NCBI RefSeq assembly: GCF_048128805.1 | Contig: NC_136000.1 | Coordinates: forward strand, 22,004,946 to 22,068,945 | Reading direction: 5' to 3' | Length of the DNA: 64,000 nucleotides | Origin: Centroberyx gerrardi | Taxonomy: Eukaryota > Chordata > Actinopteri > Beryciformes > Berycidae | Part shown: positions 1 through 64,000 of the stretch, in pieces | Position numbering within the stretch: the first letter of the stretch is position 1 | How the letters are laid out: every line of letters starts with the position of its first letter | Notes under the pieces: model-generated | What the model was told of the DNA's origin: nothing | The model's input: only the letters and a program-made list of their open reading frames with translations | Databases searched by the model: none | Made by a program: the position numbers and the translations under genes

Positions 1-179
1 CGGAAATGTCGAATGGCGAGGAAGAGGCCAAGGAGCTCCCGATCGAAGGTGCTGTACTTCCGTTCACTGGGGCGTAACTTGCGGCTGAAGAAAGCGAGCG
101 GTTGCCAGGCACTACCCACCCACTGCTCGTGCACTGCGCCGACGGCATAATCCGAAGCGTCCGTGGTGATGGCGATCAG
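1..179 (-). pseudogene. Gypsy RNase H start, truncated by the window edge
   Basis: The minus-strand translation gives ITTDASDYAVGAV and later FFSRKLRPSERKYSTFDREL, the canonical start of the Ty3/Gypsy RNase H domain with its DAS motif. The domain continues beyond base 1. Confidence 0.8.
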
Positions 180-700
180 GGCCGTGGAGACGGGTGCGCC
201 AGCATTGCGGCGTTAGCCAGAGCAGTCTTAGCGTCCGTAAACGTCTTGTCCCTCTCCGCGGACCAGTCCACCGCGTGTTTGGGGGCCTTGCCTTTCAGAG
301 CCTCGTACAGGGGTTGCATGAGTCGAGCAGCTTGGGGGATAAAGCGGTGGTAAAAGTTCACCATGCCGAGGAACTCCTGCAGGGACTTGATCATGAGCAG
401 CCATGAGAAATTCGTGACGGCGTCCACCTTCGACGGGAGGGGGACTGCCCCGTCTTTGGTGATGCGGTGGCCAAGGAAGTCGATGGTGGTCAGCCCGAAC
501 TGGCACTTGGCTGGGTTGACGATCAGCCCGTCCTGGCTGAGCCGCTTGAAGAGAATCCTAAGGTGGGACAGGTGTTCCGCTTTGGAGGCGCTGGCAACGA
601 GGATGTCGTCCAGATAGACGAAAAGGAAAGGCAGGTCCCGTAGCACCGAGTCCATGAGGCGCTGGAAGGTCTGTGCGGCATTCTTAAGGCCGAACGGCAT
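176..700 (-). pseudogene. Gypsy reverse transcriptase palm and thumb
   Basis: Continues the RT in another frame: MPFGLKNAAQTFQRLMD, then the catalytic FVYLDDILVAS (YXDD motif), then the connection region (FLGMVNFYHRFIPQAA). The overlap and frame change with the preceding segment place a small indel near 690. A second frame change near 180 leads to the RNase H. Confidence 0.9.
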
Positions 701-1532
701 GTGCAGGAAGTCCGAATGGGGTGATCACCGCTGCTTTGGGGACGTCCAGCGGGTGGACGGGTACCTGGTGGTATCCACAAACGAGGTCCACTTTGGAAAA
801 GATGACTTTCCCCGCCAGGTGGGCGGAAAAGTCCTGGATGTGCGGAACTGGGTAGCGGTCCGGTGTCGACACGTTGTTGAGATGGCGGTAATCGCCGCAC
901 AGGCGGCACCCGCCGTTGGGCTTGTGGAGGGGTGAAACCCACGGGCTGTTGGAGCGGCGAATGATGCCGAGGCGCTCCATAGTCTCGAACTCCGTCCTGG
1001 CGATGGCGAGCTTGGCCGGGTCGAGGCGCCAGGCCCGGGTGTAGACCGGGGGGCCGGTGGTGGCGATGTGGTGTTCCACCCCGTGCTTTGCGGTGGATGA
1101 CGAGAAGGTGGGCTGCGTGAGGTCCGGGAACTCGGCGAGAAGACGGAGAAACTCGTCCGCGGCGGAGAGCATGCTAGACAGTCTGATGGAGTCTGCTCCG
1201 CTGAGTGTACACGCGTATGAACTGAAGGTGACAGCGTCGATCAAGCGGCGGTGTTTGACATCCACCAGCAGTCCATAGGCGCATAGGAAATCCGCGCCGA
1301 GGAGGGAGACGGACACTTTCGCCGTGACAAAGTCCCAGCCGAACCGCTGTCCGCCGAAACACAGCGCCACGTACCTCGTGCCATAGGTGCGGACAAAGAG
1401 GAAATCGGGTTTGTGCCCACCCAGGAGATTCAGCATCCTGTCCATGAGCTCAGACGGCTTGCTGTTGCCGAGGCCTTGCAGAGAGAAGAGCTGGCTAGCC
1501 CGCTCGGTGTCGGAAAGTTCAAAAGCTCTCAA
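684..1532 (-). pseudogene. Gypsy gag-protease-RT remnant
   Basis: An open frame of about 282 codons. Its first 50 residues match Gag (LSDTERASQLFSL, SELMDRMLNLLGG). It then jumps to the end of an aspartic protease (SLLGADFLCAYGLLVDV) without the zinc knuckle or the protease D-S/T-G triad, so an internal deletion is evident. From about residue 165 it is the RT fingers/palm start (MERLGIIRRSNSPW, FSKVDLVCGYHQVPV). The frame is lost at about 690. Confidence 0.85.
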
Positions 1533-1550
1533 CAGATGGGCTTTGAGTGT

Positions 1551-1740
1551 CTCATAGACCCTGTTTACACTTGGTTTTAAAATGCGTCTTGGGCGATCGG
1601 ATCACAAGTGGACAGCCGAGACACATCGCCGTTTACACATGTGTTTATCATGCGCTCCAAGGTGTCCAGCTGACCACTTGTGTTCAGATGTCGTTACTGC
1701 CTACGTCACTTCCGCTAGAAGGTCAAAGGGTCAAACTATC
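1551..1740. mobile_element. Short non-autonomous element inserted in Gypsy gag
   Basis: About 190 bp with no gag coding potential separate two gag segments. It starts with a gtttacacttgg-type motif and contains atgcgtcttggg. Related words (gtttacacctg, aatgtgtcttggg) occur in a washc4 intron at 22,455-22,895, which suggests one dispersed family. No clear target-site duplication was found. Confidence 0.45.
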
Positions 1741-1858
1741 TTATGGCGTCCGCGGTGATCTCCCGAAGCGCGAACTGCGCTTCCGTCTGGGTGAACCAGG
1801 CCGAGGCCGACGATTCCCAGAACTCCGGTAGTTTGAGGGAAACTGCGTTAGTCGCCAT
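1739..1858 (-). pseudogene. Gypsy gag N-terminus (about 40 codons)
   Basis: An ATG on the minus strand at 1858 opens a frame beginning MATNAVSLKLPEFW and rich in Trp, Phe and acidic residues, as in Gag N-termini of fish Gypsy elements. The frame breaks at about 1,740, where a foreign segment begins. It restarts in the Gag/protease frame below 1,532. Confidence 0.7.
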
Positions 1859-1912
1859 GTTCGTGAAGAGCTGTCACTGGAAACGTCCAGCAGACAAACG
1901 TCGGGGTCACCA

Positions 1913-2100
1913 GTGTAGAAGTGGCAGGAATGCGGAGACGGACAACTTCTGTCGTTGACTACACCAACTCGTGTGTCATTTATTTTTAACCCACAGAGCA
2001 AGGCAATTTACCTGGCGCTCAAAAACACGACATTACGTCAGGCTGACGTCAGACTCAGAAAACCAGACTTTCTTAAAGGGACCGTGTCTCCTTAACCCTG
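1913..2100 (-). repeat. 5' LTR remnant of the Gypsy element
   Basis: On the minus strand this stretch contains an AATAAA (plus-strand tttatt near 1,978) and ends just before a primer-binding-site-like TGGTGACCCC at 1903-1912. It lies directly upstream of the gag start. The outer LTR boundary near 2,100 is a guess because no second LTR is in the window to compare with. Confidence 0.55.
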
Positions 2101-2510
2101 AGAAGCACACAATATAACTGCGCGTGTTAAACATACCCAAACCACAGATTATGGTGAATAATGTCTATAGAGTCCTCCACAGTGTCATTTGAATATTCTG
2201 ACATGATTAGTGGGAGAAGTAGGGATCTTCTGTAATGACTGAGCTACATGTTGGTGAAAGCACAATATTTCCATACTGCAACACACATTATGATCACAGG
2301 AGGGAGTGAGTGGCTTGACAGTTAGTGTCCTTATTTACATTTGTTACCTATTTCCTAACATCATTTTCAAGCGATATTTCCACCACCTATATTTCTTTTT
2401 GCTTGTTCAACCCCCGTTGGAAATGATGTGGGATATGTTTACTTTGTGTACGGAAGTGGTCAGCAGGTTCTAAGGTCAGAGGGTAAAGGCTATTTTTCTT
2501 TCGATTGAGA
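2101..2510. other. AT-rich intergenic stretch between Gypsy remnant and cnot2 promoter
   Basis: No open frame, repeat boundary or RNA gene could be supported here. It is presumably distal upstream sequence of cnot2. Confidence 0.4.
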
Positions 2511-2514
2511 ATAC

Positions 2515-2558
2515 ACACAGCCATCTTGGATCTAAAGAAGAGAAGGGAAATTAATGCG
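2515..2558 (+). promoter_or_regulatory. Candidate cnot2 first (non-coding) exon with YY1-type motif
   Basis: GCCATCTTGG at about 2,519-2,528, a YY1-like site typical of housekeeping promoters, is followed by a good splice donor GTGAGG at 2559. This fits a short 5'UTR exon feeding the first coding exon at 3431. There is no transcript evidence and the true start site is unknown. Confidence 0.35.
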
Positions 2559-2839
2559 GTGAGGGTTTTCTGTTATTTTTACGTCAGATTAAAACGGTTC
2601 GGTCCAAATTTAACCCTATAGCATTAAATATTTGTCTTAATGGATCTCGCCGTTTGCTTCCGTTTTAATGTGAACTGATTCATGGCTTTGAATTCCAACT
2701 GTTTCTTGCCTCTGTTCTGGCTGCTGCTGGCTGCAAGCGGAGCGTAAATTGAGACGAGAAAACGGACAGCTGACTGAGGATAGATGGAGGCAAAGAGGGC
2801 CCAAACAGGCTGCTAGTTGGTAGTGGATGCTACTTGTTA

Positions 2840-3060
2840 GTTAGTGTCTTTTGGAGTTGAAAAGACGAAATTAGCTGGTATGCTGTGCTTGTACTAAACG
2901 TTGGGTAACCTAGGTTAGCAACTGTAAGCTCACGTTTAGGTTAGCCCGCTTGCAAACTGACGTTAGCTAAGCTAACGCAGAATGATTATAACTAGCCTGC
3001 TAACGTTAGCTACACTATTGGCTAACTAACGTTAGCCTGTTAGCATTGCTATTGTTATTC
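2840..3060. repeat. Cluster of gttagc/gctaac motifs
   Basis: The word gttagc and its complement gctaac recur many times in about 220 bp, several as palindromic gctaacgttagc. Similar words recur upstream of washc4 around 26,660-27,310. No fixed period is visible. Confidence 0.5.
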
Positions 3061-3442
3061 CCCCCAAACATTGCTAATTAGATGGCCATCTGGCTAGCGT
3101 TTTGCTTCAGTTCAGGTCTATTCATATCATACAAACTGAACAAGAAGCTAAGTTAATTCTCTTGTCAGCTGGTGTATTCTGGACTTAAATTGACAACACA
3201 TGGCTGGTAAGGTATTTTCTGCGAGTAGTAGATCAGTACTTTAGTTTGGCATGGAAGGTTAAGCGGGAGAATCGGTGTGTCTAAATGAGAAATTTGATGG
3301 CTAACTAGACTATGAAATTGTTTTTGCCACAATCCAATTCTTCGTGTCCTGTCTGACTTTTCCTCACTGCCCAACACAACTAGCTGGGCAACAGCACCGC
3401 TTTAACAGCAGCTCTATTCTCTCTCTGCAGGTGACGAAAGGC

Positions 3443-6400
3443 ATGTTCGGTTCTAGAAAGAAATTTGTAGAGTTTGTTGAGGTAGTCGACAACGACTTTC
3501 CTGATGAAAGCATGTACTACAGCCAGCCGTCGATGTTCCCACATCGGTCGGATAAAGACGTGAGTTTTGTCCCTATATCCCTACACATTCCTTTATTCCC
3601 ATACTTCACCAGACTACAGGAGAGCATCCAGTTATCTGACTCTGTCCCGTCTGCTTTCCCTCAGATGCTGTCGTCTCCTTCACCATCGTCGTCAGGTCAA
3701 CTGTCGCAGCTTGGTGCAAGTTTGTACGGTCCACAAAGTAAGCATGCAAAGCCTCGGTTTTTCCCCACAGCTCACAATATATTTTGTTTTCCCCATGTAA
3801 CATACATGGAGCGGGAAGAAATCAAATGCTCAGTGTGCAATTCAGTTAAGGGATACTGAACAGCTTAGATGAAAAGCACAATTCTCTTGCCAGTGAAACT
3901 TGATTTATTTAACAAAGTTTGAAATGTGTGACATTTTGATCATAAAGACTTTCATCAGATCATACTTGCTGTAGGACTAGTAGCTGGCCTAACTCCAGTT
4001 ACACCTACGCACGTCTTTATGGACTGAAAGCAGAAGAATCCTTTCTGGTTTGCCTGACAGTAAATCTTATTCTTCTCCGTCTTTTCCTCTCTCTCTCTCT
4101 CTCTCTGCAGGTGCACTCGGCTTCTCGATAAGGGGCATGGGCAACAATACGCCTCAGTTAAATCGAAATTTAACGCAAGGCACCCAGCTACCAAGTCATA
4201 TCACTCCCACGACGGGGGTGCCCACCATGTCCCTCCATACCCCTCCTTCACCAAGCAGGTGTGTATGCAGGTGCTTGGATTTGTATGCGTGTTTGTGAGT
4301 GTGTGCATGTGTAAGTGCTTTGTATGTACACACATGCATGCATCATGTATGGATACAGCTTGCTTGTATGGTATCGGTTTATGACAGTAGTTAATATTTG
4401 TAATTAGGGCTGGGCGATAATTCAATATTATCGTTTATCGTCTTTCAGTGGAATCATATGGTGATGATATGGTGATTTTTGGGATATCATGACGCACAAT
4501 TCTGCTGCTCTAAACTGATGATAACAAGCAAATTTTATTTAAAAACTGACAAAATGAATGAAACATTTTAAGGAATATTATTTGAAAATTTAATTTTGTT
4601 TGACATCACACCTAACATTACCATTTGGTTCAATGGGATGATGAACATTAATTTGTTTATTTAACATGTGATTTTGCATACGTGAGCCATAGTGTGATAT
4701 ATATCAATAACGGAAAAGATCCTTATGATTATTGTGATATTTCAACCATATTGCCCAGCCCTGTTTGTAATTAACACTTGATTGAAATGCCAGTTGACTT
4801 GACATGAGCAACAACCTGAATCCACTAAATCAGACTTGACGGTGTCTCGATAGGGGGACCTTGCCGATGAACTCGAGGAACATGCTGAACCACTCCCAGG
4901 TCGGCCAAGGCATCGGGATGAGTGGCAGGACCAATAGCATGGGCAGTTCTGGGCTGGGCAGCCCCAACCGCAGCTCCCCCAGCATCATCTGTATGCCCAA
5001 ACAGCAACCGGCACGTCAGCCCTTCACCATAAACAGGTAGTGCAACTGATACATGCATCCGTTCCTGCTGACACCTGTGATGTCCTTTTATAGGTCTGTC
5101 AGTCTACAGTTTCAGATATAGAATTCAACACCTTTTGTTGTTCGCTTTTAGGAAAACTCATGTTTGCAACTTCTTTTTACTGTAAGGGTGGAGCGGTTCA
5201 CAAAAGTCGTGGTTTGTGGCCGTTTTCAAAAGATCAGGGAAAAGTGACACTGCCAACTGTAACTTTACCTTATTATGTGTTTGACATGTTAGCTATTATT
5301 TTTGTACTTTTAGATAGCGGTTGTATGAAATCCTATAGTGTACAGTATGGAGAAAAGGCATGACAATTAGAAAGAGGTGATTTGAATCATCTATAGGAAG
5401 GGAAAGTGCAAAGTAGTGCCTCTGCTGGTAGTGTTCATTCCTGAGAATATCTATTCACTACCCGGGGATGCGCGCGTCACAACTCCGCGCAGACTTGCCA
5501 AAAAGGCGCATAAACAGTGTATAAACAGCGTAAATTTGTGAAAATGGAAAAATGAGCTCCGTCAGTCCCTGTCTATGCCAATGCTCAATGGCCATGTGCA
5601 GTTTCAGATTGATTGGCCAACCCGTTGAGGAGCAAAATGGATGCGGACAGACAGAGATTTCCTCATTTATAGTAGGATTTCCCCGTTGTCAAATACTGAG
5701 AGTAAAAACATCTACACATCAACACATCTAGAAATTAACCAGGTGCTGGACGGACAGAATGTAAAGCATAGAACAAAAGTAGAAAGGTTGAATGGTGTAC
5801 AATTTTTCCTTCCACATGAATAGTTTCTGACATGAACTAGGTGTATATACCATATGTAAATACCATGCTAAACCTTTTCTCACTGAATACAGCCACCAGA
5901 GAGCAATGTAACTTTCTTTCCCTTTATTGCTGAAAGTTCATGCCAGGATTTAATGCACGTATCAGTAGCCTGATTCCTGTTTACACCTGATCCTAGGTTC
6001 GCTAATGCTACTGTTCGTTTGTTACTTGCTCAGGACACAGAGCAGGAATTAACCCTTCCCATTGTAGAGACAGAAAATCCTCCTGACAACTGTATTCACA
6101 AACCTTTTTGAAGATTGAGATGGGACTTTTAATTGGCAAGCTAGTGAGGAAAGCTAGTAGTTTAGCCACTCACCAAGTTGGCTGCTTTGATTCAGCAAAC
6201 CTGCTGTGACAAAGTAGCACACAGCTTGCAGACTTCTCACTTTACATGAAAGTTTCACCAGCTTATAATGCAACAGAAAGCACAAAGCCTGCAAGTGATG
6301 TACTTATAGGTAGGCTGGGGTGGTTCAAATTGCAAGCCATGATCGAACCTCAAGTCATCCTGTTCCCTGGTTTGTTGATATTTTTATACCCTGACTTTAC

Positions 6401-9400
6401 ACTATCATACAGTGTTTTTTGGGCTTTTCTTATTTGGTCACTTGTAAGTAACGGAAAGCATTTATTTCTCTGTACTGTGGCTACCTGTTTTTTGTTTTAA
6501 CTGGAGTTTTCCTCCATCTCTGCAGCATGTCAGGTTTTGGAATGAACCGTAATCAGGCTTTTGGGATGAACAACTCAATGTCGAGCAACATCTTCAATGG
6601 CACAGGTTAATATGTTTTAGCAAAATCCTCATTCCTGTATAACAGCACTGTAACAACTGTAATGTTAACGCCATTATATTATTTACATATGGCTGCTGTG
6701 AAATTGACAGTGAGCAACTACTGTACAACTGCTGTTAGATGTTTTATTTTGTCCACAGTTATTACTTAGATGATGGCAATTGCTTTGTTCTTTGACTGTA
6801 AACAAAGCAGTTGCCGTCACCTAAGTAATACCTGTGGACAGAGTCATCATTTTGAAGCTTACGGTTATCAAATCGGTAATTGCCACATTATTACACAGAT
6901 GAACAGCGTTAAAGATGTTGTCATGTTTTACAAGGCTTTAACCTTCCTCTTGTCACAGATGGGAGTGAAAACGTAACAGGACTGGATCTGTCAGACTTCC
7001 CTGCGTTAGCGGACAGGAGTCGGAGAGAAGGGACTGGAAACCCAACACCGCTGCTCAACCCGCTGGCTGGAAGGGCTCCCTATGGTAGGACGTTAGGCTG
7101 GAGAAAGTCTCGTTCATCATTTTTACACACCAAGCTATAAGCAGTAGGTTCCCCCTAGGAAATGGCTATCAACTTTCATAATACTTCTGTGACAAGAGGA
7201 AGGCCATGTTTAAATGCACATCTTAGTCCATAGGAACAGGAAATACAGATGTTTCCATTTTTGTTGTGACTCACTGCTTATTATGCACCACGCTTCTGCC
7301 TAAGTTGGCATGGTGACGAAGCCATCAACTGAACAGACGCAGGACTTCTCCATCCATAACGAGGACTTCCCTGCACTGCCCGGCCCCAACTACAAGGACC
7401 CCACGTTGAGCAATGATGACAGTAAAACCGTAAGTGTGAGGCATCGTTGGCTCTACAGCACGCTCCGGCGGGATGTCTTCTCCTGGCGTGTTTACATGTC
7501 AAAGACAACTATTTCTGATTAATTTTACGTATCTATTTTCTGCTTTCTGTCTTTAAATGGGTTGTTTTGTCTCTCTTTATCGACCCCCTACAGAACCTGA
7601 ACTCGACAGGCAAGAGCACGTCCAATGCAGATGGGCCCAAGTTCCCTGGAGACAAGACGGCCTCAGCACAGAACAACAACCAGAAGAAAGGGATCCAGGT
7701 GTTGCCCGATGGTGAGACCTCTCAGCCAATCGTATCCAATCGCTCCAATTCCACTGAAACATCCCTTCTTAATCGCACAACTTGGGTGAGGCAGTCAGGC
7801 TCCGTAAATGTTCATATACCCTGCATTACGGGTTTACATAATTATTGGATAGGCTACAGTGAGGGAACTAAAAGAATATATTCCATATGATATAGGCCAT
7901 CATCTTTCTGTTTATATCTTTGTGACCATCACTTATAATCAGTTTGGTTTGCACTCCAATGCGAGCACAAAATGTGGTTTAAAAATATGGAGGTAATGTA
8001 TTGGCAATAAGTATTTAGATCATTTGCCCAAGTTTTGTTCTTTTGTGACTCGGTGCTGAACTCTGGATTGTCCCGCCGCTGCAGGTCGGGTGACGAACAT
8101 TCCCTCGGGGATGGTGACAGACCAATTTGGGATGATCGGACTGCTGACGTTTATCCGGGCGGCGGAGACGGATCCTGGGATGGTCCATCTGGCGCTGGGA
8201 AGTGACCTCACAACACTGGGACTCAACCTAAACTCGCCAGAGTAAGATACAGTAGCTGCCCCACTCTGATTGTAGGCTTTAAGGATAAATAATGGCCAAA
8301 ACAGTCATGATCTGTGTAGTGAATGGGAGGATATACTCTTCTTCTTTCCCGCGTTTTTAGATTGTTTGCACTTGCTGATTATGCTAATATATATTGGAAG
8401 ATTTTAATGAAACTCTCTCTCCTGACAGAAACTTGTACCCCAAGTTTGCTTCTCCTTGGGCCTCAGCACCTTGTCGACCTCAAGACATTGGTAAGACATT
8501 AACTTCAAGTACGTAGGGGAGGGGAATACTCCACGTTTTGTGTTTTTTAAGAACCTGATCTTAGCAGTCATTTGGCAATCCTGACTAACTTTCAAGACTG
8601 TGCCAGAGCACCCAAATGTCTGAAGACATTTTGGGTGCAATGGACAGTTGGCAGAAGCTATCCTGTAGTGTGATGTGTGTAGTGTGTGTTCCTGTAGCGT
8701 TTAGGACTCAGTTCACACACTTGCAAAGGCTCTCCCAAATTACTTTAAACAACAAATTTGGATGGGCTTTTGTAGTGTGAAATAGTTGGCAGTAGATTCC
8801 AAGAACAGACACCTTCAATAGCCAATGAGAGTTGAGCATGCAAAAAATATATGCATGGCAAATTGAACCGTGTTGTCTAGTCTTCTGTGGCATTCTAGCT
8901 CACATAGCCTGCTGCCTTATGATTCTGTTCGTCTCCATTGGCATGTGCATAGCTGCACAAACAAATTGATTGCTAAGCAGTTTAGTGTTGGCAGAAGCAC
9001 AGCTAGTAATCAGATTTGGGCTTTATTCTGACAAGGCTCTCTTTCATTACTGTAACTAGTTGGGGCTTTATTGCGTAACCAGCTCCTCACCTCTGACGGC
9101 CTTTTGATAACACAATTGTATGTTTCGGGGGCCATGATGGGATCTTCATGGCGGTGTAAAAGAGTGTTAGTGTGCTCGCATCTCCAACGGCAAGACAAGA
9201 AATTCAGATAAGTCTTGTCATTGGAGGAGAGTTTTGCCTCCATTTTCATAGACTTAGGTTACAAGTGTTCAGTTTCTCAGTCGGTTTCGAGTCGGTGTGT
9301 GGAATAAAAACACTGGTGCATCAGCATAACGAAAACCTCAGACCCCTAAATGTATTCACTAACACACAACTGATCAGATGACTCCTAACTAAATTCTGTG

Positions 9401-11407
9401 TCTGCCTTCCTCTTGCCTTTCAGACTTCCATGTTCCTTCTGAGTACTTAACCAATATCCACATAAGGGACAAGGTAAGTTGGTCCTCTGAACAATACCAC
9501 AGTAAATGGTTTTAGTAATCCAGTAGTACCTATTGAGGTTTTTAATTGATCGGTACAACACTAACTCTCTACGTTCTCTCCTCTGCTGCCCTGCCGCCTT
9601 AAGTTGGCTGCAATTAAACTGGCTCGATACGGTGAAGACCTGTTGTTCTACCTGTACTACATGAATGGAGGAGACCTGCTACAGCTTCTGGCAGCAGTAG
9701 AACTGTGAGTGGCGCTATATTGTTTTTAATTGGGATTACTGTGTAAACCCACTGGGATGGGATGTTGCATATTTTTACTCTGATAACATTGCAAAAAGTC
9801 TCTTTGGAGTGCAGTTTGCTCTATTTGGTGAGGTGATGGGGTTTCTTGGGGTGAACGTTGTGTGTCGGTCATGGGTCAGTGACTTTTCCTTTCTCTTCCT
9901 CTTTCTCTCTTTCATCCCTTCTGCCTCCCAGCTTTAACCGGGACTGGCGGTACCACAAGGAGGAGCGGGTTTGGATCACAAGAGCGCCTGGCATGGAGCC
10001 CACACTGAAGACCAATACCTACGAGAGGGGAACCTACTACTTTTTTGATTGTCTTAACTGGAGGAAGGTAGCCAAGGTGAGCGTTTGGTCTTGTCTGTTT
10101 GTCTGCTTCTTCTTCTCATGTTGAGGTGAACTACGGCACCTGTGACCAGGGGCCTCCTGTATAAAAGTCTGAGTAGATTTCATACTGAAAGATGGCGTAC
10201 TCACAGAACTTGAAAAGTACGTACGCAGGTACTACACACTAATTGTTTGGACATCACACAGTTGTTCCAGGACTTATTCCCGAGTGCATTTGCCCACCCG
10301 ACACTGCGTTTTCTTCCCAGGAGAGATGGATCTCTGTGCTGTCACATAAACAAAGAAAACTGTGCAGTTTAATGGCGATCTTGGTTTTGGCACTGTGAGT
10401 AGGGCCTGCTGTCATCTGTGGGAAATTAGTTTCACTAGGTTTTCCATCGGCTGTCTGTCTCAATAAGTCAGTTGTTCACCTACTTGCGAGCCGGAGGAGA
10501 GAGAGACGTGTATTCACACAAACCAACGCGGCATAGAGGTATGCGGTATAGAGGGTTTTTATGCAAATTGCAAAGAGTGCGTGTATCTATTTCCTAAGTG
10601 GCTTTTTTGGAATTACAAAAACACAGTTATTTAAAACCCTCCATATTTAGGAGAAGTTATGGAAGGAGGAAAAAATAGCATTTTCAGTGTTTCAAAAATT
10701 TTAAATAACAATGCCAGATTGGTTTTGGCATTTCTAATGTTAAATATTATCCACGTATATAAGTATATATATAATATAACTATTATGTTGTATCAGCAGA
10801 AATAATTCTGGTTTTTCATAGACTACTTCATAGACATAGCACAGTGAATTGAGTGAAAACGTGCTTTTGAAACATGGGTTGGCGTCGCCAACTGACAAAG
10901 CCAAACAAATGTGCGTACGCCTGGTGTAAAGTTTGCGGGATGGCCCGCACATTCTCACGTCAAGTTTATTTTTAGACATCCCGACGTGTGCGTGAAAACC
11001 ATACGCAACCTTTTTGTATGTGCGTTTATACATGAAGCCCCAGGAGTTTTACCAACATGCGTTAAACTAAATTTTACTGGGTATTTCTGATTGATCTGAA
11101 GTTCCTCTAGATACTCTAGAGCAGCGGTCGACCCGCTGCCACAGCTGTAAACTTATAGAATAGTGAACTTTAACAGTTGATGTTATTTACCTTTTCAGGC
11201 TATATATTACTTGTATAATTTTTTGTAAGGCCTGCCACTATTACTAGAAAAAGGCACTCATCACAAAGATTAAAAACATGAGCTTTCCTGTGGTGTTAAA
11301 CTTGTGTCTGCTTCTCTAAGGAATTTCACCTGGAGTACGACAAGCTGGAAGAGAGGCCCCACGTGCCGACAACATTCAACTACAACCCAGCCCAGCAGGC
11401 CTTCTGA
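3443..11407 (+). CDS. cnot2: CCR4-NOT transcription complex subunit 2, 14 coding exons
   Basis: Scaffold subunit of the CCR4-NOT deadenylase, which pairs with CNOT3 on the CNOT1 C-terminus in nucleus and cytoplasm. Exons read from splice sites: 3443-3559 (acceptor at 3431), 3665-3737, 4111-4258, 4854-5036, 6526-6605, 6959-7084, 7305-7429, 7594-7711, 8085-8241, 8429-8490, 9424-9473, 9604-9704, 9932-10076, 11321-11407. Their sum is 1,572 nt: 523 codons plus TGA. Recognisable blocks are MYYSQPSMFPHRS, the Ser/Pro-rich middle, DFSIHNEDFPALPG, and a C-terminal NOT-box domain (exons from 9424) with YGEDLLFYLYYMNGG and EERVWITRAPGMEP, ending NPAQQAF. Mammalian CNOT2 is 540 residues; the extra N-terminal residues come from an upstream exon not found here. 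An FVE duplication lies near residue 8. Confidence 0.97.
4405..4763. mobile_element. hAT-type MITE in cnot2 intron
   Basis: A 359-bp element starts TAGGGCTGGGCGATA and ends with the near-complement ATTGCCCAGCCCTG. It is flanked by a perfect 8-bp target duplication TTTGTAAT at 4397-4404 and 4764-4771. Eight-bp duplications and TAGGG termini are hAT hallmarks. The interior is AT-rich and non-coding. Confidence 0.88.
6751..6839. repeat. Imperfect 39-bp hairpin in cnot2 intron
   Basis: GTCCACAGTTATTACTTAG at the left pairs with CTAAGTAATACCTGTGGAC at the right. The arms of about 39 bp have only a few mismatches and a loop of about 10 nt. The size fits a pri-miRNA-like hairpin or a minimal foldback MITE. 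There is no coding potential. Confidence 0.6.
10146..11041. mobile_element. Non-autonomous DNA element in last cnot2 intron
   Basis: The left edge aggggcctcctgtataaa and right edge tttatacatgaagcccc are approximate inverted complements, so about 895 bp with short inverted ends fill most of the last intron. Sub-terminal parts carry repeated gtacgc/gcgtac words. Superfamily and target duplication could not be decided. Confidence 0.5.
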
Positions 11408-11936
11408 GGCCCAGACCAGTCCAAGGGCTACAGCTGTCCCTGCACACCACCCTCTCATCCAGGGAGGGCGCTGTGGTCCAGACATCTTGGTTTTTATTCC
11501 TTGAGGATTTGGCTATTTGACTGCGGTGGGGGGAGGGGGGGGGGGCGGGGGGAGGGGGTTGCCGCCATACACGGTGGAGCAAAACTGCCCTGCCTTTCCA
11601 AATTACATGCTGCCCAAAACACCAACACTTGTTCTGTTTTTATTCCTTATGTTCCTCCTCTTTTTTTTTTTTTTTCTTTTCTTTTTTTTCTTGTTTTGAG
11701 CAGGGTCTGTGTTATGTTTACGTCTCTGAATCTGAAGCCTGTTTGGTCCCGGGAAGGAGGACTGACAGTGTGGCACACTTGACAGTGACAGAACAAGGGT
11801 TATGCCTCGTATTTCCAACAAGTGTTAAGAACAGAAAAAGGCGGGGAAGGCAAAGTTAACAAAGTACCATCCTCAGAAGCAAGTGAAAGGGTGAAAGAAA
11901 TGCAATGTTTATTGTTGCACTATATTTAGTAATAAA
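11408..11936 (+). terminator. cnot2 3'UTR and poly(A) signal
   Basis: Downstream of the TGA at 11405-11407 lie a G-run (about 11,527-11,560), a T-run (about 11,660-11,690) and a canonical AATAAA at 11931-11936. A second AATAAA near 12,325 could serve a longer transcript. Confidence 0.6.
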
Positions 11937-13300
11937 AGAACACAAAATTTGTTTGTGCTTTTTTATGTGAAAACACTCCCTTTTATTTTTTTATTTTTTT
12001 TTTGGAAAAACATGCAACCTATCCACACGCATCCCTTTTCATCTCCGCAAACATTTCTTTTCTTTCCTTCGACTGACATTAATTCCTCAAACTTCTGAAC
12101 CTGTACCACCGAGCTCTTTGTTTTCTCTTTCCCTCTCTCATCTCTCTCTCTTTGTTTCTCCCTCTGTCTGTCTCTCTGTGGTTTCTGTGTGAGTTAAACA
12201 TGGACACAAGTCAGAGACTGTTTTAGTTTCCACAGTAAGTGGACGAGTCCTCACTGAGGTTAACTGCTAAGCGTCATTGCTCCAGAGCAAGCAAAACACT
12301 TTCCAGTCTTTGTTACAATTTTGTAATAAATGTGTACATTTTTTTAGTTTCTTGGCATCACATGAATTAGTATATGTATGTACGAATGTGTATATATGAT
12401 TGCTATATATATATATATGTATGTATATATATATATATGACATCTATTTTGGAAGAAATTTTGCCCTGCCTTGTACCTCGTTTTTATGAGGTGAGCATGG
12501 ATGCAATATGTGGATATAACGGGACATTTCTGGATCTGCTGGACAGGGTGTCACACGGCGCTGCGGGCACTTACATCAAAATAATACAAAATTAAAAATG
12601 TCAAACAAGGAAAGGCCTGATTCTCAGCAAATAACATGGAGATCATCCCCAAACGAACGAAGTCTTGAGTGCAAAGCAAAAGGATGGACACATTTCATCC
12701 CCAAGCTGTTTTAACAGCAGCATTTCATAGGAAAAGGAAAACTGACAATAATTTGAGGAAAAAAAAAAAAGATGAATCCAGACCAATCTTGTATTTTCTG
12801 AAGTTAAAAGCTTCTTTTCTTTGTATTAAAGCAGAAAAGGCTTTCCTGAATCACTGTGTGTGTCTTGTTTGTTACTCTTATCAGAGGCAGGGACGCTTTA
12901 TGACGTTACACCCTTTTCCTTTCATCACTAACAAAGTATATTTCTATTTCACATTTCAGAAATATTTAATATTGTGAAATTGTACCTGCAAATTTGTGCA
13001 TCATTGGTAATGTACACATACTGCGGATTTATAAATTGTTAATGAAACATATACGTATACAGCCCAATTGATGTCCCATATTGCTGACTATGTTGAAACA
13101 AAATATTTTAAATCTGAGATTGGGTTGTCAGTTATAAAAAGCCATAGCTAGCATTAATAGAACATAGATGTAATCTGTAAGGGATTTTGTCAATATCACT
13201 TTAGCCTTCCTTCTGGTTTCCAGAACAGGTCTAAAGGACACAGGTTTGACATTAGCAAGTAAATACAAATTGAGAGACAGTTCTGTATTGAAAGTGCATG
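11937..13300. other. Spacer between convergent cnot2 and washc4
   Basis: AT-rich sequence with a (TA)n/(TATG)n microsatellite around 12,370-12,440 and no supportable gene. It probably includes alternative long 3'UTR sequence of cnot2. Confidence 0.45.
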
Positions 13301-13301
13301 T

Positions 13302-14560
13302 TTTATTAGACTTTATAAGACTTTACAGAGCTTTTTTTTCCAGGCAACAGTTAATTGATAGAATGGAATTTGTGACCGAATTACGTCCCGAATACCACAT
13401 GGGAAACGTAATAAAAATGTAACGATACACCTCTAACACCCATGTTATGGAGAAATATTGAAACCTTTGTGAAGTCCTGTACAACACTCAGAGTGTGTTG
13501 AGACGGGTTATTTCTCTTAAATTCATTAGGCCAATTAAACAGAACACACAAAGACCAACAGCTGAAAAAGGCACATACACCTTGAGATAAATTCATAGAA
13601 GGTACGAAATGGCAATGGACAAAACAAAATAATTGTAAGCACACCCTGAACTTTAAGTACACAAATATGGCACTCAAGCATAAGATGATTATGCACTTTG
13701 AAAACATTCAACAAGTCATGTCAAAAGTCTGCTGTCTTCTACAGAGGCATTACTGTAAGAGCAGAGCTGCCATTAAGGGTCATGAACAATCATTCTGTTA
13801 TGATCAATACATTGGACACTGGAATGGAAAAGATATAGCAAAGAATTGCAAGAATGACAAATCAACAGCCAGCATTAAAATCAGAGTAAAACAGCAAGCA
13901 CAGATACAAATTAATCATTGATTTACCTCATTTCCCCGATCATTGGAGAACGTACACATAGCTGACGGCTCTATTGTAGAAAAATAATCCAGTCTATTCA
14001 GACTGAGTGTAAAAAGTATTTCAAAAGGCTATATCACTAGCAGTCTGTGTGGCAGAAGAAAGGATTCAACTTTGCCTTACACTCATTATGCCACCTGATT
14101 TTAAAACTAAATGCAGTGGAGTTCTGCTATCTTAATGCTACAAATTCACACAGCTGATTTTATTAGAAGCTGATAGACGTTAGACAGCCATGGGGTGTTA
14201 CGCTGATGTTTCTCTAGAATGGGAGCAGAGAGAAAATCACTCAAACCTCAAACCTTTTTTTTTGTTGCAATAGTGCTTTCAGTACACATTCTCTCTCCAA
14301 CCAAGATGATTGCTCTGTTATAGGACATTGAGGAATAGCCTTTAAAAAAAATAACATCCTTCCTTATCCAGATTTGTCTATTCAAAAATCCAGTCTTTTA
14401 TCCCTGGACTAGACAGTTTCAGTGCAGACTGCTGCTTGAACATTTCTCTCTTCTTCACTCTTCTGTCTTCCACAGTGGTCTTTCCAGGTGCGTTCCCCTG
14501 TCTTTTACTCTCAGTGTTGTCACCAACATGAACACTGATCCAACGGTCTCACAGTGAAGG
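13302..14560 (-). terminator. washc4 3'UTR and poly(A) signal
   Basis: On the minus strand, AATAAA (plus-strand tttatt at 13302-13307) lies about 1.25 kb downstream of the washc4 stop at 14561-14563. The intervening sequence shows no domain and reads as 3'UTR. Confidence 0.5.
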
Positions 14561-27412
<12,852 letters not shown>

Positions 27413-27560
27413 ACTGACAGCTAGGTTGCCCAAACTATGATGTTACGCTTGGGAAAAACAGAAGCTACACGGTCCCATGATTTGCCTCATGACTTCGTGA
27501 AAACTCGCTAGTGGTCATGGGAAATGGAGTTTAGAGGGGTCTATGGTTAAGGATGGGGTG
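27413..27560 (-). promoter_or_regulatory. washc4 5'UTR/promoter region
   Basis: Directly upstream of the ATG. On the minus strand it carries ACTCCATTTCCCATGA at about 27,516-27,531, resembling the ZNF143/SBS-type housekeeping promoter motif. No TATA box is apparent. The assignment rests on position and one imperfect motif. Confidence 0.35.
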
Positions 27561-28982
27561 GGTGGGGGTGTTGGTGGGGGTGTTGGGGACGACGACGACG
27601 ACTTTGATTTACATTGATTGTTTCATATATTCATACCAATAAAGCTCATGATATTGAAATGTAAGAGTTCCTGACCACTGAAGCAACTTGGTGGCTATAA
27701 TACAGACACAGGCCAACCCTCACTGGCCAAACCAATAAAATAGGCCCCTCATTTACAACAGACTGTCAAAGAGGTGTGTCTGTCTGTCCGCCTGTCCTGC
27801 TGTCTCTCTTGTGCAGGCTATGTATCTGCCATTGTGTTTGAATATGCAAGCAACTAGGCATGAGAGAGGGAGTGAAAGAGAGAGATAGATAAGTGGAGGG
27901 AGGTGAAGGGGGGGAGAAAGTTAGGAGGAGAAAGTTAGAGGCCGGGAGGAAGAGTTATGGACAGGAGAGGACTGGGAGAATGCATGTGGAGTATCTGTAT
28001 CTTTTCCTCTTTTTCTCCTGTGGTTTCACATTAAAGGTAAGGTACTTTCATATTATTCTCCTCTACCACTCTTTCCTTACTGTAGTCTTGATTTTACTCA
28101 GAATATCTACAATACAAGCAAATGAAAACAAAAGTGACACCAGTGTTGGTATATTATAGTTGTGCTTGATCAGGTGATTATCAATTGACTTAATGTGTCT
28201 ATACATATAATATTGAGAACGACTGGTCACTCTAGTTTTGATAGACTGTGTTGCCAACTTCTTCAGACTGTGTAATTTGCAAATTCCAAAGTAATTGATT
28301 TTGCACAATAGTAACTCTCTCACAACTTTTCCAAACTGGTAACCTCAGCTGTTAAGTATTTGCTCTTTTTTTTTTTTTTTTTTTTTTAAATGAAGTGCAT
28401 TGTCTCTGTCAAACAAAGTAGCCTCAGAATTGCTTATGGGAACGGTAGGCATGCAGAATGATAATGCGAGCCATTTGTGCCATCAGATGACTGTGACACA
28501 ACCTTGTCATGCTACAGCCAGGTTTCAGCCTGCGCTGCAAACCTGGCTGTTCATGGGACTGAAATATGTTTGGAAGGACAAACACAGATGTTTAGTCATC
28601 TATCACAGTTCCTGTATGTCTTTTACAAAATTTTATCACCACATGCTGAGGTCACAACTATTAGTAATGTGATTTTATTGTCCATTTACCCATTCTTTAT
28701 TGTTTTATTTCCACTTCTGTGCAGTTGGTGCTGTCTGTACTGTTGTAGACAACACATAAAAAAGCCTATAGTGAGGGAAATTTGGGGTGTGATGTATCAG
28801 CATCTGGTATACAAGGGACATTGTCATTATATTATGTAGGCAACCCATGCTATTAAAGCTCAAATTAAAAAGCTCTATTGTATCTCATGTAGTGCTCATC
28901 GCCCACCTTGTGAATGCTCTGTTCACTTACAGAGTCCAAAGAAATCATTGTCGATAATTTTGTTTTAGCCCAGCTGTTTCAG
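27561..28982. other. Intergenic region between washc4 and slc41a2
   Basis: The two genes are head-to-head about 1.6 kb apart. The stretch holds a GGT-rich run (about 27,555-27,590), an AG-rich block (about 27,860-27,970) and a T-tract (about 28,366-28,387). It presumably contains non-coding first exon(s) of slc41a2, which I could not place. Confidence 0.4.
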
Positions 28983-29010
28983 TCTGTGTGACCAGTCTAG
29001 GTGCAGCAGC

Positions 29011-29032
29011 AGCAGCAGCAGGACTGAAAAGC
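29011..29032 (+). repeat. (GCA)n run just before the slc41a2 start codon
   Basis: About six GCA units sit between the exon acceptor and the first ATG. They are 5'UTR if translation starts at 29036, or an Ala tract if it starts further upstream in the same open frame. Confidence 0.8.
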
Positions 29033-29035
29033 ATC

Positions 29036-29710
29036 ATGGGTGTCTCCGGGTCACGGGATCAGCAAGTCGCCCTAAGTGACTCTTTGGGAAAAGGCAGCAG
29101 CCACCTGCACAGATCCAACCAGTCCACACCTCAACTCCCTGGAGGTCCACATATTGGTGAGATATTCCCTGATGGGAATATCTCACCATTAAACGCCAGC
29201 CTCACCTACGAGCTGCGTCCGTATACTGAGTCAGACCCTCTGCTCCCCAATGGACACTACAATGGGTCAAAGTTCAGTGGAACCACGGCAGCAAAGGACC
29301 CAGATGGCTGCGGCGCCCGGGACGCTCCCACTGAGTCAGTCTGCTCCATGGTGTTGCAAATCCTGGTGCCCTTTCTGCTGGCTGGGCTTGGGACGGTCTC
29401 TGCTGGGATGCTGCTTGATGTGGTTCAGGTGAGAAGAGACAAAGAAACAAAGAGGGTCTAGGTTTGAATTTCAAAACAGGTTTACTCATTTTAAGTGAAC
29501 GTCAATCTTTAAGTTCTTAACTCCAAAAAATCTGATCATTTATTGTGTGTTTAAGTGTTTTGCCCTGTGTGTGTTTCCATGGCAGCACTGGGAAGTCTTC
29601 GAGGAGATCACAGAAATCTTCATTCTGGTTCCTGCTGTGTTAGGCCTGAAGGGGAACCTGGAAATGACCCTGGCCTCCAGACTGTCAACTGCTGTGAGTA
29701 CACACACACA

Positions 29711-29746
<36 letters not shown>

Positions 29747-31196
29747 CAGACATGTACACATAATTATAGAGTGAGAGTCTGAATAATGCAAATAAGACCA
29801 ATACGATGGATCAGCTGGATAACTATGGCCTCTTTCTCGGTATTATATTTTTTCCTTCTTGCATAATGGGTTTGTGTCCTGGTGTGAAAGTCCTCACCGG
29901 CCTGTGAAGGCCACAGCAGCAGCTCAACTTGCAGTAAAATATCCTGCTGGACAAATGGATGCTAGCCAGTCAAACACTTCTGATCATCTGAGTGTGTGTC
30001 TATTCCTGTAAACAGAGAATATGACATCTCTAATGTTAAAACCTTAGTTACTTACTTACTTTCTAAGTCAGTTTGATTTGCACTTTCATGTCATGTTTTA
30101 TTCTTTGCTCCAAGGTAGTGTGTGATTTTTTTTGTCAGTCTGTGATCATGTTTGTACTTTGTTTGAACTGATTGTCAAATAATTTAAGCTGCTACAATTC
30201 CAATAATAGTCAGTAAAGGCTAATGTCAGCAATTTGTGTTGCACTGACTCACTTCATAGACTAAAATTACACACAACACCTAGTGCAAGTCACCACAAAT
30301 CACCATCTTCTTGTTTTTCATAGCCCAAAGGTAATGTATCAGGTTGTTTTTATTGAAGCAAATTGTAATGCAATAACAACAAAAACATGTGTAATGTTTT
30401 GCATAACAAAAACATCATTGGAATGAATTCTTGCTCTGAATGTAATTGACCATGACCTTTTAGGCGACTGCTGCCTTCACACCCTCTCTCTTGGAATAAC
30501 ATCAAATGGACTGCTAAAATAAAGACTCTGTTGTCACATGAATTGGCACTTTATTTACTGGATTTATTACCAGATATATATGAAAAGTATCGGTGGCACT
30601 ACAAAGATGAAAAAATGTTTTTTCAAAAAATCCAAGAAAACATGGGGCAACACTCAATTTAACTCAAAAAGGCAAGACTTCATCTCACACTCATACACAT
30701 GACACCTCGCCAAGTTTTTATGATATGGAAAATGTTTATCTGGTGTTGTCAGGTGAATGCCGGCAAAATGGAGTCTGCAAGAGAAAAGTGGAGTTTGATC
30801 ACTGGGAACCTGGCTCTCAAGCAGGTAGACTGTTTCAAATTGTGGCAAGAAAGTTTATGATCAAGCTGAAGTGTGTTATGTGACCGGCTGCCTCTCATGG
30901 ACCATCCCTGCATCATTAACTCTCTATACTACATTTTACTCTAATCTACAAAACATTATGAATATTTTCAATTCAACTGTCCATTTCCAGCTGCAGGCCA
31001 CGGTGCTGGGCCTGCTGGCTGCGCTGATGGCAGCTGCATTAGGCTGCATGGTGGAGGGAGGGATGCTCTTTAATCACGCAGTGCTCCTGTGTTCCACCAG
31101 TGTTGCCACTGCCTTCATGGCCTCATTACTGCAAGGTAAGGACACAAATTGTCCTCACCTCCACCCCCTGTCCCTGACATTTACTTGAGCACAAAA

Positions 31197-31248
<52 letters not shown>

Positions 31249-34200
31249 CACCTACTCATCACCACAACTGTTCAAACCTTTTGACATTCCACTTTTCTCC
31301 TTCCCACTTTCATCGCAATTACCTGCATTCATCTCACTGGCATGGACCTTGGGAGCCCTCAGATGGCTTCATTGGCTGTAATACATTATACATTTACTGG
31401 AACTGATCCCCACACTTCTGAGAAATCAACTATTCATTTCGCTCCAGTTCATTTCCACCCCCACCATCTCTGCATGAGGCTGCTCATTTATTCTTTTTCC
31501 ATGAACCATGCCCCCCTGTGGTCATTGTTTGAGCTATTTTCTGAGCAGAGACTCCTATTTACCTGGAAAATAATGGACATGAGGACACAATATTGCTCCT
31601 CTTGTTTACTTTGGTCAACTGCTCTCCATGGTACAAATCATTTTGTTTCTGTTTCTGTCTGTGGGACCTTGGCACTGTTCTGAGGCAGCAACTGATCTAG
31701 GACATTCAAATCAATTAGGCACTGGGTTGATAATTTTTGGATGCAGTTTCTGCTGATCAACCCACAAAATCTCAGAACCTCTTTCTATTTGATATGACTG
31801 AGAGAGATACGCAAAACCAACAATATCTCAAGTCACCTATAGCCATATGTCTTTGATTCTCCATATCAGGGCTCCCTCCCAAAAGTCCAAAAATAACTCA
31901 TCCTTTCCCCTGCCCCCTCCTGCTTTGCTCCATGTCCTGAAATCCAGCGCTCATGCCAGCCTGTTGCCTCTTGTCTCAATAGCAGAGGAGAGCAGAAAAG
32001 CTTCTTAAAACATCAACATAATCCTCCTTTGGCAGACGATGCCCGAGTGTAGCTATCCTTCTCCAGGGAATAAATTACATGACCCAGCAGAAAACCGCAT
32101 CCTGTGCTTCAGTGTGAGATGATTGTGCCAGTTGTGTGAGAAGACTGAATCATCAATGAGGACAAACACTCCGCTTTTAGAATACTGACAAAAAGCAGAA
32201 ACCCTCAAGATTCAATTACTTGAAAGTTGATGGCAATTATGTCTTAATACATACTGTATTAACAGATCATTTTACAGAGCATTTACTCTCATTTATGATG
32301 CTGTCCCAGTCCCTTTCTCTCATTTCCTCTCTTCCCTTTGTCTGCTACAAGCTACGTCCTGGTAGGAGATATGTGGTACAGTGTGAGAGGGCAGGGAAGG
32401 AGGGGCGACATGTTTTGGGACACATCTCTCATGTCCCCAAGGAATGAACCCCTTCAGGACCAATCCCATTTCACTTCATAGATCCCAAACTTTTACCCTC
32501 TCTAGGTGTCATTATGGTCGGGGTGATCATCGGCTCCAAGAAGATGGGAATCAACCCCGACAATGTGGCCACGCCCATGGCGGCCAGCTTCGGGGACCTC
32601 ATCACTCTCGCCTTCCTGGCCTGCTTCAGTCAGTGGTTCTACACATTCATAGGTAAAGAAGGAGGAGGACAAAGAGAGGCTAAGAGGGGACAGTTTGAAT
32701 CTGTAACACAGAGGAGACTGGAGCAGAACAGTGTATTTGATTTTGGAAGGATACAGTGGCTTTGTCATTTTCACTTTCGGCCAACAGATGGCACTTGTGA
32801 CCATTTTTGCAGCAAGGAATCAGCTTTGCATCAAGTTTTCAAAAAGATCAGACCCATTCATGAAGATCTGAGACTTGACTCATTGTTGTCTAGTTTCAGA
32901 GTGAGTCCTGGTTGAAAATGTATGTATTAATGATTGTCTTCTCTCTTTACAGAAGTGTATCCCTATGTGTTGTACTTGGTGGATCTGTTATTTTTGTCCC
33001 TGATTCCTCTTTGGGTGGCTGTCTCCTCCAAACACCCAGCCAGCAGCATCCTCCTCCGCACAGGATGGGAACCAATCGTTACAGCAATGGTCATCAGCAG
33101 GTGCTCCACTCAGCTTCAGAAATGACTGTTCCTCAGGTCTTTGTGAAAGTATTCAGACTCCTTTACTTTTTGCACATTTTGTTGTGCTAGTAAGTTATTT
33201 CAAAATGCACGTATTGAGGATTTCTGTTCTGTCTGATTTCCTGGACATTAGAGTCCAGTTCTTGAGGTTTAAAAGAAAAATAAATCCCTATTTCACTTTG
33301 CTGTAGTGAAAATATATTTTTTTCTGTCTAATTTTTTAGACTTCTATCGTAAAATCTGGACTGGAAAAAAACACTGAAACTGCATCTTCTCTATTTTGAC
33401 TTTAGTGATTGGAAAGAGATGCTTTATATTTTCTTTTAAACCTCAAAAACTGGACTCTAACTCTCTCTAATGTCATCCATAAATGAACCATATTCACATA
33501 CTGTGCTTGACTCCACCCTACACCTACACCCTAAAATCCCATTAAATCCCATTAAGACCTAGTGAAGTGACACACAATACAGTTAGGATGTCAAGGATCC
33601 GTTTAAGGGTCTTATTTAAAGAGGCCTACGGTGATCCTTGGATGTAAAGCAGTGTGAGGCCCAATATGTATTTTATGGGGAGCATAACCTCTTATATGGG
33701 CTAGGACACACCCTTGAAATACATGCACAATGCCAAAATTAAAGTACAATGAGTATATGAACCTAAATACCCTTCTCTGGGTAACCCAAAATAAATGCAT
33801 TTTGAAATAACGTGACAGCACAACAAAATGAGCAAAAAGTTGAGGGGTCTGAATACTTTTGCAAGGCACTGTATATGGCAATATCGAGCAATTTCTATTT
33901 CATTTCCAAGAGCATTATTACAGTGACTCTCTGTTTTGCCCTCTCAGGTGTTTTCTCTCTTTTCCTTCAGGCCTTCTGTATGTTCACTCTTGCCGTGTGG
34001 CATCAAACTCCTTTCAAAATCTTGTATTGCAGAAATAGACAAAAGATTATTTTTATTGAGTCTAGTCAAATGCTACATAGTGTTAGACAATGAATGTAGA
34101 ATTTATACAGCTCTTGAAAAAACATGTTTTTGGTTGTCTTTCTTTTTAGTCTTGGAGGACTTATTCTTGACAAAACTGTGTCAGATCCAAACTTGGCAGG

Positions 34201-37200
34201 AATCATAATTTATGCTCCGGTCATAAATGGTGAGTTGTCATCTTTGGAACAAGTCAGTGATTTCAGTCATATAATGGAAAACTTCTTATTCTGTATATGG
34301 TGTAAAATGTATCTTCAAATGGGGCAAAAAGCAATCATCATGACCCAAAAAACAGTATTCTTAATCAAAGCAAGTGTTTATTGCAGATCAAATCACATTA
34401 CAGCCACAGTTGAATCTTCATGCTACCTGTCTCCAAGTATTGCGATAAGACATTTCCTTGCGTTGGGTGGTGCAGGCAACCCTAGCACTCCTAGAAATAA
34501 GAAAGAAAGAAAACAAAAGAAAAGAGAAAAAATCTCAATAAAGGTATTGTGATCCCTGCATCCAGAAAGGAGGGTGCCTAAACAGCAGCTCATCACACCC
34601 ACCCCAGCTTCACTTGACTGGTCCCCCCGCCTAGCCTGGTTCCCGACTCCTGAATCGCGACCTGCCCAAAGCACTCATTACCCCTCACCCCCCTGTTCAC
34701 ACGCTCAGCCTGCTCCTCTCTGCCCCGCAGGGGGGGTCTGGGCTTTGTGTGCAGGCTTTGCTGAATGATTTGCCTGACACCTCAAACACTGGGCTAAAAG
34801 CCTGTCTTTTTCATTCATTCAAACCTTTATTTAAACTCAAAGAACCATTGAGGTTGCCCTCAAAAAGTTAAAAATAAATAGGACAAAACATAGATGAGAA
34901 TAAAGAAAATCAGTTTACACATTGAGGCAGGGAGGTTTGTGATCATGGTTTTAAATTGTCCATAGGTTAGCAGAGTCACTAAGGGGCACTAAAATAAAAG
35001 GCTGACTTTCCAAATTTAGACCGTGCTCGAGGGACCTTAAGCATAAGCAAGTCATTTGAGCGAGTTTGATAGGGTCCAAAGTTCCAATCCAGCATCATTG
35101 AGATGTAAGGTGGTAGCTTTCCAACAAGGGTTTTATATATAAACAAATACAAATGTTTATTACGCCTCTCTGCCAGAGAAGACCAACCCACTTTATCATA
35201 CAGGATACAATGGTGAGTACCATAGCTATCACCAGTAATAAATCTGAGGGCAGAATGATAGACCGTGTCTAGGGGTTTAAGAGTGGAAGGAGCAGCATTT
35301 CTATAAATTACATCCCCATAATCCAACACTGATAGGAAAACTGCTTCAACAAGCCTCTTTCTACTAATCATAGGGAAGCTGGTTCTGTTTCTGTAAAAGA
35401 AGACAATTTTTTGACGCAGTTTGCTGACAAGATTGTCTATATGGTATTTAAAAGTAAATTTCTCATCAAGCCAGATGCCAAGATATTTATATTCAGTAAC
35501 TCTCTCAATGTTAGATCCATTCGCAGTGGATATATGCATACTATTATAATCAATATTTCTGGCTCTAGTAAACAGCATGAATTTTGTTTTATTTGCATTA
35601 AGTCTTTACTCTTTACTCTAATGGTAGTAACACAGTCCTTTTGTAGACTACTTAACATGTTGTCGGCACATGTTTGACATGACCCCACAATTGTTTATAT
35701 TCTACTTTATTGTATGATTGCTGAGTCAAGTTTTATTGATTATTTTTATATCCTAGCTGTGTGCTAATATTTTGTTTCCTTAATCTCTGCTGAATCCTAT
35801 TACTTTCACTGCTGTAACAACCTAATTTCTCAAGCAATACATTTTCATCTTATCTTATATCATGTCATGTCATGTCATCTTATCTTACCTTATCTTACAT
35901 TATCCTGTTATCTCACCTTATAATAATAATAATAATAATAATAATAACTTTATTTATATAGCACCTTTAAAAACGGTTTACAAAGTGCTTTGACAGACAA
36001 AATAAAAGCAGAATACTCAAATTATGAATTTAAAAGGCAATAAAACAATAATAAACAGGGATCGTAGGATGAAAACCAAGATAAACAGTAAAATAGAATA
36101 AAAGTAAGATAGAATTAAGACAGAGTTAAGATAAAAGATGTAAAAAGACAATCGAAAGATGATAAAAAGCTGATAAAAAGCTGATAAAGAGACAATAAAA
36201 AGCAGATAAAAGATAAAAAGATAAAAAGATGAAAAAAAGACATCACATGTCACATCACATATGCAAGTCTATAAAAATGGGTTTTAAGAAGTGATTTAAA
36301 AGAAGTCACTGATTCTGCTAGCCTTATCTCCTCAGGCAGGTCATTCCAAAGCCGAGGGGCCCTGATGGAAAAGGCACGGTCACCTTTAGTTTTAAGTCTA
36401 GACTTTGGAACAGCCAGAAGGCCCCGCCTGAGGATCTAAGGCTGCGCGTGGACTCATATGGGGTCAACATATCTGTTATGTAGCTTGGAGCCAGACCCAA
36501 ACGTGCCTTAAAAGTGATCAGTAAAATCTTAAAATCAATTCTAAAACGAACAGGGAGCCAATGGAGAGAAGCCAGGATTGGGGTGATGTGATGTCATCTG
36601 TTAGAACCAGTAAGAAGCCGAGCTGCTGTGTTCTGAACTAGTTGGAGGCGAGAGAGTGACTTTTGGTTGATGCCAGAAAGGAGGGAGTTACAGTAGTTGA
36701 GTTGTGAGAAGATTAGGGCGTGGATTACTTTTTCCAGGTCGCTGTGTGATAGTATTGGTTTGATTCTGGAGATGGTTCTCAATTGAAGGAAGCAGGACTG
36801 GACAACTTTTTAAATCTGTGGTTCGAAGTTTAGGTCAGTGTCAAATAGTACTCCCAAGCTGCACTTAGGTCTAAAATAATTAAAATTGCACTTTCCCCCC
36901 TGTCAGCTGCTAAAATGAGGTCATTGGTTACCTTGAGGAGGGCAGTTTCTGTACTATGTAAAGCTCTAAAACCAGACTGAAATTTCTCAAAGATGTTATT
37001 ATGACACATAAAAGCTAAAAGCTGGGTTGATACCACTTTCTCTAAAACCTTTAGAAGTTTTAGAAATGGGCCTAAAGTTGTTAAGAACAGAGGGATCAAG
37101 GTTAGGTTTCTTTAAAAGAGGTTGGGCCAGAGCATGTTTAAAAACAGAAGGAAAAATGCCTTTCTCCAACGAGCTATTAATAATTGATAAAATACTGAGC

Positions 37201-38111
37201 CCAACTGTGTCAATAAGCTCTTTAAGAAATTTGGTGGGGATAATATCAAGGCTGCGCGTGGTTGATTTCATGTGGGATATAGTTTCAGATAAAAATCACA
37301 GTGACACAGGTTACTTATGTCATTTATCTCATGTCATGTCATGTTATCTTATCTTATTGTACCTTGCCTTACCATATCTTATCTTACATTATCTTATCTC
37401 ATCTTACCTTATCTCATGTCATGTCGTGTCTTGTCATGTCATCTTAACTTATCTTATCTTATGTTGTTTGTTTGCTTGCTTATATATACCATATTTATGT
37501 ATCAGTACCTGAGAAAATGGTGAATCACAGTTCACACCTAAATATAAGCAGGTTGGTCTCTCTCTTCTTGTAGTTTTAACACCCTCTCCCTTCCCCCATC
37601 TCTCTCTCCTAATCACAGGTATTGGAGGAAACCTTGTATCCATCCAGTCTAGTCGTATTGCCACCGATTTGCATTTGAACTGCTCACCGGGGGAAGTTCC
37701 TGAGCATCGTAAAAGCTGCTACAGCCCTTTCCGTACTTTCTGTGGCTCAGGTAAAGACAGAGTACAGTGGTTAGGACGGAGGCATTCCATTTATATGCAG
37801 ATGTAGAGTAAGGAGCCCGTTGCTTTGTACTTTCCTGCCCCTGATGTTCAGCTTTTTCACGGCAGGAGCAAACCATCGGTCTGCCCAGGTTCTGCTCCTG
37901 CTGGTTATCCCCGGTCAGCTCGTCTTCTTACACACCATTCACCTGATGAAAGGAAGTCACACGTTGCCCTCTCCTCTCTTCACTGTCACCTTCTTGTCTG
38001 CTGCCCTGATTCAAGTAAGTCAGGCTTATGATAATGTTTTTTCTCTGGAGTTTTCATCGCTGTTCCACAACTGCCATCTCTCTCTGTCTCTCTGTCTCTC
38101 TCCCTCCCTCC

Positions 38112-38142
<31 letters not shown>

Positions 38143-38919
38143 CCTCCCTCTGTCTCTGTCTCCCTCCCTCCCTCTGTCTCTGTTTCTCTCTCTCTCTCTC
38201 CCTCCCTCTGTCTCTGTCTCCCCCTCCCTCCCTCTGTCTCTGTCTCCCTCCCTCCCTCTGTCTCTGTTTCTCTCTCTCTCTCTCCCTCCCTCTGTCTCTG
38301 TCTCCCCCTCCCTCCCTCTGTCTCTGTCTCCCTCCCTCCCTCTGTCTCTGTTTCTCTCTCTCTCTCTCCCTCCCTCTGTCTCTGTCTCCCCCTCCCTCCC
38401 TCTGTCTCTGTCTCCCTCCCTCCCTCTGTCTCTGTTTCTCTCTCTCTCTCCCTCCCTCTGTCTCTGTCTCTCTCCCCCTCCCTCCCTCCCTCTGTCTCTC
38501 TCTCTCCCCCTCCCTCCCTCTGTCTCTTTTTCTGTTTCTGTCTCTCTCTCTCTCTCTCCCTCCCTCTGTCTCCCCCTCCCTCCCTCCCTCTGTCTCTGTC
38601 TCTCTCTCTCCCTCCCTCCCTCCCTCCCTCTGTCTCTCTCTCTCTCTCCCTCCCTCCCTCTGTCTCTGTCTCTCTCTCTCCCTCCCTCTGTCTCTCTCTC
38701 TCTCTCTCCCTCCCTCTGTCTCTGTCTCTCTCCCTCTCTCAGGTCTTTTCCCTGCTCTGTATAGCGGACTGGCTGGTCCACTGCCTGTGGCGGAGGGGTA
38801 AGGACCCTGACAGTTACGCTATCCCCTACCTCACCGCTCTGGGAGACCTGTTAGGGACGGCTCTCCTCTCTCTAGCTTTTCTCCTACTCTGGTGCGTTGG
38901 GGAACCAGGCGGCACTTAG
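29036..38919 (+). CDS. slc41a2: Solute carrier family 41 member 2, Mg2+ transporter, 10 coding exons
   Basis: Divalent-cation (Mg2+) transporter of the plasma membrane, related to bacterial MgtE, with two repeated integral domains. Exons: 29036-29428 (acceptor near 28983), 29586-29693, 30753-30824, 30991-31135, 32506-32652, 32953-33100, 34150-34229, 37619-37750, 37866-38014, 38743-38919. They sum to 1,551 nt, 516 residues plus TAG. A hydrophilic N-terminus of about 105 residues precedes [19 protein letters not shown]; then come [68 protein letters not shown] (second repeat) and [27 protein letters not shown] and SLLQG..MVGV favour SLC41A2 over SLC41A1, as does linkage to washc4. Human SLC41A2 is 573 residues; the shortfall is mainly N-terminal, so an upstream start is possible. 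Confidence 0.94.
29699..29746. repeat. (CA)n microsatellite in slc41a2 intron
   Basis: A long CA run begins within a few bases of the exon 2 splice donor at 29694. Confidence 0.9.
31197..31246. repeat. (CA)n microsatellite in slc41a2 intron
   Basis: About 24 CA units, 60 bp downstream of the exon 4 donor. Confidence 0.9.
33140..33873. mobile_element. Tc1/mariner-type non-autonomous element in slc41a2 intron
   Basis: The left arm gtattcagactcctttactt..tttgcacattttgttgtgct and the right arm agcacaacaaaatgagcaaaaagt..ggtctgaatacttttgcaag are inverted complements. The words aagtattcagac and ttgcaaggcactgta are typical of Tc1-like termini in fish. The outermost left end has diverged. No transposase remains. 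Confidence 0.75.
33248..33463. repeat. Foldback nested inside the Tc1-type element
   Basis: attagagtccagttcttgag followed by gtttaaaagaaaa is repeated as its reverse complement (ttttcttttaaacctcaaaa then actggactctaa). The arms of about 33 bp are separated by about 150 bp. Confidence 0.6.
34800..35700 (-). mobile_element. Non-LTR retrotransposon (LINE) 3' fragment
   Basis: The minus-strand frame 35578-34979 encodes the C-terminal part of a LINE ORF2 beyond the catalytic palm: [55 protein letters not shown]. This is the post-RT region shared by fish Jockey/I-type LINEs. It is 5'-truncated, has an upstream frameshift, and sits in the longest slc41a2 intron. Confidence 0.85.
35840..35914. repeat. 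catgt/cttat simple repeat, left part
   Basis: Pentamer-like catgt and cttat words repeat directly beside the 3' end of the L2-like LINE. The same repeat resumes at 37,316, so one array has been split by the insertion. Confidence 0.75.
35915..37300 (-). mobile_element. L2-like LINE fragment with internal deletions
   Basis: Minus-strand RT pieces: [20 protein letters not shown] (37271 down), [20 protein letters not shown] with [16 protein letters not shown] (to 36830), and [20 protein letters not shown] with [14 protein letters not shown] (36782-36594). Its 3' end has the ttatatagcaccttt-type tail and (ATA)n at 35920-35947, as in fish L2. The frame is broken repeatedly and the central catalytic region is missing. 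Confidence 0.85.
37316..37465. repeat. catgt/cttat simple repeat, right part
   Basis: About 150 bp of ctcatgtcatgtcatg and cttatcttat words, matching the array at 35,840-35,914 on the other side of the LINE. Confidence 0.75.
38070..38740. repeat. Polypyrimidine minisatellite with 84-bp higher-order unit
   Basis: About 670 bp made almost only of C and T with tctgtctc and ccctccctc words. The phase cccctccctccctctgtctc recurs at 38137, 38221, 38305 and 38389, giving a clear 84-bp higher-order unit. The array runs straight into the acceptor of the last slc41a2 exon (38743), so it acts as an enormous polypyrimidine tract. Confidence 0.9.
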
Positions 38920-39300
38920 TTTCAATGCTTGAATATCATATTATACTGTAAAAAAATATATTGTCCAGCAAATTTGTCCAGCACTTGCCCTTGTTTTGAA
39001 GGTGAGGTGTTAAGATTTGCCTGTTTTTATTCCTGTTTTTCTTTTTTTATACAGCATTTTGTCACTTTGATAAGAAGGTGCTACATATCCATATTATTAT
39101 TATTATTACAGTTAAAATTGATTGTATTTGTTACAACGTAACTGATAAAATTGTGTGGTGATGTGGTCTAAAATTATTAAATTAACAGTGATACAGCATA
39201 TTAAACTACTTATTGTTCTGTTAGAGAAAATCGCTGTATATACATATATATATTGCTGTAGATGTTTACTAACATCTAATATTTTGATAACACTCAATGA
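38920..39300 (+). other. slc41a2 3' flank
   Basis: AT-rich sequence after the TAG at 38917-38919, presumably 3'UTR. I saw no convincing AATAAA close by, so the transcript end is not placed. Confidence 0.35.
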
Positions 39301-39304
39301 AATA

Positions 39305-39690
39305 GGCTGTCTGCCCCATAAGTGACCTTTCTACTGACACTGTTTTAACTGCTCCAAAACCTTTTTGCTGACACAGTTGTAACTGTCCCTACATTAGTAA
39401 TTTTTCTGCTGACAAGGTACTAAAGGTCAGCAGTTCTTGGAAATCGGTCAGAACCAGACAGTGCATGATTCAAATAATCACTTCTCTATTTAGCTCATTT
39501 GCATCAACTTGTTTGTATTACTGTATAAAAAAGAGAAATCACTCATGCTATGATGAACTGTATTGTCTTACACAATAAACGCTACTCAACAACGAGAGAC
39601 TGTGACTCAGCCTGTCATTGATAACTACTGAGTGATTTCCTTGATCCAAACCTACAGCAGAATATTTTCTACAACATGTACCCTATCAGC
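39305..39690 (+). mobile_element. Possible LTR-like segment
   Basis: An ATTTGCAT octamer (39,488), a TATAAAA-type box (39,524) and AATAAA (39,575) follow in the order and spacing of a retroviral-type LTR, and then an acaacga/ctgtgactcag-like stretch. No matching termini or target duplication were found, so this stays tentative. Confidence 0.25.
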
Positions 39691-40799
39691 AAAATGACCA
39701 AAAAGCCTACTGTAGTTTTTACTTATCTGAAAAAGTTGTGAGTTTGACTAACATGTCCATGAAAATGTTACATAAAAATATGTCATTGTTATATATTACA
39801 GGTATTGTTCTTGAACTTGTTTGAGAATTATTCCAGTTTTAATTTTGTCCTCAGACCTTTTACTTTTTGAAAAGTTTATGTTTTCTAATCAATATTTGGC
39901 CAGGTCCCACTGAAAAGTAGATTCTTAATTCATTAATATAGCTAGGGAGAGGTAAAAGATCCACAGGCTTACCTACACTATCCTGAAAAAAAAGTTAGTA
40001 AGACAAACACCTCCAGAAAAAAACCCCTCATATGAGTAAAATGATCCATGGGATCATGTTAGGGGGCGTGGGAGAGAATAACATGACTTATACAATACAG
40101 TACAATAATAATGAAACCAGTAAATAAAAAAAGGGTAAAATATGAGAGTGAATAAAATAAAGATAAAAAAATAAACATACTCTACACACTTCAATCTCAG
40201 ACAGGGCTTGCATGAAATCAGTTTCCTCAGTTAGTCTTGGTGCCGGTTTCACAACATGTGACACAAACATGTTCAGGAGAGTGTTTCATCACTAGTTTAC
40301 ACATACAGCATGTAACAAACCACATAACTGGGCTACATACACCAAGCAATAGCCTCACAAAATGCGTCTGCACTATAGCAGTGTTAATGTGTCTGTAGAT
40401 GTGACAGTGAACTGGCCTTTACTACAGCCACTTTCCATTTTTGGTTTTCATCTGTCATTGTCAGAGACTTCAGCCTTCCACCACAGTTAACAAGGCACTG
40501 GTTCACCTGTAGCAAGAGCTCAGTTTTAATCAAATAAGCATCATGCAGTAGATCAGGCTGTTTAGGAATAGTACATATGGATGCCGATGATAGCGAGGAA
40601 TCAAGGTCCGGTCGTTAACCAATGAAATCCCCTCAGGGGTGAGAGGACGAGGCCTGGTCAATGAGCTGCAGAAGCAGATGGAGGGCAGTAAGCGTGTGTG
40701 TGGCGCTCTCAGGCATCGATCACATGAGAACCATCTGAGAAGCATATAGGGTCTATCAGGATCATATTACTTACAGCCGTAGTCCCTACCCTAAACAAC
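39691..40799. other. Intergenic, no gene recognised
   Basis: AT-rich with scattered short A-tracts. I see nothing supportable. Confidence 0.4.
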
Positions 40800-41187
40800 T
40801 GTGGAAGAAAACTCAACATATGTATTAACAGCTTAACTGGGGTCACCTCAGGGAATGTAAGGCTTCATGATGTATGGTCACCTCACTGTAACCCTTGTGC
40901 CGTAACTTACTATGCCAGAGGTCTTGTTGTGAGAGTGGCTCCTGGATGTCTCCGAGATGTCCATGGAGAGTCTAAGTTAAGACATAACATGTGTAACTTA
41001 TACTCTTCTTTTGTGCACTATCTTGATGTCAGCACATTCTGTACGTCCTTGGAAGATACATAAATGCCTGGTTCAATGAATTCCTCTTCGAAGAAGTGTA
41101 CGTAGCCTCCTGCTGTGTGCATCTCTTCCTCTTATAAGACCCTTTTCAATAAATATATATTCAAGTAAGACGAACATTTCTTCAACA
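40800..41187 (+). mobile_element. Probable solo LTR
   Basis: The ends read TGTGGAAG and CTTCAACA (near-inverted; TG..CA termini), with cttataag and AATAAA (about 41,149) in the 3' part as in an R region. It is flanked by acaac (40795-40799) and accac (41188-41192), a target duplication with one mismatch. Confidence 0.45.
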
Positions 41188-42500
41188 ACCACTATGAGCT
41201 ATCCTTACTCTCTACAGGAATAAGCAGATTAAGATCAACAGTATACAGTAATAAGGCCAGGATCTGGTAAACAGGTGGGACGTACAGTTTAACATGGCTG
41301 ATTCTTATTTGGGAAAATATCACCTAATATTGTCAAAGCGTGGTCTGCAGCATCGTGGCTAAGCTTACTGGGGGCCGCATGGTGGTGGATTGAATGAGCG
41401 TGGTCAAGAGAGCGTTGATATAAAATATACCTGCTGTGGAAGGTGGATTCCCAAACGTAAGTCAAACAAATATAAGAACACTCTAAAGCTGGGTAATAAG
41501 GTTCAGCAGTCGGTGGAAAACTACCAACAGAATTATGCTACAATTGTATGGCCAACTCTGGTAAACAGCATGTGAGCAGAGGAGCTGTGGCCTTGAGGTC
41601 TGTGCTGCTAAATGAATACTCTTGTACTGCTAGAATACACTTATGAAAGAACACCATTGTTTTCTTTGTTAGTCTTTGTTTTCTTTGTTTTTGTAAATCG
41701 CTTTTTAATTTGTACTATTTATTGATGGATTAATATTTCATTTGTAAATTATTTTTGTAATTCCTCTTTTTATTGCCCATTAAAATATCAAATAATGAAT
41801 TACTTTGTAATTTAGTCTATTTATTCATAGATTAATAAATTAATTTGTAAACAAATTTATTAATGCCTATTTTTATTGTACAATTAGTTATTAATTAATG
41901 AAATGCTTTATTACTATTTCCGTGACACTTGTGGTCCTCCATACGGATGGGATAGACACACATTTCACCCAGAGGTCTTCCTCTCAGTATAGTTTTCCAT
42001 TGTTCTAACACACAGATACATTTCACAGCATATAACAAGTTTAGCAATCACACATCTCTAAACTATCCGTCCTTCATCATGACAATAGGTCATGAAGCAT
42101 GTTTACTTCTAAATGTTGCAATCATTTAGAATCCGTTTAGCTAAACCCCCCACAGGGTTTAGCTAAACAGAGTGAAAACAGTGTCTGTCCTCCACTCAGA
42201 CCAGGCTCAGCCGAGAGTGGCACCGGCCCCAGAGACAGGACAAGACGTATACGTAGGTGTCATGTATGCATAAGTGCCACAATGCATACAGTGTGACCAA
42301 GGCCCCTTTGAATCGTGCCTTGGCCGGTAAGTCCGGTCACAGTCGTGTAATCAGTCACTTTGTCTATTCGCTTCCACCAGCCGGGCAAAAAAAGTTAAAG
42401 TTATGTTCCAACCACAGAACTTCATTGGATAGAACGGTCCTTCCACTGGTTGTCATGGTAATTTGGCAATCTGTCAGGTTACACCGCAAACTTTAATCCT
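41188..42500. other. Intergenic, AT-rich
   Basis: Includes an AT-rich block of taatttgtaa/attaataaatt words (about 41,690-41,910) and the hairpin at 42,135-42,168. No gene was recognised. Confidence 0.4.
42135..42168. repeat. Perfect 14-bp hairpin
   Basis: GTTTAGCTAAACCC, a 6-nt loop, then GGGTTTAGCTAAAC. Each arm itself contains the palindrome gtttagctaaac. Confidence 0.85.
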
Positions 42501-42506
42501 AACGCT

Positions 42507-42597
42507 ATAAAACAAATTATAACAAACAGTTCCTCATTGCCATGATAAAAAACAAATAAAACAAATTATAACAAGCAGTTCCTCATTGCCATGATAA
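42507..42597. repeat. Tandem duplication, 49-bp period
   Basis: ataaaacaaattataacaa plus agcagttcctcattgccatg occurs twice, beginning at 42507 and 42556, with one base difference. It looks like a recent local duplication. Confidence 0.85.
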
Positions 42598-43044
42598 AGT
42601 ATTCAGACGATCTATTGAACTCTCTGCCAAAACTTCAAAGCAAGTATTGATCTAAGTTGGGGTGGCTGCTTTTTAGAAAGTGACAAGAATCGATCTTCAA
42701 AGACCATGTGTGGAAAGACCCATAAATCCTGAGGGTCTGAGTACCCTTCAGGCACCATGGAGAAGGTGTTGAGGGATCAAAGACTTGTAGAGAAGGCCAC
42801 AGTGCACCGCAGGCACTGTTAAGATTAACCTGGATAAAACAAGTTTAGATAAGATTAGATGAACCTTTAACGATCCCTGTGTGGAAATTGGAACAGGGTC
42901 TGGAGGGATTGAAGACTTCTAGGGAAGGCCACAGTACTTTGTAGGTACAACCGTATAGGACATAATCCAAACTTTGGCTTGCACATACGACTGCTTTACC
43001 TTTCACATGCATGTATTGTGAGATACTCTCATTTAACCTACTGA

Positions 43045-43460
43045 AACACTCACACACACTTTACTGAAAACCTCTCACATTCCCTACTAAACCACTCTCA
43101 TATATGCTATAAATGTTCACACACACACACACACACCAGTAAGACCTTTGACATTCACCACTGAAATATTCTCATAAACACGACTGAAATATTATATGCT
43201 CATACATACTACTTAAAAATTCTCATATACACTATTTAAATGCTCACACATACACCACTGAAATAAACCTCTCACATACAATACTGAAATTTAACCTCTT
43301 ACATACACCATTGAAATGTAACCTCTTATACACTACTGAAATGTAACCTCTTACATACAACACTGACATTTAACCTTTTACATACACTACTGAAAAACAC
43401 CTCACACATATACTAATGAAATTGAACCTCTTACATACACTACTGAAAACCACCTCACAC
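43045..43460. repeat. Minisatellite of ctcacatacactactgaaat-type units
   Basis: Irregular units of about 20-30 bp (acctcttacatacactactg followed by aaatgta) repeat a dozen or more times. An inverted stretch of the same units lies at 43,686-43,795 across the promoter-like cassette, so the whole could fold back. Confidence 0.8.
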
Positions 43461-43690
43461 TAGCCAAACTCCTGAATTATCACCCACTTTTCAGAAAGTC
43501 TGGTGTTTCCCTTGTCAATGGGAAACATTGACAATTGTTCCTCGATTGTTCCTCGCTCAGAGGAACAATCGAGCCAATCAGTGCCTTTGTGGGCGGGGCT
43601 AAAGTTTGAACCCGTTCGTGCAGCGGTTTTTCATTGGCATTTCGGAAGGAGATTTGTTGAAATAAAAAATGTAAATTCAATTTCAGTAGT
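43445..43690 (+). promoter_or_regulatory. GC-box/CCAAT cassette, left copy
   Basis: Contains gagccaatcagtg (CCAAT box) and tgggcggggc (GC box), in a segment repeated almost exactly at 46,478-46,690 in the same orientation. It lies about 300 bp upstream of a 5'UTR-like exon, so it is a plausible promoter for the coiled-coil gene. An 11-bp hairpin (gattgttcctc/gaggaacaatc) sits just upstream and is disturbed in the other copy. Confidence 0.5.
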
Positions 43691-43899
43691 ATATGTGTGA
43701 GGTGGTTTTCAGTGGTGTATGTAAGAAGTTACATTTCAGTAGTGTGTGAGGTTAAATTTCAGTAGTATATGTAAGAGGTAAAATTTTATAATGTAACAAA
43801 CACAAAAGTCTGAGTTGATTTCAGGTATCATTTACCTGTGTATTTACAATAGGAGCTGTGGAATTAGAAGGCCCTTGTTAGCATTGTGATGCAGGATAG

Positions 43900-44066
43900 A
43901 ACTCTGAGCATGTGAGACCTGGTGCAGAGCAGAGCCACTTCAGTCCATCACACAGCGCGAATAAGCAGCAATATACAGGCAAAAATCTGTAAAACGAGAA
44001 CAAATACGAACTAAAATAACTGTGAAACGTTTCAGCTGGAACTTTCACACGACCCATCTTTAAAAG
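43900..44066 (+). other. Candidate non-coding first exon of the coiled-coil gene
   Basis: Ends at a strong splice donor, TAAAAG followed by GTAAGTAC at 44067. The next good acceptor (tgtacttccag) ends at 44771, directly before an ATG. The start of the exon is not defined. Confidence 0.45.
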
Positions 44067-44771
44067 GTAAGTACTTTTTGTGTTTTCTTTCTATTCAAAA
44101 AGTGATTAAATTAGTTAATGTATTCCTACTATCAAACAAAAGATCACACATATTGTGCAGCAGTTTGCCCGTTAAGTTTAGACAGTCCTCTCCCTTATTA
44201 ACCACTGCTGTCATATAAACACCATAAACAACATATTGTGTCTTGTTATTAGAGGATTCAAGGGTAAGAAGAACCATAACTCTAGATTAAACACCAAAGA
44301 GTAAAGTATATGGCAAGTAACATCACCAGAACAATGTCAGAAGTTTTATTTAGACATTGACCGAACCCTTACCTTAACCCTGACATTAAGGTCACTGGAG
44401 CCCTTATGTCAAACCTCACACTTAACTATGAAAAATAGAAAAAAGAAAGAAAAAAAGAAAGAAGAAAACAAGAAAAAAACAAGAAAAAAATGTGAACAGA
44501 AGAAACATCATTATTGATTCTCCAAAGTATAGCACTTGTTGACTTTGTGGCTCGGTCACATATTCCTGAAACCTGATCTGCAGGTTTGAGAGAGACATAT
44601 CACAAGAAAATCATTCCCTTCATTAGTTACACAGTCTTAAGCTGTATTAAATTCATTTTTTATCAGTGAGGTCGCCTGCCACCTAATTATAAATAGGCAT
44701 TCTCCATTCTTAAAATTTTATCCCAGTGTGTCTATGGCTTTAATGCTGTAATTGTGTTTTTGTACTTCCAG

Positions 44772-44927
44772 ATGAAGACAGATGCACTTTCTGTGCTCCA
44801 GCAAGAGGAGGCACTGAAAAGAAAGATGAAGAAGCTAAAGCAAAAAGTCAAGCGGCTTGAGAAAGAGAAGATCGCTCTGGCCAACGATGCTGGCTCTGTG
44901 TCACATTATGGCATTGGAGATCTATGA
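44772..44927 (+). CDS. Coiled-coil protein, N-terminal exon
   Basis: The ATG stands immediately after a splice-acceptor-like tacttccag. The 51-codon frame is Lys/Glu-rich and heptad-like (LKRKMKKLKQKVKRLEKEKI), then turns to ANDAGSVSHYGIGDL and a TGA. A weak GT at 44898 would join in frame to the acceptor at 44991, so the last residues and stop may be intronic. I recognise no family. It begins a coiled-coil protein continued at 44,992-45,466. Confidence 0.5.
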   Translation: MKTDALSVLQQEEALKRKMKKLKQKVKRLEKEKIALANDAGSVSHYGIGDL

Positions 44928-44991
44928 ATGAGTTGCAACATACAGATTTCCCACTATATGATCCATCAAAAATATTTCCTTTTTGTTCTAG

Positions 44992-45466
44992 AAAGTGGAA
45001 GAACACCATGCACTCCAGCTTCAGATCACCAGGGAGAAAGAGAGCCAGTCTCGGCGCCGCAGCGGCATCTGCAGAGATGAAAAGGTGCTGGCACGTGAGA
45101 CAGAGAAGCTTGCCCAGAAGAGACGAAAGCTGGAGGACAAGATGAAGGAAGAAGAAAAATACTCTGCAGAGGAAGCATTGAAGAAAAGTTCATCTCTTCT
45201 GCATGATGAGGCACAGGTCAGCAAGATGAAGAAGGACCTGGAGACGGACAGAGTGATCAAAGAAAGAGAGGCCTTTCAAATAGAAGTTGACGACATGATC
45301 GCAATTAGAAAAGCCTTTAAGTTGGAGAGGGACAACATGGCGAAAGAGAGAGAGATCTTCCATAAAGAAACTGTGGCACAACGGATGAGGAGGAAGTCCT
45401 TTAACATCGAAAGTGAAAAAGTCTGTGAGGAAAGGGAAGCCTTCCAGAGAGAAAAGGCAGAGATGG
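44992..45466 (+). pseudogene. Coiled-coil protein, central part, cut by a solo LTR
   Basis: Follows an acceptor-like ttttgttctag. About 158 residues, almost all helix-forming (Lys, Glu, Arg, Gln) with few Gly or Pro. The last 75 residues are built of 14-residue units with core R(E/K)xFxxE, e.g. IKEREAFQIEVDDM, IAIRKAFKLERDNM, AKEREIFHKETVAQ, RMRRKSFNIESEKV, CEEREAFQREKAEM. This two-heptad period fits a long parallel coiled coil. The frame is open up to a 652-bp solo LTR inserted after the Met codon at 45463 and continues in the same phase beyond it (46,119-46,370). No homologue is recognised. Whether a host transcript still splices or terminates in the LTR is unknown. Confidence 0.6.
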
Positions 45467-46118
45467 TGTTGTTGTGGATTTTCTTCCTTCTTCAACTTCC
45501 ACTTCAGGTTCGAGGAGCTGAACACAGAATGAATGAGACAAACTCTGACTCTTTTTCTTTTGGCTTTATTCTTCAGATAATAGAGTACGTAATACAACTG
45601 ATATGTGAAGGGTCTGACCAAGAATTCTCATCTTCAGGTTCTTTTCTAGCTTCTAACCGCCCCCCTCACACCATGCTCCACCTAGAGGGATAGTCTATTC
45701 CCAATTCTTTACCTACTACAGCTCTCTAATTGGTCTAACTGTTGGAATGTGGTCAGTGCGTCAATCCAGCTATTGCTGAAGGAAAGCACCTGTTGTTTTG
45801 TACCTCAAGGTCGAAAGTCTTCCTCCCTAATTCCTGTATCATGCTTTCCCTGATACGAGTGCTCTCTGCATACAATATTTGACTACAGCCTCTCTTTCTG
45901 GCAATAACAATCCCATGAATCTTGCTTGTTTGTGAGAAACTTACTGGCATGAGCTGGTAACAATGACCTCTTTCTCTCTGCTATCTCCTCACTGTACATA
46001 GTGCATGAGTACATGTATGTGTGCTGTCTGATCAAAGGAATGTGTTAATATATTCTCCTTGATTATATTAAGTATAGATTATGCATTGATTATGAAGATA
46101 ACATAGTTTCCTTCAACA
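45467..46118 (-). mobile_element. Solo LTR (ERV-like) interrupting the coiled-coil gene
   Basis: 652 bp beginning TGTTG and ending CAACA, flanked by a perfect 4-bp target duplication ATGG (45463-45466 and 46119-46122). On the minus strand an AATAAA lies in its 3' quarter (plus-strand tttatt near 45,567), as expected of an R region, so the element lies antisense to the host frame. Internal retroviral genes are absent, so it is the product of LTR-LTR recombination. Four-bp duplications fit class-I ERV or some Gypsy LTRs. Confidence 0.85.
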
Positions 46119-46370
46119 ATGGCCATGATGAGAAAGGTCTTGAAAGAACAGGCAGAGATACAGAAGAAGAGGGAGGCCTCGGTGGCCACTGGCCACCGAG
46201 AAACCGGTCGTCAGAGGCATGAAGGCAATGCTGTCAACACACCGGCCAAGTCATCCTGCAGCCTCATGTCAGTGTGGGCCTGCAGGGATGAGCAAGGCAA
46301 CTGTGGCTGCGTAAAAAAAAACAGTTTACACAATCATCAATATTTTGCCAAATACAGATGCACAGACTAG
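46119..46370 (+). pseudogene. Coiled-coil protein, C-terminal part beyond the LTR
   Basis: Continues the coiled-coil frame in phase after the duplicated ATGG: RKVLKEQAEIQKKREA, then leaves the helix for a Ser/Ala/Cys-rich tail containing CRDEQGNCGCVKKN, which could bind metal, and ends at TAG 46368-46370. Removing the LTR and one duplication copy would give one open frame, so the insertion is probably young relative to the gene. I do not recognise the tail. Confidence 0.55.
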
Positions 46371-46477
46371 TTTAAGTGAAGACTGATGAGGAATCCCTTC
46401 AAATTGCAGAGTGGCAAAACACACCCCTATTAAAAGAGTAAAACATCAATATGAGAAAGCTTTGGATACACATATAC

Positions 46478-46690
46478 TACTGAAAACCACCTCACACTAG
46501 CCTGGTTCCACACTCCTGAATTATCACCCACTTTTCAGAGAGTCTGGTGTTTCCCTTGTGGTTTGTTCTCGCTCGGAAGAACAATCGAGCCAATCAGTGC
46601 CTTTGTGGGCGGGGATAAAGTTTGAACCGTTCGTGCAGCGGTTTTTCATTGGCAGTTTGAAAGAATAGATTTGTTGAAATTAAAAACATT
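46478..46690 (+). promoter_or_regulatory. GC-box/CCAAT cassette, right copy
   Basis: A same-orientation copy of 43,445-43,690 (gagccaatcagtgcctttgt, then gggcgggg, then cgtgcagcggtttttcattg). It is shorter in the hairpin segment and points out of the element toward 46.8 kb. Any activity is inference. Confidence 0.45.
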
Positions 46691-46911
46691 TTAATGGTGT
46701 GTGTGAGTGTTTCAGTAGGTTAAATGAGAGTATCTCACAATACATGCATGTGAGAGGTAGTTATAAGTGCAAGCCAAAGTTTGGATTATGTCCTATACGG
46801 CACCTCATAGAAAATACTGTGTGATGAATTAAAGGTCAGTGTACACTGAAGATACTACAAAAAATTAGTGAGGCCGGTATTATAAAAAGTACTGAGACAG
46901 GCCAATGATCA

Positions 46912-47262
46912 AACCATATTTTACTGAACACAAACAACGTACATGGAAAGTCTTGCAACATAAAAGACAGTTTAAGGTAGATAACAAAATCTTTATAGAA
47001 TGCATTGTGATAACAAGATAAACATCTGTCCAGAATTAACAAAAGGCTCTGCTCCTAAAGATCAAATGCCAATGAGCTGTGTAAAGCATATTGGTAGGAA
47101 ATGCATGTGACATCATGGGAATACTATGAATAGCAACGACAAAGATTACAGTGACACAGGTTAAAGTTCAACTTTTATTTTACTGAACACAAACCACATT
47201 AAAAACACTACATGGAAAGTCTTGCAACATACAAGACAGTTTAAGGTTAGATAACAACTTGC
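46912..47262 (-). repeat. Direct duplication of a transcript-3'-end-like segment
   Basis: tacatggaaagtcttgcaac and agacagtttaaggt occur at about 46,940-46,980 and again at about 47,210-47,255. On the minus strand the second copy is followed by AATAAA, so these look like two copies of a 3'UTR end or a retroposed tail. Confidence 0.5.
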
Positions 47263-48598
47263 TTTGGGTGCTTTCTCTTCAAAGAACTTATGTCACTCTC
47301 TGTGTGGTAACTAAGCAAGGAAAAAATCATCATGCATCATCCTGCAGCAGCTATCCACCTCCAACTTGTGACTGTTGATATGAAAGCGAGAGCATTCACC
47401 TTGTTGTCGACTCCCTCCTCCATTCCCTCTGCATCAAGATAATCCATGTTATCTCTACACAAGCTATGAGCCAAAGCTTTTTGCCAAAATGTAACTATTT
47501 TTGGTACATCAATACGGCCGGTAAATAGGTATGTGTAAATACGTCAAACCCAGCCTAACAGTGGTGTTGTAGTGTTGGGGGAGTGCCCCATTCACACTAT
47601 CACACCTCTGCAGATGGATCCTGTCTCTAGACACAGCGGTTTTGAATTGAGGGTAACAATGCAGGCAGGAATCTAGTCCTTGTTATTACCAGTTTGCTTG
47701 TGCTTTGACTAGACCTAAGCTCAAACAAACCACCCCTAGCTCGACATAATCGTCAATGCTCGTCTTAATTCGTACACTCAGTTGAGAAGGAGGGCATCTA
47801 AAAACGGATGGACACTTACCGAAAAAAAAGGATGTGAGGCCATTGATCAGAATTGTCTTTTCCAGAAATCTAATGAGCACCGGACAGTCTATAAGGTGAG
47901 GTGTATTAAAAAAGAAAAAAACAAAAGAAAATAAGGCAAAAAGGTAAAAACTAAAAAGATGGAAAGAAAATTAAGAAAAAAACGAACAAAGTAGAATAGC
48001 GCACTTAGGGATGCACTCTGATCTAACTCTCCTCTCTCTCTCCTTATTATATCCAACTCTGTTTTTTTTTATTACTCTAAATTACCCTTTTGTTCACCCT
48101 TTTGAAATTACGTCTGAACAACAAAGAATAATATCAAAGGCAATAATACAACACCAGTTGTCTGAGTACACCCGTTGTTTACATTCTGAGTAGGCTATAA
48201 TCCGGGTTATCTACTACTGTTTTTTACAATGTTTTTCCACTCAGCAGGACCCCGGGTCTGTGATTACTGTAGAAAGTTATTTGACACACCAGTCCTCAGA
48301 GCAGCTGTCTTATCCCTGTCATTTCAACCAGCATGAAGAGAAGCCACACATTACTTAACAAGAGGAAAAAAGTACTTTTCACTGAGGTATCCAAAAATAT
48401 CTATAAAATATAATATAAAATGTATAAAATATATATATCTATTAGGGGTGTCACGATCGATCGAAATGAGCGTTCAATTCGACCTTCGAAATCACAAGCA
48501 GGTTCACGATTATCCCAGTATTTTTTTTCTCTCCACCCCTGCCTACTTGCACGCGTCTGAAGAAAAAAAAACATTTCAATGACGATACAGCGTAGCTG
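47263..48598. other. Intergenic, repeat debris
   Basis: No gene recognised. A TAGGGGTGTCACGAT-type hAT terminus begins at 48,443, but its partner end was not found. A-rich tracts lie around 47,905-47,990. Confidence 0.4.
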
Positions 48599-51079
<2,481 letters not shown>

Positions 51080-51190
51080 GGTCAGAAAGTCGCCAGATTT
51101 GTTGCTAGTCGCTTTTGAGAAATAAAGTCGCCAGGGGGGTCTGAAAAGTCGCTAAATCTGGCGACAAAGTCGCCAAGTTGGCAACACTGG
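51080..51190 (-). mobile_element. 5' leader of the LINE
   Basis: On the minus strand, CAGTGTTGCCAACTTGGCGA is followed by several tggcgactt words leading directly into the ORF start. The ttggcgact repeats suggest a LINE 5'UTR or a captured repeat. Confidence 0.45.
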
Positions 51191-51224
51191 TGTATGCAAA
51201 TTAACCTATAGACCGACATGCGTA

Positions 51225-51274
51225 ACCGGTCAAAAACATTCTCGGTGGTTAACGGTTAACCATTGACATCCCTA
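51225..51274. mobile_element. hAT-type terminus fragment
   Basis: The complement reads TAGGGATGTCAATGGTTAAC, a common fish hAT-MITE end. Only one terminus is present. Confidence 0.4.
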
Positions 51275-52128
51275 GTCAGGGCCTTTAGATGAAAGTAATG
51301 TTAACCCACACACCACATCGCGACACACTAGCTGGGTGTGCTCTGATAAATTCTGACCGGGCTGCACAATTTGCATTAGTCATTATTGGTTCCATGTTGG
51401 TTTCGTTTTATAGTTTTGTTACAGCGTGATCAATACACATTTTTCCCAAAAACACATTTAAAAGCGAGACTGAAGTTAATGCAACTTTATAAAAGTAACG
51501 TTAACTTCATAATCCAATCAATTTTTAAGACCTGTCAAAATCGTATTTAAAAAAAAGTTGCGGCAATTTTGCAAAACTGCAAGCTCTCGCAAATATTGCG
51601 GAGATTTCTTGAATTTGCGTTAATTATTGCGATCGCAAAATCGCAAGTTCCTGGAGGGACTGACTTTTTAAGGACCCGCGGAAACCCTGGTGTATTGTGT
51701 GGAGACACGTTCGACTCGTCACGTCTCAAGTTGCTAATCGGACTGTAAACAATGACAGGCACACGGAAGAGGAAGACTTGGCCCGGATGTCCGCTGGCTA
51801 CACCGGAAACCCTGAAATATTGTCTGTCGCCCCCAGAGTCTAATCGTCGTCAGACCGATAGACGATGGGTTACGAGATTGAGCCTTGTGTGGGAAATTTT
51901 GATTCACCTAAATTTGTTAAGTGAATGAATAATCAGTATGATATCCAACATGTGAAGTTGTTAATATACACGACAAGCATATATTCAGTTATTAAAGTTA
52001 TTATTTTTTTTGTTAACATAGTAGTACTGTGGGAAATAATGGTGTCCTGAATGGAGAATGTGGTTTGATCAATGTAGGTGTATGAGAGAGTAATATAGAC
52101 TGAATCAGAATACTAATGTGACAGGTCT
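51275..52128. other. Intergenic, repeat debris
   Basis: Includes a gcaatttt/cgcaaat-rich stretch at 51,540-51,690 and an AT-rich block up to the Polinton-like left end. No gene recognised. Confidence 0.4.
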
Positions 52129-52141
52129 AGGTCAAAGGTCA
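52129..52141 (+). promoter_or_regulatory. Perfect DR1 nuclear-receptor-type site
   Basis: AGGTCA-A-AGGTCA, the consensus DR1 for RXR/HNF4/PPAR-type receptors. A second near-perfect copy, GGGTCA-A-AGGTCA, lies at 52199-52211. Function is inferred from sequence only. Confidence 0.5.
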
Positions 52142-52166
52142 GGGGACACGCCCCCCTCCGCCGTGG
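52133..52166 (+). repeat. Left terminal inverted repeat of the Polinton-like element
   Basis: Pairs with 57033-57066 as reverse complement with one mismatch. A DR1-type nuclear-receptor half-site pair overlaps its outer edge. Confidence 0.85.
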
Positions 52167-52236
52167 GAACCCCCGCCCCACCTCCCCCGTGAGAACTAGG
52201 GTCAAAGGTCAAGGCTACCAGACACACTCCAGACAG

Positions 52237-52257
52237 ACCCCCCCCCCCCCCCCCCCC
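52237..52257. repeat. C homopolymer
   Basis: Run of about 20 C just inside the left end of the Polinton-like element, flanked on both sides by accagacacactccag. Confidence 0.85.
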
Positions 52258-52549
52258 AAGTTCAAAGGTACCAGACACACTCCAGTCATATTCCCCCCCC
52301 TACTCCATAGGTCTGTCATTTGCTAGCCGACCACGTAAACTCAGGCCAAACGCTGTGAAATAAACTCCTTTAATAAACACCTCAGCATTTGAGGTGTGAA
52401 CCTCAAGCACCGCTCCTCCATGACCTCTCTCTCTCTCTCTCTCTCATATGAATGCGTGTGATGCGGACTAGTTCCCAGACGTCTCCTAATGATACACGAA
52501 AATCATTAGCAGAATTTTCAAACAGCAGTCCTATATGATACAAGGGTAA

Positions 52550-52873
52550 AGTATGAATATTCGAACGTAAGACAAAGCACAATTTCTTATTCCCAGAGAA
52601 ACTAAACATTTTGAAACAAACAATTTTGAGCGCAAGACGAAAGAAAGAGGTAAGATTAATTCTTTTCCTAGGTTTTCTTTTCCTTTAACTTTTGACTGGC
52701 TGTGCATGACTAGAAAATCAAAATGACCTTTGAGGTCAGAATATGAACGTAAGACGGACCGACATTTTATTCCCAGGCTATATTCCCAGAGAAACTAAAC
52801 ATTTTGAAACAAACAATTTTGCACGCAAGACAAAAAGAAAGAGGCAAGATTAATTCTTTTTTATTCCATTTTT
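52550..52873 (+). repeat. Direct duplication, 193-bp spacing
   Basis: The segment around attcccagagaaactaaaca and aaacaaacaattttg occurs at about 52,589 and again at about 52,782, followed in both by ggcaagattaattctttt-like sequence. It lies in the non-coding left arm of the Polinton-like element. Confidence 0.8.
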
Positions 52874-53390
52874 TATTCCATTCTTTTTCCCTCCTAGGCT
52901 TTTTGTCTGGAGGCCTATAAATTCGAAATGTTAGTTAGCTAGCAGTAAGAAGGCTGACAGACATACAGACAGACAGACAGACAGAGAAAACCATGGCACC
53001 CGGTAGAAACTTATTTTAGTTGTTGCATTAATGTTATTCTATATGTATTTTTTTTTAAATTTTTTTTTTAATGTAAATATTTTATTTTTTTCCAGTTTCA
53101 GGACCTTGGGACAGATCTCAAACATCAAGAACAAACCATGATGGTGAGGGCTTAGATGGTAGGTTATTCTTTTAAAAGTCAAGTTATAGTCAAGATAAAA
53201 AAAAAAAAGTCAAAGTTATTTAAACCTTTTTAACCTTTCAGACAGAAATCCCTTTCTCCATCTCCAGAGCTTCTTCCGGTGGAAGATCATACAGAAGCGG
53301 GAAGTTTTCTTTTGCGGGGGGAAATTCTGAAAAGTGTTAACTGAAATGTGAACTGAAAAACTCTCTCTCTCTCTCTCCCCTGACACCCCC

Positions 53391-53597
53391 ATGACCCCTC
53401 CCCCTCACACACACGCAGGCACAGAGAGCGACGGGACAAGAGCAAGACTGAGAAGAGCAAAGAGGAGGAGGCCCCGGAGGAGGACCTTTAAGCTGGCCGT
53501 GAGCAACGTTTTAAGCAGTACGAGCGATGTTTTCGGCAGTATGAGCTACTTTTTCTGTGATATGAGTAAGCTCCTGTATGTGGCCGCTAAACCGTAA
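53391..53597 (+). CDS. Small Arg-rich protein in Polinton-like element
   Basis: A 68-codon frame with a strongly basic core (RARLRRAKRRRPRRRTFKLA) and a more hydrophobic Ser/Phe-rich C-terminus. A splice-acceptor-like cacacacgcag ends just before its basic part, and donor- and acceptor-like signals lie further upstream (about 53,000-53,240), so it may be the last exon of a spliced gene. Small Arg-rich peptides are typical DNA-condensing proteins of adenovirus/adintovirus relatives, but the role here is inference from composition. Confidence 0.4.
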   Translation: MTPPPHTHAGTESDGTRARLRRAKRRRPRRRTFKLAVSNVLSSTSDVFGSMSYFFCDMSKLLYVAAKP

Positions 53598-53638
53598 AAT
53601 GTTGTAAGCCAAGGTGTGACATTTTTAATCATTTGATC

Positions 53639-54406
53639 ATGGGTGAAAACGAAGATACAGAACCAAACCTTAGACAGTTAAGGGCTTTAACAGAATCTTT
53701 CAGAATTAATCAAGTTGATGCGCCTGACCCACTACAAGAACTGCCTGTTGTAGACGATCTTTTTGACCTATTTAGGCCCCTCAACAACGCTATTGCAAGC
53801 CTCGATGCACCGGACCACTCACAAACTGTCGCTCTAGAAACAGAAACAGATTGTTTGAACGAAATAAACAACGCTCTCTCAGAATACCAGATACAGCAAG
53901 GGGGTGCAAATGTAAATGATGTAAACAACTCGCAACAAGAGATGCCTGAGCCTCGCACAGAGCCTCGCATAGCTGAGCGCACAGAGCCGCGGGTGGTAAC
54001 GCGCAGTACATTTAATAACGTAGAAATAAGACAGCTTCTGAATTTTCCTCACTCTGAGGGTGATGCCAAGGTAGATTTCGTTGCGTTCTATAATAATGTT
54101 GCGGGCCAAATAAACAATATGACGGCAAGAGCGTTTTCACACGCCATGCACGGAGACGTCATCCAGATGGAGTTGAGAGGTCAAATGTTACAGAATAACG
54201 TATCCCACACCTTTGACGAAGAAATGGATAGAAACGGTTTTCAGAACCTATTGGATAGACTCGTACAATCAAACCAGTCCGTAGCAACGGACGATACTCT
54301 AGAATTAGTCGCCCAAGTAATTCACAACCCACGAGGCGGCGGTAAAAGAAGATTGTTGGAAGAGAGTGTGAAATCCTTAAAAAAAAGGCTTGCTATTTGT
54401 ACGTAG
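53639..54406 (+). pseudogene. Probable N-terminal region of the protein-primed DNA polymerase
   Basis: A 255-codon frame from ATG 53639. Acidic Asn/Gln/Glu-rich first half, then a structured part (KVDFVAFYNNVAGQINNMTA, LDRLVQSNQ) and a basic end (GGGKRRLLEESVKSLKKR). It stops at 54404-54406 while the polymerase frame begins in the overlapping phase at 54397. The junction resembles a single frameshift within one long protein, as Polinton polymerases have long N-terminal extensions of this kind. It could instead be a separate gene. Confidence 0.5.
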
Positions 54407-55299
54407 TAGAAAACCCCGGTAATCAACTCTGTTTTGCCATCAATTTGGCACATCTTATGAGGCCCAATCTCAGTGATAGGGACGCCGCGGTGCTCGGCAG
54501 TGAGATTCAGGATAAAGCGGGGTTGACTGCACAGACGGCTGTGACTTTTAACGACATCTGTAAATTTGAACAGATTTTGAACCGCAAAATTGTAGTGTTT
54601 TACAGAACCGATGATTCAAAAACACTCTCTAAATTCCAGACGTCTTTTCAAAAGCAGTCTAAAGGGTCTACACTGTTTTTATTTCCCTTCCTAAATCACT
54701 ACTACGGCATTAGAAATCTCAAAGCCTTTCTAGGAGTAAAGAACGTGTGCGAGCATTGTTACACAGGATACAACGTTTTGAATCACCGCTGCTACAAATA
54801 CTGTAAAGTATGCTTTGACTCTGACTGTACACAGCATGAGCTAAAACCTACAGCGTGTAACGAATGCAACAGGACATGTCGTTCCCTTTACTGTATGGAA
54901 GCGCACAAAAAGCCTAAATGGCGACCAAATGCCAAAGTATATGCCAGCGATTGCGAAATGCTTAAAAAATGTGAAAATTGTGGCCTGATATACTACATAG
55001 CTTTGACTAAGAACACCGAACCGCACGTGTGTCCATTGCGGAAATGTAAAATCTGCGGGGAGAAACTGCTGTCTGAGTCTGAAGACAAACATGAATGTTA
55101 CATACAGTGCTTGCTCCCCGAGAAAGATTATAACCAGAACTTAATATTCTATGACTTTGAAACGTTTCCAGACGAAAACGGCGTTCACGTCCCCTTTTTA
55201 GTGACTACAAAAACGCTCGAGGGAGAGACGTGGTGCTCTAAAGGGAGAACGAGGCATGTGAGGACAAATTACAAAAGCTACAATCTGTGCACGGTGTAA
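54397..55299 (+). pseudogene. Polinton-type DNA polymerase B, zinc-finger and exonuclease start
   Basis: Begins with NPGNQLCFAINLAHL, then a Cys-rich zinc-binding stretch (CEHC, CYKYCKVCFDSDC, CNECNRTCRS, CENCG, CPLRKCKICG), then the first exonuclease motif YDFETFPDENG. This order is characteristic of Polinton/adintovirus PolB. The frame ends at a stop (55297-55299), and the next block begins far downstream in the family alignment, so the rest of the exonuclease (motifs II and III) appears deleted. Confidence 0.85.
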
Positions 55300-56072
55300 A
55301 AGTGGTAGTGATGAGAGAACACGACTGGACAGAGATGAAAAAATCAGATCGGGGATTGCAGGATTTTCTAAAACATTACAATGCTCCTCAGCCTCTCTCA
55401 CCCCGAGCTGCTTTGTACGGAGGTAGGACGTGTGCGGTACAGCTCAGGTACACAGCCGCTTCTGATGAAACTATACAGTACGTAGACGTGACTTCCCTCT
55501 ATCCCTATGTAAACTGTAACTATCCTTATCCTCTAGGACACCCCGAAATAATCTACAAAGATTTCAAAGAGCCTCAGGTTTACTACGGGTTGATCAGGGC
55601 AGTTGTCTACCCTCCTAGAGGCTTATTTTTCCCCGTGTTACCTTACAAAACGGGAAAAGGTAAACTAGTGTTTACTCTCTGTCATACGTGCGCCGAATTG
55701 AATTTTCAAGAGGGTCCTTGTGCACATAATGATGAGGCCAGAGCGTTGACGGGGGTCTGGGTCACTCCTGAATTTAACAAGGCCTTAGAGATGGGATATA
55801 GGGTCGCAGAGATCACAGAGGTGTGGCACTTTGAGAGACATAGCAAATCTATATTTGTCGAATACATTCACACTTTTCTCAAGGGAAAGCAGGAAGCTTC
55901 AGGCTACCCCCACGAAGCGCTGGTAGATGAAGAAAGCAGAGAAAAATACATAAGGGACTATCATGCAAATCAGGGCATTTTGTTAGACGCTTCTAAAATC
56001 ATATTAAACCCCGCCAAAAGACAAGTGTCTAAACTCTGTCTCAACAGCTTCTGGGGAAAGTTTGCGCAGTGA
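55287..56072 (+). pseudogene. Polinton-type DNA polymerase B, palm with motifs A and B
   Basis: Contains YVDVTSLYPYVNCNYPYPLG (motif A, DXXSLYP) and KLCLNSFWGKFAQ (motif B, KXXXNSXYG-like), with the protein-priming TPR insertion region between them. The frame is closed by TGA at 56070-56072 directly after motif B, where the family continues without a stop, so it is a nonsense mutation. Confidence 0.88.
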
Positions 56073-56652
56073 AGTAATCTGACCCAAACTGTACTGATCA
56101 CTGAGCCTGAAGAATTTTTCAAGTTTATGTTTTCAGAACAATACAAAGTCAAGTACTTCTCCTTCCTCAACGACAGAACGGCTCTGCTTCAGTGGTGTCA
56201 CGGTGATCGGTGTTTCGCGCCCCCCGAGCAAGGCGAACAACGTGTTTATAGCGGCTTTCACCACCGCCTACAGGCGTCTCAAGCTGTACAGTTTTATGGA
56301 GCCTTTGCAAGACAGGGTTCTGTACTACGATACAGATAGTCTGGTGTATGTCACAAAACAGGGGCAGACGCCGCTTGAACTGGGTAATTATCTGGGGGAT
56401 CTGACGGATGAGTTAGAAGGTGACAACATACAGGAATTTGTGGCGGCGGGACCCAAAAGTTATGCTTATCAAACTGTAAACAAAAGAGTAGTGTTGCGAG
56501 CTAAGGGCATCACTCAGACGTGCGAATGTAGCAAACGGATCAACTTTGACAGTATCAAAGAGTTGGTAGAAGGTTACATTGAAAACTCTAAAGAAGAAAA
56601 CGTGCTATCAGCCCCACAGAACAACATTGTGCGCAATAAAAAAGGGATCTAA
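56073..56652 (+). pseudogene. Polinton-type DNA polymerase B, motif C and C-terminus
   Basis: The palm continues in the old frame to about 56,200, where a frameshift moves it to another phase. There the catalytic motif C VLYYDTDSLVYV (both Asp intact) is followed by a C-terminal domain ending at 56650-56652. With the upstream deletion and stop, the polymerase cannot be made as one active chain. Confidence 0.85.
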
Positions 56653-56770
56653 AAAATTCAACAGTTCACAAAAAGATGACAAAAGGCGCCTCTTATCCCA
56701 CGGTCGTACTGTACCCTTTGGTTATAAATTTTTGGTTACTAACCCTGACCCTAACCCTGTAAATTAAAAA

Positions 56771-56917
56771 ATGTCGCACCTTGGTGTAATACAGGAAATT
56801 GATTTTGATCATAGGCTGCGGTTGCCTTTTTCCTGTCTGATTGTGGGGCCGAGCGGTAGTAGGAAAACTTATTTCGCAAAAAATGTAGGGGTCTCGATCA
56901 TAGCTCTGTATGGGTGA
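56771..56917 (+). pseudogene. Packaging-type (A32/FtsK-HerA) ATPase N-terminus, 48 codons
   Basis: The ATG at 56771 starts a short frame whose residues 20-33 read FSCLIVGPSGSRKT, a Walker A (P-loop) with Gly-Pro-Ser-Gly-Ser-Arg-Lys-Thr in the usual place for Polinton/adintovirus packaging ATPases. After about 38 residues the family sequence is lost and a TGA follows at 56915-56917. The right end of the element starts about 115 bp later, marking the deletion junction that removed the rest of the genome. Confidence 0.7.
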
Positions 56918-57032
56918 GTGGCGCTGGCCTGAGATATCAGTCTGTCCCCGAGAATTACGTCGCATTGTGAAAAAATGGTATTCAGAGGATAATTAATGAC
57001 GCTCACAGCGGTGTCCTGAGCCAGGTCTGTGG

Positions 57033-57066
57033 CCACGGTGGAGGGGGGCGTGTCCCCTGACCTTTG
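57033..57066 (-). repeat. Right terminal inverted repeat of the Polinton-like element
   Basis: Reverse complement of 52133-52166 with one mismatch. Confidence 0.85.
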
Positions 57067-57199
57067 TAGTGTGGAACTAATGTTTTGACGTCGGAATCTT
57101 TTTCACGGCGGAACAATAAACAAACCGTGCTTTCACGGTAGCAATGGTGTTCAGCAGCCTCCTTGGTTCATTCAGACAGAGAGTCTGTAGGTTTACAGA

Positions 57200-57493
57200 A
57201 TGGAGAGATATTTGACAGGGACAAAAAGAAAAACAGGCGATGCTTCCGAGACAAACAAGACAAAGTGCGACGGTAATCAACCAAAAACCAAGTCAAGAAA
57301 ATATGACGAAGCCTATCTTGCTCTTTATTATTGTTCTAGCAAAGTGATTGCAAATCACTTTGGAAATTTTATTTTATTTTTCTCTATTTTTGAAAAAGCA
57401 CACAGACTGATGGAGCGATCTAGTGACAAATGTCACAAAAAGTGGTTTGATAAAGTTGAAGTGGAAGTTGCTTTTTTTATTTGCACAACATAA
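57200..57493 (+). pseudogene. hAT/ZBED-type transposase N-terminal remnant
   Basis: The frame starts MERYLTGTKRKTGDASETNK and reaches SRKYDEAYLAL, the N-terminal signature of hAT-derived ZBED5/SCAND3-like proteins. After about 55 residues the similarity ends (the expected zinc-finger block is missing) and the frame closes at 57,493. Truncated, probably after an internal deletion. Confidence 0.55.
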
Positions 57494-58400
57494 AATTACT
57501 GAAAGAAAGGGGAAAGGAATGTTCATGATCTTGCTGTTATTTCAATAAAGTTAAACTTGGCCCATTTTGTCACCATTTTGTTGGGGCGGGGGCATGAACA
57601 TTTTTCTTCCTCCAAAGGGGGTGTGGGAGAAAAACCTTCAGTTGGGTCAGATGTCTTCAGGTCCTCAGCCACACTTCTCAATTACCATTAATTAAATAAT
57701 ACAAACAAGTCCAGTAGAGTTCAATATGATATAGGTTTACTGCAAAATCACACAAGGTACATGTAAACCGAGCTGGTCCATGGAGCAACTAACTCTAATT
57801 CCTCAATGCATCTCTTTTTATGCAATTCTGCACACTCCTCCTATTGTGGGTCTTAGTGGTAGGTTACCTCCTACCGGTTTGCCCCTAAACTTTTCCTCTT
57901 CTTCCTCTTTACCTGTCATGGCCCTTTACCACTACTTCCCTTTTTGCCATAATTAATGGTGTCAACGTTACCTCTCATGCTGATAAAAAAATAATTTTAA
58001 TAAGTCAACATGTGCTTTTCTGTGAACACTAACACACTCATTTCAATAAGTCAATATGTGCTTTTCTGTGGATACTAACACCCTCATATGTTGGGTATCA
58101 TACTGATTATACATTTGCTTAAACATTCAGGTGAGTCAAAGTTTCCCACAGGGGGAATGACAGAAAAAGTTTGAGAACCAATGGTCTAACTTTAACAATT
58201 ATGGGCTACTCGTATTTATGCAGCCACAACAGCAAAAAAAAAAAAAAAATTCCCACCAGAGGGGCAGCTCAGCCAAAGACGGCAAATGGGCTGTTGCTCG
58301 GGCAACTTGAGCCCGACCTTGTGCACGTCCTTGCCTGTTAAGTGTCACTTTGCAACTATCCACTCTATCCCTAGTTTAATACATCCATGCTCTATCCCCT
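57494..58400. other. Intergenic, repeat debris
   Basis: Includes a tandem duplication at about 57,998-58,092 (aataagtcaacatgtgcttt then tctgtg, twice, roughly 48-bp period) and an A-tract near 58,234. No gene recognised. Confidence 0.45.
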
Positions 58401-58640
58401 CAAGTTCTACGAAGTCTTTAGGGGCGTGGCAAGCATTTTAATGCGCCTTTCGGTCTCTTTGTTTCCCTGCATAATCTTGCTGACCTGCCTTTTATAAGGT
58501 GAGGTCCTCGACTTGGGTCCTCTTCTGGGCAGCAGGACGAGCTGCTGCCGCACTGGTCCACACTCCGCAGCAGCAGGTGACGTCATGCTCCTTAAACTTG
58601 GAGGAAAGTAAAGCGGATCGTCAGTCGCCTGCAAGTGGAA
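58401..58640 (+). promoter_or_regulatory. Promoter region of the right-hand gene, with CRE
   Basis: GC-richer than its surroundings, with a perfect CRE/ATF site TGACGTCA at about 58,579-58,586 and gggcgtggc near 58,421. It lies just upstream of the inferred first exon. Confidence 0.45.
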
Positions 58641-58775
58641 GAAGCTCTGCGTGTTTTGTTTAAACCTCTGTCCGGGCGTCGAGGAGAGGGGGAATAAGAA
58701 AGAACTGCTTCAAGACTTTTCATAAGGACAGCACTCTGGATATGACCATGGTTTAAGTCCTCGTCGGGAAAAGAC
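58640..58775 (+). other. Non-coding first exon of the right-hand gene
   Basis: Ends AAAAGAC followed by the strong donor GTGAGTATT at 58776. The stretch holds no long frame. The next good acceptor (tttctttcag) ends at 62060, making a 3.3-kb first intron. The exon start is not defined. Confidence 0.5.
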
Positions 58776-61700
58776 GTGAGTATTCTTGTCAATTAACGTT
58801 AATCTGGGATTCTTACAAGAATCCCGTCCAGATGTGGACCGTTTTTAACGCTAACCGTAACATTAGCTAGTCACGTTATTTGCCTATCTCTCTATCTTGG
58901 TAACATCATATCACTACTTTGACTCGTAGACAATTTAAGGCAGCATGTCGAATAGTTTGAGATCAACTGGTAAACTGGGCATACATGGTCTACCTAGCAG
59001 CATGTATTATAATACAATTTCAACTTTACTTGCCCTGATGATGGTTATTTTGCGCTCTAGCACCTTGGCTAAGATAGTGTGAGGTGACCTTTGTCTATTC
59101 AGTGTAAACAGACAATGGATATTAACATACCAAATCCTTACTAGGACTGTCTGCAATACCTACAAGGTACCGTTTAAGTTGCATTTTTTCCTAAACTGCA
59201 AAGTTTAACGAAATCGAGGGAACGAATTGTATCTCGTGCGCACGTTACATTAAATCGTGGACTCGATATAACTTTTTTCTCTCCAAATGGCCACTCCCGG
59301 GCTCCGTAGTACCGTAGGTTGATGGGAAACGATTCGATTTTTAGAACGTGTTTCCTCTATATTTTTGAGTGTTCATTGCCTTGTATATTTGAATTCTTTT
59401 AAAAATACAAATGTTCTCTGCCAAATAGGACTTGACTTTTCGATAATTATGTTTTGGTGTTAACCGGAACAGTTTTTCATAGTTTAATTGCCAACTTAGA
59501 AAAATATTACCTAAGTGTTGACTCTTAAGGTGCAGGTTTAGGGCATGATTTTGGAACTCTATTCACTTCTTCATAGCTATGTTTTTCCCTAAACTGGATC
59601 TCATTTAAAGTAGGAAACCATATAGTTCTGCCTGGCCCATATGGGTTTTCATTTAAATATGGACGTTGGAAATGGGTGTAGGAGCTTTTTCGGGACAGTT
59701 TATATGGTCAACCTATGGTCAACTGTGGCATTATTGTATTGACCCACTGAACATGGTAATATGTGAGACTATATGGCAAAATGTGATTGCACTTTCTGCC
59801 TATTTGCTATGGCCCTACCTATCAAAACGTCTCAAGAACCTGACACTGAGGCATTAGAGACAATATAGAGTATCAAAATCCTTAATTCTAAGAAGTTTTA
59901 CTGTAACATTTACTGTAGATATTAATCATTCTTATATATTGTCTCTTCAAGTGTGTGCCTTTTTTTTTTTTACTAAACTACAGTATAAAAAAAGGCACAC
60001 ACTAAAGGACAGATAAACAAGTAATTTATTGACACAATATACTTGTGTCAATAAATTACTTGTTTATCAGTCATTTAGTCAGAAATTCTAATCACTGGAT
60101 CATTGAGATAACCCATGATTCCTGTGATCTGTTAAGGCTTGCTGTTTTTTTCTTTTCTATTGCCTTTGTGTATTTGCCTGTTCACATCCTTATGGTGTGT
60201 TATTGCCAGAAAAGTTAAGCAATCTTTCCAGACAGACACTGAGATGCCAGGAGATGATGCCAGGAAAAATACATGAGTGAGACAAGGCCTGAGACAAGGC
60301 AGAGGGAATATAATCTGTATAACAAAGGACAACTGCATGTAATGGAGTTGACTTGGAGTTGTTAAGGAAATCAGGGCTGAGCTCAGGTTAGGAGTGTCCA
60401 AGAGTATGGCTTCTTTATTGGATATATATAGCCTATGGGTCAGCATATAGAGTCAGAGCATGTCTAACAAAGTAGGCGCCACAGGAGAAGTGCAGCTGGA
60501 TTTACACACCTCCTTGTTTATACACGGAAACAAACAAGGGGCTTGAGATCACTACTAGCAGTATGACCAGTACAAACTGGAACAAAGAAGGAATGTGAGG
60601 TACAAAGCACGACGTGTGACCCTAACCAATTATAACAGGTTAATGAGTGCAAAGGAAAAGGGGGTTAGGCAGGCAGGAAATGTATATGGGTCAGGACTAA
60701 CGAACGTAAAGGGTAATTTATGCTGCTGCATCGAACCAAATTGTTACTCTGTTCTGTTCTTATTAATGAGCAAAGCTAATATTTCACGTAGGTGTCTTGG
60801 CTCCCCCTGGCATGAGTAACTAGCCTGATCCTGACTAAGATCCTGCCTAATTGTTTTAATATAGTGTGTGTGTTATTCCTTGACTGTCTTGGTGTTGGTC
60901 TGGTTTGGATTTACCATAAAAATCCTACAGTATCTACTCACATACAACACTTCAAGAAGTTTAGCCCAGGGGCCCATGACCACTGTCAATTAGATGTGAC
61001 CCCCCCCCAAAAAAAACAACAACAACAAAAAAACAAAACATGCTACTTCCCCTAAAATGGGGCAGTTTTGTCGAACGGCAAATGGGAACGTTTGATGAAC
61101 AGGTTCTTTACATTTTCTTATTGATTTATTGGGGATAAATAAACAATGTGTAAAACTCACACACTTGAAGAGTCTAAGAATAATTTAAGCAGTGAGCAGG
61201 AGAGTAGCAGGATCAACAGACATTTTCTGCTGAAAATGAGGTAGTCTCAACAAAGTGAAGAATGAACATACAATTTATAGAGAGAAAGAGAAATGTGTGT
61301 ATGTGCTGACGCCTTTAGGCTCTCTCAGGACTCAAGGACATGTACATCATGACATGAGTTCTTAAAAGCATTAGACAATGCACACATGAACTGCCTTGAG
61401 GCTAACAAGTGTTTTCTCAAGAGAAAGGAATGGTGTTTCAGTAGATTTTTCTTTTTATAGCCTCACATACTTGCCATTCTATATGATCCCGTCTAGATGT
61501 ATTATAGGCAGTTAAGAGACCTACCATTTTCCCTCCACAGATTGACTACTAACTAATGCCTTGGGGTTTCAGGCAGAGCAGAGATGTGCATGTGTTTCAT
61601 GTTGTAATCAATGTGCGTTTACCCTTATTGCTTGCAGTAAGCTTTCTGGTATTGCTTTCCTTGAAGTATCTGTGTAATCTCATCTACCATTCCCGTGACC

Positions 61701-62060
61701 CTGTTGTGTCAAAATCAGATTCTGCACAAGCTCTGTGTGGAAGAGTGGAGACTTGCAGTGAGGTGGCAGTTGTCAGACATGAATGCACCAAAGAGAGACA
61801 ACACAATTATACAATGTCGCCATTTAACCCGCATTGCCCATGACCATGTACAGCAGTGTCTGTACATTCCATCTGTGTCTCTAAGTTAGGATAACAAAGG
61901 GACAGATAGGGATGGATGTGGCACAGTTGTTTGTTGTTTTTCTTTCACTTAATGCGTACATGAAATACATGAAACACCAGACGTGACTCTTTAACAGGTT
62001 AGCTTCAAATGTGAATTTACATGAATTTGAGTGTTTTCAAATATTTTATCTTTCTTTCAG
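58776..62060 (+). other. First intron of the right-hand gene
   Basis: No further exon could be supported. It contains two adjacent strong hairpins (59,951-60,002 and 60,012-60,068) and C/A-rich low-complexity sequence around 61,000-61,040. Confidence 0.45.
59951..60068. repeat. Two adjacent hairpins
   Basis: First: gtgtgtgccttttttt pairs with aaaaaaaggcacacac. Second: a perfect 26-bp stem (60012-60037 with 60043-60068) and 5-nt loop, starting gataaacaagtaatttattg. Both are AT-rich. They could be palindromic MITE cores or small-RNA precursors. Confidence 0.75.
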
Positions 62061-62122
62061 GAAGGATTCCTCTTCAACTTACCACCAGGCTTAAGGGAAG
62101 ACTATAAGAAAGTCGAAGAAAA

Positions 62123-64000
62123 ATGCATTCCTCTGCCTGGATGAATGGACAGTACCACCCCCAGGTTGGACAACCTTCACAAACCTCACAAGCTACTCAT
62201 CAGCTCATCCAAGCTGTGAACACAATGAGAAATCAGAAAGCTGCGAGTTCAAATAACTCATCTCAGTATACACCTGTGAGAGCAAGTGTTCCACAGCCAC
62301 AAAGTGTTTATTTCACCTCTTGTAATGGAGCTTACTCTAATGGACAGACATCTAATCGGCAGGCCTCAACAGTTCCTCAGCAGGCAGTCTCTTCTCAGCA
62401 GGCACCAGCTGGAAGGACGTATAGAAATTGTCTTCTGTGGAATTTAAAATTTAGAAATGCAACTCATCAAACCGCATGTATTAATGCACAAAGTGGTAAT
62501 CCTCCCGTGCCTAGGGTGGTAAACTATGTACCCCAAGTCACCACTCAGGAAGTTTTTCATCAGAACTCGCAGAATTCACCAAAGCAGAGCTCACCTAACA
62601 TGATGCAAGCAAATGCTCCTTTCCTTTGGCAAATCATTCCATCAAATCAGAATCAACAAAATCCAATGTATGGGAAACAATCAATGGTGAGACAAGATAC
62701 TAACTTTGCGGTTGACGGTCTCCAACATGATAGGGTTCAGAAAACCTTATTTCAGAGTGCAAACAGGGAATCGGTTCAATCTCTTTCAACAGCTTCCTCG
62801 CTTCAGCATGCGCAGATGCCTTGCACCAGCACATCAGTGTCTGCCACCACCCACAACAAACAGACTGCTCATAACCAGAACCGTAGCAGTGGGTGCAGAC
62901 TAAATAGCACTCAACATGGATTATCTTTGCACACCGCCCCGCCAAGTTGGATGTCTATCTCTCAACCTTTCAGGAACAACAGCCATGGCATTACAACAAA
63001 CTCATTAAGTGGACAGTCAGTCATGGGTCAGAAAACTGAAAACAATGGAAGAGAGGCCACTCTCTCTAGTAACTCTCAATCAAATCCACATAATTCCCAG
63101 TATGAAGCTAGCCTTTACTTTACTAAAAAAACAAATGGGTGCCCCATAAATTCTGCTGCGGACACAGGACAGCATATTCTCAACTGGCAAATGATGCCAG
63201 GGAATGCAGATAATCTATGTCAGTCTCAGACAGCAGGTTCAGATCATCATCATCTAGCGAATAATAATAATACTACACACTCTGGGAAAATTTTGCAGTT
63301 CATCTGCGGGGACAGGATGACAGAGTCTAGTCAAACCGTGCGGCCTGTGGCATCATCTGTCATTGAAAGTTGTAACTCAAACACCTCCCATTCCTCAATA
63401 CAGGCGTTGCCTAAACCCACCCATGGTGCTGTGTCGTCAACACAGCACAACTTGGAGGCCCAACCTCAACCTTGCTCTGTACCAAAGGGCTTCTACGTCA
63501 CAGTAACTGAAGATGGAAGCGGAAATGGATTCAAGGCAGACAGTATAGTTTTTCTTGGAGATAAAATGGATAACACAGTCCTGAAGGCGGCTTTGCATGC
63601 ATCTATATCAAATGATGCATCACAACTGCAGCAATTACCTGAGAGAATTTCACTGCAGAGAAATGAGACCCAATCATCTGTAGCAAACAATGCTGAACTA
63701 CCCGAAATGCCAGTCTCCTCAGTCAAGCGAAATGGCAGCAGTGATCACACATCTCCTGGTTGTGCAGGCCATAAAGCTGTTGCTGTTGTACAGCCACTGT
63801 CCCAGGAACACTACCAAGCTGCCCACAAGCAAGCCTTTTCTGAAAGGAGCAACCATCAGTGCAAACGCACTGCAAGAGATGAATTTGTTGGTAACCCTGA
63901 GAAGTTCTTTATTTCAAAAGCATTTGCAAAACACAATAAGTCTATAGATTTGACAGATGGATCTACCTCTTTAAAAGATGATTATAGGGTTCACCCGGAA
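62123..64000 (+). CDS. Large Gln/Asn/Ser-rich protein, single giant exon, open at window edge
   Basis: After the acceptor at 62060 and 62 nt of 5'UTR, the ATG at 62123 (MHSSAWMNGQYHPQVGQPSQ) opens a frame with no stop for 626 codons, continuing beyond 64000. The protein is low in hydrophobic residues, rich in Gln, Asn, Ser, Thr and His, and looks largely disordered. Short ordered-looking stretches include GFYVTVTEDGSGNGFKADSI (about residue 455) and EFVGNPEKFFISKAFAKHNK (near the window end). No domain is recognised. The layout (non-coding first exon, huge coding exon, disordered Q/S-rich N-terminus) and the human chromosome 12 affinity of its neighbours make RESF1/KIAA1551 a candidate, at low confidence. 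A nuclear or chromatin protein is plausible. Confidence 0.75.
   Translation, partial: MHSSAWMNGQYHPQVGQPSQTSQATHQLIQAVNTMRNQKAASSNNSSQYTPVRASVPQPQSVYFTSCNGAYSNGQTSNRQASTVPQQAVSSQQAPAGRTYRNCLLWNLKFRNATHQTACINAQSGNPPVPRVVNYVPQVTTQEVFHQNSQNSPKQSSPNMMQANAPFLWQIIPSNQNQQNPMYGKQSMVRQDTNFAVDGLQHDRVQKTLFQSANRESVQSLSTASSLQHAQMPCTSTSVSATTHNKQTAHNQNRSSGCRLNSTQHGLSLHTAPPSWMSISQPFRNNSHGITTNSLSGQSVMGQKTENNGREATLSSNSQSNPHNSQYEASLYFTKKTNGCPINSAADTGQHILNWQMMPGNADNLCQSQTAGSDHHHLANNNNTTHSGKILQFICGDRMTESSQTVRPVASSVIESCNSNTSHSSIQALPKPTHGAVSSTQHNLEAQPQPCSVPKGFYVTVTEDGSGNGFKADSIVFLGDKMDNTVLKAALHASISNDASQLQQLPERISLQRNETQSSVANNAELPEMPVSSVKRNGSSDHTSPGCAGHKAVAVVQPLSQEHYQAAHKQAFSERSNHQCKRTARDEFVGNPEKFFISKAFAKHNKSIDLTDGSTSLKDDYRVHPE

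Follow-up and report, generated by a model that had tools for sequence, protein, structure and literature searches.

Does the gene-bearing interval at positions 42930..46825 of the window, the whole 64,000-nucleotide stretch of Centroberyx gerrardi DNA analysed here, represent an undescribed mobile system, as the preliminary description had proposed? We found that it is a notably large instance of an already known type of gene capture rather than a new system, since the capture of genes by animal transposons with terminal inverted repeats (TIRs) has already been published (PMC8277862). Judged from its sequence, the element is very probably a decayed, non-autonomous cut-and-paste TIR DNA transposon, IS3EU-like, that carries about 2 kb of a captured host coiled-coil gene.

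Inverted ends do bracket the interval. The left arm (42997-43059) and the right arm (46697-46759) show 98% complementarity across 63 nt, and a genome search with the left arm gave 39 matches, beyond what chance would give, including the window's own two arms, the right one with 87% identity to query bases 1-130. The ends themselves, previously placed at 'cacagta', had to be relocated. Of the 39 matches, 36 begin no farther out than query base 22 (window 42951); the exceptions are both arms of the window and a weak match (71%) that runs from base 3. The terminus of the transposon family reads TATGAGG(T/G)GCCGTATAGGACATAATCC, and 'cacagta' is flanking DNA; on the left, 'cacagtac' sits inside a flanking duplication (42765-42816 / 42897-42948). 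The left TIR, delimited by the arm alignment and the genome matches, spans 42951..43059 (plus strand) and is preceded by a damaged outer 9 bp (42942..42950, plus strand; TAGGTACAA in the window, TATGAGGTG in the family). The right TIR (46697..46809, minus strand) has an intact terminus, CACCTCATA, and ends at 46809. T comes first in 34 and A second in 33 of 37 tabulated ends, which were picked by 26/36 matches to a sequence itself starting TATGAGG and which include two out-of-register L022 ends and the added right end of the window, its left end being omitted.

Perfect 6-bp target duplications accompany 5 of 13 end pairs (GTAATC, TTGGAC, CAAATT, CATCTG, AATCTA), each with a chance of about 1 in 4096 if random bases are assumed. 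Among the imperfect pairs, L036 matches at 5/6 positions, L009 at 3, L010 at 2, three L022 pairs at 3 each and the inner L015 pair at 2; the inner L015 pair and L022 562/3950 join ends of different elements. The window pair matches at 0/6, with its damaged left end compared to the right flank. At a threshold of 25/36, cargo copies L014 and L023 have one end each and L020 has none; since every cargo-bearing copy lacks at least one intact end, no target duplication was seen around any of them.

To which superfamily do these ends belong? The preliminary description named none, and the corrected ends match IS3EU, whose published features are TA..TA termini and 6-bp target duplications (PMC10045372); a TIR longer than 30 bp is a further likeness (PMC10045372, PMC12730594), and IS3EU has been reported among the repeats of a catfish (PMC9945428). 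On termini and duplications we consider the transposon IS3EU-like, an assignment that is provisional because no transposase was recognised, in agreement with the preliminary description: the open frames of 130 codons or more in L009-L049, read by eye, showed no IS3-type transposase. It is unlikely that the ends come from another superfamily or a new one, as the lack of a recognised transposase and the inexact match of TATGAGG to the TAYGG..CCRTA ends of fungal IS3EU families (PMC12730594), from which it differs at the fifth base, might suggest. That signature, however, describes fungal families and is not a requirement of the superfamily, and the published description of IS3EU pairs TA..TA termini with 6-bp duplications (PMC10045372). 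The 4.2-kb copy L009 was rejected as the site of an autonomous partner, its interior holding a reverse-transcriptase-like frame instead, as read by eye. Further out, 13 stretches of 6.6-10 kb past one-ended copies contained no end at 23/36 or better, and in seven nearer stretches the hits, in L033 and L035, were weak at 23. A Harbinger-like frame was seen by eye in L048.

Inside the left TIR lies a subterminal array of ~26-bp repeats of the CTCACATACACTACTGAAA type (43060..43460, plus strand), which is also found in copies without the gene. Such arrays alone recall CACTA-type elements, but those differ in termini and in the length of their duplications; CACTA/EnSpm, prompted by the arrays, was set aside in view of the TATGAGG ends and the 6-bp duplications. 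The array is followed by central unit 1 (43461..43675, plus strand), promoter-like in its CCAAT and GGGCGGGG boxes, a function that we infer, and by an inverted array of ~26-bp repeats (43676..43786, minus strand), which abuts the captured DNA at a junction common to the window and L014. On the right, sequence comparison identified a repeat remnant and central unit 2, a direct copy of unit 1 (46470..46686, plus strand). The candidate promoter cassette noted earlier does contain GC and CCAAT boxes, but it belongs to the transposon family as its central unit: the window has it at 43461-43675 and again at 46508-46686, and gene-less copies such as L015 and L018 have it as well. Any past expression of the cargo would probably have used this GC/CCAAT-box unit upstream of the gene.

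The cargo, captured host DNA including a later insert, occupies 43787..46466 (plus strand), within edges marked by homology to the host-type loci L052-L057, and measures ~2.03 kb without the insert. Its 5' part (43787..44066, plus strand) contains the 5'UTR exon, which ends at 44066 with the good donor already described, AAAAG|GTAAGTAC; the same position reads AAAG|GTAGGTAC in L054 and L055, and the donor is lost in L014. The first coding exon (44772..44886, plus strand) has an acceptor AG at 44770-44771 and an ATG at 44772, and lacks its 3' part relative to L052, L053 and L054. The main coiled-coil exon, recognised by its reading frame, begins at 44992..45466 (plus strand), is interrupted by an unoriented 652-bp solo-LTR-like insert (45467..46118, TGTTG..CAACA) with a 4-bp duplication, ATGG, at 45463-45466 / 46119-46122, and resumes at 46119..46319 (plus strand) with the family C-terminus SVWACRDEQGNCGC, read from the sequence; L023 shows the uninterrupted site. 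The captured host 3' flank (46320..46466, plus strand) matches both L052 and L053 at 90% identity across ~155 bp, and ~210 bp of L052 are absent from the window between 46319 and 46320. A coiled-coil reading frame is present as first described, but it is broken by the insert and the missing exon end; with these and its damaged left end, the window copy is dead. Introns are kept in the cargo copies that were aligned, which indicates capture at the DNA level. The window and L023 pieces gave no Pfam family, L054 and L053 gave below-cut-off Pfam matches only, a solved-structure search with the window piece returned only E 0.21 and above, and protein searches with the L023 and L054 frames returned nothing at E 0.001.

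Where did the cargo come from? An exon search of the genome gave eight matches, dispersed over six contigs (three on contig C4), with the family TIR at two and none at six when scored at 22/36 or better, 1.5 kb either side. Some of the host-type loci resemble each other past the cargo edges: L053, L054 and L055 are alike upstream of the left edge (82-91%), L052 and L053 are alike beyond the right edge (85%), and an upstream stretch common to L052 and L054 was not found in the window copy. The cargo looks like a captured host gene because of these six end-free loci and the homology past its edges, clear on the left and ~60 bp on the right. The right-edge homology is short. Long open exons are present in L053 and L054. 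The closest locus to the window is L052 (C18, 15.36 Mb), with 95% identity in the first coding exon, 88% in the main exon and 85-92% in the 3' parts. It is frame-broken by inspection, and no end was found in a further 1.5 kb upstream at 20/36, with one hit of exactly 20 in the first stretch; downstream, less than 0.9 kb of its flank was read. Because the exon tree puts it beside the window, inside the TIR-borne group (80/81), L052 may not be the source but a copy that moved and lost its ends.

Parts of the cargo adjoin family ends in 4 of 28 stretches, L023 (C16), L020 (C18), L014 and L013, of which the last two, on C8 and on a contig repeating C8, were counted as one site. With the window, this makes four sites, each on a different contig, where gene and ends are joined; the tally of cargo-bearing copies is a minimum. 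The left capture junction AATTTTATAATG is common to the window and L014 at base level, and the nine flank pieces compared showed no similarity between sites. Short elements with these ends but no gene also exist, as do gene copies with no ends, which goes half-way towards the refutation that the preliminary description had named; the two are nevertheless joined at these four sites. Because C8, C16 and C18 each have cargo parts next to family ends, we conclude from the sequence comparisons that capture was followed by movement of the cargo. Together with the six end-free loci and the homology past the cargo edges, these sites support the earlier suggestion of a transposon that captured a host gene. 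The exon tree unites the window, L023 and L052 (100/100) and sets them off from the rest of the family, and in only 14% of its bootstraps do the two TIR-borne copies make up one clade; the 3' tree groups three TIR-borne copies weakly (64/77; 68%). The 3' cargo ends differ among the window, L023 and L020, for which later deletions would fit, and separate captures too. Between the window and L023 the exon gaps of 3 and 6 bp are in frame, and amino-acid-changing differences nearly equal silent ones (pN 0.053, pS 0.067).

Very probably the interior of the transposon was replaced by ~2 kb of host gene, comprising the 5'UTR exon, introns, coding exons and some 3' flank and leaving out the upstream stretch common to two host-type loci. 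Following the Pack-TIR / FoSTeST model (PMC8277862), the host DNA would have been captured when repair or replication switched templates, and a transposase supplied in trans would then have moved the element. The copies later decayed, the window copy losing a terminus and an exon end and gaining the solo-LTR-like insertion.

Could the gene have been functional within the element? On this reading, which is distinctly unlikely, a nearly complete vertebrate gene taken up by an IS3EU-type transposon would have exchanged its host upstream region for the central unit as promoter and spread as an expressed accessory gene. The basis cited for a temporarily kept reading frame, before decay, is the in-frame indels. 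Very unlikely, too, is that the gene is an accessory gene native to larger autonomous relatives, the TIR-less loci having lost their ends: the dispersal of the eight loci, the introns in those aligned, the grouping of TIR-less L052 with TIR-borne copies, the in-frame gaps and the accessory genes of fungal IS3EU elements (PMC12730594) would fit, but the host-type loci share non-transposon sequence past the cargo edges, the L052/L054 upstream stretch was not found in the window, the cargo occurs in only those four of the 28 TIR-bearing or neighbouring stretches, and long open exons in L053 and L054 stand against the near-equal pN and pS of the TIR-borne copies. That two independent short elements merely flank a gene that was never mobile, as the central unit on both sides in direct orientation and the lack of a target duplication around the whole might suggest, is most improbable given that three further sites have cargo pieces next to ends of this family and that the window and L014 have an identical left junction, with unlike flanks among those compared.

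How does a captured host gene in an IS3EU-like transposon compare with known systems? Pack-MULE and Pack-TYPE elements belong to other superfamilies, and Helitrons are elements without TIRs. The former are likewise non-autonomous DNA transposons that shuffle coding DNA, but in plants (PMC8903248), and a Helitron-captured SGNH-hydrolase gene of platyfish is likewise a fish gene multiplied by a DNA transposon (PMC4021074). Unlike IS3EU elements with TET/JBP or alpha-kinase genes, this element has a host-type coiled-coil cargo. The strict filters of the animal Pack-TIR survey, 10 bp or more of each outermost terminus and a unique parent at least 90% identical, leave out the decayed window copy: its left end lacks the outer 9 bp, and the main exon of L052 is 88% identical. 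The likeness to animal Pack-TIRs is otherwise close, in that the ends of one TIR element flank duplicated host sequence, end-free source copies exist elsewhere, introns are kept and further movement made the capture multicopy (PMC8277862). Most published animal captures are short, with a median of 224 bp, and occur as single copies; the few multicopy examples comprise four in frogs and alligators plus the fly Ssk-FB4 (PMC8277862). In contrast, ~2 kb and most of a multi-exon gene are involved here, with pieces at four sites, and the capture spans the 5'UTR exon, introns and much coding sequence, with a gene family in the same genome for comparison. Its ends resemble those of a superfamily, IS3EU, that has 0 occurrences in the main text of the survey (PMC8277862), and the capture offers another kind of element in which the coupling of capture and movement can be tested.

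The copy of the transposon in the window carries, between positions 43787 and 46466, DNA that was probably captured from a host coiled-coil gene, and the same gene family occurs elsewhere in the genome with and without transposon ends. Used as a DNA query, its main exon found eight matches: the window itself, C16:3.76 Mb (L023, with a family end) and six other loci (L052-L057, 69-86% identity). No family end was found within the stretch examined around each of these six host-type loci. They form a dispersed coiled-coil family; L053 and L054 hold long open exons, stop to stop, of 258 and 373 codons, and share the C-terminus SVWACRDE.GNCGC or one near it. Nothing in Pfam exceeded the cut-off for L053 and L054, the two host-type members scanned. 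Upstream of the L054 point that matches 43787, L053, L054 and L055 are alike at 82-91%, and beyond the point matching 46466 about 60 bp are common to L052 and L053 (85%). Homology among some of the host-type loci continues past both edges, so the window copy matches them solely between these positions. Transposon sequence starts at both edges, the right-hand evidence being short. A further upstream stretch, common to L052 and L054 (80%, 107 bp), is absent from the window copy.

Cargo sequence was found in 4 of 28 TIR-bearing or neighbouring genome stretches (L009-L036), and all four adjoin family ends, with a single clear end each in L014 and L023 and a damaged one in L020. Compared with the window cargo, L023 holds the main exon (91%) and the 3' part (92%), and L020 has 136 bp of the 3' part at 95%. 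The 5'UTR exon, together with intron sequence, is found in L013 and L014, in matches of 628 bp (94%) and 251 bp (83-84%). These two are one locus plus a contig of 37 kb, C109, that repeats the C8 stretch at ~98%, flanks included, and is probably a second haplotype. The left transposon/cargo junction is common to the window and L014; no flank similarity between sites appeared among the flank pieces compared. The host 3' flank differs in length between L020 and L023, which we read as later deletions. The earlier suggestion of a transposon that captured a host gene is supported by the cargo beside family ends at these sites and by the host-type loci without ends.

Which copy is the source? The tree built from the exon unites the window copy with L023 and L052 (100/100) and places L052 next to the window copy (80/81); a single clade of the two TIR-borne copies appears in 14% of the bootstrap trees. 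In the 3' tree, support for a group of the three TIR-borne copies is just 64/77. Given this weak grouping and the place of L052 next to the window copy in the exon tree, L052 may be either the original gene locus or a copy that moved and has no ends.

The window copy itself is damaged. Its first coding exon lacks the 3' part, and its main exon is interrupted by a 652-bp solo-LTR-like insert (45467-46118; ends TGTTG..CAACA) flanked by a 4-bp duplication, ATGG; the uninterrupted site is visible in L023. Over 156 codons, the window copy and L023 differ at 6 synonymous and 18 amino-acid-changing codons and one stop (pN 0.053, pS 0.067), which gives no clear sign of constraint, although the alignment gaps within the exon measure 3 and 6 bp.

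The window is C4:22004946-22068945 of a genome of 779 Mb in 278 contigs, by its content probably that of a fish. The arms of the copy in it are 98% complementary over 63 nt (42997-43059 versus 46697-46759, compared within 42500-47300). The left arm gave at least 39 whole-genome matches. Of these 39, 36 reach no further out than query base 22 (window 42951), and the remaining three are both arms of the window copy and one weak match. The further copies of the ends that the preliminary description had proposed to seek exist, both with cargo and without the gene. Judged from the flanks of genome copies, the family terminus is TATGAGG(T/G)GCCGTATAGGACATAATCC. It is present at the right end of the window copy (46809), and at the left end TAGGTACAA replaces its first nine bases; the left cacagta, formerly taken for the terminus, is instead part of a flanking duplication.

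A scan for the 36-base end in L009-L036 and the window gave 13 end-pair rows, two of which join ends from different elements. Perfect 6-bp target duplications occur in five rows (L011, L015, L016, L024, L025), whose elements measure between 154 and 1522 bp. The other rows scored 5/6 (L036), 3 (L009), 2 (L010), 3 each (three L022 rows), 2 (the row with an inner L015 end) and 0 (window). In published descriptions, TA..TA termini are constant among complete IS3EU families and the duplications are usually 6 bp long (PMC10045372); fungal families have TAYGG..CCRTA ends, TIRs >30 bp and accessory genes (PMC12730594). With its TA..TA-type ends and 6-bp duplications, the present family looks like IS3EU, a membership that stays provisional because no transposase was recognised among the listed open frames of at least 130 codons. 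One 4.2-kb copy (L009, 643-4872) has an interior with a reverse-transcriptase-like frame, by eye Penelope-like.

The proposed promoter cassette does contain CCAAT and GC boxes, but these lie in the transposon's own central unit (43461-43675 and 46508-46686), which does not belong to the captured gene since it is also present in gene-less copies, e.g. L015 and L018. L015 is a complete copy with a family end inside its central unit (position 1002), as if from intra-element recombination. Any expression of the captured gene would be conjectural. The anatomy of the window copy fits the model set out in PMC8277862: template switching would build a chimeric element of transposon and host DNA, which a putative transposase would then mobilise in trans.

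Elsewhere in the window, an open-frame run at 53591-56649, one frame of which matches PF03175 (DNA polymerase B, organellar and viral; E 1.9e-20), is perhaps a Polinton-like or viral-type insertion. Retroelement reverse transcriptase frames (RVT_1) lie at 48602-51151 and 179-724, both on the minus strand, and an MgtE divalent cation transporter match at 32448-32912 is probably a host gene exon.

In the part of the literature covered, on IS3EU and GingerRoot, on Pack-TIR or Pack-TYPE elements in fish and on fish gene capture, no IS3EU element carrying a fish gene was described in the titles or abstract beginnings of the matches listed. The Pack-TIR survey counts 370 cases across 100 animal genomes, with a median capture of 224 bp, and multicopy cases comprising four in frogs and alligators plus the fly Ssk-FB4 (PMC8277862). 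The present copy fails the strict filters of that survey. Its ends resemble a superfamily, IS3EU, with 0 mentions in the survey's main text, and its capture exceeds the median and is multicopy.
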